The notes below the pieces were generated by a model that saw only the letters and a list, made by a program, of their open reading frames with translations, made no database searches and had not been told where the DNA came from. Positions 1-64,000 of a stretch of DNA of 64,000 nt are shown in pieces. The position numbers were made by a program, and so were the translations under genes. The stretch is from Anabaena sp. UHCC 0204. GTDB lineage: Bacteria > Cyanobacteriota > Cyanobacteriia > Cyanobacteriales > Nostocaceae. Position 1 is the first letter of the stretch; each line of letters opens with the position of its first letter. The stretch covers positions 91,611 through 155,610 of the forward strand of contig NZ_VIKW01000006.1 in the NCBI RefSeq assembly GCF_009711975.1, written 5' to 3'.

Positions 1-727
1 CATGATCAAGTTGAACATTCCCACCAATTAAAGCCAAAGTTTTACCGTTGTCTACTGCTAAACCGAGATGATCTGATATGGGAATAGGTTGGGATACTGT
101 TGGTAAATTTAATATTCCTGTTGCTTGTGATTGATTGATAATTGTCCCCGGATTTTCTCGAAATCTTAATCCAATAGGAATATTGACAGTTAATAAAGGT
201 AGTTGAGGATTATGACTACTAAATTCAAAACCATTACTAAATACCAGACTATCGGCTGTAGAAGCAAAAAACGAACCACGCAAATCTAATCGAGCATTTT
301 TTCCAAAAACAATTCCGTTGGGATTTAAGAAAAATAAATTTGCATTTCCTAAAACTCCTAATGTTCCAAAAATATTACTAGGATTGCTACCTGTAACGCG
401 GGTAAAGATATTTGTGATATTATTGGGATTTGTGAAATATGCTCCTCTACCTTCACCAATATTAAATTCTTGAAAACTATGAAATAGGCTAGAATCACGA
501 ATTGCTCCCCCTTCAATATGATCAGATAGTGAATTATTGATAATCCGGGAATTTTCTGAACCTAGAGTATTATCTGGGATAATTTGTGATAAGGCTGGGA
601 AAGGAATAAGTAAATAAATAGAAATGAGTCTCACGCAAAGGCGCAAAGGCGCAAAGGAAGATTTCCACCTAAACTCTTGAATTCTCTCTGTGTCTCTGCG
701 TCTCTGCGTGAAAAAAAATCTTTTCAT
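1..727 (-). CDS. Two-partner secretion exoprotein (FHA/TpsA family), N-terminal part
   Basis: Partial gene running off the left edge; about 242 codons are visible. The visible protein has a basic N-terminus, a hydrophobic segment ending in PALSQ (a likely signal cleavage region), then the haemagglutination-activity/TPS domain, recognisable from NSLSDHIEGGAIRD, FNIGEGRGAYFTNP, ANLFFLNPNGIVFGKNARLD and RGSFFASTADSL. Proteins of this family are exported by a dedicated TpsB beta-barrel and usually continue as a long beta-helix; the function of this one (adhesin or other) cannot be told. The start at 727 lies only 3 bases after the end of the tpsB gene, so the two form one operon. Oddity: codons of roughly residues 6-33 are a dispersed intergenic-type repeat read in frame. 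A later start inside the hydrophobic stretch is conceivable but there is no good ATG there. Confidence 0.85.
   Translation of the reverse strand, partial: MKRFFFTQRRRDTERIQEFRWKSSFAPLRLCVRLISIYLLIPFPALSQIIPDNTLGSENSRIINNSLSDHIEGGAIRDSSLFHSFQEFNIGEGRGAYFTNPNNITNIFTRVTGSNPSNIFGTLGVLGNANLFFLNPNGIVFGKNARLDLRGSFFASTADSLVFSNGFEFSSHNPQLPLLTVNIPIGLRFRENPGTIINQSQATGILNLPTVSQPIPISDHLGLAVDNGKTLALIGGNVQLDH
629..710. repeat. 80-bp dispersed repeat unit inside the TpsA coding region
   Basis: On the plus strand TCACGCAAAGGCGCAAAGG (631-649) faces, in inverted orientation, copies of the related TCACGCAGAGACGCAGAG on the minus strand (ending at 710). Related half-units occur at 12011-12040, 44517-44545 and in diverged form near 25880-25925. 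This family is normally intergenic in cyanobacteria. Here it is read in frame. Confidence 0.7.
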
Positions 728-730
728 AAT

Positions 731-2452
731 TTAAAATAGAAAATAATTAATAGTGAAATAAAAACCTTGATCTTGTAAAGATTGATTATTTGCTTTTACG
801 TCAATCAAAGGAATACCATAATCTAAACGAGCATTTAAGGTATCGCTCATTTGCCATATTATCCCTAAACCTGTACCCAGTAAACTATTTGATTGGGAAT
901 TTGCTTTTTCTCCAGTATGATTCCACCCGACTCCAAAATCAATAAAAGGAGCTATTTGGAAAATGCTGTTGATTTCTGGTAAACGTAAAATAGGCAAACG
1001 TATTTCGGCAGATGCGATCGCACTATTATCTGTTAAAATTAGATCTTGACGATATCCTCGCACACTTTTTGCACCACCAATTCCGATCTGTTCTAAGGAT
1101 AATAATGAATCTGTAGATAGCTGAATATCAGAACGCAGAATTAACAAGGTTTCTGGTGCTAATAAACGCACATATTGTCCTTGTCCTCTCCAGGCGAAAA
1201 AACGACTGTCTGGGGCATTATTATTAACTGTAGCATTGAAAATATCTGTTCCTAGTGAAAATTGCGATCGCGCTGCGAAAACTTGACGCGGATTCCGTTG
1301 CACATATTCTTGAAAAAAGCGGAAAGCGGAAATACTGGTTTCTCCCTGATTATTCGCTCCTGGAGATAGGGGAAACCGTTCGTTTAATAGGGAAGTTTGG
1401 CTTTTTTGGCGGGAAAAAGTCAACCCTAAAGCTAGTTCTTGATTTGGTTTTTGAACAACAGGTTGACGATATGTAAGTTGGTATGTGCGTGATTTTCCGG
1501 TAATATCCAAGCGATTAAATGGCTGTTCAATAATGTTAGTATTGGTCAAATCTGCGGTAAATTCAATTGTGCCATTACGGGCATTGATAGGTAATGTATA
1601 ACTACCATCAAAGGCATTACTACCATCACTGTTAGTATAAGATAAATTTAATCCATCTCCTAAACCTAGTAAATTGCTTTGATTAATCTTTATCCCTCGG
1701 CGTAAACTACCAACGCTGGGTGAACGATTGTTATCAGTAAATATTTCACTACTAAATGTATCCGCTTCTTTAACTCGCACTTGTAAGCGACTTTGCTGGG
1801 GACGAGTTCCTGGTTGGAGTTCGGCTGATATATTGGCAATTAAAGGGTTTAGTTGCAGTATTTGTAATGCTGCTAATAATCGGTTACGGTTGAGGGGTTT
1901 TTTTGTGGCAATTTCTAAGCGCGATCGCACATAATTGGAATTGAGGCGACGATTGCCAATGATCTGAATTTCGGTTAATTCTCCTTCAATAATCTGAATT
2001 TTTACCACTCCTCCAACTTTGGGAAAGGTTTGGTTAGCGGAAATTACCGCACCAGAATTAATGTATCCAGCTTCTATATATTTTTGCGCTATCGCTGTCT
2101 CTACCGCTATGAGTTCAGCAAAGGTGATTTCCCGGTCTGTAAAGGGCTTGGTGACTTCTGTAAGTTGGCGATCGCTAAAAGCAGTATTTCCCTGAAATTC
2201 AAAGCCTTCTACGCGAATTGTCCCCGGAATTTGTGGTGATATTTCCCCCGGTTGCAGTGTGGGTGGATTTGTATCCAGGGGAGACAGTGGAGACTGTTGG
2301 GGATTAACAGGAGTTAATTCTGGTGTTGTGGGAATAATTGGGTTAGGTAGTTGAGCGATATAATCAATAACTGCTGTTTTCGCTGGTTTACCCCATAACG
2401 TCAGCAGCGATACCACCGTTACCCCAAATAGTATTTTTACTCCATAGGTCAT
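731..2452 (-). CDS. ShlB/FhaC-family outer-membrane transporter (TpsB)
   Basis: A 573-residue outer-membrane protein that secretes the TpsA partner encoded immediately downstream. Residues 1-28 form a signal peptide, 36-75 a proline-rich linker, about 78-157 a POTRA_2 domain (starts GTIRVEGFEFQGNTAFSD), about 158-230 a second POTRA-like segment, and about 231-573 the 16-strand-type beta-barrel (motifs GLGDGLNLSYTNSDGS and the loop-6-like GGAKSVRGYRQ). The protein ends in FTINYFLF, the expected aromatic C-terminal strand. Length and domain order match the family. The VRGY-type motif of the conserved lid loop is present, so the transporter looks functional. Which substrate it serves is inferred only from the 3-base spacing to the TpsA gene. 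Confidence 0.92.
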   Translation of the reverse strand: MTYGVKILFGVTVVSLLTLWGKPAKTAVIDYIAQLPNPIIPTTPELTPVNPQQSPLSPLDTNPPTLQPGEISPQIPGTIRVEGFEFQGNTAFSDRQLTEVTKPFTDREITFAELIAVETAIAQKYIEAGYINSGAVISANQTFPKVGGVVKIQIIEGELTEIQIIGNRRLNSNYVRSRLEIATKKPLNRNRLLAALQILQLNPLIANISAELQPGTRPQQSRLQVRVKEADTFSSEIFTDNNRSPSVGSLRRGIKINQSNLLGLGDGLNLSYTNSDGSNAFDGSYTLPINARNGTIEFTADLTNTNIIEQPFNRLDITGKSRTYQLTYRQPVVQKPNQELALGLTFSRQKSQTSLLNERFPLSPGANNQGETSISAFRFFQEYVQRNPRQVFAARSQFSLGTDIFNATVNNNAPDSRFFAWRGQGQYVRLLAPETLLILRSDIQLSTDSLLSLEQIGIGGAKSVRGYRQDLILTDNSAIASAEIRLPILRLPEINSIFQIAPFIDFGVGWNHTGEKANSQSNSLLGTGLGIIWQMSDTLNARLDYGIPLIDVKANNQSLQDQGFYFTINYFLF

Positions 2453-2620
2453 GTTTAGACGCTCTGCGGAACTTAAAATTAAAGAAAACTCTGAGCAAGT
2501 ATTTTTGCTAATGTGATGATGTAAATTAAATACTGGATGAAAAATTAAATTAAATTCAAATTATACCGAGAAACCGTTAAATTAATAAAAGTTATAAATT
2601 TATACTTAGGCTATATCAAA

Positions 2621-3544
2621 ATGCGTTTAGAGCAGTTGCAAGCCTTTTTGGCGATCGCTCAAAGTGGTAGTTTTCAACAAGCCGCAATAAAATGTGGTGT
2701 GACTCAATCTACTATCAGTAGGCAAATTCAGGGATTAGAAGCAGATTTAGGCATAGAACTATTTCATCGCAGCACCCATGCTAAATTAACTTTAGGGGGT
2801 GAACGTTTGCTGCCCCGTGTGCGTAAAATTTGCCAAGAATGGGAATCTGCTACACAAGAATTGACAGATTTAATGGGGGGAAAACAACCAGAATTATGTA
2901 TTGCAGCTATTCATTCTGTCTGTGCTTCCTACTTACCACCAGTGTTACAAAAATTTTGCCATGATTATCCAGAAGTACAATTGAGAGTAACATCATTAGG
3001 AAGCGATCGCTCTCTGAAAGTTCTCAAAGATGGATTAGTAGATTTAGCAATTGTTATGCACAATCGCTTCTTAATGTCTGGCAAAGAAATGGCCGTAGAA
3101 GTCCTATATGATGAACCCATAGAAGTCCTCACCGCAGCAAATCATCCCCTAGCTGAATATGAATCTATCCCTTGGTTGGAGTTAATTCGTTATCCCCAAG
3201 TAGTATTTAAAGATGGCTATGGAATGCAACGTCTGATTCAAGATCGATTTGAACAGATGGAAGCTACCTTAAAAGCAGCCTTAGAAGTCAATACTCTCGA
3301 TGCTTTTCGGGGAGTAGTTCGTCAAGGAGAACTGATTGCTTTACTCCCCCAGTCAGCATTAATAGAAGCTAGATATGATCCCACCCTTGCAGTTCGTCCC
3401 CTAGCCAATAATAGTAATTTAACTGATCATTCCAGTTTAACCCGTCGGGTAGTCATGGTAACAACTCAAGATCGTCTTCAGATTCCTCCTATTCAACATT
3501 TTTGGCAACTTGTTAAGGATAATATTCCTGCAATTCAAAATTAA
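2621..3544 (+). CDS. ntcB: LysR-type transcriptional activator NtcB
   Basis: A 307-residue LysR-family regulator with an N-terminal winged helix-turn-helix (residues 1-60; FQQAAIKCGVTQSTISRQIQ) and a periplasmic-binding-protein-like effector domain (about 90-300). In Nostocales NtcB activates the nirA-nrtABCD-narB nitrate-assimilation operon. The assignment rests on close resemblance to the known NtcB pattern (VCASYLPPVLQKFCHDYPEV, LRVTSLGSDRSLKVLKDGLV) and on the following gene, cnaT, which lies next to ntcB in Anabaena PCC 7120. The nitrate genes themselves are not in the window. Upstream, GTA-N7-TAC at 2521-2533 is one base short of the NtcA consensus GTA-N8-TAC and is followed by a TATACC at 2562. 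A near-palindrome at 2588-2608 could be an autoregulatory LysR site. Both are inference. Confidence 0.88.
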   Translation: MRLEQLQAFLAIAQSGSFQQAAIKCGVTQSTISRQIQGLEADLGIELFHRSTHAKLTLGGERLLPRVRKICQEWESATQELTDLMGGKQPELCIAAIHSVCASYLPPVLQKFCHDYPEVQLRVTSLGSDRSLKVLKDGLVDLAIVMHNRFLMSGKEMAVEVLYDEPIEVLTAANHPLAEYESIPWLELIRYPQVVFKDGYGMQRLIQDRFEQMEATLKAALEVNTLDAFRGVVRQGELIALLPQSALIEARYDPTLAVRPLANNSNLTDHSSLTRRVVMVTTQDRLQIPPIQHFWQLVKDNIPAIQN

Positions 3545-3628
3545 AGAAATACGCGCTATTAACTAAGTAACTAGACAAAAATAAATCAAACTTAGATTAA
3601 GTAATGTAAAAAATATTGAGATGATTTG

Positions 3629-3674
3629 GTAGTAAGGGCTTCAGCCCTTAAATGAGGACTAAAGTCCTCACTAC
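3629..3674. repeat. Double-hairpin dispersed repeat between ntcB and cnaT
   Basis: Two perfect short hairpins in tandem: AAGGGCTTCAGCCCTT (3634-3649) and GAGGACTAAAGTCCTC (3654-3669), bracketed by GTAGT (3629) and ACTAC (3670-3674). This organisation is a recurrent intergenic repeat of filamentous cyanobacteria. It may fold in the transcript and separate ntcB from cnaT, but it has no U-run and is not a classical terminator. Confidence 0.8.
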
Positions 3675-3713
3675 AAAGGAATTATTCAGTCCGTTCTACT
3701 TATTGCCTTTTTC

Positions 3714-3741
3714 CACTGACAACTGACAACTGACAAATGAC
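3714..3741. repeat. Heptamer tandem repeat overlapping the cnaT start
   Basis: Four heptamers (CACTGAC, AACTGAC, AACTGAC, AAATGAC). The last unit contains the ATG start codon of cnaT at 3737. Short tandemly repeated heptamers of this kind (STRR) are characteristic of Nostocales genomes. Confidence 0.75.
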
Positions 3742-4774
3742 ACATAAATTTAGAGAATTTATTCAAAAAGTAGGTAGTGGTAGTCATACTTCCGAAAATT
3801 TAACTCGCGCTGAATCTGGTATTGCTACAAAAATGATGTTATTAGGTGAAGCGACACCCGCCCAAATTGGTGCGTTTTTAATCGCTCATCGTATTAAACG
3901 TCCGACTGGGGAAGAGTTAGCGGGGATGTTAGATGCTTATGATGAACTTGGTCCCAAATTGCAACCAATCGCACAACCTGTGATCGTTTTAGGGATACCC
4001 TATGATGGCAGAACCCGCACCGCACCAATTAATGTAATTACGTCTTTGTTATTAGCTGCTGCGGGACAACCTGTAATTATGCACGGGAGCGATCGCTTAC
4101 CAACAAAGTATGGTTTACCTATAATCGAGATTTGGCAAGGTTTAGGAGCAGATTGGACTAGTTTAACACTGACAAAAACTCAACAGGTTTTTGAAGAAAC
4201 AGGAATTGGCTTTATTTACACACCAAAGCATTTTCCTTTAAATCAAACTTTATGGGAATATCGGGAGCAATTGGGAAAACGTCCACCATTAGCAACAATG
4301 GAGTTAATTTGGTGTCCCTATATGGGTGATGCTCATATTATTGCTGGTTTTGTTCACCCCCCAACCGAAGCCATGTTTCAGGAGGCTCTAGGGTTACGTG
4401 GGGTTACGAAATTTGCCTTTGTGAAGGGATTAGAAGGCAGTTGTGATTTACCACGCGATCGCACTGCTATTATCGGCTTATCTTCACCAAATCCAGCAGA
4501 ATTAACTCGGCTACAACTTTCACCCCGTGAATATGGCTTTACAACTAAAAATGTTCCTCTTACTACCACAGAAGAACTTATCAAGGATATGCAAGGGGTT
4601 CTCAGGGGAACAGAAAGCGAATTGACGCAAACAGCCCTATGGAATGGTGGTTTTTATCTATGGCGGAGTGGAATCTGTCCCAATATGCAAGCTGGTATCA
4701 ATCAAGCATCTGCATTAATTAGCAGTGGTTTAATAGCTGCTAAACTCCAACAAATCAAGATGTTGCTGGGTTAA
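3737..4774 (+). CDS. cnaT: CnaT, anthranilate phosphoribosyltransferase-like regulator of nitrate assimilation
   Basis: A 345-residue protein of the anthranilate phosphoribosyltransferase (TrpD) fold. Visible features are the N-terminal helical part with AESGIATKMMLLGEATPAQIGAFL and the glycine/His segment (GQPVIMHGSDRLPTKYG) that aligns with the PRPP-binding region of TrpD. In Anabaena PCC 7120 the gene downstream of ntcB (cnaT, all0601) is needed for expression of the nir operon, although its chemistry is unknown. Synteny with ntcB plus the TrpD-like sequence is the basis of the call; true TrpD would normally sit elsewhere and carry a typical GTGGD motif, which is not evident here. The start ATG lies in a heptamer repeat and no Shine-Dalgarno sequence is visible. 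Confidence 0.82.
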   Translation: MTHKFREFIQKVGSGSHTSENLTRAESGIATKMMLLGEATPAQIGAFLIAHRIKRPTGEELAGMLDAYDELGPKLQPIAQPVIVLGIPYDGRTRTAPINVITSLLLAAAGQPVIMHGSDRLPTKYGLPIIEIWQGLGADWTSLTLTKTQQVFEETGIGFIYTPKHFPLNQTLWEYREQLGKRPPLATMELIWCPYMGDAHIIAGFVHPPTEAMFQEALGLRGVTKFAFVKGLEGSCDLPRDRTAIIGLSSPNPAELTRLQLSPREYGFTTKNVPLTTTEELIKDMQGVLRGTESELTQTALWNGGFYLWRSGICPNMQAGINQASALISSGLIAAKLQQIKMLLG

Positions 4775-4811
4775 ATACATTACCCATTTGTTCTTAATTA
4801 AGGATTGCTAA

Positions 4812-5714
4812 TCAATTAACACTTAATATCAGTCCTTCCCGTGCTAGTAATGCTTTGGGAAATACTGACTGAATTTCCGATTGAACATGATCAAGAAAAT
4901 CATCATCATCATCAGGGTGGTGATGGGAAATTACTAACCGTTTTACTCCAGCCTCTTGAGCCATATTCACGGCTATTTTCCAAAATGATTCAGTAGCTTC
5001 ATGCTTATTATTTGTAGGCGGAGTATAGTTGGCATTAGTAATCCATAAATCAGCATCTTCAATTATTTGTAAGATTCGTTTTTGCTCGTCTGAATCAATA
5101 ATTTTGTGCAAATCCGTCGCATAAGCTACGTTGTAATCCCCCCAGTTCACTCGATAGCCAATGGAACGTTGAGTTTTATTAATTAATGCTGTTGTAATCT
5201 TGATATCTTTATTTAACTCAACTAATTTACCTGGAGTCAGATTATAAAATTCTAATGCTGACTGCATCACCTGTAAGGGATACGGAAAGTGAGGCTGGAG
5301 CATTTGATCACACAGGCATTGTTTAATTGATGCACCATTGGAGGCTGCTGTTCCATAGATATGAAAACAATTGCCGGAGATAAATGCCGGTGCGAAAAAA
5401 GGAAATCCCTGGATGCGATTAGATTGAGAATTAGTAAAAAATAAATGTGCTTCTAGAGGTTGCTCTAGTTCCTGCCAAATTCCTCCCAAAATGCGTAACC
5501 CAGTCCCGCCATCGAAAATTAAGCGTTTTCCGGCTACAGATATCTCCACACAGGCAGTATTACCACCATAGCGGCTGTTATGGGTGCTAGGAGTAGGAAT
5601 TAATCCTCGTACACCCCAAAATTGCACCTGAAATGGTTCAGATTGACTGCTGGGCATGGGTCTTAGTTGTTCAGCAACATATATTTGAGAATCGGACAAC
5701 TCAAAATTTGACAT
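4812..5714 (-). CDS. MBL-fold protein lacking the HxHxDH metal motif
   Basis: A 300-residue protein of the metallo-beta-lactamase superfamily (VQFWGVRGLIPTP, RYGGNTACVEI, LIFDGGTGLR, IQGFPFFAPAF). In active relatives the segment before IQGFPFF is H-T-H-W-D-H. Here residues 95-100 read NSQSNR (bases 5415-5432), so all four usual metal ligands of that motif are replaced. Later elements remain: YATD with the bridging Asp201, and SHHHPDDDDDFLD near the C-terminus. The reading frame is intact and base composition ordinary, so this looks like a kept pseudoenzyme rather than a decaying gene. It starts 11 bases after panD and probably shares its transcript. Function unknown. Confidence 0.85.
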   Translation of the reverse strand: MSNFELSDSQIYVAEQLRPMPSSQSEPFQVQFWGVRGLIPTPSTHNSRYGGNTACVEISVAGKRLIFDGGTGLRILGGIWQELEQPLEAHLFFTNSQSNRIQGFPFFAPAFISGNCFHIYGTAASNGASIKQCLCDQMLQPHFPYPLQVMQSALEFYNLTPGKLVELNKDIKITTALINKTQRSIGYRVNWGDYNVAYATDLHKIIDSDEQKRILQIIEDADLWITNANYTPPTNNKHEATESFWKIAVNMAQEAGVKRLVISHHHPDDDDDFLDHVQSEIQSVFPKALLAREGLILSVN

Positions 5715-5725
5715 CTTCTTGAAAA

Positions 5726-6109
5726 TTAGAGCTTACTAAGCAGATCATCGTAGTGCCGCACTTCTAATAACTGATTTTTTTCATCAACAATTACTACAGT
5801 AGGAGAGTAACATTTTAACTCTTCTATAGTAAACTGCCCGTAAGTCATTATGATCAAGCGATCGCCAATAATACCCAAACGTGCCGCCGCTCCATTCAAT
5901 TCAATAGCTCCTGAATTAGCGGGAGCAGGGATAGCATAAGTAATAAAACGCTCACCATTGGCAATGTTCACTACTTGTACTTGCTCGTAGGGGAATATAC
6001 CAGCTTTTTTCAAGAGGATCTCGTCAATGCTGATACTACCCACATAGTTGATATTGGCTGCTGTGAGAGTACAGTTATGAATTTTTGCCAACAAAAGAGT
6101 GCGCTGCAT
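5726..6109 (-). CDS. panD: Aspartate 1-decarboxylase
   Basis: Makes beta-alanine from aspartate for pantothenate and CoA synthesis. The enzyme is a pyruvoyl protein that cleaves itself between Gly24 and Ser25; the sequence [10 protein letters not shown] places exactly these residues at 24 and 25 when translation starts at the ATG at 6109. The product is then 127 residues, the usual length. The frame stays open 63 codons further upstream, but that extension has no similarity and crosses an AAAAC-type repeat, so it is rejected. Lys9 (LLLAKIHN) and Tyr22 are present as in the family. The gene is followed at 11 bases by the MBL-fold gene on the same strand. Confidence 0.93.
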
Positions 6110-6317
6110 TTTGTTTTGTTTTGTTTTGCAACCTGGGAAAGTTTGTGGAATTATAGCAATTGCTAAGAGGGTTATGACATCAACTGATGATTGATTAAAC
6201 CTAAATATCAAAGGACTGTTATACTTCTGTCGCTGGCTATAAATCCGTAAGTTTCTACTGATTGTTACATAGTAATTAGTTTTATGGGTAATGGTCATGA
6301 TCCATTACCCATATCTA

Positions 6318-6833
6318 TTATGCTTTAGCAGCAGCTTTGATGAACTTTTCTACTAAGGGTGCTACCTTGTCCACATCTTGCCAACCGAGAATTTGCGTCA
6401 CCTTTTTTTCCAAATTTTTATAACTACGGAAAAATTCGGCAATTTCCTCTAATCGGTGAGGAGATATGTCTTTGAGCGATTTTACATGAGCATAGCGGGG
6501 ATCTTTATCGGGAACACAAAGAATTTTTTCGTCGCGATCGCCACCATCAATCATTTCCAGAAAACCAACTGGTCTGGCGGCGATGACGCAACCGGGAAAG
6601 GTTGGTTCATCCATTATTACCATACCATCCAACGGATCGCCATCATCTGCTAAGGTATTAGGGATAAAACCATAGTCATAAGGATACTTGACAGAAGAAT
6701 AGAGTACGCGATCTAGGGCAAATGCTTGTAAATCCTTATCGTATTCATATTTATTTTTACTTCCACCAGCAATTTCAATTAGGACATTAATCACGCCCGG
6801 TTTCGGTTGGGCAGGAATCAAAGATAAATCCAC
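6318..6833 (-). CDS. ppa: Soluble inorganic pyrophosphatase (family I)
   Basis: Cytoplasmic enzyme that hydrolyses pyrophosphate to phosphate and pulls biosynthetic reactions forward. The 171-residue length, the N-terminal [19 protein letters not shown], the signature [10 protein letters not shown] with its metal-binding aspartates, and [16 protein letters not shown] all fit family I. It is transcribed away from the small membrane-protein gene at 7022-7210 on the same strand, with 188 bases between, and toward panD. Confidence 0.96.
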
Positions 6834-7021
6834 AATAAAACTCCTCTACTAAAACTGAATCAGCGGTAGCACACATTTTCGCTCCCAGTCTAAGATTTTA
6901 GGACAATTGTGGACTTCTTCCTCAAGAATCCTTTGTCAGATGATGTTGCTTAAACTATGTTAAGTTTTGTTTTTTAATCTATCATAAGTATTATTACTGG
7001 TTAAATAGCTAACATCTCAAT

Positions 7022-7210
7022 TTAATCTCTATTGCTAGACAGATTATAGATTAGGGATGGCTGATTGATTTCCACATTGGGCGCAGAATAGTAGGCAATG
7101 ATAAATACGGGTAAAGTCAGGGTGATAAGAGCGATCGCTGTTCCCACAATGTCTGCCAAGCGTTGGGAATATGTATCGGGAGAATTGGCAGACTGGCTGT
7201 TTAAATTCAT
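7022..7210 (-). CDS. Small single-pass membrane protein, unknown function
   Basis: A 62-residue ORF with a polar N-terminus (about 1-20), one strongly hydrophobic segment (about residues 23-42, VGTAIALITLTLPVFIIAYY) and a polar tail. A HIP1 octamer lies inside the frame, which in these genomes favours real coding sequence. It sits upstream of ppa on the same strand, 188 bases away. No family was recognised; the length and layout resemble small conserved cyanobacterial membrane proteins. Confidence 0.55.
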   Translation of the reverse strand: MNLNSQSANSPDTYSQRLADIVGTAIALITLTLPVFIIAYYSAPNVEINQPSLIYNLSSNRD

Positions 7211-7344
7211 ACAAAGTTGCGGTTAAGTCAAATCACTAGTAGACAGGACTCTCCTAAAAAGAGTCTCTATTCTATTTTAACTATTTTTTGGCTATAAACC
7301 GGAATGTCAGTTATCCCTGACATTTTGGATTACTCTTAGCATTC

Positions 7345-7370
7345 GTAGGGGCGCAGGGTTTGCGCCCAAA
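7345..7370. repeat. Palindromic repeat at the end of the DUF4231 gene
   Basis: GGGCGCA (7349-7355) and TGCGCCC (7361-7367) form a 7-bp stem; the flanking GTAGG resembles other dispersed GTAGGGG palindromes of the window (for example 51738-51800). It lies 8 bases past the end of the gene at 7378-8187 and could act as a weak terminator for it. Confidence 0.5.
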
Positions 7371-7377
7371 ATTTCCG

Positions 7378-8187
7378 CTATGCGGCTACTTTTTCTTCTT
7401 TTTCTATTTTTTCTCCTTTTACTTCTTTGCTGGATTCTTCAGGTTTTGGAGTCTCTTGTTTTTCCTGCTCTGAATCCGTACTTTGTTGTACTTGTTGGAG
7501 GTGAATATTATTCACGTGATTAATAAATAGTTCGATAGCTTGACTTACCCTTTGTTGCTGTTTACCTTCCTCGGAAATATCATAACAACGATAAGCTGGG
7601 CTAATTCCCAAAATAAACTTTTCTTGTTCAGCTTCTAACAATTCCACTGCTTTATTAGCAGCCATCCAATTTTTTTCAAAAGGAAATGATGTCACTATAC
7701 TAGCAACAATAGAAGCAATGGCTGGGCAAATTACAGGCAGCCATTTTAACCATGTTTGTCCCGCTTCCAACTTATCCACAAGCACTAAAATAGGTGTAAT
7801 ACCCGATAAAATTACTGTGGAAATTTGTAGAACATAGTAAAGAGTTCTAGCCAAGTCTCTAGAGCCTTTATAATCATCAATCAGTTCTTGACAATATTCT
7901 AAAGCCTTTGCTCTTGCTGGTAAAACTGTATTGTAATCCAAGGTAGTTCCATTACTTAACAAAGAAGTATAGAGTTCAGCCTTTTTAGATATCTCAGCTT
8001 TTTGTCCTTCCTTTTGAGCATTCTTTACTGATTGTCTATTGAAGAGAAACAACCCAATAGAAACAGTTAAAGCAACAGCCGCAGCAATTACATATTGTTG
8101 ATTACTAGAATCAACATAAATGACCAGAACAGATGTCAGAGCAACTGCCACTAATAAATAATCAATTAATTTGAAAACAGACAACAT
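7378..8187 (-). CDS. DUF4231 membrane protein
   Basis: A 269-residue protein with two pairs of membrane segments (about 7-25, 32-49, 115-137 and 148-167), a cytoplasmic segment between them, a conserved-looking stretch after the second pair (FPFEKNWMAANKAVELLEAEQEKF) and a charged Lys/Glu-rich tail (about 235-269). The central part resembles DUF4231, a two-helix membrane module that in other bacteria is sometimes found next to nucleotide-signalling defence genes. No nucleotidyltransferase or effector partner is next to it here, so a defence role is not supported. Function unknown. Confidence 0.75.
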   Translation of the reverse strand: MLSVFKLIDYLLVAVALTSVLVIYVDSSNQQYVIAAAVALTVSIGLFLFNRQSVKNAQKEGQKAEISKKAELYTSLLSNGTTLDYNTVLPARAKALEYCQELIDDYKGSRDLARTLYYVLQISTVILSGITPILVLVDKLEAGQTWLKWLPVICPAIASIVASIVTSFPFEKNWMAANKAVELLEAEQEKFILGISPAYRCYDISEEGKQQQRVSQAIELFINHVNNIHLQQVQQSTDSEQEKQETPKPEESSKEVKGEKIEKEEKVAA

Positions 8188-8483
8188 TTTTCTCCTAGTG
8201 TATAACGTGAACTGGACTTGTCAAAAATTGAAAATCAGCGTTCAGATAATTAATTATTACCTGATATAGTCATCTAATTTGAGTCGTGAGAGCTTGCACA
8301 AACTCATGACATTGACTGGTGCTAGAAAAGAAGATGATTTTGGACAAATATTTTTTACAAACAACTCCGTATCTTACATGAAACTATGATTACTTACAAG
8401 TTGCTTAAATGGCAGTATCGCAGATCACGTAAGTATGTGATTAAATACCAATAATTGTCGGTTAAGCTAAAAACATTAAATTA

Positions 8484-8594
8484 TAGGACTCCTATTTGAT
8501 TCTTGAACGGAACTCGGTACACCTTTATATTCTCGAATCCTTTTGCTTCTTGCCTTCCTACGTAGGAAAATTCAGGAATCAAACCGGATTCCTA
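8484..8594. mobile_element. MITE-like element, 111 bp, with terminal inverted repeats
   Basis: The left end (from 8486) GGACTCCTATTTGATTCTTG and the reverse complement of the right end (8571-8592) agree at about 18 of 22 positions, and the outer bases TAGGA match as well. The interior encodes nothing. No clear target duplication was found. It is the main content of the 647-base gap between 8187 and 8835; the rest of the gap, apart from the hairpins at 8781-8828, shows no gene. Confidence 0.6.
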
Positions 8595-8780
8595 GAGGTA
8601 GGTTGGCGTTAAAAATTGTCGTTGGGGCAAGGCGGGGAGCAGGGGGAAAAAGAGTTTCAGTCGTATTTACTTTTCTTCACACATTTTGATTAGAGACTTC
8701 CACTTACTTAATTGACAAAATTCAATTCATTTGTGAATTTTCTGGCGATGATAAATCACCACTACACAAACAAGGTTTCC

Positions 8781-8828
8781 AAACCCACCTGCGTGGGTTT
8801 TGTCTGTTTAGCTGCGACTTATAGTCGC
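8781..8828. repeat. Two hairpins downstream of the 475-residue protein gene
   Basis: AAACCCAC-ctgc-GTGGGTTT (8781-8800) and GCGACT-tat-AGTCGC (8814-8828). They are placed 6 bases beyond the end of the minus-strand gene at 8835-10262 and resemble a dispersed cyanobacterial repeat. They may help transcript ending or mRNA stability. Confidence 0.6.
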
Positions 8829-8834
8829 CCAAAC

Positions 8835-10262
8835 TTAATTATTAATTTTTAATTCCGCCCTGCTAGATGGTTCAATCCGCATCTTTCTAGTTTCTTCCAG
8901 AATTTTATCTATATCCTCTTGAGATAAACGTTGAATGTAGTTAATTTTGATTTCTTCTAAAAGATCATTCAGCAAACTTTGAATTTCTACCAACACTTGT
9001 TTTTGCAAAATTTCCGAAGAGAATGCAGTTGTAAATTTTTCTATTAGCTGATTAGAAAGTTTTGCTGCCACAGGATCTTTAATGGTACTAACTAAAGCAC
9101 TATAAATATTAGTAGTAATTTGTGTAGCTAGTTGTTCACTAATTTGTGTTTGTGCTTTTCCTACACCTGGTAACATGAGAATATTTTTATAGCCTGGTAA
9201 TTGCTGACAAGCAACTTCAATATTATGGCACAAAATCGCATTTACTTCTGGTTGAATTTTTGGTAATACTTGATTAACAACAGTTTTAATTAACAATCCA
9301 GTAATTGCTTCTACTTCATTGATATTATTAATGTCTATATAAGAACGCACATTATCTGACTGTAATAGCCAGCGTGTAATTTCACCTCGTTTAATTGAGC
9401 CTTGAACTTGGTTAATTACTTGAACAACGACAATTTCTGTAATTTCTTCTGCAAAATTAGCAAGAATACCCTGATGAATTTGCCGTCTAACTACATAAAG
9501 ATCAATTAACTTTGCCTGATCAAGTCGTATTGTAACTGGGATGATTCTTAACCATCGCCAAATGGGTATTAGTAAGAATAGATCATACCAACGCCACATA
9601 ACTGCTTCTAACCAACTTAAGTGACTATATCTACGTTTGATTAAAAACGTCCTTACTAATAATTCTGTAGCGAATAGAAGTACAAATGGTAAATCAATTA
9701 TCCAAAAATCATCGAACAATTCACCATTTTCACCAATTTTACGATAATAGTTTTTAGCAATTCCTGGGCGAATTTTTTGATTGAAAAAATATTTTTCCTG
9801 ATCCCAATTGCGTTCAGATAAATATTCCTGACTCCAAAAAGTATTAAATGCACCTTTTGCAGATTCTTCTCCTATGTGTTCCCCCATTCGGTTTTTGATT
9901 TTTTCCAGAGTTCCACTCTTTCCCGCACTTGCAAAAGGATTAGTTTCAATCATCTCCGTGCTAAGACGGCGAAGTTCCGCCAACTTAGTTTTGACTTGAG
10001 GTGAGGTTAAACCTGTTTGGATTATCTGAGTTTCTAGTTCGTCTACTGCTTCTAGATATTGTTTTGTATCACGATGAGGTTCAATACCTTTAATTGGATC
10101 GTACAATTTAGTAATTTCAGGAACTCTGCGGAAGTAAAAATCTCGCCCTGGTATGTAACTTAAATCAAATAAAACTAACACTAGGTTGACGGTAGCAGTA
10201 ATGGCCATTACTCTTTCAAACCATAGGTTTTTCCCCTGAAAAGTTTTTAATTTACTCATCAT
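8835..10262 (-). CDS. Conserved membrane protein of unknown function (475 aa)
   Basis: No family was recognised with certainty. The 475-residue protein has one membrane segment near the N-terminus (about 18-36), a long soluble helical region (about 45-185) and two further segments (about 187-207 and 220-241; the latter is Trp-rich, VMWRWYDLFLLIPIWRWLRI). A long C-terminal part (about 250-475), rich in Ile/Val/Gln, is predicted helical. The pattern W-x-Y-D-x-x-x-x-I-P resembles the voltage-sensor-like or ion-channel-associated segments of some cyanobacterial proteins, but no pore motif is visible. It stands alone on its strand. Confidence 0.7.
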   Translation of the reverse strand: MMSKLKTFQGKNLWFERVMAITATVNLVLVLFDLSYIPGRDFYFRRVPEITKLYDPIKGIEPHRDTKQYLEAVDELETQIIQTGLTSPQVKTKLAELRRLSTEMIETNPFASAGKSGTLEKIKNRMGEHIGEESAKGAFNTFWSQEYLSERNWDQEKYFFNQKIRPGIAKNYYRKIGENGELFDDFWIIDLPFVLLFATELLVRTFLIKRRYSHLSWLEAVMWRWYDLFLLIPIWRWLRIIPVTIRLDQAKLIDLYVVRRQIHQGILANFAEEITEIVVVQVINQVQGSIKRGEITRWLLQSDNVRSYIDINNINEVEAITGLLIKTVVNQVLPKIQPEVNAILCHNIEVACQQLPGYKNILMLPGVGKAQTQISEQLATQITTNIYSALVSTIKDPVAAKLSNQLIEKFTTAFSSEILQKQVLVEIQSLLNDLLEEIKINYIQRLSQEDIDKILEETRKMRIEPSSRAELKINN

Positions 10263-10432
10263 TTCTTATAAGTACCTACGTCGAAATATTTAGTTATTTT
10301 TGAACAGGAATAAAATTTCTGCGGGATTTATTTTTTGAACAGGTTTATTGATAACTACGATTTGAATCAGCAGCTATAGATTTCTGGTTAATCTCTAATA
10401 GAAATCTCCATAAATTAAATATGCGTCATCGA

Positions 10433-10460
10433 GTAGAGACGTTCCATGGAACGTCTCTAC
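10433..10460. repeat. 28-bp perfect palindrome, copy 1
   Basis: A perfect palindrome beginning GTAGAGACGTTCC and centred on CCATGG. An identical second copy lies at 20003-20030. The two copies share no flanking sequence, as expected for a dispersed hairpin repeat. Confidence 0.85.
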
Positions 10461-10596
10461 ATTCTTTTTTACCAGATGTCTAATATTCCCACAAAGTTGA
10501 ACATAGAAACCATCAGCACGTTTAACGATTTTAACCCTTTTCATTGATTTAATAGATCAATAAGTAGTCGTGCAAAATAAATTTTATATTTGGGAG

Positions 10597-10650
10597 AGGG
10601 AACAGGGAACACTTCGACAAGCTCAGTGCATCGCAGGGAACAGGGAACAG
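10597..10650. repeat. Dispersed repeat with direct AGGGAACAGGGAACA arms
   Basis: AGGGAACAGGGAACA at 10597-10611 is repeated at 10635-10649 around a core CTTCGACAAGCTCAGTGCAT. The core is a common intergenic motif of filamentous cyanobacteria. It occupies part of the 574-base gene-free stretch 10263-10836, together with the palindrome at 10433 and the half-site at 10688; no gene was seen in that stretch. Confidence 0.55.
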
Positions 10651-10687
10651 ATAAGGAATACAGAGATTTTTGTTTGTTCCAAAAATG

Positions 10688-10713
10688 TTAAATTAATTTT
10701 GTCCAGGTACTTA
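10688..10713. repeat. Solo copy of the 26-bp inverted-repeat end found at the urease remnant
   Basis: TTAATTTTGTCCAGGTACTTA (10693-10713) and the preceding five bases match 23 of 26 positions of the end at 26098-26123 (read on the minus strand). No partner end is visible nearby. Confidence 0.5.
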
Positions 10714-10836
10714 TGTTTGCCAAATTTAACAAATGGCGCAGGTTTGAATATCTCATTTATGCAAACATCAAAAGCCGCAAATACTTTTTTAAGTGTAAAA
10801 GTTATGTGCGGCTTTGTTATGTGTAATATTTACAAA

Positions 10837-10920
10837 TGGGCAGGAGGAGAATCGAACTCCTATGACCTCACGGCCGCCGCATTTTGAGTGCGGTGCGTCT
10901 ACCAATTCCGCCACCCGCCC
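10837..10920 (-). tRNA. tRNA-Leu(CAA)
   Basis: The minus strand folds as a class II tRNA. The acceptor stem GGGCGGG pairs with CCTGCCC (one G-U pair) and the discriminator is A. The D arm contains GGCGGAATTGGTAGACGC, and the anticodon stem CCGCA/TGCGG encloses loop CTCAAAA with anticodon CAA. A long variable arm follows, and the T arm is AGGAGTTCGATTCTCCT. The 3' CCA is not encoded. It reads the leucine codon UUG. Confidence 0.95.
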
Positions 10921-11023
10921 TTGGGTGCAACTTTCTTATTATAGCCTATTTTTCTATTTTGGCAATAGGTATTTAGATTATTTTTGCCAAAAACAATATT
11001 TCGCTGCACCCTACTCTATTTAC

Positions 11024-11899
11024 TTACCAATTGCGCCATCCACCGTTGGATAAAGTTGCACTCCCAGATTTTAATCCCTGATTTTGTAGTAAATTTTGGT
11101 ACTCTGTGCTACTTGCCCAACGGTCAATTTCTCGCGCTCTTAGCACGGGGACAGGATGGGTTAGTTGGGCTGTTCGGGCGGATTTGACCATTTCCCCTAA
11201 TTCTGTTTTGCTAATGTCATCATAGGCATGAGCTTGGGCAACAAAGGCCTCTAAATTAAGTTGGGGTGCTAAGGTGGGAGAACCGCCAGCTAATTTCATT
11301 AACACTGACATGACAACTTTAGGGTCTTGGGTAGCTAGTAAAGCGGCGCGATCGCAGGTAAACTCAGCACAACGTACCCATTCTAATAACTGTGACTGGA
11401 TTGCTTGAGCCAAAATAGTACCGACATTTGGCACAATTGCCGCTGCGAGAATTAATAAATTCACTGGTGTTAAATACACACTATGATCACACTTGAGATG
11501 ACCCAATTCATGGGCAATCACAGCTTGTATTTCTTCTGGGGTGAGGATATCAATTAAGGATGTGTGTATAACTACAAAAGGCTGTTTACCTCGCATGGCA
11601 AAGGTATAAGCGTTAGGGGCTGGATGTTGACGGACATACAACTGAGGCGGATCAACGTCTAAAATTTGACAGGCTTCTAATAATAATTTATGTAAGTGGG
11701 GTAGTTGTTTTTCTCCTACCAAAATACTAGAAGCGATATTTTCTACATAAAAAACCTGTTCTGCCATTGGACCTAGTAAATTTCGCACCATCATATCCAA
11801 ACCAGGAATTTGCTTAAGAGTTTTAGTAGCTTCCAAGTCTAGGGTATGGCGAAATGAGTCAGCTTTTAAACCAATTAGCGGCGTTTTAACTAAAGACAT
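11024..11899 (-). CDS. M48-family zinc metalloprotease
   Basis: A protein of about 291 residues with the zinc motif HELGH (AVIAHELGHLKCDH) and the downstream glutamate ligand in WVRCAEFTCDRAA, the M48 (Ste24/HtpX-like) arrangement. A hydrophobic stretch after the zinc motif (TPVNLLILAAAIVPNVGTIL) is a likely membrane segment. Such enzymes act in membrane or envelope protein quality control; the substrate is unknown. The start was set at the ATG at 11899 (MSLVKTPLIGLKADSFRH), where family-like sequence begins; an ATG pair 15 bases upstream (11914) is the alternative. No operon partner. Confidence 0.88.
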   Translation of the reverse strand: MSLVKTPLIGLKADSFRHTLDLEATKTLKQIPGLDMMVRNLLGPMAEQVFYVENIASSILVGEKQLPHLHKLLLEACQILDVDPPQLYVRQHPAPNAYTFAMRGKQPFVVIHTSLIDILTPEEIQAVIAHELGHLKCDHSVYLTPVNLLILAAAIVPNVGTILAQAIQSQLLEWVRCAEFTCDRAALLATQDPKVVMSVLMKLAGGSPTLAPQLNLEAFVAQAHAYDDISKTELGEMVKSARTAQLTHPVPVLRAREIDRWASSTEYQNLLQNQGLKSGSATLSNGGWRNW

Positions 11900-11979
11900 A
11901 ATTATGGTCATCAATAAAAAATATAATTCCCATAGCTAGTATAGCGATTGCACAAGGCAATAGTGGACAAAGATTATTT

Positions 11980-12091
11980 GGCGTTGCTGATTAAGAGTAT
12001 GATTTTGTTTCACGCAGAGGCGCAGAGTCTACAGAGAGTAAGAGTTTGAAATCATTGATTTTTGAATTTCATACCCTAATTCAGCAACGCC
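11980..12091. mobile_element. 112-bp MITE with 8-bp target duplication
   Basis: The left end GGCGTTGCTGA (11980-11990) and right end TCAGCAACGCC (12081-12091) are perfect inverted repeats that extend imperfectly to about 22 bp. The 8-bp sequence GATTATTT flanks the element directly on both sides (11972-11979 and 12092-12099). The interior carries a CACGCAGAGGCGCAGAG repeat (12011-12027) and no gene. The right-hand duplication covers the last codon and stop codon of the LRR gene. A similar left end (GGCGTTGCTATAGGG) occurs near 44485. Confidence 0.8.
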
Positions 12092-12093
12092 GA

Positions 12094-13290
12094 TTATTTA
12101 ATACCGGGATTACCTTGGAAACTCACTTCTTCAAGATTAGTAAGTTTTGATAGGGGAGTGACATCTGTGATTTTGTTATAGTCAAGTTTCAGCCGAGTCA
12201 GGTTAGTTAGGTTTAATAAAGCACTAATATCTGTGATTTCGTTGTCTTCAAGTACAAGCTCAGTTAAATTTGTCAGTTTTGCTAAAGGGCTGACATCTTT
12301 GATTTTATTCAAACGCAATACTAGCAACGTCAAATTATTCAGTTTTCCTAAAGGGCTAACATCTGTAATTTGGTTGTAAGTAAGAATCAGACGATTTAAA
12401 TTTTTTATGTTTCCTAAAGGGTTAACATCTTTAATTTTATTATCTTCTAAAAACAGAAGATTTAAGTTTGTTAATCTTGCCAAAGGACTTATATCCTCAA
12501 TTTGATTACCTTCCAAATTCAGCCTTTTTAAATTTGTTAGATTTGCCAAAGGGCTTATATCTTTAATTTGATTGTAATTTAGCTGTAACCGAGTTAGTTT
12601 TGTCAGTCTCGCTAGAGAAGTAATATTTTTAATTTGGTTATCTTCCAAAAAAACTCCAGTCAAATTAATCAGATTCTGGAGAGAACTAATATCTGTAATT
12701 GAATTTTTACTGAGAATCAGCCAATTAAGATTAGTAAGTTTTGCTAGAGGGTTAATATCAATAACTTCATTATTATCTATAGATAAAGATTCTAGAGTTT
12801 TCAGTTCAGTTATGGCGCTAATATCTTTGATTTGGTTTCTACCCATAGTCAGAGACTTGAGGTTTTTAAGTTCTGCCAAGGGACTAATATCAATAAGTTT
12901 GTTATTGCCAATATTCAGCGATTTGAGCTTTTTTAATCCTGCTAAGGGGCTGAGGTCAAAAATTTCATTACTATTAAGATTTAAAGATTCTAAATTTGTT
13001 AATCCTGCTAAAGGACTTAAATCAACAATTTGCTGATTTCTCAGGTCAAGCTGAGTTAGATTTAACAATTTTTTAGCAGCAATATCACAATCATTAGTTG
13101 CTGCTTTTGCTAATAATAATTCTACTGTAATTCTGCCATCTGCTGATAAACTCGCTTGTTGACGACACAATTCAGTAAAAGAACTCCCCCGCTGAGGTTC
13201 AGAAGCTTGAGTAACGCCCCATGCACTGCATACCCACACACTCATCATCAGACCAACCGCACTGCTTAATTTCATAGTTAATATACTCAT
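12094..13290 (-). CDS. Exported leucine-rich-repeat protein (SDS22/internalin type)
   Basis: A 398-residue protein with a signal peptide (about 1-29, cut near TQASEP), a short cap with two Cys (about 40-70), then 14 consecutive 22-residue leucine-rich repeats of the pattern TNLxxLxLxxNxIxDISPLAxL, reaching the C-terminus (FQGNPGIK). Such repeats form a curved binding surface; the ligand is unknown. No anchoring motif follows, so the protein is probably periplasmic or secreted. It is divergently transcribed from the exported TPR-CHAT gene with 123 bases between the starts, which suggests co-regulation. The stop codon lies in the target duplication of the adjoining MITE, so the natural C-terminus may have been slightly altered. 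Confidence 0.87.
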   Translation of the reverse strand: MSILTMKLSSAVGLMMSVWVCSAWGVTQASEPQRGSSFTELCRQQASLSADGRITVELLLAKAATNDCDIAAKKLLNLTQLDLRNQQIVDLSPLAGLTNLESLNLNSNEIFDLSPLAGLKKLKSLNIGNNKLIDISPLAELKNLKSLTMGRNQIKDISAITELKTLESLSIDNNEVIDINPLAKLTNLNWLILSKNSITDISSLQNLINLTGVFLEDNQIKNITSLARLTKLTRLQLNYNQIKDISPLANLTNLKRLNLEGNQIEDISPLARLTNLNLLFLEDNKIKDVNPLGNIKNLNRLILTYNQITDVSPLGKLNNLTLLVLRLNKIKDVSPLAKLTNLTELVLEDNEITDISALLNLTNLTRLKLDYNKITDVTPLSKLTNLEEVSFQGNPGIK

Positions 13291-13413
13291 CTTTTGTATA
13301 GATTTTTTTCAAAATTTACCCTGTGTCTTACATCACCTGTTATGGTACTTATTATAGAACTATTAACTATGGATTTAGTTAATTTTTTAACATTCATTCA
13401 TTAATTGATTCTC

Positions 13414-16242
13414 ATGCGTAATCTATTCAGCCTCAGTTTTGTGACTCTGCTGTTTTCGGTAACTACTGCTGTTTTAACACATACCTGTAATTTTGCTCCT
13501 GTAGTTGCCCAGGAATTTAACAAACAAGATGAAAAAGCTCAAGCTGATAGGCTGTTTAGAGAAGCTTTTTATCTCTTTATTAATGGCAATAGATATAGAA
13601 ATAATCATCAGAGAATTATCAGTAGTTTTGAAAAGGCTTTATTGGTTTATCAAAAGATAGGTGATCAAGCAGGTATTGCTAAAAGTCTTGACTATATAGC
13701 CTGGATTTATTATCTCAAAAAAGAATATCAACAAGCCTTGAATTATTATCAGCAAGTTTTACCAATTCAAAGACAATTAGGAGATGGTGATGGGGAAAAA
13801 CAAACTCTCACTAAAATCATGAATATTTATAGTGAACAAAGTCGCCAACTTTTTGAACAAGGTGAATATGAAACAGCTTTAAATAAATTCCAAGAAGTTC
13901 TCAGTTTGAATAAAAAATTGGAACTGAAAATCGAAGAGGGTTTTACTCTCAACCAAATTGGCATGATTTACCATACCTTGGGAAAATATGAATCTGCTTT
14001 AGAATATTATCAAAAATCTTTATCAGTCCTGCAACAAGTTTCATCATACCCAGTAGAAAAAACTCCTTGGGTATGGACAGTTTTTTTCAACATGGGTGAT
14101 ATTTATCAATCATTAGGAGAATATGACCGAGCTTTAAGCACTTATCAACAAGCATTGAAATTAGCTCAAAAACACAGAATTGGCTCAGAAGTAAAAAATA
14201 TTAATGCTATTGGGAATATTCATTATCGGTTGAAGAAATACGATTTAGCATTGGAATTTTATGAACAAGCTTTGTCAAAAGTCAAAGGAATTAAAAACAA
14301 AAAAGATAAAAAATTCCTGGAAGCATGGACTTTTCATAATATGGGGATTGTTTATTTAGATCAAGGTAAGTATGAATTATCTCTAAAATTTTTGCAGCAA
14401 GGTTTAACTATTGTCAAATCTTTAGGTGATAAGCTTTCCCAAGGTGTAATGTTAGATAGTGTTGGTAAAGTTTATTTTCAACAAGGCAAATATGAATCAG
14501 CATGGAATTCATATCAGCAATCTTTGATTATTGTGCAGGAAATCGGCCATAAAGCAGGTGAAGCTAAGGTACTAAATAATATTGGTTATTTACTAGAGAA
14601 ACAAAATCAGCCAGAGTTAGCCATTGTGTTTTTTAAACAATCTGTGAATGTAAGAGAAGCAATTAGAAATAATATCAAAGGACTGCCACAAGAACAGCAA
14701 CAATCATATACTGAAACTATTGCCGAAGATTATCGCCATTTAGCTGATTTATTTTTACAAAATAATCGAGTTTTAGAAGCACAACAGGTTCTAGATTTAC
14801 TCAAAGTTCAGGAACTAGCAGATTATCTCAAAGACGTGCGGGGAAGTAATAATAATATTCAAGGTATAACAGAACGAACCCAAGAGCAGGAAATTAGAAA
14901 AGGTATTGCGGTAAAAATAGATCAAGCCATTTCTCAAGGTAAAGAACTCGCTCTGCTGGAAAATATTACTATCAATAAAAGAACAGAACAACAAAAACAG
15001 CGAATCATTGAATTAAGAAAAAGCGAACAAGAAATTACTAAACAGTTCGAGACATTTCTAAAAAGCCCACAAGTTCAAGAATGGATAGCTCAACTTCAGC
15101 AAACTTCCCAAGGACAAAGTTTTAATTTAAATGCTGATGCGACTACTTTGCAAGACAACCTCAGAAAAATTCAGCAAGATGCTGTAATTATCTATCCATT
15201 AGTGCTGGGCGATCGCTTGGAACTCATTTTAATTTCTCCTTACACTCCTCCACTGCGTCGCACTGTTCCTGTTAAACGAGAAGAATTTAACCGAGTTATT
15301 GCTGAATTTCGTTCGACTGTCACAACGCCAACCCGTAATCCTAAAATTCCTGCTCAAAAGCTCTATAATTGGCTGATAAAGCCTTTGGAAGCTGACTTAG
15401 CTCAAGCAAAAACCAAAACCATTATTTACGCCCCTGATGGACAATTGCGTTATATTCCTTTAGCAGCACTGCATGATGGTAAGCAATGGCTAGTCGAACG
15501 CTTTCGCATCAATAATATAACTGCGATAAGTTTGACTGACCTCAACACTAAACCCCAAAATCAGTTAAATGTGTTAGCGGCTGCTTTTACCAAAGGCAAC
15601 TATAGTTTTAAGGCAGGAGATCAGGAGTTTAACTTCTCTGGGTTGCCCTTTGCCGGTCGTGAAGTGGAAACTCTGGCTCAAACTATTCCTAACACTACAA
15701 AATTACTAGACCAACAATTCACGAAAGATATTGTGTTCCAGATGAATGATTACTCTATCGTCCATCTAGCGACTCACGCAGCATTTACCCTGGGACAGCC
15801 GGAAGAATCGTTTATTTTGTTTGGTAATGGCGATCGCATTACCCTCCAAGATATCAAAAATTGGCGGTTGCCGAATGTTGATTTAGTCGTACTTTCAGCT
15901 TGTGCAACCGGATTAGGTGAGCGATTAGGAGACGGTAGGGAAATTCTCGGTTTTGGCTATCAGATGCAGCAAACAGGTGCAAGAGCGGCGATCGCCTCTT
16001 TATGGTCTGTAGATGATGGGGGTACACAAGTTTTGATGAATGCCTTTTATGCGGTTTTGAAACAGGGAAACATTACTAAAGCCGAAGCTTTGCGTCAAGC
16101 TCAAATAGCTCTGATTACTGGAAATTATGCAAATATAGGTCAGCAACGAGGTATCTCTGATAATTTACCGTCACAGATGAGTAATGAGCTAAGTCATCCT
16201 TTTTACTGGTCTCCATTTATTTTAGTTGGGAATGGATTGTGA
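13414..16242 (+). CDS. TPR-repeat CHAT-domain protein, exported
   Basis: A 942-residue protein from the ATG at 13414 (an in-frame TTG lies 9 bases upstream). It has a signal peptide (about 1-33, ending PVVAQ), at least eight tetratricopeptide repeats (about 40-430; LGKYESALEYYQKSL, YDRALSTYQQALKLA), a coiled-coil linker (about 470-560) and a C-terminal CHAT domain (about 640-942). CHAT is a caspase-like cysteine protease fold. The catalytic His788 (HLATHA) and Cys830 (LSACATG) are both present, so activity is likely. Partner proteins of exported cyanobacterial TPR-CHATs are unknown. The divergent LRR neighbour is a candidate by position only. A strong terminator follows at 16362. Confidence 0.92.
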   Translation: MRNLFSLSFVTLLFSVTTAVLTHTCNFAPVVAQEFNKQDEKAQADRLFREAFYLFINGNRYRNNHQRIISSFEKALLVYQKIGDQAGIAKSLDYIAWIYYLKKEYQQALNYYQQVLPIQRQLGDGDGEKQTLTKIMNIYSEQSRQLFEQGEYETALNKFQEVLSLNKKLELKIEEGFTLNQIGMIYHTLGKYESALEYYQKSLSVLQQVSSYPVEKTPWVWTVFFNMGDIYQSLGEYDRALSTYQQALKLAQKHRIGSEVKNINAIGNIHYRLKKYDLALEFYEQALSKVKGIKNKKDKKFLEAWTFHNMGIVYLDQGKYELSLKFLQQGLTIVKSLGDKLSQGVMLDSVGKVYFQQGKYESAWNSYQQSLIIVQEIGHKAGEAKVLNNIGYLLEKQNQPELAIVFFKQSVNVREAIRNNIKGLPQEQQQSYTETIAEDYRHLADLFLQNNRVLEAQQVLDLLKVQELADYLKDVRGSNNNIQGITERTQEQEIRKGIAVKIDQAISQGKELALLENITINKRTEQQKQRIIELRKSEQEITKQFETFLKSPQVQEWIAQLQQTSQGQSFNLNADATTLQDNLRKIQQDAVIIYPLVLGDRLELILISPYTPPLRRTVPVKREEFNRVIAEFRSTVTTPTRNPKIPAQKLYNWLIKPLEADLAQAKTKTIIYAPDGQLRYIPLAALHDGKQWLVERFRINNITAISLTDLNTKPQNQLNVLAAAFTKGNYSFKAGDQEFNFSGLPFAGREVETLAQTIPNTTKLLDQQFTKDIVFQMNDYSIVHLATHAAFTLGQPEESFILFGNGDRITLQDIKNWRLPNVDLVVLSACATGLGERLGDGREILGFGYQMQQTGARAAIASLWSVDDGGTQVLMNAFYAVLKQGNITKAEALRQAQIALITGNYANIGQQRGISDNLPSQMSNELSHPFYWSPFILVGNGL

Positions 16243-16361
16243 AGCGATCGCACTCACCAAAAAAAGCAAAAAAGTAATTTAATGGCGAAAGTTACCAACT
16301 TGATATTTCATTAACTGGTAAAATCCGCCATTACAAAAAAAAGGGAACAGATTATTTCCAT

Positions 16362-16387
16362 CTCATGTTTTTAAACATGAGTTTTTT
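16362..16387 (+). terminator. Intrinsic terminator after the TPR-CHAT gene
   Basis: CTCATGTTT-tt-AAACATGAG (16362-16381), a 9-bp perfect stem followed directly by six T residues on the plus strand. It lies 120 bases past the CHAT stop codon and just before the end of the converging murA gene. Confidence 0.8.
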
Positions 16388-16422
16388 CTGTTTCCTGTTC
16401 CCTCTGAAACAATATCCTAACT

Positions 16423-17871
16423 CTAGATAGATACAGAAGCTGGTGGATTACTGTTGTTAGCCAGTAAATTTCCATCCTTTGATGCTTCATTTACACGGAT
16501 AATTTTTGCTCCTAGTTGCTGTAACTTCATATCTAGGCGATCATAGCCCCGATCTAAATGATGTAATCCTTGAATTGTGGTTGTTCCTGATGCAGCTAAT
16601 CCTGCTAAAACCAAAGCTGCGGACGCTCTTAAATCTGTGCCTATGACTGGCGCACCCGACAACATGGGTACTCCCCGAACAAAAGCAGTGTTACCTTTAA
16701 CACGGATATCTGCCCCTAAACGGTTTAACTCGGAAGCATGACGCAGGCGATTTTCAAAGACTGATTCATTAATGATGCTATCACCTTCAGCCAATGTCAG
16801 TAAAGACATGAAAGGTGCTTGCATATCCGTGGGAAACCCTGGATGAGGTAAGGTATCAATATTAATGGCCTTGAGGGTTTTAGCTGGTAAGATGCGTAAA
16901 CAGTCTTTTCCTTCCTCAATAATTGATACACCAATCTCTTGCAACTTGGCAATGACTGGGATTAAATGATCTGGTGCAACTGGTGATAGCAGCAGTTCAG
17001 AACGGGTAATTGCTCCAGCGATTAAAAATGTTCCTGCTTCTATGCGATCAGGAATAATAGTATAATCAGTAGAGTGTAATTTAGGAACACCGACTATAGT
17101 AATTGTACTTGTTCCTGCACCTTGAATTTTTGCTCCCATTGAGTTACAAAAGTTAGCTAAATCTACTACTTCCGGCTCTCTGGCAGAATTTTCCAGGATT
17201 GTTTCCCCGTCTGCTAGGGTAGCAGCCATCATTAAGGTTTCCGTCGCGCCGACACTGGGAGTATCTAAGTAGATTTTTGCTCCTTTTAATCTGCCATTGT
17301 TTCCGGGAACATAAGCATTACAAATACCATGTTCAATTTGCACTTCTGCGCCCATTGCTTGCAGTCCTCTGACGTGCAAATCTACTGGTCTAGCACCAAT
17401 GGCACAACCCCCTGGTAAGGGCATCTGCGCTACTCCTAACCGTGCTAAAATTGGACCAATGGCAAAGAAACTTGCTCTTAATTGGGTAACAAGTTCATAA
17501 GGAGCTTTAGATGTGGTGATTTCCCTAGCATCAACATCTAATATATCCCCTTCTCTTTTTAGACGTAATCCCAAAGCAGATAAAACTTGTCCCATCCGCT
17601 CTACGTCCGCTAATAAGGGAACGTTACGAATCCGACAATCACCGGAACACAGGAAAGTTCCCGCCATGATGACGAGGGCGGAATTTTTAGCCCCGCTAAT
17701 TTTTACATGACCTCCCAAAGGATGCCCACCATAGATTTGCAAGACTGAGGAGTCTGCTTCTAATGAAGACTTGGCATCTGGTAAGCTGCTAGAAGAATTA
17801 ATAAGCCTACCTCCAAAAAAATACGTAATTATAAAGTTTGATGTTGGTTTTGATTCTACATTGACGATCAT
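16423..17871 (-). CDS. murA: UDP-N-acetylglucosamine 1-carboxyvinyltransferase
   Basis: First committed enzyme of peptidoglycan synthesis: it transfers enolpyruvate from PEP to UDP-GlcNAc in the cytoplasm. The protein has 482 residues. The conserved core starts near residue 43 ([25 protein letters not shown]) and contains the Lys62-Asn63 pair and the catalytic Cys156 in [14 protein letters not shown], the residue attacked by fosfomycin in sensitive bacteria. The first 40 residues are a poorly conserved extension. An internal ATG is not available before the core, so the upstream start is kept. It stands alone, convergent with the CHAT gene. Confidence 0.96.
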
Positions 17872-18086
17872 CTAGCTTGACGCTGGACGATTTTTCTCTA
17901 AGTTATCAAATCCCATAAAGTCGTTAGATTCTATCATGCAGTATGGCTGCTTGGATGGGAAAAATGGGGATTGTTCAGATGTGAGAAAAATTTAAATCTA
18001 GCTTGTGATCTCGGTTGATAAGTTTTCTCTTGACAATTTGAAACAGTTAGGCAATAATGATAAACTGTGAATAGAATTCGATGCCA

Positions 18087-18168
18087 GCGGAACTGGCGGA
18101 ATTGGCAGACGCGCTAGATTCAGGTTCTAGTGCCGCAAGGCTTCCGGGTTCAAGTCCCGGGTTCCGCA
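18087..18168 (+). tRNA. tRNA-Leu(CAG)
   Basis: Class II tRNA fold. The acceptor GCGGAAC pairs with GTTCCGC and the discriminator is A. The D arm is TGGCGGAATTGGCAGACGC. The anticodon stem CTAGA/TCTAG carries loop TTCAGGT with anticodon CAG. The variable arm is GTGCCGCAAGGCTT and the T arm CCGGGTTCAAGTCCCGG. CCA is not encoded. It reads codon CUG. Confidence 0.96.
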
Positions 18169-18223
18169 TATCAATATAACAATTTTGGATTAATGTCAAA
18201 TCCGAAATTTAACATTTAAGATT

Positions 18224-19006
18224 GTGTTAACAAGTTTACAAAATTCCCTAGTTAAACAAATCCGGAAGTTGCACTCCGCTAAGGAGAGAAATAAGCAACG
18301 GCTATTTTTATTGGAAGGAACGCATTTGCTGGAAGAAGCTTGTGCGGTTGGTTATCCTTTAGATACGGTATGTTGTACTCTTCAATGGCAAATAACACAT
18401 CCTCAATTGTGGGAAGTTGTTTGTAATCAGTGCGATCGCGTAGAAGTTGTTAGTCCAGAAGTTTTAACAGCGATCGCTACAACTGTCAATCCTGATGGTA
18501 TAGTAGCCATGGCTCAACGAGATGCACAACCAACAACAATTCCTTTTTCTGGTTTAGTTCTGGCTTTAGAAACTGTCCAAGATCCTGGTAACTTGGGAAC
18601 TATGATTCGCACAGCAGCCGCAGCAGGTGCATCAGGTTTGTGGTTGAGTGAAGATAGTGTAGATTTAGATAATCCTAAAGTTTTACGTGCTTCTGCTGGC
18701 CAATGGTTTCGCTTGAATATGGCTGTCAGCGAGGATCTAAAAGCGACTGTTCAACAAAGTCAGCAAGCAGGAATGCAGGTAATAGCTACCTTACCAACCG
18801 CCGATTTAACTTATTGGCAAGTGGATTGGCGTAAACCTAGTTTAATATTATTGGGTAATGAAGGGGCGGGATTATCAGCAGATTTAGCCGCTTTAGCAGA
18901 TATCCAAGTCAAAATTCCCCTGAATCCTGGGGTAGAATCATTAAATGTGGGAATAACTGCTGCTTTGATGTTATATGAAGCTCAAAGACAGAAAATGTCT
19001 CAATAA
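18224..19006 (+). CDS. SpoU/TrmH-family RNA 2'-O-methyltransferase
   Basis: A 260-residue SAM-dependent methyltransferase of the SPOUT class. A small N-terminal substrate-binding domain (about 1-95, KERNKQRLFLLEGTHLLEEA) precedes the knotted catalytic domain with the three SpoU motifs: ETVQDPGNLGTMIRTAAAAG, LILLGNEGAGLS and IPLNPGVESLNVGITAALML. Family members modify ribose in rRNA or tRNA; the exact target is not predictable from sequence. The start is GTG at 18224, 55 bases after tRNA-Leu(CAG), and no nearer ATG keeps the N-terminal domain. It converges with the small gene at 19017. Confidence 0.92.
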   Translation: MLTSLQNSLVKQIRKLHSAKERNKQRLFLLEGTHLLEEACAVGYPLDTVCCTLQWQITHPQLWEVVCNQCDRVEVVSPEVLTAIATTVNPDGIVAMAQRDAQPTTIPFSGLVLALETVQDPGNLGTMIRTAAAAGASGLWLSEDSVDLDNPKVLRASAGQWFRLNMAVSEDLKATVQQSQQAGMQVIATLPTADLTYWQVDWRKPSLILLGNEGAGLSADLAALADIQVKIPLNPGVESLNVGITAALMLYEAQRQKMSQ

Positions 19007-19016
19007 TTTAAGTTAG

Positions 19017-19259
19017 TTATGGCTTTTTGCTTTTATTTGTTTTTTGCTGTAAATACTGTTCAATATCAGCAACTGCATCCTCCCACGCATCCAAATCAAT
19101 AATATCAGTATGTTTGCTGATGACTTGATGGAGAGAATCACTAGTATTTGATTCTGTCACCTCTTCATTGTTAGCTTGAACAATATCTTTTAACTGATTT
19201 AGGGATTGCTGAAAATCTTGATCAGCAAAAGTACGTTGATGGTGCTGAATAGGTTTCAT
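19017..19259 (-). CDS. Hypothetical acidic protein, 80 aa
   Basis: An 80-residue soluble protein, rich in Asp, Gln and Ser, with no signal peptide or membrane segment. The C-terminal half (IIDLDAWEDAVADIEQYLQQ) is predicted helical and ends in a Lys-rich tail. No family was recognised. Its stop lies 10 bases from that of the convergent methyltransferase gene, and an AGAGGAG sequence 6-12 bases upstream of the ATG is a convincing ribosome-binding site, which supports it as a real gene. Confidence 0.6.
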   Translation of the reverse strand: MKPIQHHQRTFADQDFQQSLNQLKDIVQANNEEVTESNTSDSLHQVISKHTDIIDLDAWEDAVADIEQYLQQKTNKSKKP

Positions 19260-19387
19260 AATCTTTAGAGGAGAATCATGATTTAGATAGCTTGAGAGAT
19301 TTAATACTATTATACGTATTGGCTGACAATTATTTAATCTGTATCAATTGTAAACATTAATAGGCTAAATTGCAAACTTAGTGAATT

Positions 19388-19954
19388 ATGAATAAATTAA
19401 TGCAACGAGGGTTAATTTGGCTAGGTATTGCTGCGATTTCTGTGAGTTTAATTGCGTGCGATCGCTTGTTTGCTCCTCAAGGGGATCTAGTTGAACGAAT
19501 CAGTGATGGTGATACATTAGTATTAAGAAATGCAGATGGTCAAAAATTTACGGTGCGGTTTGCTTGTGTTGATGCACCAGAAATACCTCATTCTCAGAAA
19601 GAAAAGAACAGTAAAATTACTAAAGATGTAAATCAGTTTGCTTGGGGTGTGAAAGCACAAACACGGATAGAGCAACTAATTCAAGCCACAAATAATCGTG
19701 TAAAATTGAATATTACAGATAGCGATCGCTATGGTAGAAAAGTTGCAGAAGTCCGGTTACCAAATGGTACGTTTTTACAACAAGTTTTGTTAGAAGAAGG
19801 ATTAGCTAAAGTATATCGTCCCTATTTAAGCAAATGTCCCAGTAAAGATATTGTACAACAAGCCGAAACGCAAGCGAAACAGCAAAAAATTGGGATTTGG
19901 AGCGATCGCAAATTTGTTGATCCTTGGGATTATAGAAAAGCAAGTAAACCATAA
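19388..19954 (+). CDS. Thermonuclease-family (SNase-like) lipoprotein
   Basis: A 188-residue protein with a lipoprotein signal peptide ending at the lipobox LIAC (Cys24), followed by a staphylococcal-nuclease domain (about 35-180). Family motifs include ISDGDTLVLR, VRFACVDAPE (Arg and Asp of the active site), SDRYGRKVAEV and LLEEGLAKVYRPY. It is expected to sit on the periplasmic side of a membrane and cleave DNA or RNA with calcium. HIP1 octamers occur inside the frame. It is a single gene; the 28-bp palindrome repeat lies just downstream. Confidence 0.9.
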   Translation: MNKLMQRGLIWLGIAAISVSLIACDRLFAPQGDLVERISDGDTLVLRNADGQKFTVRFACVDAPEIPHSQKEKNSKITKDVNQFAWGVKAQTRIEQLIQATNNRVKLNITDSDRYGRKVAEVRLPNGTFLQQVLLEEGLAKVYRPYLSKCPSKDIVQQAETQAKQQKIGIWSDRKFVDPWDYRKASKP

Positions 19955-20002
19955 CTTTTCACCTCTATCGGACATAATTTAATTTTCCAAACATTCTCTA
20001 AT

Positions 20003-20030
20003 GTAGAGACGTTCCATGGAACGTCTCTAC
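20003..20030. repeat. 28-bp perfect palindrome, copy 2
   Basis: Identical to the palindrome at 10433-10460. It lies between the convergent nuclease and ABC-transporter genes and could act as a bidirectional transcript-end hairpin. Confidence 0.85.
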
Positions 20031-20066
20031 AATGTTTATAAATAACGTTTTTCCTGATTACTTATT

Positions 20067-21566
20067 TTATATTTTCCCTTTTGCATCTTTTTTACCGATT
20101 GGATTCATCCATATTTCTAACCGGCTAAAAAGTTGAGAAGAAATCAGAGTTAAACATAAATAAATTATAGCTACAGCCGCATAAACTTCAAAAGCGCGAT
20201 AATTTTCTGCAACAATTAATTGTCCTTTTCTAAATAATTCCTCAAACCCGATTACCGCAACCAAGCTAGTATCTTTTAATAAACTAATAAACTCATTTCC
20301 TAAAGGTGGAATCATGCGCCGAAATGCTTGAGGAAAAATTACATAAGTCATTGTTTGCAGAGGATTTAAACCTAGTGATTTTGCTGCTTCTGATTGTCCA
20401 ATTTCAATAGATTGAATGCCCCCACGGACAATTTCGGCAATATAGGCTGCACTATTTAAACTTAAAGCAATTACCCCAGCGAGAAGACGGTTTAAAGTAA
20501 AAGTAAAACCTAACTCTTGAGAAATTGCCGGTAAGCCAAAATAAATCATAAATATCTGCACTAATAACGGTGTTCCTCGCCAAAAATCTATATAAGCCCT
20601 GGATAAAAAACGCAAAGATTTAATATGAGAAAGGCGAATTATACCAATTAGAGAACCAATTGTTAAACCGAATAAACCTGAGATAAATGCTAATTGCAAT
20701 GTTCCTAATGCACCCTTTAATAGAGTGGGTAAGGATTGCCAAAATATACTCAGAGAATTTAATCTAGCCGTATTCTTATTTATAAATGGTAATGTTTCTG
20801 GTAATGTTGGCGGTGCAGATTTAAACCATTTTTCGTAAATTTGCTGATATTTACCATTTTCTAATATCTTTGTTAAACCTTGATTAATCAAAGATAAATA
20901 AGGAGAATTTTTAGCAGTAGCAATTCCGTAAAATTCCTCAGTTAATAGTTGTTCTATGACTTTGATTCCTTGCAAATTACCTGTATTGATAGCGTATAAG
21001 GTGACGGGTGCATCATTAATAACTGCATCAACATTACCATTTTGTAATTCTTGCAGGGCTAATGGTGCAGAGTCAAAACTGCGAATTTGCGCCCCAGTTA
21101 AACTTTTAGCTTTTTCTGCGCCGGTTGTGCCAATTTGGACGGCAATTTTTTTATTTTGGAGACTGTCAAATCCGGTAATATTTTGATGATCTGCGCGAAT
21201 AGCGATCGCCAAACCTGCTTTAAAATAAGGACGAGAAAAAGTTACCGTCTTGGATCTTTCTTCAGTTATCGTCATGGAACTAATCGCCGCGTCTATGGTT
21301 TTGGCTTGTAGTGCGGGAATAATGCCATCAAAAGGCAAACTCTGAAATTCTACCTGGAAATTTGACCCATCGGCGATCGCCCTCATCAAATCAATAGAAA
21401 ACCCTACTAATTCCCCACCTTTACCTTGAAACTCAAAAGGTGGAAACGCCGGTTCAGTCGCTACTCGGAGAATTTGATTTCCGCGAGAATTTTCACTACA
21501 ACCAGCCAATAAGCAACAAATTAAACCAATGATCACCCACAAACGACCAAATCTAAATTTCACCAT
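20067..21566 (-). CDS. bgtB: Amino-acid ABC transporter, fused binding protein and permease
   Basis: A fused polypeptide of 499 residues from the ATG at 21566. It has a lipoprotein signal (LLAGC), a family-3 solute-binding domain (roughly residues 30-255, TEPAFPPFEFQGKGGELVGFSIDLM) and a HisM/GlnP-type permease domain (about 270-490) with the ATPase-contact motif EAAKSLGLNPLQTMTYVIFP. In cyanobacteria this fusion is the BgtB/Glt type that takes up glutamine, basic or other polar amino acids together with a separately encoded ATPase; no ATPase gene is nearby, as in Anabaena. The start at 21566 was chosen over one 48 bases upstream because it gives a normal signal peptide and follows a GAGGGGGAG ribosome-binding site. 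The exact substrate is inferred. Confidence 0.88.
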   Translation of the reverse strand: MVKFRFGRLWVIIGLICCLLAGCSENSRGNQILRVATEPAFPPFEFQGKGGELVGFSIDLMRAIADGSNFQVEFQSLPFDGIIPALQAKTIDAAISSMTITEERSKTVTFSRPYFKAGLAIAIRADHQNITGFDSLQNKKIAVQIGTTGAEKAKSLTGAQIRSFDSAPLALQELQNGNVDAVINDAPVTLYAINTGNLQGIKVIEQLLTEEFYGIATAKNSPYLSLINQGLTKILENGKYQQIYEKWFKSAPPTLPETLPFINKNTARLNSLSIFWQSLPTLLKGALGTLQLAFISGLFGLTIGSLIGIIRLSHIKSLRFLSRAYIDFWRGTPLLVQIFMIYFGLPAISQELGFTFTLNRLLAGVIALSLNSAAYIAEIVRGGIQSIEIGQSEAAKSLGLNPLQTMTYVIFPQAFRRMIPPLGNEFISLLKDTSLVAVIGFEELFRKGQLIVAENYRAFEVYAAVAIIYLCLTLISSQLFSRLEIWMNPIGKKDAKGKI

Positions 21567-21709
21567 CTCCCCCTCTTTGTGTATTTTGTGTTCAGAGTAG
21601 TTTATTGCCAACACTACAACAAAGTCATGGAGAATGGGAAAAGTGAGATTAACGGCGATACAGAAGAAAACTGTGTCACCTGGTTGTTTTTGTAGCTGTG
21701 AGACAGGTG

Positions 21710-21916
21710 TTAAAGAAACTCACGCAAAAACTCGAAAGGGTTATCTTCCCAACAAGGTTCGGGGACTAACCACACCAACTTACTTTTAATTTCGGCTTCA
21801 ATTTCATCACTATCATCTCTGTCAAATAGTGAAGTTAAAGCTTCCCAATCGCGTTCTCTCAAGGAGTTCAACGAGGAAAAACTTACCTGTAGATTATTTG
21901 AGTAATTCACAAGCAC
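21710..21916 (-). CDS. Hypothetical acidic protein, 68 aa
   Basis: A 68-residue soluble, acidic ORF with no recognised family. The middle (DDSDEIEAEIKSKLVWLVPEPCWEDNPFEFL) has a non-random look with clustered Asp/Glu and two Trp. It stands downstream of lipB on the same strand, with a large stem-loop between them. It may be a small conserved gene, but chance cannot be excluded. Confidence 0.4.
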   Translation of the reverse strand: MLVNYSNNLQVSFSSLNSLRERDWEALTSLFDRDDSDEIEAEIKSKLVWLVPEPCWEDNPFEFLREFL

Positions 21917-21944
21917 GGTTTTGGTTAGTTTTACAAAAAGTGAG

Positions 21945-22010
21945 CATGATCAACAACAAACAAACTAATTTTAGTCTGTTTGGTTAAAAACCAAAGTGAT
22001 GTTGATCATG
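21945..22010. promoter_or_regulatory. Extended stem-loop between lipB and the 68-aa ORF
   Basis: CATGATCAACA (21945-21955) and TGTTGATCATG (22000-22010) are perfect 11-bp inverted repeats. Between them TTTGG-ttaaaaa-CCAAA and AACAAAC/GTCTGTTT-like arms allow nested pairing. It could be a terminator-like or regulatory fold after lipB; there is no long T-run on the minus strand. Confidence 0.45.
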
Positions 22011-22055
22011 ATCATTATAATAATATTTACGCCATATTATGTAACTTTACTAAGA

Positions 22056-22739
22056 CTACATAATTTTTTCATACTTACAATCCACTATATCTACACCAAA
22101 TACCTCGGCAAAGCAATGGTTTACGGAGTAACGTACTTGGTTACAAGTAATGCCAGGAATCCATGCGGCTAAACTGCTAACAGGTTTATCAACAATGCCA
22201 CAGGGAACAATTTGTTTAAATCCTGTCATGTCAGGACAAACATTTAAGGAAAATCCGTGCATTGTAATCCATTTACTAACTTTTATGCCTATAGCAGCAA
22301 CTTTGTATCCTTCTAGCCAAACACCAGTAAAACCAGGCAGACGTTCTCCCTGCAAATCATAATTTGCTAAAACGCGAATTAATACTTCCTCAAGTTGGCG
22401 CAAATACCAATGCAGGTCTTGACGATAACGACGCAAATTTAAAATCGGATAACCGACTAATTGACCAGGACAATGATATGTAACTTCGCCGCCTCTTTCA
22501 ATGCGATGCACATCATAGTTACTTTTGTCAATATTAAATTTAATAAATTCTGAGTTTGCTCCTGTGCCTAAAGTATAGACGGGGGGGTGTTCTAGTAAAA
22601 TTAGGACATCATCTAATTCTGGGTTGTTAATGCGTTCTGTTACTAGCGATCGCTGCCACTGATGAGCCGTTAAGTACGGCATCAACTCAACATCATATAG
22701 TAAACAACGGTACGGATGAAATAAAGTGTTAGACATCAT
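22056..22739 (-). CDS. lipB: Octanoyl-ACP:protein N-octanoyltransferase
   Basis: Transfers octanoate from ACP to lipoyl domains of the 2-oxoacid dehydrogenases and the glycine cleavage H protein, the first step of lipoate assembly. The protein has 227 residues. It carries the substrate motif [17 protein letters not shown] (usual form RGGxVTYHGPGQ), the catalytic Lys in [22 protein letters not shown] and the catalytic Cys in FKQIVPCGI. lipA is not nearby. Two adjacent ATGs open the frame; the first is used here. Confidence 0.95.
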
Positions 22740-23404
22740 TCCTTATAAATATTTTCCGCGTCTTTGCGTCTTTAAATAGTTGTAATCTCACAAAATTTTA
22801 CAAAATGTCACAAAAAAATAGCTAACAAATGTCAAGCTATGCAAAGGATTTTAAAGGAACGTCAAGGGAATATACTTTGGACCGTACAAAGTGCTAGTTT
22901 GAATATATAACTCAATGGTGTTGGGAGGAGTTCTCTGTAATAAACATTAAGCCAAGACAATAGAAACCAATACACTGACTGATCACATCTCAAAAATTTG
23001 TTTGTATCAATCAGGATCAAACTTCCCAAAAGGGTCGTATCTTCTATACAATAGGGAACAAGACTAGGGAACAACAACAAGAGCAAACACTCCTATTTTT
23101 GTAAAGTTCCATAGAAATAGGCAGTTAAAAGAACCATATCTCAAAATTGCCTAATTCCATAGTTTTGCTTTAATAGCCAATTGTTTGGCAACCAGTTGGG
23201 AATCATCGTAGAGAATAAAAACTAAAATCGAGACGATGAATAGCACAAACTTTAAGATGCTTAAGATGCAAGAAGCGTTGAGAATACTAAAGAGCAGTGT
23301 GTTAAGAATAGGTTACGATTTGTGTTGGCGGCAATTATAGACCTTACCGCAATCTCTATTCCTACCCAAAAACATCATTTATAATATTGAGCGGGAGAGT
23401 TTAC
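22740..23404. other. Long leader region of lrtA
   Basis: 665 bases without a supported gene between the divergent lipB and lrtA starts. The cyanobacterial lrtA message is known for a long 5' untranslated leader that affects its stability in light and dark, so much of the right-hand part is probably transcribed. A diverged GCGTCTTTGCGTCTTT repeat (22760-22775) lies next to lipB. Short open frames in this stretch look random. Confidence 0.45.
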
Positions 23405-24040
23405 ATGAAGCTTGTCATCCACGGTAAAAATATTGAAATCACTGATGCAATCAGGGAATACGTGCATCAGAAGATTGAAAAAGCAGTTAGTCACTTTCAG
23501 AACATCACCAATGAAGTGGATGTCCATTTGAGCGTAGCTCGCAATCCCCGAATAAATACTAAACAAGCGGCGGAAGTAACTATTTATGCTAATGGTAGCA
23601 TCATCCGTGCCGAGGAAAGCAGCGAAAGCTTATATGCAAGTATTGACTTAGTTGCAGATAAGATTGCTCGGCAATTACGGAAATATAAAGAAAGAAGGCA
23701 GGATCACAAAACCCAACCGATAGCAACTAATGAAGTAGTAGCGCCAGAACCTGTAGCAGCAGATTTAATAGGCGATCGCACCCCTGAATTACCCGAAGAG
23801 GTTGTTCGCACCAAATACTTCTCCATGCCCCCCATGACATTGGCAGAAGCCCAAGAACAACTACAACTTGTGGGACACGATTTTTATATGTTCCATAACG
23901 CAGAAACCGGAGATATTAACGTCATTTATGAACGTAATCACGGTGGTTATGGAGTAATTCAACCCCGCAATAACGGCAACGGCAAAAACGGCAAATCAGC
24001 TAACTCCAACGTTGCTGTTCCCGAAAAGTCTAAAGCCTAA
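23405..24040 (+). CDS. lrtA: Long-form ribosome hibernation promoting factor (LrtA/HPF)
   Basis: A 211-residue protein from the ATG at 23405 ([20 protein letters not shown]). The N-terminal HPF/RaiA domain (about 1-105) binds the 30S decoding region. A variable linker follows (about 106-140), then the C-terminal dimerisation domain (about 140-195; [37 protein letters not shown]). Long-form HPF alone joins two ribosomes into inactive 100S particles. In cyanobacteria lrtA is the light-repressed transcript gene, expressed in the dark. An in-frame extension of six codons upstream begins with TTG and is not needed. Confidence 0.95.
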
Positions 24041-24052
24041 TTTCAGGGAATA

Positions 24053-24080
24053 GGTGACAGGTGACAGGTGACAGGTGACA
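24053..24080. repeat. Heptamer tandem repeat, 4 copies of GGTGACA
   Basis: Four perfect consecutive GGTGACA units directly after the lrtA stop codon. Typical STRR-type repeat of Nostocales. Confidence 0.85.
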
Positions 24081-24144
24081 GTAAAGAGTTTAATCTTTCC
24101 TACTCCCCCCTGTCCCCTCACTTTTTCAGTCCCCAGTCAAAAAT

Positions 24145-24606
24145 TTACTTTGTTGCTAGTTGTTGCAATGTTTTCAGTGCTTCTTCAACGTGACCTTTAA
24201 AGTTCAACATCGAATCAAATACGTATTGAACAACGCCGTTTTGGTCAATCACATAAGTCACCCGGCCGGGGATAAAACCAAAAGCGGTAGTTGCACCATA
24301 TTGTTTTCGCACTTGGTCGCCTTTATCACTTAAAAGTGTGAAAGGTAAATTGTACTTAGCTGCGAACTTTTGGTGAGAGTCGCTAGAGTCACCACTGACA
24401 CCAATCACTTCAGCCCCAGCGGATTTAAACACTTCATATTGATCTCGAAAAGCGCAAGATTCCACAGTACATCCCGGTGTATCGTCCTTGGGATAAAAAT
24501 AGAGGACAACAGATTTTTGACCACGAAATTCCGCCAGGCTGATATTTGCACCATTTTGGGCGGGTAGATTAAAATCAGGTGCGGTATCTCCAACTTTGAT
24601 AGCCAT
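24145..24606 (-). CDS. Peroxiredoxin of the BCP/PrxQ type
   Basis: A 153-residue thiol peroxidase from the ATG at 24606 (MAIKVGDTAPDFNLPAQNG); an alternative ATG lies 21 bases upstream. It reduces hydrogen peroxide and alkyl hydroperoxides with thioredoxin. The peroxidatic Cys and, five residues later, the resolving Cys are in DDTPGCTVESCAFRD, the PrxQ signature of an atypical 2-Cys enzyme. RVTYVIDQNGVV and the C-terminal ALKTLQQL are also typical. Single gene, convergent with lrtA. Confidence 0.94.
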   Translation of the reverse strand: MAIKVGDTAPDFNLPAQNGANISLAEFRGQKSVVLYFYPKDDTPGCTVESCAFRDQYEVFKSAGAEVIGVSGDSSDSHQKFAAKYNLPFTLLSDKGDQVRKQYGATTAFGFIPGRVTYVIDQNGVVQYVFDSMLNFKGHVEEALKTLQQLATK

Positions 24607-24733
24607 ATTAAAAAATTCCCAATTCAAACATTACTTAATAAAAGTTTACCTTGTAAGTTAGGATATCAATTTTTCTTGAGAAGTTGCCTCAAGCGGGGTA
24701 AGGTAAATAGTCATCAAAAAAACTATTCCGTCT

Positions 24734-25864
24734 ATGCGTCTGACTTCGCTTGATGTTTTTCGTGGTATTACTATTGCAGCAATGATTCTTGCTAACATGG
24801 CCGGAGTCGTAGATAATGTTTATCCTCCCCTTAGTCATGCTCAATGGCACGGTTGTACACCCACTGACTTAATATTTCCCTTCTTTTTATTCATTGTTGG
24901 TGTAGCAATGACTTATTCTCTGTCAAAGTATAGCTCAGAGAATAAACCTACCACAACAGTTTACTTACTGCTGTTACGCCGTGCTGCTATATTATTTGCT
25001 TTGGGTTTACTATTAAATGGTTTTTGGAATAAAGGTGTTTGGACTTTTGACTTTAGTAGTTTGCGAATCATGGGAGTATTGCAACGAATTAGTTTAACTT
25101 ACCTGTTTACATCTTTGATAGTTTTAAAATTACCTCGTAAAAGTCAATGGTTAGTAGCAGGAGGATTACTAATTGGTTATTGGTTGACAATGATGTATAT
25201 TCCAGTTCCTGATTATGGTGCAGGAGTGCTAACAAGGGAAGGTAATTTTGGCGCATTTATTGATAGATTAATTATTCCCAAAGCACATTTATATAAAGGT
25301 GATGGCTTTAATTTGCTGGGAGATCCTGAAGGACTTTTTAGCACCATTCCAGCGATAGTTAACGTTTTAGCTGGTTATTTTACCGGAGAATGGATTAAAG
25401 ATAAAAAACAGGCTAATTCGCAAACAAGTATGGATTTAGTATTATTTGGTTTGTGTTGCTTAGTAATTGCAATTATTTGGGATGTAGCATTTCCCATGAA
25501 TAAGAAACTATGGACTAGTTCCTATGTTGTGTTTACCACTGGTTGGGCGTTAATGTTATTAGCAGCTTGTTATGAATTGATAGAAGTGAGGTTAATAAAA
25601 CGCTGGAGTAAACCATTTGAGATTATGGGCTTAAATGCGATCGCTCTTTTTGTTGCTTCTGTAATGTTAATCAAAATCACAGCCAAAACCCAAATTGGCA
25701 CAGGTGAAACCGCCATTAGTATCTACAATTGGATTTACCAAAATATCTTTGCCTCTTGGGCGGGAAATTTCAACGGCTCATTTTTGTTTGCACTTGTTAC
25801 CTTATTCTTGTGGTACGCTGTTGCTGTCTTGATGTATCAGAAACGCTGGTTTCTTAAAGTGTAA
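24734..25864 (+). CDS. HGSNAT-like multi-pass membrane acyltransferase (DUF5009/COG4299)
   Basis: A 376-residue integral membrane protein with about ten hydrophobic segments. The first (MRLTSLDVFRGITIAAMILAN) and the following loop HAQWHGCTPTDLIFPFFLFIVG match the bacterial family related to human heparan-alpha-glucosaminide N-acetyltransferase. Family members are thought to move acetyl groups from cytoplasmic acetyl-CoA to sugars outside the membrane. The sugar acceptor here is unknown and no glycan genes adjoin. Start and length agree with the family. Confidence 0.88.
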   Translation: MRLTSLDVFRGITIAAMILANMAGVVDNVYPPLSHAQWHGCTPTDLIFPFFLFIVGVAMTYSLSKYSSENKPTTTVYLLLLRRAAILFALGLLLNGFWNKGVWTFDFSSLRIMGVLQRISLTYLFTSLIVLKLPRKSQWLVAGGLLIGYWLTMMYIPVPDYGAGVLTREGNFGAFIDRLIIPKAHLYKGDGFNLLGDPEGLFSTIPAIVNVLAGYFTGEWIKDKKQANSQTSMDLVLFGLCCLVIAIIWDVAFPMNKKLWTSSYVVFTTGWALMLLAACYELIEVRLIKRWSKPFEIMGLNAIALFVASVMLIKITAKTQIGTGETAISIYNWIYQNIFASWAGNFNGSFLFALVTLFLWYAVAVLMYQKRWFLKV

Positions 25865-25876
25865 ATTTAGATAATT

Positions 25877-25911
25877 AAGGCGTAAAGATACTAATAAAAA
25901 CTTTGCGCCTT
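25877..25911. repeat. Inverted repeat after the HGSNAT-like gene
   Basis: AAGGCGTAAAG (25877-25887) and CTTTGCGCCTT (25901-25911) can pair with one mismatch. The sequence belongs to the GCGCAAAGG/CACGCAGAG dispersed family and is followed by TTGGCGTGAGA. It may end the upstream transcript, although no T-run is present. Confidence 0.5.
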
Positions 25912-25932
25912 AGCGTCTTGGCGTGAGATTTA

Positions 25933-26103
25933 TTATTTAACTTCAAAATCTACCTTATCATAAATATCTGCAAGCAAAATTTGACAAGCAACAGAAGCTA
26001 AATTTAAAGAATCATCACTATCTGAATATTCCGAAAAAATCCATTTGTTATTATCAGCTTTATAATATTGTTCAACGTGCATTGTATATTGGTCAACTAA
26101 GTA
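25933..26103 (-). pseudogene. C-terminal remnant of a Uma2-family nuclease gene
   Basis: The minus strand reads YLVDQYTMHVEQYYKADN and ends in LADIYDKVDFEVK plus stop (25933-25935). This matches the C-terminal third of Uma2/DUF820 proteins (restriction-endonuclease-like fold), which are abundant in cyanobacteria. The N-terminal two thirds with the catalytic residues are missing, cut at the inverted-repeat element that begins at 26098. An ATG at 26082 could allow translation of 49 residues, but this is unlikely to be functional. Confidence 0.75.
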
Positions 26104-26202
26104 CCTGGACAGAATTAATTACATATTAGTTATTTATCAATCCTTTGCCAATCAAGGATTTTAGTCCAAATGTTTGTGTAATTAATTTTGTCTCATTACT
26201 TA
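26098..26202. mobile_element. 105-bp inverted-repeat element at the ureC/Uma2 break
   Basis: The 26-bp ends 26098-26123 and 26177-26202 are inverted repeats with 21 of 26 matches (core TGTAATTAATT and TACTTA). Homology to UreC ends and homology to Uma2 begins just at its two borders. A further single end lies at 10688-10713. No coding capacity; no clear target duplication, as expected if a deletion accompanied it. Confidence 0.55.
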
Positions 26203-26260
26203 ATCTAACTTTATCGCCTACTGTGAGTTCATAAGTCTCCGCATAAGCGGAACGATTCAT
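26126..26260 (-). pseudogene. ureC: N-terminal remnant of urease alpha subunit gene
   Basis: From the ATG at 26260 the minus strand reads MNRSAYAETYELTVGDKVRL, which matches the start of urease alpha (typical [20 protein letters not shown]). After residue 20 the similarity stops, exactly at the right border of the inverted-repeat element (26202), and the frame ends at 26126 after 44 codons. The rest of the 570-residue subunit, with all nickel ligands, is absent. Together with the ureB remnant at 29241 on the same strand it shows a former ureB-ureC order. Confidence 0.75.
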
Positions 26261-26492
26261 TTTATAACTTATACAATCACCTACTTACTACTTTCTAAGT
26301 TTGTCATATTTTTATTTCTCTTAACTCTTTTCTAAAATTTTGGAGATTGTTATAAAAATAAAAAGATTATCATTACTAGCAAGAATTGAAATTTATAAAA
26401 ATACGTAACATATTGTCCCAATTAGAAAACAAGTATGCTATTTAATAAAATTAGCTAAGTTTAACTTTTTTTACCAAATACACTAAATAATT

Positions 26493-29186
26493 ATGTCTAG
26501 TCGCTTTTCCATATTTAGAAGAACCACAAATGCTCAACATCTACAAAAAAGTACTACATCTGAAAACCAGACAGAAGAGATAAGAGATACAGAAACAACG
26601 GAGGAAACAAACACTAGGATATCACCCCAAGAACAAGCTGAAATCTTTGAGTTGGAAGGAGTTATCCGAAATTTAGAGACTAGCTTCCAAGAAATTGCTA
26701 CTATTGAAGATCCAGTCAAACGGGAGTACAAAATACTTCAGGAAGCGAAAAGACTGGATATGCCACATGAAACCTATCGGCGAATGTGGGCAGGTTACTC
26801 TTTAGAATTGGAAAAAGAACCGGCAAAAGCAAAACATTCCTGGTTCAACCCCCTGACGTTTTTAGATCAGCGACTGGGAGATTTTGTTAAATGGTGTGAA
26901 AATGTTTCTCTGTATAGCTTGGCAACCGTTATTGGTCAATTTACACTGTTAGCAGCAATGGGAGCTTACTTTGTGGAAGCACCGCAGAGAGAGAAAGAGG
27001 CTCTTGATAATGCTAGACAAGAAATTAGAAATCAGAAGGAAGTTGAATATTCTGAATCAAGAATTGAGGCTATGGAATATCTGAATCAGTCCTGTGAAAG
27101 TCTATTAGGAGAACAAGCTTCCAAGGCCAACTTAGAAGGAATTGAACTAAATAAGTGTTATAAATTTGAATGGAATTGGCGGAGGATTGCCCAGTGGCCA
27201 CCGCAGTTTTACAGGTATGAGGGATTTGATCTTTCCCGAATGGATTTATCTGGCGTGAATTTAAGCGGAGCAAACCTTGAGGGTGCAAACCTGGAAAAAG
27301 CTAATCTAGAGGGTGCAAACCTGGAAAGAGCAAATCTCAAGGGGGCAAATTTGAAGGGTGCGAACCTCAAAGGGGCAATTCTTCGAGCGGCTTATTTAGA
27401 AAAAGCCAATTTAGAGCAAGCGAATCTTGATAGTAGTCGCATGAGCCGGATTTATTTAAGAGATGCAAATTTGACGAAAGCATCAGTAATTAACTCCCGG
27501 TTGCTATGGGCTGATTTACAAGGGGCAAATCTCAATCAAACCAATTTCCAAGGTTCTAATCTCAGCCGTGCTAATATTCAAAGTGCTGATCTCTACAAAG
27601 CTAACTTTAGGGGAGCTTCCCTTCGCTATGTGGATATGCGTAAGGAAACAATTACAATTGGGACTGAATTCGAGCGTGCTAACCTGAAAAGAGGTAAGTT
27701 TTGGTCAGTAGATCAACTGAAACGATCTTATAACTGGGAACAAGCCGCTAAAGATAAAGATTGGGAAGCAAAAATTATTAAAGAAACTCCAGAAAAGTAT
27801 AAAGTTGGGTTTCTTCTTCCTAACGATAACTTAACTTATAAATTATACCAACAAGGTTTAGAAAAACTGGCTAAGGAAAATAAGCAAGTTGAAATTATCC
27901 CCATTAAAACCGGAGAAAGTGTTCAGGAGGAGACTCACGGAATCAAACAGCTACTCACCCAAGATGTAGATATAATCATCATGAGACCATTAGATCCTGA
28001 GAAATCTGTACCAAGTATTCTCCAGGCTTATGTTGCTGGTGTGGTGGTGGTTAATATCGGTGATTGCTTACCCAAAGAATCCCAGAAAGTAGTATTTGCT
28101 TGTTATGAAAGCGATTCTTTAGCTATGGGTTACGACCTTGGCAGATACATGGGGAAAGGGGTATTAAATAGGAGAAATAAACAGATTAAAGAGTTAAATG
28201 TAGGTTTAGTAGATGGGGCAGATTCAACTCGTCTTTATCCTTATTTACAGGGATTTATCAAAGGTATAGAAGATTCTGGTGCAAAATGGACCGAAACGGG
28301 AACGACAGATGGCAGAACACCGGAAGATGTAGATAAGGTCAAAGCGATGCTCAAGCGTCACCCAAAGATTAATGTTTTGTGGGGTGGTTCAGAAATGACC
28401 ACAGAAATTGCGCTCCAAGCTGTTAGGGAGTTGGGGTTGAGCAAAAAGGTAAGTGTGTATGGAATTGTTCCTTTAACTCGTAAGTTGGCAAATATGCTGC
28501 TCGATCCTAATCAACCTCTGCAATCAATTGTGGATGAAGCACCCAGCTATGCGGCTAATGAAGCTGCTAAACACGCAATTAATGTAATTGAAGGGAAAAT
28601 TTCTAAGGAATATAAGCACGTAGTATTCCAACATCGGTTATTGACTGTGAGCGATCGCACAAAAGTTAATGCTTTAATTGGTGACGCGCTAGATTTGGAG
28701 AAAAACACTCTCAAAAAACCAATTCCCCTGCAAGCTGGAGCTAGTCTGATACCTACTGAAATTCCCTCTAGTTTAGATCCTTCCGTTGCTGATTCTCTCA
28801 GAGCTATTACTGATGAGAAAAAGATCCAGAAATTACAAGAAGATTTACAAAAAATCATTGTCAAGAATTGGCAAATATCTAACAACAAAGAAGCTGATGA
28901 AACATCTGTTAATTTTGATCGAGATTTGGTTTATCGGGTACTGATAGATTCTGAAGGAGCAGTTGTTTCCTATGAACCAATTGATAAATTAGCGATTGAT
29001 TTACTGCAAACCACACCTTTACCTAAATTGTTATCTAAACCTGATGACGGTAAAGCAAAAGATGAAACTCTCATCTTACCTACTAAACTAGTAATCAATA
29101 ATTCTGTGACTGAATTTAAGGTTGTATTTAGTCCTAGCGGTAAAGTTGAAGTCAAATGGGGAGAAAGTTTCTTAGCAGATGAATAA
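26493..29186 (+). CDS. Membrane protein fusing pentapeptide repeats to a periplasmic sugar-binding-protein fold
   Basis: An 897-residue protein. Residues 1-45 are polar and Thr/Glu-rich, and 46-135 helical. One membrane segment lies at about 140-161 (YSLATVIGQFTLLAAMGAYF) and a helical stalk at 165-215. About 30 pentapeptide repeats follow at 246-400 (ANLEGANLEKANLEGANLER) and would form a right-handed quadrilateral beta-helix. Residues about 436-735 are a type-1 periplasmic binding protein (Peripla_BP_4-like: KYKVGFLLPNDNLTYKLYQQ, DVDIIIMRPLDP, GYDLGRYMGKG, INVLWGGSEMTTEIALQAV). The last 150 residues (YRVLIDSEGAVVSYEPIDKL, TPLPKLL) resemble a tail found in other cyanobacterial regulators. 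No binding-protein export signal or ABC permease partner is present. A role as ligand sensor is inference. The gene sits between urease remnants on the opposite strand. Confidence 0.88.
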   Translation: MSSRFSIFRRTTNAQHLQKSTTSENQTEEIRDTETTEETNTRISPQEQAEIFELEGVIRNLETSFQEIATIEDPVKREYKILQEAKRLDMPHETYRRMWAGYSLELEKEPAKAKHSWFNPLTFLDQRLGDFVKWCENVSLYSLATVIGQFTLLAAMGAYFVEAPQREKEALDNARQEIRNQKEVEYSESRIEAMEYLNQSCESLLGEQASKANLEGIELNKCYKFEWNWRRIAQWPPQFYRYEGFDLSRMDLSGVNLSGANLEGANLEKANLEGANLERANLKGANLKGANLKGAILRAAYLEKANLEQANLDSSRMSRIYLRDANLTKASVINSRLLWADLQGANLNQTNFQGSNLSRANIQSADLYKANFRGASLRYVDMRKETITIGTEFERANLKRGKFWSVDQLKRSYNWEQAAKDKDWEAKIIKETPEKYKVGFLLPNDNLTYKLYQQGLEKLAKENKQVEIIPIKTGESVQEETHGIKQLLTQDVDIIIMRPLDPEKSVPSILQAYVAGVVVVNIGDCLPKESQKVVFACYESDSLAMGYDLGRYMGKGVLNRRNKQIKELNVGLVDGADSTRLYPYLQGFIKGIEDSGAKWTETGTTDGRTPEDVDKVKAMLKRHPKINVLWGGSEMTTEIALQAVRELGLSKKVSVYGIVPLTRKLANMLLDPNQPLQSIVDEAPSYAANEAAKHAINVIEGKISKEYKHVVFQHRLLTVSDRTKVNALIGDALDLEKNTLKKPIPLQAGASLIPTEIPSSLDPSVADSLRAITDEKKIQKLQEDLQKIIVKNWQISNNKEADETSVNFDRDLVYRVLIDSEGAVVSYEPIDKLAIDLLQTTPLPKLLSKPDDGKAKDETLILPTKLVINNSVTEFKVVFSPSGKVEVKWGESFLADE

Positions 29187-29240
29187 AAGTTAAAACAGAT
29201 ATAATTTCTGCTCTAATTATGCAATTGAAACTTATTTTTT

Positions 29241-29438
29241 TTACAGTTTTCCATTAATTTTGCCGTTGAATCCATAAATTTGACGGCTATCAACTACAGG
29301 AACTAGAGTAACTTCTTTTTCATCTCCCGGTTCAAATTTCACTGCTGTACCTGCGGGGATATCTAATCTCATTCCTCTGGCTTTTTCTCTATCAAATAAT
29401 AAGGCATTATTAACTTCGTAAAAGTGAAAATGTGAACC
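29241..29438 (-). pseudogene. ureB: C-terminal remnant of urease beta subunit gene
   Basis: The minus strand reads [20 protein letters not shown], continues with [20 protein letters not shown] and ends in [11 protein letters not shown] plus stop (29241-29243), a clear match to the last 65 residues of the roughly 101-residue urease beta subunit. Upstream of GSHFHF the similarity is lost (the frame reads SSDNF where NTGDRPIQV is usual) and there is no start codon. It is therefore a truncated gene. Another frame over the same bases looks open but has no similarity. Confidence 0.8.
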
Positions 29439-29510
29439 AAAGTTATCGCTGGACTTGTAGTTAAAGCGATGATACTCATATCCTCTATTTTTTGGCAGAT
29501 AAAGTTAAAC

Positions 29511-29645
29511 TTAACCAAAAAAATTAGGTAGATAAAATTTTTCTGGCTGGGATTTTTCAAAAATATCAATAATCTGAGTCACATCTGCGGAATGTGGGAT
29601 ATAAATGCCTTCCTGCTGCTTGTGGAAAAGAATCTTCTGACAAAA
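29511..29645 (-). pseudogene. Unidentified coding remnant
   Basis: A 44-codon open stretch on the minus strand with protein-like composition (HKQQEGIYIPHSADVTQII, FEKSQPEKFYLPNFFG) and no start codon, bounded by stops. I do not recognise the family. It may be the end of another gene lost together with the urease operon. Apart from this and the ureB remnant, the 29187-29737 stretch shows no gene. Confidence 0.3.
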
Positions 29646-29737
29646 TCACTTCTTAATTATTGTTTTCAAAAAATTTAAAAAATGCTAAAAATGAGTCCGC
29701 AAACGCGGACTTTTACTCAACAAAATCAACCCATCAA

Positions 29738-30820
<1,083 letters not shown>

Positions 30821-30979
30821 TCTTTTTTTGAAAGATTACCAATATATTTTGCGCTAATGACTCTTCGTTAACGATTTTCCAAATATTAGCAGCCAATTTT
30901 TTGATTGCTAATATATTCGTGATTCCGGAAATCTTCTACTTCTTATTATGTCACCTAACTACTGACTACTGGCGAATGA

Positions 30980-31654
30980 CTATATATAAGGTGTAATATC
31001 CTCACCACAGTCGTCTGCTAGGTAGGAGAGGGCGCGGAAACGTAAACCTACCATTTGTTCATAGAGGGGGTTAATTTTACATAATGGCGGAATATGAACT
31101 ATTTTCCTGCCAAATAGGGTGACATCTCTTTCAAAGGGACACTGGGAAGGAATCATCTTACACAAAAATTTGGCAACTCTGGGATCTTGAATATCTAACC
31201 CGTCTAACCAGTGACGCAAGGGATTTAAAGCGTCTGGATGTGTAGGTACAAGTTCAGCCGATGGAAAATCTTCAGTTTGTGCGGTATCTTCTAGAGTATG
31301 ACGCAGGGCTGTGAGTAAATTCTCTTGCAGTTCTAATTTTTGACAGAATTGGTGTAAAACTTCATCTTCACTAGGAGAGTATATACCATCAGCGATCGCT
31401 ACCATGACCGCTGTCCGCAAGAAATTTTCCGCTACAGGTGTACCTTTACCTAATATAGCCGCTAATTCATCGGGTTCGATGATCTCTAGAGAATCCCAGT
31501 CAATGGAAGGAGCTAATTCATCTTTGGTAAGATTAGTAATTACTTCCTGTTCTTGAGCATCAAAGTTACCATCAGCCCAAGCAATAGTCAAAAGTCCTCG
31601 TAACCAAGCCGAAATTTGTTCGCTACTGTAAGGAGTTTGAGCAGCACTTGTCAT
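30980..31654 (-). CDS. TerB-like protein with Mo-nitrogenase-associated C-terminal domain
   Basis: A 224-residue protein. The N-terminal 120 residues resemble the helical TerB fold (WLRGLLTIAWADGNFDAQEQEVI, AVMVAIADGIYSPSEDEVLHQF), which contains Asp/Glu clusters able to bind metal. The C-terminal part (about 140-224; NPLRHWLDGLDIQDPRVAKF, IPSQCPFERDV, GRKIVHIPPLCKINPLYEQM, ALSYLADDCGEDI) matches the Mo-dependent nitrogenase C-terminal family (Mo-nitro_C). Despite the name, these cyanobacterial proteins are not nitrogenase subunits and their role is unclear. Single gene. Confidence 0.85.
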   Translation of the reverse strand: MTSAAQTPYSSEQISAWLRGLLTIAWADGNFDAQEQEVITNLTKDELAPSIDWDSLEIIEPDELAAILGKGTPVAENFLRTAVMVAIADGIYSPSEDEVLHQFCQKLELQENLLTALRHTLEDTAQTEDFPSAELVPTHPDALNPLRHWLDGLDIQDPRVAKFLCKMIPSQCPFERDVTLFGRKIVHIPPLCKINPLYEQMVGLRFRALSYLADDCGEDITPYI

Positions 31655-31891
31655 AAAAACTCACGCCTTGTAATTTTTCTTATTTAATATTAAGCTACCT
31701 TGAAAAGGACTGAACTTCTGTACATTGAACTGGCAAAAATATATGTTCTGTATAGCTAATAATTACAAATCAGGTATCTATAGTCTGTCCAATGTTTAAA
31801 TAATTAACTCCTATTTCTCCTCCCATATTATTCACAATAGGATCAATTATGGATATAATTGATTATATTTCTCATTAACTGGGTATTGAGT

Positions 31892-32992
31892 ATGTTTTCA
31901 TTTGGTGTTGAACATGAAGTTGCTTTTCTCAATCATCAAGGAAAGTTTGCAGATTTTCATAATACAAAATTTGCAGATTTCAATCAAATCATTGATAAAT
32001 TACCCGTATATCCTGATGATTACCCACAATTAAGAGTTGGTGATGCAGGGATTAAAAAAAAGCGTTGGTATATTGAAGGATTTGAAAGATTTAGTGACTC
32101 TGAAGAAGTAATTGATTGTGTAGCTAAAGGTATCGAAATTAGAACAACTATCCACTCTACTATTCAAGGAGCAATTGATGAATTAACAACAAGTTTTGGT
32201 TTACTAAGTGATGTTGCTGCTAGTTTTGGTTTTTCACCTGTTTTAGCCAGTTTTAATCCTTATACTTGTGTTTTTAAACCACATCCTCCATTAAATGATT
32301 TTGAAATTAAACAATTACAAGTTTATCCAGATGAACAAACTGCTCATATTTATATGGTTTCCTATGGACCAGATTTAAATATTTCTCTGGCAAACTTGTC
32401 TACGGAAAAGTTAATTGATATTGGTAAAAAGTTAACTTATTACAGTCCTTATATCATTCCTTTTAGTTATAGTTCTCCTTTTTACAATGGTTGTTTATGG
32501 GAAGGTTTATCAGTAAGGACTTTTATTAGAACAGGAAAAAGATCAGCGACATTAGTTTTTGTAAAAACAGCAGCAGAACTAATCCAAAGTGTCCCCTCAT
32601 TAACAAAAATTGCCCGTATTCCCTCAGAGGTAGGGCGAATAGAATTTAAAGCTTGTGATAGTTGTGATAATTTCGCTATTTATGCAGGCTTATTAGCTTT
32701 ATTAAAAGGTTTAATCTTAGATGAAACTTTATCAGGTAGAGCTATTATACCTGATGCTAGTTTACACCAAATTTCGGCAAAATCTGGTTTTGAAAATACA
32801 GATATTTTTGCTAATACCACCAAAATATTACAAGCTGCTGAAATTGCCCTATTAGATGATCCTGATATTCAATTTTTAACACCACTGAAAGGAATTTTAT
32901 TAGAGCAAAAAACTAAATCTCATGACTTAATTAAGTTATTCCAAAATTTAGGCTCAATCGAAGCCACTCTCCAGCAAACCTATAATGGATAA
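31892..32992 (+). CDS. Glutamate-cysteine ligase family protein (GCS2-like)
   Basis: A 366-residue protein from the ATG at 31892 (MFSFGVEHEVAFLNHQGKFA); an upstream TTG would add 11 hydrophobic, unconserved residues. The FGVEHEVAFL start, GIEIRTTIHSTIQGAIDEL, INM-like LNISLANLS and VGRIEFKACDS fit the carboxylate-amine ligase fold (GCS2). It may join glutamate to an amine or cysteine, but it differs from the standard cyanobacterial GshA, so the substrate is open. Single gene, convergent with ftsI. Confidence 0.75.
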   Translation: MFSFGVEHEVAFLNHQGKFADFHNTKFADFNQIIDKLPVYPDDYPQLRVGDAGIKKKRWYIEGFERFSDSEEVIDCVAKGIEIRTTIHSTIQGAIDELTTSFGLLSDVAASFGFSPVLASFNPYTCVFKPHPPLNDFEIKQLQVYPDEQTAHIYMVSYGPDLNISLANLSTEKLIDIGKKLTYYSPYIIPFSYSSPFYNGCLWEGLSVRTFIRTGKRSATLVFVKTAAELIQSVPSLTKIARIPSEVGRIEFKACDSCDNFAIYAGLLALLKGLILDETLSGRAIIPDASLHQISAKSGFENTDIFANTTKILQAAEIALLDDPDIQFLTPLKGILLEQKTKSHDLIKLFQNLGSIEATLQQTYNG

Positions 32993-33012
32993 GGTCATTG
33001 GTCATTGAGAGA

Positions 33013-33033
33013 ATTGTCAATTGTCAATTGTCA
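33013..33033. repeat. Heptamer tandem repeat encoding the PBP2 C-terminus
   Basis: Three perfect ATTGTCA units; a related GGTCATT pair precedes at 32994-33007. The stop codon (33017-33019) and the last residues LTIDN of the minus-strand ftsI gene are read from this repeat. Confidence 0.8.
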
Positions 33034-34843
33034 ATTTACTAGGTGGAATTTGCTCAATCGGAATTAGTGCTTCAATTACATTTTTGACAATTGGTGCAGC
33101 TACAGTAGAACCATAGGCATTTTCTCCCTTTGGTTCATCCACAACTGCAAACACGACATAACGGGGAGATTCGACTGGCAAAATAGCGACAAAGCTGGTA
33201 ATTCTTGCACCTTTAATATATCCACCATTAGGACTAGCTTTTTGGGCTGTTCCCGTTTTTCCACCAATCCGATATCCTGAAATTCTTGAGGCTTTACCAC
33301 TACCTTGACTAACTACTGTTTCCATCATTTCCACTACTTTTTGAGTAGTTGTGGCTGAGAAAATTTGCCGTGGTTCTGGGAGGGGAATTGAATAGTGTAT
33401 TCGTTCTTTAGCATCAATCAATCCTCGGACTACATGGGGTGTAACTAATTTGCCCCCATTAGCTAATGCTGCGTGTATTTGTACCAGTTGTAATGGAGTT
33501 AGAGAAAAGCCTTGTCCAAAAGATGTAGTAGCTGGTTCAATGTTTGAAGTGATAAATTTTTCTTGACTTTTGAGTTGACCACTTACTTCAAAAGGTAAAT
33601 CCGTGTCAACTTTTTGTCCTAGTCCTAAACGTTCTAACCAGTTGTAGTATATGGAAGGTTTTAATCGTTGCATGATTCTGACCATACCAATATTACTAGA
33701 AGTTTGTAAAATCTCCGCAATAGTCAGTCTTCTATAACCAGTTCTTTCCGCATTTTTGATGGTATGTTTACCGATTTGGATAGAACCAGGATCTTCAAAT
33801 GAATCATCTGGCTTGATTGCGCCATTTTCGAGAGCGATCGCCACATTCACAGGTTTAAAAGTTGATCCCGGTTCATAAAGATCAGCTACAGTCCAATTTT
33901 TAAACAGGGAAATATCGGCTTGGGAATATCTATTTGGGTTGTAAGTAGGTTGAGAAACCAACGCCAGTAAAGAACCATCAACTGCATCCATGACAATCAC
34001 TGCACCACGTTTAGCACTGAATTTGGTCATCTGTTCTTTCAAAGCTGCGCGAGCTAATCTTTGCAGGCGATTATCAATAGTTAATTGCAGTTTCAAATCA
34101 TCAGAATTTAGAAATCCTTCTGGAGCATGATCGGGCATTAATGCCCCATTACCAGCCCTACTCATCCGCACCGTTTGTCCAGAACGTTCCAGAAGCTTCT
34201 CTTGACTGTATTCCACACCGGCTTGGCCACGACGATCAAGATTAACATAGCCCACCACGTCCGCCACCAAATCATCTTGGGGATAAAATCGAGAGTATTT
34301 TTGAATAAACTCGAATCCATTTAAACGCAGTGATATTAACTTATCAGCAATAGCTTCTGATACATTAGAAGCTAATAAAATTCCACTACGTTTACTTTGA
34401 AATATGTTAATTAAATCGGCTTTTTCTTTACCGATAATCGGACCAATTTTCTCAGCAATTTCCTCCTGGGATTGATCAAATAATTTGGGGTGAGTATATA
34501 AGTTATAAACAGGACGGTCAATGGCTAACATATTATTACCCCGATCCACCACCGGACGACGGGGCATATAAGGACGTACATTGACCATTTGCTGGTTTCG
34601 CGCCCGTTCAGCCAGCTTTTTTCCCTGAAGAATTTGGAGATTATATAAGTTGAATGCCAACCCTAGCAAAGAAACCATTAAAACACCCCATACTAACAAC
34701 AGTCGGGATTTAATGTTGGGTGGGTTTTCTGGTATTTTCGGATCAATATTTCCCGGTTGAGGTTGTTTAGAGAATTTTCGTTCTCTTTTAAATTCTAAAT
34801 TACGTAAGTTTCTGAATTTTGTTTTACTTAATGGCTTCGGCAT
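33017..34843 (-). CDS. ftsI: Peptidoglycan transpeptidase FtsI/PBP2 type
   Basis: A 608-residue class B penicillin-binding protein that cross-links septal peptidoglycan. Cytoplasmic tail 1-47, one membrane segment at about 48-68 (LLVWGVLMVSLLGLAFNLYN), the PBP dimerisation domain at about 75-260 and the transpeptidase domain at about 290-590 with motifs STFK, SSN and KTGTAQK. The neighbouring upstream gene on the same strand encodes an FtsL-like protein, an arrangement also seen in division gene clusters. The last five residues come from heptamer repeats and are not part of the conserved fold. Confidence 0.93.
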   Translation of the reverse strand: MPKPLSKTKFRNLRNLEFKRERKFSKQPQPGNIDPKIPENPPNIKSRLLLVWGVLMVSLLGLAFNLYNLQILQGKKLAERARNQQMVNVRPYMPRRPVVDRGNNMLAIDRPVYNLYTHPKLFDQSQEEIAEKIGPIIGKEKADLINIFQSKRSGILLASNVSEAIADKLISLRLNGFEFIQKYSRFYPQDDLVADVVGYVNLDRRGQAGVEYSQEKLLERSGQTVRMSRAGNGALMPDHAPEGFLNSDDLKLQLTIDNRLQRLARAALKEQMTKFSAKRGAVIVMDAVDGSLLALVSQPTYNPNRYSQADISLFKNWTVADLYEPGSTFKPVNVAIALENGAIKPDDSFEDPGSIQIGKHTIKNAERTGYRRLTIAEILQTSSNIGMVRIMQRLKPSIYYNWLERLGLGQKVDTDLPFEVSGQLKSQEKFITSNIEPATTSFGQGFSLTPLQLVQIHAALANGGKLVTPHVVRGLIDAKERIHYSIPLPEPRQIFSATTTQKVVEMMETVVSQGSGKASRISGYRIGGKTGTAQKASPNGGYIKGARITSFVAILPVESPRYVVFAVVDEPKGENAYGSTVAAPIVKNVIEALIPIEQIPPSKLTIDN

Positions 34844-35109
34844 TGGAGAAACATAGGTGAAATGTGATAAGTAAGAATTTTATCAATGACCGGAAATTGT
34901 AGATTTTAGATTTTAGATTAATTAAAAAATTTGGGATATGTTCCCCGTCCTCTACTGACGGAAAAATACTCGCTGCGCTGCGTACGCTTCGCTAACATAA
35001 ATCCCAAATCCAAAATTTTCAAGCTCTACACTTGTTTGGTGGAGTCAATCCAAAATCGTAAATCCAAAATCGAGTGACCAATAACTGATGAACAATCACC
35101 TATTAGATT

Positions 35110-35751
35110 TTAATATCCAAGTGGAGAAGAAGATTCTGGTTTTGGTTCTGGTTGAGAAGTTGAAAATGACGAATTAGGATTACTATTAGATGTTGGCGGT
35201 AAAAAAATTGCCCCTTCAGAAGTTGGTGATACTAGCCCCATACCAGGATTTTCTGCTTCCTGTGCCATCTTGCTAGTCAGTGTTGCATTGGTAGTGTTTA
35301 ACTGCCGCTCATGACGTTGTAAGCTTTTTACTTTTCCATAAGATTCGCTCCAAAGCTCCTGGGCATATACAGTCCAACCATAAACTATTAACGTTGATAT
35401 TACTAATAAAAATGCTAAAACTGACGAGTAGCGATTTACTGTATACAGACGTAGTAACCATGTGGGTATAGTTCCTGTATTGCCCATCTTGTATACACTA
35501 GTAGTTGGTTTTTTCCCTGGTTCTGGGGTTGAAGTGCGGATTGCTGTGTTACTTCTCCGAGAACCCAAAAAATTTATCCAAGCGTTCCGGGGACTGGACG
35601 ATTTGACTGCTATCGGTTCACTACCAAGCCGGGATGACTTCTGTGTTTTTGTATCCAGATTCCGAGAACGTCGCCTATTGAATGACAATGGAGATTTGCG
35701 CCAAAACCAAGTATTTTTTGCGAAAACTGCTGATTTACGTTCAAAAACCAT
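35110..35751 (-). CDS. FtsL-like single-pass membrane protein
   Basis: About 213 residues from the ATG at 35751; a TTG 36 bases upstream could extend it. A long basic cytoplasmic region (about 1-95) is followed by one membrane segment (YSSVLAFLLVISTLIVYGWTV), a short coiled-coil-like stretch (ELWSESYGKVKSLQRHERQL) and a Pro/Ser-rich periplasmic tail. Size, topology and position upstream of ftsI suggest the FtsL role of linking FtsI to the divisome. Sequence conservation of FtsL is too low to be certain. The 266 bases between the two genes contain a diverged CGCTGCGTACGCTTCGC-type repeat. Confidence 0.65.
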   Translation of the reverse strand: MVFERKSAVFAKNTWFWRKSPLSFNRRRSRNLDTKTQKSSRLGSEPIAVKSSSPRNAWINFLGSRRSNTAIRTSTPEPGKKPTTSVYKMGNTGTIPTWLLRLYTVNRYSSVLAFLLVISTLIVYGWTVYAQELWSESYGKVKSLQRHERQLNTTNATLTSKMAQEAENPGMGLVSPTSEGAIFLPPTSNSNPNSSFSTSQPEPKPESSSPLGY

Positions 35752-36152
35752 AATTTTTCTGATATTAAATACTGTATTTTCGTTCAAGAAGCAATAGAGA
35801 AGGGATTATTGTCCATGATTGGATAACTAGCAACTTGGGATAAAGTTACTTTCTTGCCTCCAATCTTATACTACTTCTCACAGTATATTTGATAGTAGAT
35901 GACTGAAGGTGTTTAAAAACGCTCTTGTCTCTCAGCACGCTTTGTGACTGAACTTTGCAATTGCTGAATATTTATGTAACCGTCAAAAAAGGTTGAATCG
36001 CCATTATTTGTATTACATATAGATTACAAAAATGTTTCAAAGAGGGATAGTTGAAAATCTGTAATCAGAAAGCCGTGAAAAAAAATCAATAAATGAGGTA
36101 TGTTATTCAACAGGTGAAAGATTTTATTGCCACAATTGGTGAAAGAGGAGTT
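35752..36152. other. Gene-free stretch between FtsL-like gene and lipoprotein gene
   Basis: Divergent intergenic region of about 400 bases, AT-rich. It must hold the promoters of both flanking genes, but no clear operator, RNA gene or repeat was found. Confidence 0.4.
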
Positions 36153-36344
36153 ATGAAGACAAAGATTTTTGGTTTGGCTTTAATGTTAAGTTTGGGTACT
36201 TTGCTTGGAGCTTGTGATGGTGGCACTCAGCCTCCTGCTGATACTACTAGTTCTCCAGCAGCTACAACAGGTGGAGAACCAGCAGATACAGGTGCTACAC
36301 CAGCAACGACAGCATCTCCCGCGGCCACTCCCAAAACACCCTAG
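36153..36344 (+). CDS. Small Ala/Thr/Pro-rich lipoprotein
   Basis: A 63-residue protein from the ATG at 36153, preceded by a good ribosome-binding site (AAAGAGGAG). It has a lipoprotein signal peptide with lipobox LLGAC, then a low-complexity mature part rich in Thr, Ala, Pro and Gly (TTSSPAATTGGEPADTG). No folded domain is expected. Probably a membrane-anchored surface or periplasmic spacer; the role is unknown. Confidence 0.7.
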   Translation: MKTKIFGLALMLSLGTLLGACDGGTQPPADTTSSPAATTGGEPADTGATPATTASPAATPKTP

Positions 36345-36577
36345 TATGGGTTAGTACATCAATCTAGATAAGTAGTTGATATCTTTGAATACAAAACTCT
36401 GTTGACAAAATTGGCGATTTTGTAGATAAAAACTCAAGATACAACTGCCTTATAATGTCAAGTTGGGTTAAAAGCAGGGAAATTCATCAGGTTAGACTAC
36501 TGGGCTAGATTCAGTTCTTGCCCAGTTGGAGTTTTTTAATTGATTTTGTCAGTAACCAAAATAATATTGATATATAT

Positions 36578-37246
36578 ATGTTGTTACTGCAATTTAGTAC
36601 ATCTCATTATTGTCGTAAAGCCCGGTTAGCATTGGGTTATAAAGGAATTTGTTATCAGACTGAAAATCTAACTCCAGGGCTGCATATCTTCAAGGTAAAG
36701 TCACTAACCGGATTAACGACACTACCAGTATTATTACCACAAGTTGTCGGACAACCCCAAGCGATCGCTGACTCTACAGAAATCATCAAATTTCTAGAAA
36801 GTTATCAGCCTGAACCTGCTTTATTTTTACCTGATTCAGAACAGCAAATCCAAGCGGCAATGTTAGAAGATTGGTTAGATGAAAGTATCGGGACGGCTAC
36901 CAGGTTTGTATATTATCAATTCCGGGCTGGTGCAGGGAAAGCAATTGACCCATCACTGTTTAGCCAAATGGTAATTCAGGTAGTTAGACAACAATATGGT
37001 ATTAATGATACTACCGTTGAATTAGCTCAGAAAAGACTAGCCAATGCTTTATCAGTATTATCTATATATTGGCAAAAAAGTGATTATTTAGTGGGTGGGC
37101 GCTTGAGTGTAGCTGATATTGCAGCCGCGGCTTTGTTGAGTCCTCTGGCACTGATTCCTGATTATCGCCAGAAATATCCACAGGTTTTTGCCCGAATTAT
37201 GAATATTCACCAACTATGTGGAGAACCATTACCACCAGGACTTTAG
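36578..37246 (+). CDS. Glutathione S-transferase family protein
   Basis: 222 residues from the ATG at 36578, where the thioredoxin-like N-terminal domain begins (MLLLQFSTSHYCRKARLALG); the frame extends upstream without similarity. The N-terminal domain has the CR-type active-site region and the cis-Pro segment TTLPVLL, with ADSTEIIKFLE binding the glutathione gamma-glutamate. The C-terminal helical domain (about 85-215) ends VGGRLSVADIAAAALLSPLA. Substrate unknown. A 104-residue exported protein gene follows 22 bases later and may share the transcript. Confidence 0.88.
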   Translation: MLLLQFSTSHYCRKARLALGYKGICYQTENLTPGLHIFKVKSLTGLTTLPVLLPQVVGQPQAIADSTEIIKFLESYQPEPALFLPDSEQQIQAAMLEDWLDESIGTATRFVYYQFRAGAGKAIDPSLFSQMVIQVVRQQYGINDTTVELAQKRLANALSVLSIYWQKSDYLVGGRLSVADIAAAALLSPLALIPDYRQKYPQVFARIMNIHQLCGEPLPPGL

Positions 37247-37268
37247 AAATTAGAAATAAAAAAAATTG

Positions 37269-37583
37269 ATGAAACGCATACTGCTGATTGTTTTAAGCGT
37301 TACTACTAGCATTTTAGTGGGGTTAACTGGTCATCATGGTCAAGCAGTGATAGCATTACCGCCACCAGAGGATATACCAGAGGAAATATTGCGGACACAG
37401 ATTATACTAGAAGCGCGATCGCCTATTAATGGCAATCAGATCACAGCCGCAGAATATAGCCACCTACAAGCAAAATTACAAACAAGCCCTCCATCAAAAC
37501 TAAATACTAACCTCCGTGAGCAAATATTCTTGTTACAACTACGCAAAGGCTTATTACAACTTTTCCCGTTTTTAAACATTTAG
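37269..37583 (+). CDS. Hypothetical exported protein, 104 aa
   Basis: From the ATG at 37269 the protein has a signal peptide (about 1-29, LLIVLSVTTSILVGLTG) and a mature part with a conserved-looking PPPEDIPEEILRTQIILEAR, followed by a helical region and LLQLFPFLNI at the end. No family name is known to me, but the pattern recalls a small exported protein conserved in cyanobacteria. It follows the GST gene closely on the same strand. Confidence 0.65.
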   Translation: MKRILLIVLSVTTSILVGLTGHHGQAVIALPPPEDIPEEILRTQIILEARSPINGNQITAAEYSHLQAKLQTSPPSKLNTNLREQIFLLQLRKGLLQLFPFLNI

Positions 37584-37868
37584 TCAGGCGATCGCCAATC
37601 ACCTATTTCACTACCGAGAAGAATCAGTACACATTCTGATGTACGATAACGGTGGCGAAAAAAATGCAAATAAATGTAAAGAATATATATAAACCGCGTC
37701 TACCTTGAGAACCGTAGTTTTTTGTAATTTAGAGTACATCTGACAACTCAAGCGAGAACAGAACCGAATAATATCCCCTTTGGAAAAACTATAGGTTTTA
37801 ACTTAGACGGGGTTTAGATTTTAAAAAAGTAGATTTAGTCAATCACCATATTTCACATAGGTAGCTTC

Positions 37869-40160
37869 ATGTCCATAACCACGGTCGCCCCTGAACAGGT
37901 TCAAAGTATTGTTGGGAATCAACATCACAATCCGTTTGAAATTCTGGGTTCTCATATCATCGAGCAAAATGGTAAAACTGTTTGGGCTGTGCGAGCATAC
38001 CTCCCAAATGCGATCGCTGCCTGGGTAGTAGTTCCAGAAGAACGCAAAGAATACCCCATGGACACAGTTCATGATCCTCACTTTTTTGAATGCACCATTG
38101 AAACAGCAGAACTGAAAAACTATCAGTTACGCATTAAAGAAGGAGAACATGAGCTAGTCATTTATGATCCTTATGCCTTCCGCTCTGCCCACTTAACAGA
38201 ATTTGACCTCCATCTATTTAGTGAAGGCAACCACCACCGCATTTATGAGAAACTAGGAGCGCACACCACAGAAGTAGATGGTGTTAAAGGGGTTTATTTT
38301 GCCGTTTGGGCCCCCAATGCCCGCAACGTTTCCTTATTGGGAGATTTTAACCTGTGGGATGGACGCAAACACCAAATGCGGAAAGGACATACAGGCATTT
38401 GGGAATTGTTTATTCCGGAAATAGGTGTAGGAGAACATTACAAATACGAAATCAAAAATTTTGAAGGACATATTTACGAAAAATCTGATCCCTATGGTTT
38501 CCAACAAGAACCACGTCCGAAAACAGCATCTATTGTTACCGACTTAAATTCCTACACCTGGAAAGACGAAAACTGGATGGAAAAGCGGCGACATACGGAC
38601 CCCTTGACTCAACCCATTTCCGTCTACGAAGTCCATTTAGGCTCTTGGTTACACGCCGCTAGTGCTGAACCTGCCAAATTACCGAATGGAGAAACTGAAG
38701 CTGTAGTTGTCGTTTCCGAACTAAAAACCGGCGCACGGTTTCTGACTTATCGAGAATTAGCCGATAAACTCATTCCCTATGTTAAGAGATTAGGATATAC
38801 CCATCTCGAATTACTACCAATTGCAGAGCATCCCTTTGATGGTTCTTGGGGTTATCAAGTAACTGGTTACTTTGCTCCTACATCCCGCTTTGGTACTCCA
38901 GAAGATTTCATGTATTTTGTGGACGAATGTCATAAAAATGGCATTGGTGTAATTGTAGACTGGGTTCCTGGTCACTTCCCCAAAGATGGTCACGGTTTAG
39001 CTTTCTTCGATGGTAGTCACTTGTATGAACACGCTGACTCCCGTAAAGGTGAACATAAAGAATGGGGAACTTTAGTATTTAACTACAATCGCCATGAAGT
39101 TCGGAATTTCTTGGTGGCTAATGCCCTGTTCTGGTTTGATAAATACCACATTGACGGAATTCGCGTTGATGCTGTCGCTTCTATGCTCTACCTTGACTAT
39201 TGTCGAGAACCAGGAGAATGGTTGCCTAACGAATACGGTGGGAGAGAAAATTTAGAAGCTGCGGATTTTCTTCGTCAAGTTAATCACCTGCTATTCAGCT
39301 ATTTTCCCGGTGTGCTTTCTATCGCGGAAGAATCCACCTCTTGGCCAATGGTATCTTGGCCTACTTACACAGGAGGATTGGGTTTTAACTTAAAGTGGAA
39401 TATGGGCTGGATGCACGATATGCTGGACTACTTCAGCATGGACCCTTGGTTTCGTCAGTTCCATCAAAATAACATCACTTTTAGTATGTGGTATAACCAC
39501 AGCGAGAATTTCATGTTAGCTCTGTCCCATGATGAAGTGGTGCATGGTAAGAGTAATATGATCGGCAAAATGCCGGGTGATGAATGGCAGAAGTTAGCTA
39601 ATATCCGTTGTTTGTTTACTTATATGTTCGCTCACCCCGGCAAAAAAACCATGTTTATGAGCATGGAATTTGGACAGTGGAGTGAGTGGAATGTTTGGGC
39701 TGATTTGGAATGGCATCTATTACAACATGAACCACACGGAAAGTTAAAAGATTTTTTCCAGTCTCTTAACCATCTTTACCGTTCTGAACCTGCTTTATAC
39801 ACTCAAGATTTTGAGCAAGAAGGGTTTGATTGGATTGACTGTAGCGATAACCGTCATAGTGTCGTTTCTTTTATCCGTCGTGACAAAAATTCTGATAATT
39901 TCCTGATTGTTGTTTGTAATTTTACACCCCAACCCCATTCCCACTATCGTATCGGTGTTCCTGAGCAGGGCTTCTATACGGAGTTGTTCAATAGTGATGC
40001 CCGTCAATATGGCGGTAGTAATATGGGCAATTTAGGTGGTAAGTGGACTGATGATTGGTCTTTGCACAATCGTCCTTATTCTTTGGATTTATGTTTACCA
40101 CCTTTGGGAGTATTAATGCTCAAGTTGGATAAACAAAAGTCAGCACAAGTGATGGAATAA
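37869..40160 (+). CDS. glgB: 1,4-alpha-glucan branching enzyme
   Basis: A 763-residue glycoside hydrolase family 13 enzyme that introduces alpha-1,6 branches into glycogen. An N-terminal module (about 1-110, [10 protein letters not shown]) precedes a CBM48 domain (about 120-220, [20 protein letters not shown]), the catalytic barrel (about 260-640) and an all-beta C-terminal domain. Catalytic motifs are [24 protein letters not shown] (nucleophile Asp), IAEEST (acid/base Glu) and [10 protein letters not shown]. The length agrees with cyanobacterial GlgB. The 285-base leader shows no recognised riboswitch. Confidence 0.97.
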
Positions 40161-40187
40161 TACGGTGAGTAACACCTAGACCATAAA

Positions 40188-40218
40188 TGCCCGATTTCTT
40201 AGGAACATCGGGTATTTT
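40188..40218 (+). terminator. Likely intrinsic terminator of glgB
   Basis: CCCGAT (40190-40195) and ATCGGG (40207-40212) form a stem with an 11-base loop, followed by TATTTT, 28 bases past the glgB stop codon. Confidence 0.5.
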
Positions 40219-40247
40219 CGGTTTGGTGTTGAGGTTTAGAAGGATTG

Positions 40248-40279
40248 AACCACGAAGACACGAAGGACACGAAGGAAGA
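40248..40279. repeat. Dispersed CACGAAGGACACGAAGG repeat
   Basis: Tandem CACGAAG(GA)CACGAAGGACACGAAGG units between glgB and the converging kinase gene; a common intergenic repeat type in cyanobacteria. Confidence 0.6.
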
Positions 40280-40315
40280 GAAGAAGAAGAGAGAATTTAT
40301 TGTTTTCAACTAAAA

Positions 40316-41623
40316 TTAGTATTTTGCATTTCTACAAGCTTTGTCCATCATTTCTTTTGCTAATGGATGATATCCATTATTATTGAAAAATGCTAAAATA
40401 GACTCTTTCACTTGATAACTAATTGCTTCATTGGTTGTGACCAATCTAGCAAAGTGTTCACAGTTCCATCCTAATATACCATAGTCCCAATTTTTGAATA
40501 ATTCATAAGCTATTAAACATCTATCAAGAACTTCTTTTCTGGGTAATAATTTTATATCTCTTGCTCTTTTAGCTTTTCTCGGAATCGGGAAAATAGCAAA
40601 TCCATTTCCACCAAAGTTAAAGGCGTGAGTATCAGATCTAGTTATGTGATAATGCAGTGTAGGATCTTTGCGATGTTCTCTATGATGTATCAGATATCCT
40701 GCATTAGAACTATTATAATTAACATGAATTTGAAATTCACCGACGATATCATCTATTGATTGAGACTGGACTATTTCAAAAGATGACAAATTGATATTTG
40801 TAGTTGGAATGCTTGTAATATTCAGAATAGATAACCACTCAATTATTGACTGAGGACGATTTTCCGGCTTGATTTCCATTCCTTTAATTATGGCATGATT
40901 CACTCTGTCACTAATCTTTGAATTTATCTCTTTCGCTTCTTCCAATTCTGTACCAATTGCTCTCATTGGTGATATAGTTGGTAATTCTCCAGTTAACAAA
41001 GAATACAAAGTTGCAGCTAAAGCATAAACATCTGTAAATGCTCCCCTTTTTGCTCTTTTATCATATTGTTCAATTGGTGCAAAACCATCAGCTAACATTT
41101 GCGTATGTGTTTGAATCAAATTATGGGAAAATTCCCTTGCAATCCCAAAATCAATTAATACCGCTGCTGATTTTCCCGAACGTATCATTATATTTTGCGG
41201 TTTTACATCTCGATGTAATAAACCATTATTATGAACTACAGTTAACGCTTCTCCTATTTGTTGAATATATTTTAAGGCTATATCTTCAGACAAAACACCA
41301 TGATTTTCTACTAAAGTTCCTAAATCTTCACCATCAATATATTCCATCACCATACACCAAAGATCATTTTCATTAATGACTTCGTAAATTTGGACAATAT
41401 GGGGATGAGTGCATTTAGCTAATTTAATCGCTTCGTTAATAAAATCTTGTTGAAATTTAGCAAAATCAGCACGTCGTTGTATTGCATCATTCAACGTTTT
41501 GATAACCACGAAATTTCCATTATTATCTCTAGCAAGATATGTGATACCAAAACCACCTTCACCTAATTCTTTTTCTATGGTGTATTTACCATTTTGTAAT
41601 TGCTGTCCTGATAACCAAGCCAT
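40316..41623 (-). CDS. Ser/Thr protein kinase with LRAT-like C-terminal domain
   Basis: About 435 residues from the ATG at 41623 (MAWLSGQQLQNGKYTIEKEL); another ATG 39 bases upstream is less likely. Residues 10-270 form a Hanks-type kinase with GEGGFG, Lys42 in VVIKTL, HRDVKPQN (catalytic Asp) and DFG, and are probably active. After a linker, residues about 300-435 resemble the lecithin:retinol acyltransferase (LRAT)/NlpC-like fold: a His segment (TLHYHITRSDTHAFNF) and the motif GWNCEHFARLV with the nucleophilic Cys388. No membrane segment is present, unlike many cyanobacterial kinases. The C-terminal domain could act as acyltransferase, esterase or peptidase on an unknown substrate under kinase control (inference). 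Confidence 0.87.
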   Translation of the reverse strand: MAWLSGQQLQNGKYTIEKELGEGGFGITYLARDNNGNFVVIKTLNDAIQRRADFAKFQQDFINEAIKLAKCTHPHIVQIYEVINENDLWCMVMEYIDGEDLGTLVENHGVLSEDIALKYIQQIGEALTVVHNNGLLHRDVKPQNIMIRSGKSAAVLIDFGIAREFSHNLIQTHTQMLADGFAPIEQYDKRAKRGAFTDVYALAATLYSLLTGELPTISPMRAIGTELEEAKEINSKISDRVNHAIIKGMEIKPENRPQSIIEWLSILNITSIPTTNINLSSFEIVQSQSIDDIVGEFQIHVNYNSSNAGYLIHHREHRKDPTLHYHITRSDTHAFNFGGNGFAIFPIPRKAKRARDIKLLPRKEVLDRCLIAYELFKNWDYGILGWNCEHFARLVTTNEAISYQVKESILAFFNNNGYHPLAKEMMDKACRNAKY

Positions 41624-41741
41624 AACCTGTAAATTTATAGATTTATAAGTTAATTTTGGCACAATTTCAGTTGTAAGTGCTAATTACAGATTGTTCTCTG
41701 TTTAAAATAGTAGAAAACACTAACTTCTATCAAAAACTCCT

Positions 41742-41939
41742 ATGGCTGCAATCACTATCAATATTCCAGAGGAACAATTACAACAATTGCAAGTAATGGC
41801 ACAAGCAAACGGTATCTCTCCTGAAGAATTATTACGTGCTACTATAGAAGACTGGCTCAATTATCCAAAAACTGATTTTGAGCAAGCTGCAAATTATGTA
41901 CTCAAGAAAAATTCTGAATTGTACCGTCGTCTCGCATGA
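41742..41939 (+). CDS. Antitoxin of a Phd/Doc-like pair
   Basis: A 65-residue protein (ITINIPEEQLQQLQVMAQAN) with the N-terminal beta-strand and helices of a ribbon-helix-helix-type DNA-binding antitoxin, followed by a C-terminal segment (DFEQAANYVLKKNSELYRRL) likely to wrap the toxin. Its stop codon overlaps the start of the Doc gene (ATGA), the usual coupling for toxin-antitoxin operons. It probably represses its own promoter. Confidence 0.85.
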   Translation: MAAITINIPEEQLQQLQVMAQANGISPEELLRATIEDWLNYPKTDFEQAANYVLKKNSELYRRLA

Positions 41940-42322
41940 TACGTTACCTCACATTACTTGAAGTCCTGTATCTGCACCGTCAAGTAATCAACCAGTCTGG
42001 TGGAGCTTTGGGTATCCGCGATTTAGGTTTATTAGAATCTGCTGTAGCTCAACCCAAAATGACTTTTGGGGGACAAGATTTATATCCTACAGTTATTGAT
42101 AAGGCTTCTGCGTTGGGTTTCTCTCTCATCAAGAATCATGCCTTAGTTGACGGTAACAAGCGCACTGCTCATGCAGCCATGGAAACTTTTCTGGTTTTGA
42201 ACGGGTTAGAAATCGTTGCTACGCTTGATGAGCAAGAACAAATGGTACTGATGTTAGCAGATAGCCAGTTAGGGCGTGAAGATTGGACTGGTTGGTTGCA
42301 GGAAAAAGTTAGACCAATCTAA
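41936..42322 (+). CDS. Doc-family toxin (Fic fold)
   Basis: A 128-residue protein of the death-on-curing/Fic fold. The signature NHALVDGNKRTAHAAMETFL carries the His-x3-Asp-Gly-Asn-Lys-Arg pattern of Doc, which phosphorylates and blocks elongation factor Tu. LGIRDLGLLESAVAQPKMTF is also typical. Translation overlaps the antitoxin gene by 4 bases. The motif is complete, so the toxin should be active without its antitoxin. typA follows after 161 bases. Confidence 0.92.
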   Translation: MIRYLTLLEVLYLHRQVINQSGGALGIRDLGLLESAVAQPKMTFGGQDLYPTVIDKASALGFSLIKNHALVDGNKRTAHAAMETFLVLNGLEIVATLDEQEQMVLMLADSQLGREDWTGWLQEKVRPI

Positions 42323-42483
42323 ACCGTACTTTTGATATTTATTATCAAAATAACAATATTTGTGACAATTGAGGTAGAATTATTAAAGGTTCGTTACAGA
42401 ATGGAAAAATCATCCCCAACTCTGTTAAAAGAGCCAAAAATTAGCTACTAATCTAAAAACACTAAAGTTTACCGAAACCCTCT

Positions 42484-44274
42484 ATGACGCTCCCAATTCG
42501 TAACGTCGCCATCATCGCTCACGTTGACCATGGTAAGACCACCTTGGTTGATGCTCTCCTCAAACAGTCCGGCATTTTCCGTGAAGGTGAAGACGTTCCG
42601 GATTGTGTCATGGACTCCAACGATTTGGAGAGAGAAAGAGGAATTACGATTCTTTCTAAAAATACAGCAGTTCATTACAAAGAAACGCTGATCAATATTG
42701 TTGATACTCCTGGACACGCTGACTTCGGCGGAGAAGTAGAACGGGTACTCGGCATGGTAGACGGTTGTTTGCTGATTGTTGATGCCAATGAAGGACCAAT
42801 GCCCCAAACCCGCTTTGTACTTAAAAAGGCTTTGGAAAAAGGTCTACGTCCTATCGTTGTTATTAACAAGATTGATCGTGGACAAGCTGACCCCCACATT
42901 GCTGTTGATAAGGTGTTGGATCTGTTCTTAGAATTAGGCGCAGATGAAGACCAATGCGACTTTAAGTATCTGTTTGCTTCCGGTATGGCTGGTTTCGCTA
43001 AAGAAACTTTGGAAGAAGAAGGGGTAGATATGCAGCCCCTATTTGATGCGATTCTTCGCCATGTCCCTGCACCCGTGGGAGATCCTAACAAACCGCTGCA
43101 ATTGCAAGTTACCACCCTAGATTATTCTGAATATTTAGGACGGATTATCATTGGTAAAATTCACAATGGAACTATCCGCGCCGGACAACAAGCCGCTCTA
43201 GTAGTAGAAGATGGTAGCATTGTCAAGGGCAAAATTACCAAGTTGATGGGTTTTGATGGTTTGAAGCGGATAGAAATGCAAGAAGCTACCGCAGGTTATA
43301 TTGTGGCTGTGGCTGGTTTTGCTGATGCTTACATTGGCGAAACTATTACAGATCCTAATGAACCACTGGCTCTACCATTAATTAAGGTGGATGAACCAAC
43401 TTTACAAATGACTTTCTGGGTGAATGATTCGCCTTTTGCTGGTCAAGAAGGTAAATTGGTAACATCTCGCCAAATCCGCGATCGCTTGTACCGCGAATTA
43501 GAAACAAACGTAGCATTGCGCGTTGAAGATACCGACTCTCCCGATAAATTCCTGGTTTCTGGTCGTGGTGAATTACACTTAGGCATATTAATCGAAACCA
43601 TGCGCCGTGAAGGTTTTGAGTTCCAAGTATCTCAACCTCAAGTAATTTACCGCACAGTTAACGGTCAACCTTGCGAACCTTATGAACTCCTAGCTTTAGA
43701 CGTTCCCGCTGATGCAGTTGGTAGCTGTATTGAACGGTTGGGACAACGGAAAGCGGAAATGCAAGATATGCAGCCTGGTGGCGGCGATCGCACCCAACTA
43801 GAGTTTATCGTCGCAGCCCGTGGTTTAATCGGCTTCCGGGGTGAATTCATGCGAATGACTCGTGGTGAAGGCATCATGAACCACAGTTTCCTTGATTATC
43901 GTCCCCTTTGCGGTGATATTGAAGCCCGCAACAAAGGCGTTCTCATCTCCTTTGAAGAAGGTGTTTCTACTGCCTACGCGATGAAAAACTGTGAAGATAG
44001 AGGCGCATTCTTTATCAGTGAAGGAACTAAGGTTTACAAAGGGATGATTATTGGTGAACATAATCGTCCCCAAGATTTGGAATTGAACGTTTGTAAAACT
44101 AAGCAGTTAACTAACCATAGATCCTCTGGTGGTGAAGAACTTACTCAGTTACAAACACCCATAGACATGAATTTGGAACGGGCTTTGGAATACATTGCTC
44201 AAGATGAATTGGTGGAAGTTACACCTGAATCTATTCGTCTTCGCAAGATGTCGAAGAAATTGGTGAAACGCTAA
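42484..44274 (+). CDS. typA: Translational GTPase TypA/BipA
   Basis: A 596-residue ribosome-binding GTPase of the EF-G family, involved in 50S assembly and growth under cold or other stress. The G domain (about 1-200) contains [12 protein letters not shown] (G1), RGITI (G2), [12 protein letters not shown] (G3), NKIDR (G4) and the GMA near residue 170 (G5). Domains II, III, V and the BipA-specific C-terminal domain follow ([32 protein letters not shown]). Full length; a terminator lies 8 bases past the stop codon. Confidence 0.97.
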
Positions 44275-44281
44275 TCTGTAT

Positions 44282-44307
44282 GGGTGGGGGAAACCCCATC
44301 CTTTTTT
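44282..44307 (+). terminator. Intrinsic terminator of typA
   Basis: GGGTGGGG (44282-44289) pairs with CCCCATCC (44294-44301, one G-U pair) around a four-base loop and is followed by six T residues. Confidence 0.85.
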
Positions 44308-44484
44308 ATTGGTGATTCATAATTAGGGCTTATATCAATTTTAGGAAAATTTGTATTTTTGCAATAAGCAGCCTCTATTCTCGATATTATTGATAATATT
44401 TTCAATTATTTGACGAAGTTTGGTTTTTTCAGCGATTGATATTGACACGGAATTTTTTTTCTGGTATTTTTAGTTAAAATCACA

Positions 44485-44545
44485 AGGCGTTGCTATAGGG
44501 TTTAAGATTATTTGTTCTCACGCAGAGACGCAGAGACGCGGAGAG
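44485..44545. repeat. Dispersed CACGCAGAGACGCAGAG repeat with a MITE-like left end
   Basis: GGCGTTGCTATAGGG (about 44485) resembles the left end of the MITE at 11980; CTCACGCAGAGACGCAGAGA begins at 44517. The right end of an element cannot be recognised. The remainder of the 320-base gap 44275-44595 is AT-rich and shows no gene. Confidence 0.55.
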
Positions 44546-44595
44546 AAACAAGAGAGATTTATACTTCTCCGAGATGTTGAATGTGTAGAATAACT

Positions 44596-45741
44596 TCATT
44601 CACCATTACCGATTTCTCGATACAAGGTATCCCTTTGTTTGTAAGGTCTTTTCAGGGAAGCGATCGCACTTTGTAAAGTTTCCACTTCCATGCAAGTCCC
44701 ACCTACAGCCCCGGCCATTGTGGTAATGTGTTCTTCCATTAATGTACCACCTATATCATTACAACCCCATTTTAAGGCTTCTGTCGCACCATCTAGCCCT
44801 AATTTAACCCAACTTGGTTGATGATTGGGTATGTAATTTCCTAAATAAATTCTGGCTACGGCTGTTAATAACAGGGCATCAGCTAGTACAGGTTGATCTC
44901 GTCCTACCCGTCGTCGTAAGGATTTAGGTGCTTCTTGTCCGACAAATGGTAAAACAATAAATTCGGTAATTCTCGCCGGGTATCCTGTTTCTATCGCCCT
45001 TTGTTGGAGCGATCGCAATTTTTCTAAATGGCCAATTTGTTGTTCTGGGGTTTCAATATGCCCCGATAACATGGTGCTAGTAGTTGGGACACCTAATTTA
45101 TGGGCTGTACTCACAATTTCTAGCCAAGTGGCTGTATCAATCTTTTCTGGACATAATACCCGTCGTACCTCATCATCTAACACTTCGGCGGCTGTTCCCG
45201 GCATCGAACCGACACCAGCATCTCGCAAAGCGATAATGACATCAGTGTAGGAAATTCCATCTAATCTGGCGATAAATTGGATTTCTTGGGGAGAAAAAGC
45301 GTGTAAATGTAGATGAGGAAATTCGCTTTTAATGGTTTCTACTAACTTGAGATAGTAAGGTAATGATTTACCATTGATTTGTGCTTGGGGGTGTAATCCC
45401 CCTTGCATACAGATTTCCGTTGCGCCTCGATGCACTGCATCTGTAGATTTTTCTAAAATTTGCGCCCAATTTAACCAATAAGCATCAGCATCACCATCAT
45501 CCCGGCGGAATGCACAAAAGCTACAATGCTGTTCACAAATGTTGGTAAAATTAATATTGCGATTAATTACGTAAGTAACCGGATTCCCAGCTTGTTTTTG
45601 CCGGAGTTTATCTGCTGTAGATTGAATTTGAGCGATCGCTTCTGGGTCACTCTGTTTTAATAATACTACTGCTTCCGATTGTGATATATTAAACCCTAGC
45701 AATGAATGATCCAGAATACTATCCAAAGTTATATTAGTCAC
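44596..45741 (-). CDS. cofH: FO synthase subunit 2 (CofH), radical SAM enzyme
   Basis: A 381-residue radical SAM enzyme that with CofG makes the deazaflavin FO (8-HDF), in cyanobacteria the antenna pigment of some photolyases. The iron-sulfur motif CEQHCSFC places Cys69, Cys73 and Cys76 in C-x3-C-x2-C spacing. [34 protein letters not shown] and [15 protein letters not shown] are characteristic. cofG is not in the window. The start lies only 24 bases from that of the divergent membrane-protein gene, so the two promoters must overlap their coding regions or lie in this very short gap. Confidence 0.93.
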
Positions 45742-45765
45742 AGGTCATTAAAATTTTATTAACGT

Positions 45766-47337
45766 ATGAATAAATTAAAAGCCACAGCGCCCTTGTTGAT
45801 AATTCTATCAGGTGTGATTTTTTCTTTATATCTGGTATGGCAAGTACCAGATGATATTTATTTTAGTGGTGATGGTGGACTCAAAGCATTGTTAGCTAAA
45901 CAACTTAGTTCTGGTAATCTGCGCTTTGATTTAGACTTACAAGTACCCCAATGGGTGCATAATCTATGGAATGATGGGTTATATCCTTTTGAAGCCCCAT
46001 TTAGCTATAAAATTAATAACCTTTATTATATCACATTTCCTTTTACATTTCCCCTAGTTACTGCCCCATTTTATGCCATTTTTGGTTATAGAGGATTTTA
46101 CATAATTCCCTTAGTTTCCACATGGATAATCTGGGTTAATTTTTATCGTCTCTGTCAATCTTTTAAATTTAATCAGCTAATTATATCCATTGGTTTAATT
46201 ACCCTAATTTTTGCATCTCCCCTAACTATGTATAGTTCCATGTATTGGGAACATACACTTGCAGTATCTCTGGCATTTACTGGCTTAGTTATTATTTTTG
46301 CCAACAGAGAAAAAGAATTTACCAACAAAGAAGCTATCCTCAGTGGTATATTCATTGGTTTATCAGTTTGGTTTAGACCAGAATTTTTAGCCTTAGTAGT
46401 TATTTTAGTGGTATTAGTAGTTGCTTCCTATTTAACCAAGCTCAATTTTATCACTATTATCCAATATAAAGAAATAATATTTCTTGTTAGTTTAATATCT
46501 ACTATTTTGTGCTTTTTTGCCATGAACGCAATGATTTATGGTCATCCTTTAGGCGCTCACGCTTTCCAAGTTGTCGAAAATTTTTCTCTACAAAAAAGAA
46601 TATTGAAATCAATCAAATTTTTTAATATTCTCAAAAACGAACTCCTAAAATATTTCCCTATTACATACTTTGCTGGGGTAATTTTCATCATTTCCTTATT
46701 CAGACACGATTTCAAATTAAAACCTGCGGTTAATCAAATATTATTAATATCAGGTTTATTTCTGTTGATAGTTCCTATTCTGATTCCTAGTGATGGCGGT
46801 AAACAATGGGGTCCAAGATTTTTATTAATCCTTGTACCACTAATAAATTTTATAGCAATTTCTGGTTTAGATAAAACTTGGAAAATCAAAGATTTGGGAA
46901 TAAAATATATTAGTTTAGGAATTTTATTTGTCCCATTAATATTGGGATTTAATCTCAATACAATTACAGCAGCTTCTCCTGGAAAATTTAGAAATGACAA
47001 TATTGAAGTTCTTAATTTTTTGCAAAAAGATAGTAATAAAATCGTAGCTGTAGCCAACCAGTATGTTGGACAAAGTTTTGAAACTGCTTTTAAACAAAAA
47101 ATATTTTTTCTCACTAAAACACCTGATGATATGCGTAAATTAGGTTTAACATTGCATGAACAAGGTTATAAAAAATTTATCTATATATGTCCTGGTTATG
47201 ATCAATGCTTTTCCTCTCCCCAAATACCTGAGAAATTAGAATTAGCTGCAAAACCGAACAATCTAACTATTCAGATCAAAAAAATTCAAGAAAATCAAAG
47301 ATACAGAATAGAAGAAGCTACGATTACTGCACAATAA
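45766..47337 (+). CDS. Multi-pass membrane protein, probable glycosyltransferase of the GT-C type
   Basis: A 523-residue protein with about 11-12 membrane segments and a C-terminal soluble part (about 410-523). The early loop after the first segment carries a DGGLK sequence (DIYFSGDGGLKALLAKQLSS), as do lipid-linked-sugar transferases of the GT-C fold, where an Asp of the first loop is catalytic. No closer family is recognised. It is the first gene of a run of three on the same strand (36 bases to the next), which supports a role in transfer of polyprenyl-phosphate-linked sugars. Confidence 0.72.
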   Translation: MNKLKATAPLLIILSGVIFSLYLVWQVPDDIYFSGDGGLKALLAKQLSSGNLRFDLDLQVPQWVHNLWNDGLYPFEAPFSYKINNLYYITFPFTFPLVTAPFYAIFGYRGFYIIPLVSTWIIWVNFYRLCQSFKFNQLIISIGLITLIFASPLTMYSSMYWEHTLAVSLAFTGLVIIFANREKEFTNKEAILSGIFIGLSVWFRPEFLALVVILVVLVVASYLTKLNFITIIQYKEIIFLVSLISTILCFFAMNAMIYGHPLGAHAFQVVENFSLQKRILKSIKFFNILKNELLKYFPITYFAGVIFIISLFRHDFKLKPAVNQILLISGLFLLIVPILIPSDGGKQWGPRFLLILVPLINFIAISGLDKTWKIKDLGIKYISLGILFVPLILGFNLNTITAASPGKFRNDNIEVLNFLQKDSNKIVAVANQYVGQSFETAFKQKIFFLTKTPDDMRKLGLTLHEQGYKKFIYICPGYDQCFSSPQIPEKLELAAKPNNLTIQIKKIQENQRYRIEEATITAQ

Positions 47338-47373
47338 AGTCAATAAAATCAAATTCAGAAAAATATAAAAATA

Positions 47374-49065
47374 ATGAAGACAAATTTACCAAATAATAAC
47401 CTGAAACAGTTTTTCTCCATAGAGAAATTAGCCCTAATAGCGATCGCTTTAGGCGTAATTCTACGAATCATTAATCTAGGAAGTAGAGAATTTTGGTATG
47501 ACGAAGTTTTATCATTACTTCTATCTACCAGTAAAAACAGTCTCTACAAAACCCCAGGGGATTTACCAGTAGTTTTATCACAATACACATCCTTATTAAA
47601 TTTACCCAATGAAGGAAGTATCCGCGACTTCTTATTAACTATCGTAGATTTAATTAAAAGTTTGTTACGGGGAGAACCTCATCCTCCCATATTCTTTTTG
47701 AGTCAACATTTTTGGTTACGTCTTTTTGGTAATAGTGAAGCCGGAATGCGGAGTTTAAACACATTATTTAGCATTGGGGCAATAGCAGGATCTTATGGTT
47801 TAGGAAAATTCGTTTTAGGACATCGGGGTGGACTATTATTTACAGCTTTGTTGGCGCTTAATCCATTTTATTTATTTCATTCTCTCAATGTCAGAATGTA
47901 TGCACCTCTAGTATTATGGGTAATTCTGAGTACATGGGCATTACTCCATCTGATTGCACAACAAAATTCTGACATTAGCCCCAGTCGTCGCAGTCAGTTG
48001 TTATGGAACGGACTCCTGATTATTTCTATTGCTGCTGGTTTAATGACTTTTTATTTATATGCCTATTGGATAATAGTTTTAGGAGTATTGGTACTTTATT
48101 TAGATAGACGACATTGGTTTCAACATGGTTTACGCTTAGGTGCTGGAGTCTTACTCACCATACCTTGGATACTATGGGGGACAATCAAACAACTTCGTAA
48201 TGCTGACTTAGATCGTTTTGGTAAAGCCCAATCTACATCACCTCCCTTGTTAAGACATTTACAGGATTTTGCTAACACTTTAGGTACTGATATACTGATA
48301 GGAGACTGGGCAACTAGTTTAGATCCTATTGTCATTACTTTAGCTGGTTGTTTAGTAATATTGGCATTTGTTAGTTTTAGTATCCATCTGTGGAAACAAG
48401 ATGAAAAAAGGAATTTAGGCATAGTTTTAATATTGGGGATTGTGCCGATATTACTGGCTTTATGCGTAGACATAGCTAGTAAAAAGTTTACCTTGGGTTT
48501 TGGTTTTGGAAGAACAATGATCATTATTCTCCCTGGCTGTTTATTATTAATAGCTTTGTGGGTAGAAAAGGCAATTGCTAAACAATGGCGTACCCTGATA
48601 GCGTCTGGTTTATTGCTGATATATCTAACTATTAGTATCGGCGATTTGAGTTTGCGAAATCGCACAGTTTTTCGTTCAATTGCCGAATTAGTTGCAAAAG
48701 ACGTAAATCAACCCACTTTAATTGCTATGAACTCTAAAGCTTGGGGTCATGTCAATCGTCTTGCTTATTACATACCCACAGACTCTTCTGTGATGCTTCT
48801 ATCTCAAACTCCAGCCAAACTAGCTACTTCTTTAGAACAAGTTCTCAAAGAAAAACCAGAAAAATATTTTCGGGTTCTTTGGTTAGATAGTGAATATCCT
48901 CTCTGGTCTAAACTGGAAACACAAGCAGAAGTTGAACTTGAACAAAAAAAAATTCAACAAATTTTATCCTCCCAATTTCAGTTAAAAGCAACTCAAAATC
49001 TGGCAGGGACGATGAATCTTGACAAATTTACCGCCAAGCTTTATACACGCTCATCTGGAACGTAA
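47374..49065 (+). CDS. GT39-like polyprenyl-phosphate-sugar glycosyltransferase
   Basis: A 563-residue protein with 10-11 membrane segments. The first periplasmic loop has REFWYDEVLSLLLS, the Asp-Glu pair typical of PMT/ArnT-like GT39 enzymes, and SEAGMRSLNTLFSIGAI is the conserved RLP-type region. Such enzymes use a polyprenyl-phosphate sugar (made by a DPM-type synthase, as encoded by the following gene) to glycosylate proteins or glycans outside the cytoplasmic membrane. The acceptor is unknown. Confidence 0.85.
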   Translation: MKTNLPNNNLKQFFSIEKLALIAIALGVILRIINLGSREFWYDEVLSLLLSTSKNSLYKTPGDLPVVLSQYTSLLNLPNEGSIRDFLLTIVDLIKSLLRGEPHPPIFFLSQHFWLRLFGNSEAGMRSLNTLFSIGAIAGSYGLGKFVLGHRGGLLFTALLALNPFYLFHSLNVRMYAPLVLWVILSTWALLHLIAQQNSDISPSRRSQLLWNGLLIISIAAGLMTFYLYAYWIIVLGVLVLYLDRRHWFQHGLRLGAGVLLTIPWILWGTIKQLRNADLDRFGKAQSTSPPLLRHLQDFANTLGTDILIGDWATSLDPIVITLAGCLVILAFVSFSIHLWKQDEKRNLGIVLILGIVPILLALCVDIASKKFTLGFGFGRTMIIILPGCLLLIALWVEKAIAKQWRTLIASGLLLIYLTISIGDLSLRNRTVFRSIAELVAKDVNQPTLIAMNSKAWGHVNRLAYYIPTDSSVMLLSQTPAKLATSLEQVLKEKPEKYFRVLWLDSEYPLWSKLETQAEVELEQKKIQQILSSQFQLKATQNLAGTMNLDKFTAKLYTRSSGT

Positions 49066-49246
49066 CAGAGATTACAGGTTAATCAGGCACAAAATTGAAG
49101 ATTCAAGCCATACACCCAGAAATCTTCAATCCTGTTTCCGGCTGTAAAATTTACCCATTGTTCGTATTATACTAAGAGTATTGTACTCTATTGATAGTTA
49201 ACCTTTATACAGACGATTTGGCAAGTTAGAATTTACTACTTATTTT

Positions 49247-50482
49247 ATGAATACAAACTCATCTAATTCCCTGTTAGTCGTCCCTACTGGTGCATTAAAA
49301 ATTTCAGAATTTAAGTCAGAGGATATGAATGGAGATCATCATATTCTTCTATCTTTAGTTATTCCTACTTATAAAGAGCGTGACAATATCGAAAATGTCG
49401 TTAATATCTTAAGTGGGTTACTAGATGCGGCTATTCCTGGTAATTATGAACTAATTGTAGTGGATGATGATAGCCCAGATCGGACATGGGAAGTAGCACA
49501 ATCGCTGATTCCAGATTATCCCCAGTTACGGGTAATGCGTCGTCAAGAGGAACGGGGATTGTCTTCGGCTGTGATTCGTGGTTGGCAAGCGGCTACAGGC
49601 AGTATTTTAGGTGTGATTGATGGAGACCTACAGCATCCCCCAGAGGTGTTGACACAACTATTAGAGAAGATAGAACAAGGCGCAGATTTAGCTTTAGCCA
49701 GTCGTCACGTAGACGGTGGTGGTGTGAGTAGTTGGAGTATAATTAGGCGCTTTTTATCACGGGGGGCGCAGGTTTTGGGCTTAGTAATTTTACCTGGAGT
49801 ATTAGGTAGAGTTTCTGACCCAATGAGTGGTTATTTCATGGTAAAACGGAGTGCGATCGCCGGGGCAACACTTAATCCAGTTGGGTATAAAATTCTCTTG
49901 GAAGTTATTGGCCGGGGACGAGTAGGAGAAATTGCTGAAGCTGGTTATGTATTCCGGGAACGCACAGAAGGCGAAAGCAAGGTAACATGGAAGCAATATT
50001 TAGAATACATCCATCATCTAGTCCGGTTACGGGTATCTACGGGACGCATAGGAAAAATTCGCAGAAAAGTTAACTTTCCCATTGGCAGATTTCTTCGTTT
50101 CGGTGCGGTGGGATTTAGTGGGGTATTTGTTGATTTAACAATATTTCACGTCATGCGGACTGTGATTAATTTGGGCTTAACTCGTAGTACAATTGTGTCT
50201 GCTGAAATCGCAATTCTCAATAATTTCCTCTGGAATGATTTGTGGACTTTTGGTGATATTTCCCGCAAACAGATAGGAAATCGTCAGCGGTTCAAAAGAT
50301 TTTTGAAGTTCAATATGGTTTGTTTAGCTGGGATAGTCATTCAAACTTTAGTAGTTAATTTCCTTTTTAATAGCTTGGGTATGAATCAATATTTAGCTAA
50401 GTTAATAGCGATCGCAGTTGCCACAATTTGGAATTTCTGGGTTAACCTAAAACTAAGCTGGCGAGTTACTGAAGTGAAATAA
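49247..50482 (+). CDS. Dolichol-phosphate-mannose-synthase-like GT2 fused to GtrA
   Basis: A 411-residue fusion. Residues about 35-265 are a GT2 domain (LSLVIPTYKERDNIENVVNI, VVDDDSPDRTWEVA, GVIDGDLQHPPEVL with the DxD-like metal site, GYKILLEVIGRGRVGEIAEA), and about 280-405 a GtrA-type domain of four membrane segments (FLRFGAVGFSGVFVDLTIFH). It should charge a polyprenyl phosphate with a hexose and help to flip or anchor the product. Position after two GT-C proteins supports a joint pathway. A 181-base gap separates it from the previous gene, so it may have its own promoter. Confidence 0.92.
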   Translation: MNTNSSNSLLVVPTGALKISEFKSEDMNGDHHILLSLVIPTYKERDNIENVVNILSGLLDAAIPGNYELIVVDDDSPDRTWEVAQSLIPDYPQLRVMRRQEERGLSSAVIRGWQAATGSILGVIDGDLQHPPEVLTQLLEKIEQGADLALASRHVDGGGVSSWSIIRRFLSRGAQVLGLVILPGVLGRVSDPMSGYFMVKRSAIAGATLNPVGYKILLEVIGRGRVGEIAEAGYVFRERTEGESKVTWKQYLEYIHHLVRLRVSTGRIGKIRRKVNFPIGRFLRFGAVGFSGVFVDLTIFHVMRTVINLGLTRSTIVSAEIAILNNFLWNDLWTFGDISRKQIGNRQRFKRFLKFNMVCLAGIVIQTLVVNFLFNSLGMNQYLAKLIAIAVATIWNFWVNLKLSWRVTEVK

Positions 50483-50734
50483 TTGGCAAGAACCAGAAGT
50501 CAGGAGTCACCGAGGAAGAATTAGAAAAAGAGAAGAATAGTTTTGAATCTGGTCAAGTGATAGGTTTTTGCTAGTTTCAACGCTTATTCCTTGCACCTGA
50601 TTCACCTTTTCAACCTTCAAACTCTTGATATATCTAAGTTTTAGCTTGATTCAGCAAGCCCTCACCAGGATAAATGTGTAATATTTACAATACCAATGTG
50701 AATTATCACCGTCAAAAAATTGGTCATTAATTAA

Positions 50735-51319
50735 TCAGGTCTGATTTTCAAGTTTTGGTAAGATAGTTTTGAATTCATCTTGATTTAGAGTCGCTAAATA
50801 AAGTTCGATATCAATATGAGGATAACGGTTGCGAATTAACCAATAAGCTCGATTTAAATAATCTGTATGTACTTGTAACTCTCTTTCTGGATCTTTGCTT
50901 AAATTAGAATCAATCATGATTGCATAAGCCCCACAATCTTGATGATCTATGATAATTACTTTGTTAATATGATGGAGTCTATAGGATAGATCTAACTGAT
51001 CCCAAAATGCTTCAGCATCAGCTGGGTGGGGAAAACCTGTTATAGCTAAAGAAGCACCTGCTAAAGCTGTCCAATCATACTCACCCAGTAAATGTTTATT
51101 TCTTAAAAAATAGCGTTCTGCTGTCAAAAATCGAAAGTCTATACAACTCAGAATTAAAGCTTTTGCTTGATATGTTACGGCTCTAGCAGGTGCTGCTGAT
51201 TGTAGAACAGAAAAAGCTACTGCTCCGGGAAGGAGCGATTTGAGAAAATAACGACGACTAGCCAAGGGATGACAACAAGGACATGGATGATTATGCAATT
51301 GATTGATGATATTCTTCAT
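50735..51319 (-). CDS. Tat-exported carbonic-anhydrase-like protein
   Basis: About 194 residues from the ATG at 51319. The N-terminus has Cys-rich CPCCH followed by a twin-arginine motif SRRYFLKS and a hydrophobic stretch ending APARA, a clear Tat signal. The mature domain has SCIDFRF (Cys-x-Asp-x-Arg) and, about 90 residues on, DHQDCGAY (His-x2-Cys), the three zinc ligands and Asp-Arg dyad of beta-carbonic anhydrases. It is shorter than standard enzymes and otherwise diverged, so catalysis of bicarbonate/CO2 exchange in the periplasm is plausible but not proved. A frame extension of 21 codons upstream is rejected because it would spoil the signal. Confidence 0.75.
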   Translation of the reverse strand: MKNIINQLHNHPCPCCHPLASRRYFLKSLLPGAVAFSVLQSAAPARAVTYQAKALILSCIDFRFLTAERYFLRNKHLLGEYDWTALAGASLAITGFPHPADAEAFWDQLDLSYRLHHINKVIIIDHQDCGAYAIMIDSNLSKDPERELQVHTDYLNRAYWLIRNRYPHIDIELYLATLNQDEFKTILPKLENQT

Positions 51320-51448
51320 TTTTGATAAGTAGATTTTTTGATGATCATTGAAGTTTAAACCTAGCACTAAAATTATTGTCAATAATTTGCCAGTTGTTTT
51401 TAGAAATAAAAACTCTCATACATAATTTGTTGATGCACACAGTATGTG

Positions 51449-51659
51449 TTATTCCATCTTTTCCAATGCCTCACGCACATTAACAAGATGGTTGTTAAAC
51501 ACTTCCAGTGCAGCATCTAGCACTTTGAAAATAGCTGGATCACGAATCGAGTAAAAGACGTAGTTGCCTTGTTTGCGACTCGTTACCAGAAAAATTTCTA
51601 GTTTTTAAGTCATCCAAGTGGATGTGTTTGCCGATACTGGGGGTATATTCACTTTGGTT
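51449..51659 (-). pseudogene. Broken ArsR/SmtB-family regulator gene
   Basis: The minus strand encodes FLVTSRKQGNYVFYSIRDPA and ends NVREALEKMEE plus stop (51449-51451), the C-terminal half of an ArsR-type winged helix repressor. Just upstream a second frame reads NQSEYTPSIGKHIHLDDLK, the recognition-helix region. The two parts are in different frames near 51605, and the N-terminal third with a start codon is missing. It is therefore a frameshifted and truncated remnant. The stretch 51320-52015 holds otherwise only the palindrome at 51738. Confidence 0.65.
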
Positions 51660-51737
51660 GAGGATAAAAATCTCTACAAATGCTAAGACTATTAAGTAGG
51701 CAGGCAAAATTAATTATATAAAAGATTTGGATTTAAT

Positions 51738-51800
51738 GTAGGGGTAGCGCCCCCGTGCCTACCCCGGTATTTGGGGCAACCACAGGGGGTTTGCCCCTAC
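51738..51800. repeat. GTAGGGG palindromic dispersed repeat
   Basis: Starts GTAGGGGTAGCGCCCCCGTG and ends GGGGGTTTGCCCCTAC, so that the ends GTAGGGG and CCCCTAC pair, with an inner GTAGGGG/CTACCCC pair. This is a widespread REP-like intergenic palindrome of cyanobacteria. A related shorter unit is at 54632-54660. Confidence 0.75.
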
Positions 51801-52015
51801 AAAATTGATTGATTTAGGGATTTTTAAAATGTTCAATTTATTTTGCATTACTACTTAAAACACCAATCCAATAACACCATTGAATCTAAGTTGAAGGAAA
51901 CTTTTTTGGTAATCTGATTGGTGTGAGTATTTACACTCTCATTGATTTACCAGTAGATGGGGCTGAATTTCTGCCAAATCCCAGTCATTTTGTTTTTTGG
52001 GCGATTTCTAAAAAA

Positions 52016-52567
52016 TTAACTTTTTTTAGTGGTTTGCATATAACGGTAAATAGCAGCAATATTCCGAGCATCATCAATTCCTCGATGATGTGTACCTTGT
52101 AATTCTATGCCTAAATGTTTAAGGGCTTGTGCCATACCAAATTTATGAGATACACCTAAATATTCAGAAAATTCCTGTTTAATATTTCTGTGTTCTGCAC
52201 CAAAAGGATAAGCAATATGATGGAATTTACAATCTTGTAAAAATTGCGATTTATCGTAATTACCCCAAGAACAGAATATATGATGAGGAAATAAATTCAT
52301 CCAATCTGTTAATTTTGACATCGCTTCTGGGAAATTTGGTGCTGTGTCAACTTGTGGTTGAGAAATACTGGTTAGTTCTGTACAAAAAGGTGTAAGTTGG
52401 GGATTTCTGACAGGTTTAATAAACTGTTGAAACTCAGAATCAATTTCCCATGTTTGACGATTTAGCATTACCGCACCAATTTCGATGATTTCCATCTCAT
52501 GACGGGGAACAGTTCTTTTGTCACAACAAGTAGCTTCAAGATCAATGATTAGAAAATAGTGATTCAT
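52016..52567 (-). CDS. DEDDh 3'-5' exonuclease (ERI-1/KapD-like)
   Basis: A 183-residue exonuclease of the RNase T/DnaQ fold. Motif I is FLIIDLEATCCD (Asp and Glu), motif II lies in FCSWGNYDKSQFLQDC (Asp) and motif III in HHRGIDDARNIAAIYRYM (His and Asp), so all DEDDh residues are present. FCTELTSISQPQVDTAPNFP resembles the ERI-1/3'hExo subgroup, which trims structured RNA ends in eukaryotes. The bacterial substrate is not known. Confidence 0.9.
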   Translation of the reverse strand: MNHYFLIIDLEATCCDKRTVPRHEMEIIEIGAVMLNRQTWEIDSEFQQFIKPVRNPQLTPFCTELTSISQPQVDTAPNFPEAMSKLTDWMNLFPHHIFCSWGNYDKSQFLQDCKFHHIAYPFGAEHRNIKQEFSEYLGVSHKFGMAQALKHLGIELQGTHHRGIDDARNIAAIYRYMQTTKKS

Positions 52568-52677
52568 AAATAACCTTACAATTAAAATTTCGGTATTTCG
52601 GTATTGTGCTGACTATTTAGATGGTTTTTATGAAGTTTTGAACAATATAACAGGCATATTATTTTTTGACCAAAAAA

Positions 52678-53769
52678 CTAACCAGCTTTTAACTTTTGGG
52701 ATCTTTGTTTTCTAATTAATTCAATTGGCTCAGATACATATTTTATGAGAAAATAAGAAATTCCAAATGATAAAATTGCTACTAATACTCCTTTTGAATT
52801 TTCTAGACCTAATCTACGGACGTAAGGAGAAATGATTAATATTACTAGCATATGAACTATATAAACAGGATAAGAATATTCGCCTAATTTTGCATCTTGT
52901 CGAGAGTTTTTAGAGATTTTAAACAAAGAAGGAATTGAGAGAGTTGCAAGAAGAAATAACAACCAATTTTTCCAATCAAAAGCCGGGATAAATTGGTAAA
53001 ACAATATAGAAGCTAGAAAAGTTACTGATATTATCCAATCCTTTTTTTGAATTTGTTTATCTTTTATGAAGGAATAAATCCTATAAGAGATTGTACCCAA
53101 CAAAAAAAGAGCAATTTCAGTGGGGAAAAATCTATAAGTCCAAGGGTCTTTATTCCAGCCAATGTAAAAATAAATAAAGAACTTTAGTAAAATACTGCAC
53201 AGAATTAAACATAAAATTATCCAAGTTTTTTTACGAACTATAAAAGGGGCTATCAGGTAAAATGTGAGTTCTACACTTAAAGTCCATGCTTGAGGAATAA
53301 GTAAAAATTTCCAAAATTGTGGTTCTGTAGCTAAAAAATTATGTGTAAAAAATAATGTACCATTATTAGGATTAAATCCCAAAAACATAACAATGTCTTG
53401 TCCAAACAAAAATATATTAGTTAGTAATTGAAAAAGAAAAATTCCAATACCCATACTCTGAAAATATTGAAAATAATATTCCAGATTCCACCAATTACCA
53501 ACTATCACCCCGGAACAAGTTAAAGTAGTGATTGTTAATCCTAGTACCACCCAATAAATAGGATAAATTCTTAAAAACCTATTTGAGATGAATAAACTAT
53601 AACTGCCTTTGCCAGTATATTTATTTTCTAAAATCATGGTCATATAAAATCCAGAGATAATAAAAAACAATTCTACAGATATAGCACCTCCTGTTAACTT
53701 TAATCCAAATAAATCTTTAGTATGTGCAGCTACAACAGCTAAAGCTAAAAGTATTCTAAGTAGTCCCAT
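52678..53769 (-). CDS. Acyltransferase-3 family membrane protein (OafA-like)
   Basis: A 363-residue protein with about ten membrane segments. The N-terminal MGLLRILLALAVVAAHTKDL carries the catalytic His of the Acyltransferase_3 family, followed by GGAISVELFFIISGFYMTMI and the FLRIYPIYWV motif. Family members O-acetylate surface polysaccharides or lipids. The base composition is more AT-rich than in the neighbours, which often marks surface-glycan genes that vary between strains. A 148-residue membrane protein gene precedes it by 9 bases, so the two are probably cotranscribed. Confidence 0.9.
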   Translation of the reverse strand: MGLLRILLALAVVAAHTKDLFGLKLTGGAISVELFFIISGFYMTMILENKYTGKGSYSLFISNRFLRIYPIYWVVLGLTITTLTCSGVIVGNWWNLEYYFQYFQSMGIGIFLFQLLTNIFLFGQDIVMFLGFNPNNGTLFFTHNFLATEPQFWKFLLIPQAWTLSVELTFYLIAPFIVRKKTWIILCLILCSILLKFFIYFYIGWNKDPWTYRFFPTEIALFLLGTISYRIYSFIKDKQIQKKDWIISVTFLASILFYQFIPAFDWKNWLLFLLATLSIPSLFKISKNSRQDAKLGEYSYPVYIVHMLVILIISPYVRRLGLENSKGVLVAILSFGISYFLIKYVSEPIELIRKQRSQKLKAG

Positions 53770-53778
53770 AATTTACCT

Positions 53779-54225
53779 TCAATTGGATGAAAACGGTTTT
53801 AGCCAACTAAGTAAAATAGCTTTATCTAGAGCAAAAGCTGCTAAAGCAAACCATAATATACTTTCGCCTGCTAAGATCAAAAAAGGCAAAACCGAATTAT
53901 TTATATTCCAGCCAACTTCTATTTGCGTTAAACCCCGCACCAACCCAAAAGCCCAAACTCCACCAGTTTTGAGGTGAGGATTTGAATCTACACGGATAAT
54001 ATAGCGGTAGGTAACACCAAATAAAAAACCAGAAAACCCGGCTATTACACCACTTAGTAACACCTGTAAATTTACTATATCAATTTTATCATAAGTAAGT
54101 ATGGGAAAATACTTTGCCAGCCACCAAACATTAATAAAGCCAGTGGTCAGGAACGCCAAACCTAACGATATACTGCCAATAACTCCCGCTTTCAAGGATT
54201 CTAACCGTTCTGGCATTAATTCCAT
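53779..54225 (-). CDS. Conserved hypothetical membrane protein, 148 aa
   Basis: A 148-residue protein with four membrane segments (about 13-36, 54-76, 88-100 less certain, 108-140). Residues YIIRVDSNPHLKTGGVWAFG and VRGLTQIEVGWNIN form a conserved-looking loop. I recognise the pattern as a cyanobacterial protein of unknown role but know no name. It is 9 bases upstream of the acyltransferase gene and divergent from petN. Confidence 0.7.
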   Translation of the reverse strand: MELMPERLESLKAGVIGSISLGLAFLTTGFINVWWLAKYFPILTYDKIDIVNLQVLLSGVIAGFSGFLFGVTYRYIIRVDSNPHLKTGGVWAFGLVRGLTQIEVGWNINNSVLPFLILAGESILWFALAAFALDKAILLSWLKPFSSN

Positions 54226-54326
54226 AATTTTCCTAAACCTTCTATCAATACAGTTAATGAATCAGCCGCGTTTTCCCGGTATTATAAATATTAGAGACCT
54301 TTTGCAATTATTTGAAAAGTAAAACT

Positions 54327-54413
54327 ATGATTTTGACACTGGGTTGGGTATCACTGTTAGTTGTGTTTACATGGTCGATTTCTATGGTAGTTTGGGGACG
54401 CAACGGACTATAG
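54327..54413 (+). CDS. petN: Cytochrome b6f complex subunit PetN
   Basis: A 28-residue single-helix protein, [18 protein letters not shown] and then [10 protein letters not shown], matching PetN (subunit VIII) across its entire length. It sits at the periphery of the thylakoid b6f dimer and is needed for its stability and for linear electron transport. The other pet genes are elsewhere, as is usual. It is followed after 7 bases by a gene for a 53-residue membrane protein. Confidence 0.95.
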
Positions 54414-54420
54414 AGGAATC

Positions 54421-54582
54421 GTGGAAAGTCCATTTTTGAGTATTTTGGCTTTATTTGCCATAGTGCTGCTAGTAGGAGTCACTGGTGGTGTTGTTTATTT
54501 AACATTAGCAGATTGGCGCGATCGCCGTCGTCTCGAAGACGAAACCCGCGAAGCCAGACGCAGCACTAGCAAGCGAAAATGA
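54421..54582 (+). CDS. Small membrane protein next to petN, 53 aa
   Basis: Reads from a GTG start at 54421 preceded by AGAGGAATC, 7 bases after petN. It has one membrane segment (FLSILALFAIVLLVGVTGGV) followed by a strongly charged tail (ADWRDRRRLEDETREARRST) that contains a HIP1-like GCGATCGC. The tight spacing suggests cotranscription with petN. The family is not named as far as I know, but gene order and codon pattern support a real gene. Confidence 0.75.
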   Translation: MESPFLSILALFAIVLLVGVTGGVVYLTLADWRDRRRLEDETREARRSTSKRK

Positions 54583-54761
54583 TTCAATTACAGCACATAT
54601 TGGGCTGTATTTTGCGTAAAACACTGTTTATGTAGGGGCAAGAATAGCTTGTTTCCCTACATAATCTATATTTATCACCTCACCAATACCAAGATTTATT
54701 GCTACATTAAAATAAGACCAACAATATAAAAATCCGCTTGGGAACGGAGAATAATTTTCAT

Positions 54762-57287
54762 ATGGAACTCAAACAACCAACTTCCCAACCAATATATCAA
54801 ACAAATATGACATTTTCTCTAGATCGTAGAGAAAGACAAAAAGCTTTGTCTAGAGTAATTGCTCGAATTCGGGAGTCTCTAGATATAGATATTATTTTTA
54901 CAGTCACAGTAACTGAAGTTCGTCAGTTACTAAATACTGACAGAGTGGGAGTATTTCGGTTTGACAAGGAATTAGATTGTCAAGGTGAATTTATATATGA
55001 AGACGTAGATCAAAAATGGGTTTCTGCATTATCAACTAAACTGCATGAACACTATTGTGCAGAAGATTTTACCCAACTCTATCAAGAAGGCAGAATTAAA
55101 GTTATATCTGATATTTATCAAGACATTAATTGTGATTGTCAGGTTAAAAGTTTAGAAAAATTTCAAGTCCGTGCCAATATAGCTGTCCCCCTCATAAAAG
55201 GCAAAGATTTATGGGGATTATTGTGTATTCATCAATGTAGTCAACCCCGGCAATGGGAAGAATCAGAAATTGAATTTGTACAATTAATTTCTGAACATTT
55301 GGGAGTAGCTTTACAACAAGCTGATTATATAGAACAAGTTAAATTACAATCAGCCCAACTTGCACAAGCAAAAGCTAGAGAAAAATCGGCAGAACATCAA
55401 AAAACCATTGCCAAAACGATTGAAAAAATTCGTCAATCATTAGACTTAGAGAGTATTTTTCGCACAACTACGGACGAACTCAGACATTTACTAAATGTTG
55501 ATCGTGCAGCCATTTATCGTTTTAATCCTGATTGGAGTGGTGAATTTGTCTTTGAATCTGTAGCTGAAGGTTGGGTAAAGCTGATGGACGAACAGCTACA
55601 GCGTCCAGAGATAGGTGATAATATTAGTGAATGTAAATTAAAAGATTTAGTAGAACCACCAACTGACACCTACTTACAAGATACAGGTGGTGGTCGGTTT
55701 GCTAAAGGTGAAGTATATCGTGTTTGTGATGATATTTACAATTGCGGATTTAACAATTGTTACATCCAAGTTTTAGAAAGCTATCAAGCAAAAGCTTATG
55801 TAATTATTGCTATTCTCTATAATCACAAAATTTGGGGATTATTAGCAGTTTACCAAAATACACAATCCCGTGATTGGCAACAAGATGAAGTCTACTTACT
55901 CACACAAGTTAGTTCACAATTGGGTGTAGCTTTACAGCAAGCTGAATATTTACAAACATTGCGGAAACAAGCATCCGAAATTAGCAAAGCAGCCGAAAGA
56001 CAAAGAGCATTAGTAAATACTGTTGATAAAATTAGGCAGTCTTTAGATATTGATATTATCTTTAAAACTACTACTCAAGAAGTCGGGAGATTATTGGAAG
56101 TAGAACGAGTAGCAATTTATCGTTTTCATGCTGATTGGAGTGGTGAATTTGTCGCTGATTCTATTTTGGATAATTGGACAACAGTTGCTAAACCTCAACC
56201 TATAACTGAACTGGTGCTTCTACAAGAAACAAAAGCGGGAAAATATGCCAGAAATGAAGTTTTTGTTCCCATTTCTCAAGGTGAAAAGCTATGGGGATTG
56301 TTAGTAGCTTATCAAAATTCCCAACCTCGTTATTGGCAAGAGGAAGAAATCAATTTATTAGCACAAGTTGGTGTGCAATTGGGTGTAGCAATACAACAAG
56401 CTGAATCTTTAAAACAGATGCAGATACAAAAGGAAGAAATTGCCCAAACTTTGAAAGAATTACAGCGCACTCAAAGCAAGTTAATTCAAAGTGAAAAAAT
56501 GGCGGGTTTAGGTCAGTTAATTGCTGGGTTAGCACACGAAATTAATAACCCGATTAGTTTCATTTACGGTAATATTCCTTATGTGACTGACCATGTAAAA
56601 GATTTATTAAATTTAGTGCGTCTTTACCAGAATAACTATCCCCAAGCAATAGGAGAAATTCAAGATCAGTTAGCAGAAATAGATTTAGACTTCATTAATG
56701 ATGATTTGCCCAAAATGCTCAATTCTATGATGGGTGGAGCAGATCGTATTCGTCAATTGGTGATTTCATTAAGAACTTTTTCTCGTCTTGATGAAGCTGA
56801 AATGAAGCCTGTTAATTTACATGAAGGAATTGATAGCACTCTCTCAATTTTACAACATCGGTTTCAACAACATAATAATACCCTAAAAATTGCAGTCATT
56901 AAAGAATATGGTGAATTACCGCCGATAGTTTGTTATGCTGCTCAAATGAATCAGGTATTTATGAATCTTCTCACTAATGCCCTTGATGGTTTAAAAGAAT
57001 CATTTACAGAAAGTCCAAAAATTTGGATTCGGACAAAAGTTATAGATAATATTCATCTGCAAATTTGTATTGCTGATAATGGTTGTGGGATTGCGGAAAA
57101 TGTACGCGATCGCATTTTTGAACCTTTCTTTACGACGAAAGAACCTGGACAAGGTAGCGGTTTAGGATTATCTGTGAGTTATCAAATCATTGTCGAAAAA
57201 CACGGTGGACAAATTAAGTGCATTTCTGAATTAGGGAAAGGATGTGAGTTTATAATTGAAATGCCAATTCAGCAGAATTTAGTCTAA
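54762..57287 (+). CDS. Triple-GAF soluble sensor histidine kinase
   Basis: 841 residues from the ATG at 54762 (an upstream TTG is less likely). Three GAF domains lie at about 35-190, 235-405 and 430-565, each preceded by a similar helix ([20 protein letters not shown]) and each ending in [17 protein letters not shown] or similar, evidence of internal duplication. A coiled coil is followed by the HisKA-like domain with His592 ([11 protein letters not shown]) and the ATPase domain ([30 protein letters not shown]). No receiver domain or membrane segment. GAF2 has inserted Cys-containing loops ([14 protein letters not shown]), as in phytochrome-like GAFs of the CBCR type, but the canonical bilin motif is not obvious. 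A cognate regulator is not adjacent. Confidence 0.92.
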
Positions 57288-57302
57288 CTATTGAAGAAGA
57301 AA

Positions 57303-58268
57303 TTACCAATCACCTAATTGAGTGCTAAGAAAATAGCGGACATGATCAACAAAAGTTAGTCCCCATTCTCTTGTCCCATGTCCCATTCCCGGAACTACAT
57401 AACATTCACCATCAGGGAATTGTTGAGCGCATTTTTTAGCATCTTGAGAACCAACTACAGGATCATTACCCCCTACCAAAAATCTTACCTGACGCGGTAA
57501 TTTAACCTGATTTACATAAGTCATCGGGTTACAAGCTAAAGCAAACTCATCAGGATCTTTAATATTTTTTACAAGTTGCAAAAGATTAATAATTGTTTTT
57601 GTTTCTGGTTGTAGTTTTCCAGCTAGATTTCCTGCCATTTTCCCTAGCGGTGAAGCGGCTAAATTTGGTAAAATACAACCACCCCAAGTTTTAGCAAAAT
57701 ACTCAAGGTCTGCATGGCCGATTACTCCCAATAATCTTTCTCCAATCCCATGAGCAGTAAAACAATATGCTGTTTCTAATACTCCCATGCTGACCCCAAA
57801 TAATGCCAATTTAGTATTACCTATTCCATACCGTTGACGACAAAATTCATGAACTTTATTGACATCATCTACATTTTTGCGAAATAGGTGTAAAAGTAGT
57901 TTTGTATCAAAGGGAATACCTCTTTCTATTAATGGTTGAATTTCTTTTTCTACCTTCGCTGTAAATGTTCTAATTAAACTCCTCTCCCCAGCAAAAGGAG
58001 TATCAAATAAAGCTACAGCAATACCCATCTGTGTCAGTGTGGGGATGATAAAAGCATTTAAGCCATAGGGCGCACACATCCCTTGTAAACCAATAACTAG
58101 AGGTACATCTTGTCCAGTACGATGGGGGGGCAAAAAAACCACTACTGGAAAGCCACTGAGTCTTTCATCAATATCAGCTACTCCAATGTAAGGGTAAGGT
58201 TCATAGAACCAATAGCGATCGCCATTTACACCTTCTAAATTAATCGTTTCGGGACCGTAGATAGGCAT
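57303..58268 (-). CDS. Alpha/beta-hydrolase family protein
   Basis: A 321-residue protein with the nucleophile elbow GVSMG (LALFGVSMGVLETAYCF), a downstream Asp region (FLVGGNDPVVGSQDA) and a C-terminal His (VVPGMGHGTREW), a complete Ser-Asp-His triad. PLVIGLQGMCAPYGLNAFII contributes the oxyanion hole. No signal peptide. Substrate unknown. Its end converges with that of the histidine kinase gene, 15 bases away. Confidence 0.82.
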   Translation of the reverse strand: MPIYGPETINLEGVNGDRYWFYEPYPYIGVADIDERLSGFPVVVFLPPHRTGQDVPLVIGLQGMCAPYGLNAFIIPTLTQMGIAVALFDTPFAGERSLIRTFTAKVEKEIQPLIERGIPFDTKLLLHLFRKNVDDVNKVHEFCRQRYGIGNTKLALFGVSMGVLETAYCFTAHGIGERLLGVIGHADLEYFAKTWGGCILPNLAASPLGKMAGNLAGKLQPETKTIINLLQLVKNIKDPDEFALACNPMTYVNQVKLPRQVRFLVGGNDPVVGSQDAKKCAQQFPDGECYVVPGMGHGTREWGLTFVDHVRYFLSTQLGDW

Positions 58269-58321
58269 ATTTAGTTAGATAAATAATAATTACTGTATTT
58301 TATACACAAAACGCAGTTTTT

Positions 58322-58354
58322 AGATCCCCGATTTTTCAAAAAATCGGGGGATCT
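58322..58354. terminator. Strong hairpin between polA and the hydrolase gene
   Basis: AGATCCCCGATTTTT (58322-58336) and its complement ending GGGGGATCT at 58354 form a stem of about 14 bp with one bulge. It lies 21 bases past the polA stop. T-rich sequence is best on the plus-strand side (TTGTTTTT), so its use as polA terminator on the minus strand is likely but not perfect. It also resembles a dispersed GATCCCC palindrome. Confidence 0.55.
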
Positions 58355-58375
58355 TGTTTTTCAAAATATTCAAAT

Positions 58376-61291
58376 TTATTTCGTTTCCATCCAATTATCC
58401 CCTGCGTGAATATCAACAACTAAAGGCACAGATAAAGAAACAGCATTTTCCATTACTGACTTAATTTGTGGTTTTAATTCTTCCCACTCTTGAGGAGGAA
58501 CTTCAAACACTAATTCATCATGAACTTGCAACAATAAACGCGCTTGATATTTCTTTAAAACCTCATGTAATTGAATCATGGCAATTTTGATAATATCCGC
58601 ACTAGAACCTTGAATGGGTGCATTTGCAGCGGAACGGAGTAATCCGGCATCGTAAGCACCTAAATTCTTTAATTTCTGTAAATTAATATCTTCTAAATTG
58701 CTACCTTTTAGCTGACGTAAACTATTACTTGTAAATTCAAAATAACGTCGTCTACCGAGAATTGTTTCCACATAACCAAGAGCGATCGCTTGTTTTTTAA
58801 CTTCCTCTAAATATTTAAACACTTGAGGATATCGTTCATTAAATCGCTTAATAAACTCATTCGCATTAGCTTTATCTATACCAGTTGAGCGGGCAAATTT
58901 AAGAGAACCCATGCCATAAATTACACCAAAATTAATCGTCTTCGCAAAACGCCGTTCATCTGATGTTACTTCTTCTTTCTCAAAAACTAATTTTGCAGTC
59001 ACAGTATGAATATCTTCATTTTGTTGATATGCTTGAATTAATATCGGTTCTTGACTCAAATGTGCCAAAATCCTTAACTCAATTTGCGAGTAATCAGCAG
59101 CTACCATTAACCAACCAGATTCCGGTAAAAACGCCTTTCTAATTTGCCGACTAAAAGCAGTACGAATAGGGATATTTTGTAAATTTGGATTAGAAGAAGA
59201 TAACCTACCTGTAGAAGTTGCAGTTTGGTTAAAATCAGTATGTAATCTTTGGCTTTTGGGATGTACTAAAACTGGTAGCGCATCTACATAGGTAGACTTT
59301 AATTTTGATAAAGTCCGATATTCAATAATCGCTTCCACAAATCCAGTATTATCAACTTCTTGGAGTTTTTCTAAAGTTGCTGCATCTGTAGAATAACCAG
59401 TTTGAATTTTACGAGAATATTTGGTACTTAAACCTAATTTATCAAAAAGAATTTGACTTAATTGCTTAGGAGAACCTAAATTAAATTTCTCTCCCACAAT
59501 TTCAGTAGCTGTTATTTCTAATTTTGCTAATTCTGTTTCTAACTGCTGTGAAAGTTCTTTGAGATAATCTGAATTAATACGAACTCCTGTATATTCAACT
59601 TCTGCTAAAACTGCTTCTAACGGTAGTTCAACTTCATTCAAAAGTTTATATAAAGCTGGAGTTCCTGCTAACTTCTCCCGTAATTTTGGTACTAATCCAA
59701 ATGTAGAATAAACGTCCATTCCGCAATAATCAGCAACCGCAGAAATACTAATATCAGCGATAGTTTGCCCTTTAGGAACTAAATCTCCATAACTTTTGCC
59801 ACTGAATCCCAAATATCGCAGAGATAAATCACTTAAATTATGGCTACTATCTGGATTAATCAAATAACTAGCCAGCATCGTATCAAATACCACTCCAGTT
59901 AAATTAATACCTTGACACCGCAGAATTAACCGATCAAATTTAGCATTTTGTAAGGATTTGGGATAATCAGCAATTTCCAAAATTGGCCGCAGTGTTTCTA
60001 ATACCAAATCTCGACTTAAATTATCACCATTTTTATGTCCAATGGGAATATAAGCAACTTGATCAGGTTCTATTCCCCAACAGCAACCAATCCCGACTAA
60101 ATCTGCATCTCGTGGTTCTAATGCAGTAGTTTCTGTATCCCAAGCAACGGGTATTTCTGGATTTGTGAATTTTCTTAAACCTGCGACTAATTCCGTTAAT
60201 TTAGCTGTTGTATTAATGATGCGTGGTTGAATAGGTGAAGCATTTTGTTTGATTTCTTTGGCTGTATCTTCTGCACTAAAAAACCACAGATCATCATCTG
60301 TTTCTGTAGAAGGTGTTTCTATAGTTTTAGATACTGGAGTTTCTACAATCTCTCCGCCAAATTTTTGCTGTATTTCATTGATTTTATCTAAAAATCTTTT
60401 AAATTCTAATTTCTCTAAAATCGGGATTAGTTGAGTATTATCAAAACCTTTTAATTGACAATCTTCTAAATCAATTTCTAAAGGCACATCACAAACTATC
60501 TTTGCTAAATAGCGCGATTTTTCAGCGTCTTCTTTACCCGTAGCTAGTTTTTTCTGAGTTGCACCTTTAATTTCATCTAAAGCAGCATATATTTGTTCAA
60601 TAGAATTATAAGTATTTAAGAGTTGAACTGCTGTTTTTTCGCCAATTCCTTTGACTCCGGGAATATTATCTGATTTATCACCACAGAGGGCTTTAAAATC
60701 AACAATTTGTGTAGGTAATACGCCTAATTTTTCTTTTACTTCTTCAGCTTTGAATTCAGCAATACTATTTGTAGAACGTTTTAATGCTTCTGGTGTGAAA
60801 TTTAAAACTGTAATTTCTTTATCAGCATCAATTAGTTGAAATAAATCTCTATCACCGGAAAGTATCTTAACCCGATACCCAGCCGCAGCGGCTTTTTGTG
60901 CTAATGTTCCCAATACGTCATCTGCTTCATATCCAGGTGCAGTTATGATGGGTAGATTCAGACTGGTGAGTAACTCATAGAGGTTTTCTAAGTCGGGAAT
61001 AAAGTCTTCTGGTGTTTCTGCACGTCCAGCTTTATATGTATCATCAGCTTCATGACGGAAAGTGGGTAAAGCCAAATCAAAAGCTACAGCTATTGCTTGC
61101 GGCTGTTGTGTGGCTATTACCTCTAGCAAACATTTAAGAAAACCAAAACACACACTAGTAGGAATACCAGTGTGTGTGCGAAGTCCTCCATCTCTACCTT
61201 TAGCAAAAGCGAAGTAGGAACGAAAAGCTAGGGAGTGTCCATCAACGAGGATGAATGTAGGCTTGTTTATAAATGGAGAATTAAAAGTCAA
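58376..61291 (-). CDS. polA: DNA polymerase I
   Basis: A 971-residue enzyme for Okazaki fragment maturation and repair. The 5'-3' exonuclease domain lies at about 8-310 (FILVDGHSLAFRSYFAFAKG, KILSGDRDLFQLI, GVKGIGEKTA). The 3'-5' exonuclease domain (about 370-560) has intact motifs WDTETT, NAKFDRLIL and YCGMDVYS, so proofreading is probably retained. The polymerase domain (about 590-971) has ADYSQIELRILAHLSQE (motif A), the fingers helix FAKTINFGVIYGMG (motif B) and LLQVHDELVFEVP (motif C). Length and all motifs are complete. Confidence 0.97.
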   Translation of the reverse strand: MTFNSPFINKPTFILVDGHSLAFRSYFAFAKGRDGGLRTHTGIPTSVCFGFLKCLLEVIATQQPQAIAVAFDLALPTFRHEADDTYKAGRAETPEDFIPDLENLYELLTSLNLPIITAPGYEADDVLGTLAQKAAAAGYRVKILSGDRDLFQLIDADKEITVLNFTPEALKRSTNSIAEFKAEEVKEKLGVLPTQIVDFKALCGDKSDNIPGVKGIGEKTAVQLLNTYNSIEQIYAALDEIKGATQKKLATGKEDAEKSRYLAKIVCDVPLEIDLEDCQLKGFDNTQLIPILEKLEFKRFLDKINEIQQKFGGEIVETPVSKTIETPSTETDDDLWFFSAEDTAKEIKQNASPIQPRIINTTAKLTELVAGLRKFTNPEIPVAWDTETTALEPRDADLVGIGCCWGIEPDQVAYIPIGHKNGDNLSRDLVLETLRPILEIADYPKSLQNAKFDRLILRCQGINLTGVVFDTMLASYLINPDSSHNLSDLSLRYLGFSGKSYGDLVPKGQTIADISISAVADYCGMDVYSTFGLVPKLREKLAGTPALYKLLNEVELPLEAVLAEVEYTGVRINSDYLKELSQQLETELAKLEITATEIVGEKFNLGSPKQLSQILFDKLGLSTKYSRKIQTGYSTDAATLEKLQEVDNTGFVEAIIEYRTLSKLKSTYVDALPVLVHPKSQRLHTDFNQTATSTGRLSSSNPNLQNIPIRTAFSRQIRKAFLPESGWLMVAADYSQIELRILAHLSQEPILIQAYQQNEDIHTVTAKLVFEKEEVTSDERRFAKTINFGVIYGMGSLKFARSTGIDKANANEFIKRFNERYPQVFKYLEEVKKQAIALGYVETILGRRRYFEFTSNSLRQLKGSNLEDINLQKLKNLGAYDAGLLRSAANAPIQGSSADIIKIAMIQLHEVLKKYQARLLLQVHDELVFEVPPQEWEELKPQIKSVMENAVSLSVPLVVDIHAGDNWMETK

Positions 61292-61346
61292 TTGATTAAC
61301 CGAATTAGGGAACTATTCTATTGTAAACAGACACTCCCATTAACTA

Positions 61347-62162
61347 TTAGTTAGCAGCTTGATTTTGTTGACGACGACGCAAGAAAGCGAGTGTAGCCAC
61401 TGCACCTAAGCCCATCATTGCACCAGGTTCAGGAGTAGTTTTTCTAGCAACAACTTTGAAGTCAGGACCATCAAAGCTGTCATTTGCTGTTAATTTCAAA
61501 CCGCTTAATTGGGTTACTCCTAACTGCGCTAGGCTAACTCCCCATGAACCAACATTTTGAGAACCGCCAATTTCTTTTGTGTTAATTTGATATCCAGCGT
61601 CTGATTGATCCCCTCTTAATAATTTCAAAGCATTACCAATCGCATTTCCAGACGCATCTAAAGCTCGAATTCGCAAGTCACTATTTTTACCCCGTTCCCA
61701 AAAGAACAGACTATCTAATCCAGAATCATCTGCTTTAATCAGGCTATCGAAGAATATTTTAATGTTAAAAGCACCATTATCTTCGGTGTCAATGATATTG
61801 TTTAAGTTCTTGTTACCCAAGTATGCAGCAATTTCAGCGTTTGTTGGATTTTCATTGGTAGCATAACTACCAGTACCGAAAAGCTTAATAGCATTAGATG
61901 CGTTATCTCCTTTGTCTGTACTTGCTGCACCAGTATTATTATGCGTCCATGTGTCATTGCTAATGATATTAGCACTATTAACTAAGGAAAAGTTGCTGAT
62001 TGTCTTGCCATTCTGTGTCACAGAATTTAACCAAGTATCACCCTTAGCACCATTGTTTTGGGTGAACTGGGTTGTAAATGTTGCAGCTTGAGCAGATGCT
62101 GACATTGCCAATACTGAGCTAATTACTAAAGCAGCGGGTACTAATAAGTTCTTGACTTTCAT
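61347..62162 (-). CDS. PEP-CTERM sorted exported protein
   Basis: 271 residues from the ATG at 62162; the frame extends 40 codons upstream without a plausible signal. Residues 1-27 form a signal peptide (LVISSVLAMSASAQA). The mature part is Asn/Ser/Asp-rich and beta-like. The C-terminus has the PEP-CTERM sorting signal TTPEPGAMMGLGAVATLAFL followed by RRR. This signal is cut by exosortase before the protein is passed to the cell surface; no exosortase gene is near. The function is unknown, probably an extracellular structural protein. Confidence 0.87.
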   Translation of the reverse strand: MKVKNLLVPAALVISSVLAMSASAQAATFTTQFTQNNGAKGDTWLNSVTQNGKTISNFSLVNSANIISNDTWTHNNTGAASTDKGDNASNAIKLFGTGSYATNENPTNAEIAAYLGNKNLNNIIDTEDNGAFNIKIFFDSLIKADDSGLDSLFFWERGKNSDLRIRALDASGNAIGNALKLLRGDQSDAGYQINTKEIGGSQNVGSWGVSLAQLGVTQLSGLKLTANDSFDGPDFKVVARKTTPEPGAMMGLGAVATLAFLRRRQQNQAAN

Positions 62163-62498
62163 GATGTTTGTCCTTGATCTATGATTTGCTTGAACTGTAT
62201 AGTTAGTTTTGTTTTGGAAAACATCACTTAACTTATTTAGTAATAGATCGGTATGCCTATTGATGTCTATAAGTGAATCCACTAATTCACAAACTCTTTA
62301 AACAAGTAAGTTATTGGTAATATCTACAGAATACTCATGGAAAAACCTAACCGTATAGGTTCTAGTTGTATCTTGACCAACAATCCCTCTTTGGCAAATA
62401 TATTGTTTTAGTAAAGTATAAACAAACAACTTAGTTGATTAGTTTTGACATTTCATCAGGTAAAGTTATTCAAAAAGAATAAACTGTGTAACGTTCTT

Positions 62499-63395
62499 AT
62501 GGCTCTGGAATCGAGAAAACTTATGACACCATTAGAGAATTTTTTAACATCAACCGCTCATCTGACTAAAAATGGCAAAGAGATTAAATTGTTGGTTTTA
62601 GATATAGATGGGACTATTGCTGGTGATTCCAATACTGTCAGTGTCACTGTCAAACAAGCTATTGCTGCGGTACAAGCCCAAGGAATTCAAGTAGCGATCG
62701 CCACAGGAAGAATGTATCGTTCTGCTGTGCGGTTTCATCGGGAAATCGGCTCTACTCTGCCTTTAGTCGCTTATCAAGGTGCTTGGATTCAAGATCCAAA
62801 TACGCAGAAAATTCACCGTCATTTACCTGTATCTAGGGAAATTTCCCACCAACTACTAGAATATTTTGAACAGTCACAATGGCGATCGCTCCTCTCGGTC
62901 CATTTTTATATCAACGATCAACTGTATGTCCGAGAAATCACTAAAGAAACGGCAATTTATGCAGAACGCTCTGGTGTTACTCCGATTCCTGTCGGTGATT
63001 TACGTAAAGTATTAAATGATGAACCTACAAAAGTTTTAGCTTTGTGTAACGACGCAAATTTAATTCAACAACTTTTAGGTAATTTACGTCGTCAATATAC
63101 ACCGGCAGAATTATATATGACAACATCTGTGGCTACCTTTTTAGAAGCAGCTAATACCTGTGTTAATAAAGGCAATGCTGTCCGTTACCTAGCAGAAGAG
63201 ATGCTAGGACTAGAAAGCCATAACGTCATGACTATTGGTGATAATTTCAATGATGTAGAAATGCTAGATTATGCGGGAATTGGTGTAGCAATGGGTGACG
63301 CACCAGCAGAAGTTCAAGCGATCGCTCATTGGGTAGCACCCAGTGTAGAAGCAGATGGAGCAGCAGTAGCAATGGAAAAATTCTTACTTTCCTAG
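62499..63395 (+). CDS. HAD-superfamily phosphatase, Cof type
   Basis: 298 residues from the ATG at 62499; a later ATG at 62523 is also possible. HAD motif I is LLVLDIDGTIAGD with the nucleophile Asp, motif II lies near AIATGRMYRSAV, a Lys around NKGNAVRYL is motif III, and motif IV is TIGDNFNDVEML. The type IIB cap is between. Cof-type enzymes dephosphorylate sugar phosphates or cofactor phosphates; the substrate is unknown. A terminator follows 26 bases after the stop. Confidence 0.9.
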   Translation: MALESRKLMTPLENFLTSTAHLTKNGKEIKLLVLDIDGTIAGDSNTVSVTVKQAIAAVQAQGIQVAIATGRMYRSAVRFHREIGSTLPLVAYQGAWIQDPNTQKIHRHLPVSREISHQLLEYFEQSQWRSLLSVHFYINDQLYVREITKETAIYAERSGVTPIPVGDLRKVLNDEPTKVLALCNDANLIQQLLGNLRRQYTPAELYMTTSVATFLEAANTCVNKGNAVRYLAEEMLGLESHNVMTIGDNFNDVEMLDYAGIGVAMGDAPAEVQAIAHWVAPSVEADGAAVAMEKFLLS

Positions 63396-63421
63396 CTAAA
63401 TTTTACCATACACATCAAAAA

Positions 63422-63464
63422 AGACACCGACGACTGGCCGTGTTTCGTCTCGGTGTCTTTTTTG
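63422..63464 (+). terminator. Intrinsic terminator after the HAD gene
   Basis: AGACACCGA (63422-63430) and TCGGTGTCT (63450-63458) form a 9-bp stem with additional inner pairing, followed by TTTTTT. A-residues precede the stem, so it may work in both directions. Confidence 0.88.
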
Positions 63465-63846
63465 GTTCGCTCCTCACACATTTGCACAGTTTAGCCAGAG
63501 ATATTTATTTTGTCAATAGTGGTTAGTCAGACAAAATTAAATTCATAACTGGGAAAGAGGACGACAGCCGATGTTATCAATACTGCTTGTTTCACAACTG
63601 AGATCAATAGATGCTTCTTTACAAGCGTTCAATAGTAAGAATATATGTCTATGCGATGCTTGGCGTAAGTTCAAAAAGCAATAGTTGAGATTCCCAAAGA
63701 GCTAAAAACATAAATTTTGTATAATTTGCATAAAATAGACAAAAAATCTATAATTATAATCTCAACCTATAAATCTTTTAAACCAGATGTCTGTAATAAG
63801 ATAGTAAACAGACTTGATATACATTACTAATTAAGCGTAATTCCTA
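63465..63846. other. Upstream region of miaB
   Basis: 380 AT-rich bases between the HAD terminator and miaB. No gene, hairpin or repeat was recognised. CTCCTCACAC occurs at 63470-63479 (see rejected items). Confidence 0.4.
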
Positions 63847-64000
63847 ATGACCACTAACCGCCATTACCACATCATTACCTTCGGCTGTCAAATGAACAAG
63901 GCCGACTCTGAGCGCATGGCTGGTATTTTAGAAGACATGGGCTTTGAGTGGACAGAAGACCCAAACCAAGCAGATGTAATCCTTTACAATACTTGCACCA
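63847..64000 (+). CDS. miaB: tRNA methylthiotransferase MiaB, N-terminal part
   Basis: Partial gene running off the right edge; 51 codons are visible. [20 protein letters not shown] and then [13 protein letters not shown] is the conserved beginning of the UPF0004 domain, with the first Cys ligand of the auxiliary iron-sulfur cluster in FGCQMN and NTCT near the edge carrying the second. MiaB adds the methylthio group to 2-methylthio-N6-isopentenyladenosine at position 37 of tRNAs. The radical SAM and TRAM domains lie outside the window. Confidence 0.92.

Follow-up and report, generated by a model that had tools for sequence, protein, structure and literature searches.

A cyanobacterial pentapeptide-repeat protein joined to a type-1 periplasmic-binding-protein domain, a possible tethered ligand receptor

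Domain organization of the fusion protein

The window, i.e. the whole stretch of 64,000 nucleotides analyzed from the cyanobacterium Anabaena sp. UHCC 0204, contains a gene in which a hydrophobic helix, a series of pentapeptide repeats, a type-1 periplasmic-binding-protein domain and a tail are read in one frame. A sequence-only reading had described one intact gene of 897 codons with these four parts; this is borne out, with approximately 29 pentapeptides where about 30 had been counted. The features of the gene, and the two gene relics that adjoin it, are as follows:

26493..29186, plus strand: whole fusion gene, 897 codons and stop; intact single frame, dN/dS 0.11-0.20 against four relatives
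26493..26918, plus strand: residues 1-142, N-terminal region, presumably cytoplasmic and least conserved; dN/dS 0.25-0.38, pLDDT below 50 for residues 1-42
26919..26975, plus strand: residues 143-161, single hydrophobic helix by hydropathy, putative membrane anchor; within helix 140-180 of the predicted model, which has low confidence there
26976..27224, plus strand: residues 162-244, helix and cap with Cys201 and Cys222, invariant in the alignment and a putative disulfide
27225..27692, plus strand: residues 245-400, right-handed beta-helix made of about 29 pentapeptide repeats
27693..27788, plus strand: residues 401-432, cap and linker, resembling by eye how certain pentapeptide-only membrane proteins of cyanobacteria end
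27789..28697, plus strand: residues 433-735, complete type-1 periplasmic-binding-protein domain (Peripla_BP_4) by profile match, with Cys525 and Cys537 invariant in the alignment
28716..29183, plus strand: residues 742-897, tail domain of the long form only, common to DUF4335 proteins and with a weak likeness to TonB/TolA C-termini
26195..26272, minus strand: relic of the ureC 5' end, 26 codons with 73% identity to UreC from locus L037
29244..29441, minus strand: relic of the ureB 3' part, residues 36-101 (66 codons), 89% identical to UreB of L037

In a review, a pentapeptide repeat protein is defined by at least eight contiguous pentapeptides (PMC8145042). By this definition, which supposes repeats that form a beta-helix, the fusion protein is one: it has 29 pentads in register with a strict run of 13, it matches PF00805 at 1.4e-44, and both the predicted model and a match to HetL agree with the beta-helix. 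The binding-protein fold predicted for the following region was found as well. Peripla_BP_4 (PF13407) is matched with 71.1 bits against a curated cut-off of 35.1, covering positions 1-257 of the 258 in the profile, and the two-lobed domain is complete in the sequence and in the predicted model. The same model is matched by all 20 relatives at E 0.01 or better; within its own genome, the fusion protein is the sole Peripla_BP_4 match at E 0.001.

The fold of the domain is RbsB/TorT/XylFII-like. All 20 domain members match the TorT model, the fusion protein itself with 31.4 and 34.4 bits, below the NCBIfam equivalog cut-off of 310; for the family profile, RbsB (45.6 bits) precedes TorT (36.9 bits). 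We compared the protein with E. coli RbsB at the 14 positions that are its ribose contacts. Only two are identical and 12 of the 14 differ, so that the sugar ligand supposed in the sequence-only reading is unsupported, and judging from the alignment it is unlikely for the window protein. Across 20 rows, N190 is replaced by serine in 19 and R141 by tyrosine in 15, and R90 is kept in 3; D215 is retained in 11, Q235 in 13, and position F16 is aromatic in 18. Arginine 580 is near-invariant and may correspond to R141 under another gap placement, the placement near R141 being unsure. For the short forms, i.e. those without the tail, the ligand may yet be a sugar, given this possible equivalence and the retention of the ribose-binding-protein residues D215 (11/12) and Q235. 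The ligand of the binding domain is probably bound otherwise than ribose.

The lack of a permease partner was correctly predicted, as none lies beside the fusion gene. No RbsC-type permease adjoins it, and by best model none is encoded in the genome; of the two PF02653 permeases of this genome, neither of which reaches the curated cut-offs, the best model makes one LivH/UrtB-like and the other LivM-like. The protein, which differs from RbsB and the CUT2 sugar-binding proteins at 12 of the 14 ribose contacts and by having no adjoining permease, is thus no typical sugar importer subunit. A separate observation within the window is a 515-aa ORF on the minus strand (20067-21614), which unites an SBP_bac_3 amino-acid-type binding protein and a BPD_transp_1 permease.

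The only stretch of the fusion protein above our own hydropathy cut-off of 1.6, by which membrane helices were called, comprises residues 143-161. It is moderately hydrophobic, and model confidence is low there (block pLDDT 48-60). A hydrophobic helix above the cut-off occurs in 24 of the 30 loci; in the remaining loci the segment aligns yet scores below. The positive charges in the 15-residue flanks, one before the helix and three after it, lean against a topology with the N-terminus inside and the C-terminus outside. What argues for an extracytoplasmic location of the part after the helix is the presence there of four invariant cysteines. The columns 201, 222, 525 and 537 are filled in all 29 aligned rows and hold 116 of the 124 post-helix cysteines of these proteins, and the spacing (21 in the first pair, 11-13 in the second) is kept in 30/30 named loci. 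Fixed pairs with few other cysteines would fit disulfides outside the cytoplasm; we infer two of these, 201-222 and 525-537, with metal sites as a possible alternative role. The N-terminus would then be cytoplasmic and the remainder extracytoplasmic.

The tail, which had been taken for a conserved general feature, is present in the long form only. Its segment is common to DUF4335 proteins, and three of these contain two copies each (L079:964-2415, L032:829-2277, L033:1162-2619). By eye, their copies are preceded by a proline-rich spacer and a hydrophobic stretch, an outline akin to TonB/TolA for which profile support is weak: the TonB_2 profile, run on the protein's own genome, finds the DUF4335-type protein at E 0.81. 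The fusion protein differs from the DUF4335 proteins in that PF14233 is absent from it; this domain is present in L032. A PDB profile search with the tail returned no match. The likeness of the tail to TolA/TonB C-termini is thus weak and may serve as a lead only.

Distribution and integrity of the gene

In an order-wide search, the binding domain was found in 23 of 291 genomes; two further genomes (G127, G180) contain the tail alone and were left out of those counted as having the fusion. A phylum-wide sample yielded matches in 7 of 386 genomes, all seven from the same order, and within the genus the fusion is present in 4 of 10 sampled genomes. The scan of named genomes gave 33 loci. Three of these (L067-L069), whose ORFs measure 339-352 aa and hold one repeat motif or none, were not counted with the 30 cyanobacterial ones. 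Each of the latter consists of a single ORF containing 13-20 A(N/D)(L/F) motifs. The order of repeats followed by domain is visible in the alignments of 28 of these loci and of L013, the counterpart of L039; for L054, the basis of the architecture is motif count and length only. L039 and L054 were left out of alignment A2 and of the tree, and L013, L014 and L027 out of A1; A3 comprises 21 of the 29 A2 rows, and A4 12 of the 21 copies of the lipoprotein described below.

Measured against the four relatives, dN/dS is 0.09-0.14 for the binding domain and loosest in the N-terminal region, by which we judge the fusion gene to be under purifying selection. It might be asked whether the frame was joined by an assembly error, as the sequence-only reading had considered, or belongs to a gene in decay. 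Relics of other genes do adjoin the fusion, and nothing within the gene itself points in this direction; single ORFs of the same kind in 30/30 relatives, together with the overall dN/dS, refute the joining of two genes and leave both versions of this explanation practically no probability.

Oscillatoriales cyanobacterium USR001 possesses two tandem fusion genes (L044:3221-7588) as well as a long form elsewhere (L040).

Gene neighbours in two branches

We clustered the neighbourhoods of the window gene and of the 30 named loci. Of the 23 short-form loci, 19 have a partner gene upstream in the same orientation, 14 of them with a gap below 100 bp. It encodes a Peripla_BP_6 protein of the leucine-binding class, whose nearest solved relative is 4kv7 (E 4e-62). 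A loose lipobox pattern is matched by 18 of 21 partner copies, some perhaps at another cysteine, and the three copies missing it show by eye LPGC, VNGC and LNGC. In the 29-row tree, a branch with support 100/99 separates all 18 partner-bearing rows from the other 11, which have no partner. Furthermore, the partner occurs in 10 of the 291 genomes, every one of them belonging to the 23 that contain the fusion (Fisher p ~1e-12, relatedness ignored). Because the partner occurs only together with the fusion, and because of the tree split, these comparisons suggest for one branch an obligate unit of two genes, each encoding a binding protein. The partner lipoprotein was not found in the genome of the window, and in the window's branch no partner recurs in most loci apart from the urease genes. 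PADLOC, searched with regard to an anti-phage role, gave no match for the fusion or for one lipoprotein.

Two partner copies lie near the fusion in the Trichodesmium loci L053 and L058. In the Okeania loci L056 (11543-12817), L059, L062 and L064, a further binding protein is encoded downstream on the opposite strand (SBP_bac_1, tested in L056).

Two binding proteins side by side could also belong to nutrient uptake, the fusion acting as a tethered capture protein that passes its ligand to the lipoprotein or to a permease encoded elsewhere, e.g. of the LivHM type. The domain belongs to a family of ABC-importer binding proteins, the partner is of the leucine-binding Peripla_BP_6 class, the genome encodes the LivH/UrtB-like and LivM-like permeases, and a peptide-type permease is encoded three genes upstream in one relative (L051). 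However, no permease was recognised in the neighbour clusters common to at least 3 of 31 neighbourhoods (judged by eye and, for some, by Pfam, with part of the rarer ORFs identified), neither permease of the genome resembles RbsC by its best model, and a membrane-fixed rod would be unusual for a delivery protein. We regard this explanation as possible but doubtful.

The long form has another recurrent neighbour. In 8 of its 11 loci (L037, L038, L039, L041, L042, L043, L080, L082), from several families, it is transcribed divergently from ureC, and in seven of these eight the opposite flank holds ureB, separated by 0 to 3 ORFs; in L039 the sequence ends there. The window copy is flanked by relics of these same two genes, and the block 26179-29440 is 87% identical to the corresponding block of L037. 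Elsewhere in the window's genome, on two further contigs (L078, L109), ureC and ureD-A-B are intact. The window copy therefore appears to have moved, or to have been copied, along with the edges of its neighbour genes, and the relics beside an intact, selected copy argue for a role independent of adjoining urease genes.

For this reason we consider a sensor linked to urease or urea improbable. Such a sensor would account for the position of most long-form genes between ureB and ureC and for the flanking relics, and a receiver-HisKA-HATPase protein is indeed encoded on the ureC side, 3, 7 and 9 genes off in L039 (3704-4870), L042 and L041, with a relative at 96% in L080; because this gene lies beyond ureC and does not adjoin the fusion, the weights of the readings are unchanged by it. 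Against the urease link, the window copy persists under selection with the intact urease genes on other contigs, and in the flanking DNA examined no urease genes were found near the long forms L040 and L081 or in any of 23 short-form loci. The NtcA-type site GTAN8TAC occurs upstream of 1 of 14 genes tested, where about 1.8 are expected by chance (0.13 per stretch).

Alternatively, the fusion may serve an extracytoplasmic enzyme as an assembly or stability factor, in the manner of MxaJ/PedG, orphan binding proteins that accompany quinoprotein dehydrogenases in alcohol dehydrogenase clusters. No enzyme gene was observed to recur across the entire lipoprotein branch, where, the lipoprotein aside, the neighbours common to at least three loci reach at most five; urease, the neighbour in the other branch, is a cytoplasmic enzyme, and its genes are gone from this copy. 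These points make an assembly factor rather unlikely, even though the fusion has no output domain, as would suit this function, and though the ped cluster of Pseudomonas, according to one report, holds orphan binding proteins and a pentapeptide protein (PMC12997753).

Other neighbours were noted. An MscS-type channel is encoded 1 to 3 genes from the fusion in L081:10804-12456, L040:6526-8130 and L045:5587-7239, all of the non-lipoprotein branch and including both long-form loci without urease; in the window's genome, the MscS-type homologue is on another contig. The upstream neighbour in the window (24734-25864, plus strand) encodes a membrane protein that matches HGSNAT_cat and DUF5009.

The receptor reading and related systems

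In our judgement there is an even chance that the protein is a ligand receptor, tethered to the membrane and placed outside the cytoplasm, and not a subunit of a transporter. A ligand sensor or receptor whose pentapeptides act as spacer or docking surface had been proposed from the sequence alone, and it stays the best reading that we can infer. According to this model, the beta-helix rod would hold the binding domain off the membrane, set its distance and present a docking surface; a small ligand would close the two lobes, by which docking to a partner would be altered. This partner could be the leucine-type lipoprotein in one branch and another one in the window's branch. Because no known output domain, kinase or other, is part of the fusion protein, and because its N-terminal region can shrink to approximately 30-60 residues, as ahead of the helix in many short-form relatives, an inward signal would need another protein. 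It might be relayed in the way suggested for GlnH-GlnX of Corynebacterium glutamicum, a binding lipoprotein and a transmembrane protein held to exert control over the kinase PknG (PMC9769921). The likeness of this pair to the fusion lies in the outline of working, not in a sequence comparison; GlnX, with four membrane segments, is a helical protein. Against the receptor reading count the lack of any known output domain in the fusion protein, the moderate hydropathy of the helix and the charges that flank it, the possible role of the cysteines in metal sites, a kinship to plain RbsB that is at least as near as that to TorT, the ribose-contact residues kept in the short forms, and the fact that urease genes, which the window's branch can do without, are its one neighbour recurring in most loci.

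Unlikely, by our estimate, is a receptor of two binding proteins in the envelope, in which the rod-borne type-1 domain would be obligately paired with the leucine-type lipoprotein, with no permease or covalently joined kinase, and the TolA/TonB-like end of the long form would reach the outer membrane and couple the ligand across the periplasm.

Pairs of a binding protein and a kinase, namely TorT-TorS, XylFII-LytS and LuxP-LuxQ, are parallels that one source describes (PMC6321045). TorT is a periplasmic TMAO-binding protein and partner of the kinase TorS; the fusion adds to such a domain the pentapeptide rod and the anchor, and no TorS-type histidine kinase lies next to the window gene. Cyanobacterial membrane pentapeptide proteins have the same helix, cap and repeats without the binding domain, and in five of them (L088-L091, L095) the cysteines 201/222 were not seen by eye. 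HetL, too, is a pentapeptide protein without a binding domain. According to parts of the pentapeptide review, HglK and RfrA have been linked to septal structure and manganese uptake, and almost nothing is known of what the pentapeptide repeat proteins of cyanobacteria do biochemically; in the same parts, no protein of the present kind is named (PMC8145042).

Each domain is already known by itself. No description of the joined architecture or of its partner turned up in the full-text literature searched, a coverage outside which most subscription papers lie; what we describe is well conserved and testable, with no new mechanism shown. In the fusion, a pentapeptide protein is linked with a domain recognisable as ligand-binding, and one branch adds a partner gene. 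If the receptor reading is true, a membrane pentapeptide protein would obtain a defined role, and the cyanobacterial envelope would contain a receptor without a kinase of its own.

The same membrane helix and pentapeptide repeats are also found joined to another kind of domain: a protein of 639 aa (L093:199-2115) combines them with two globin domains.
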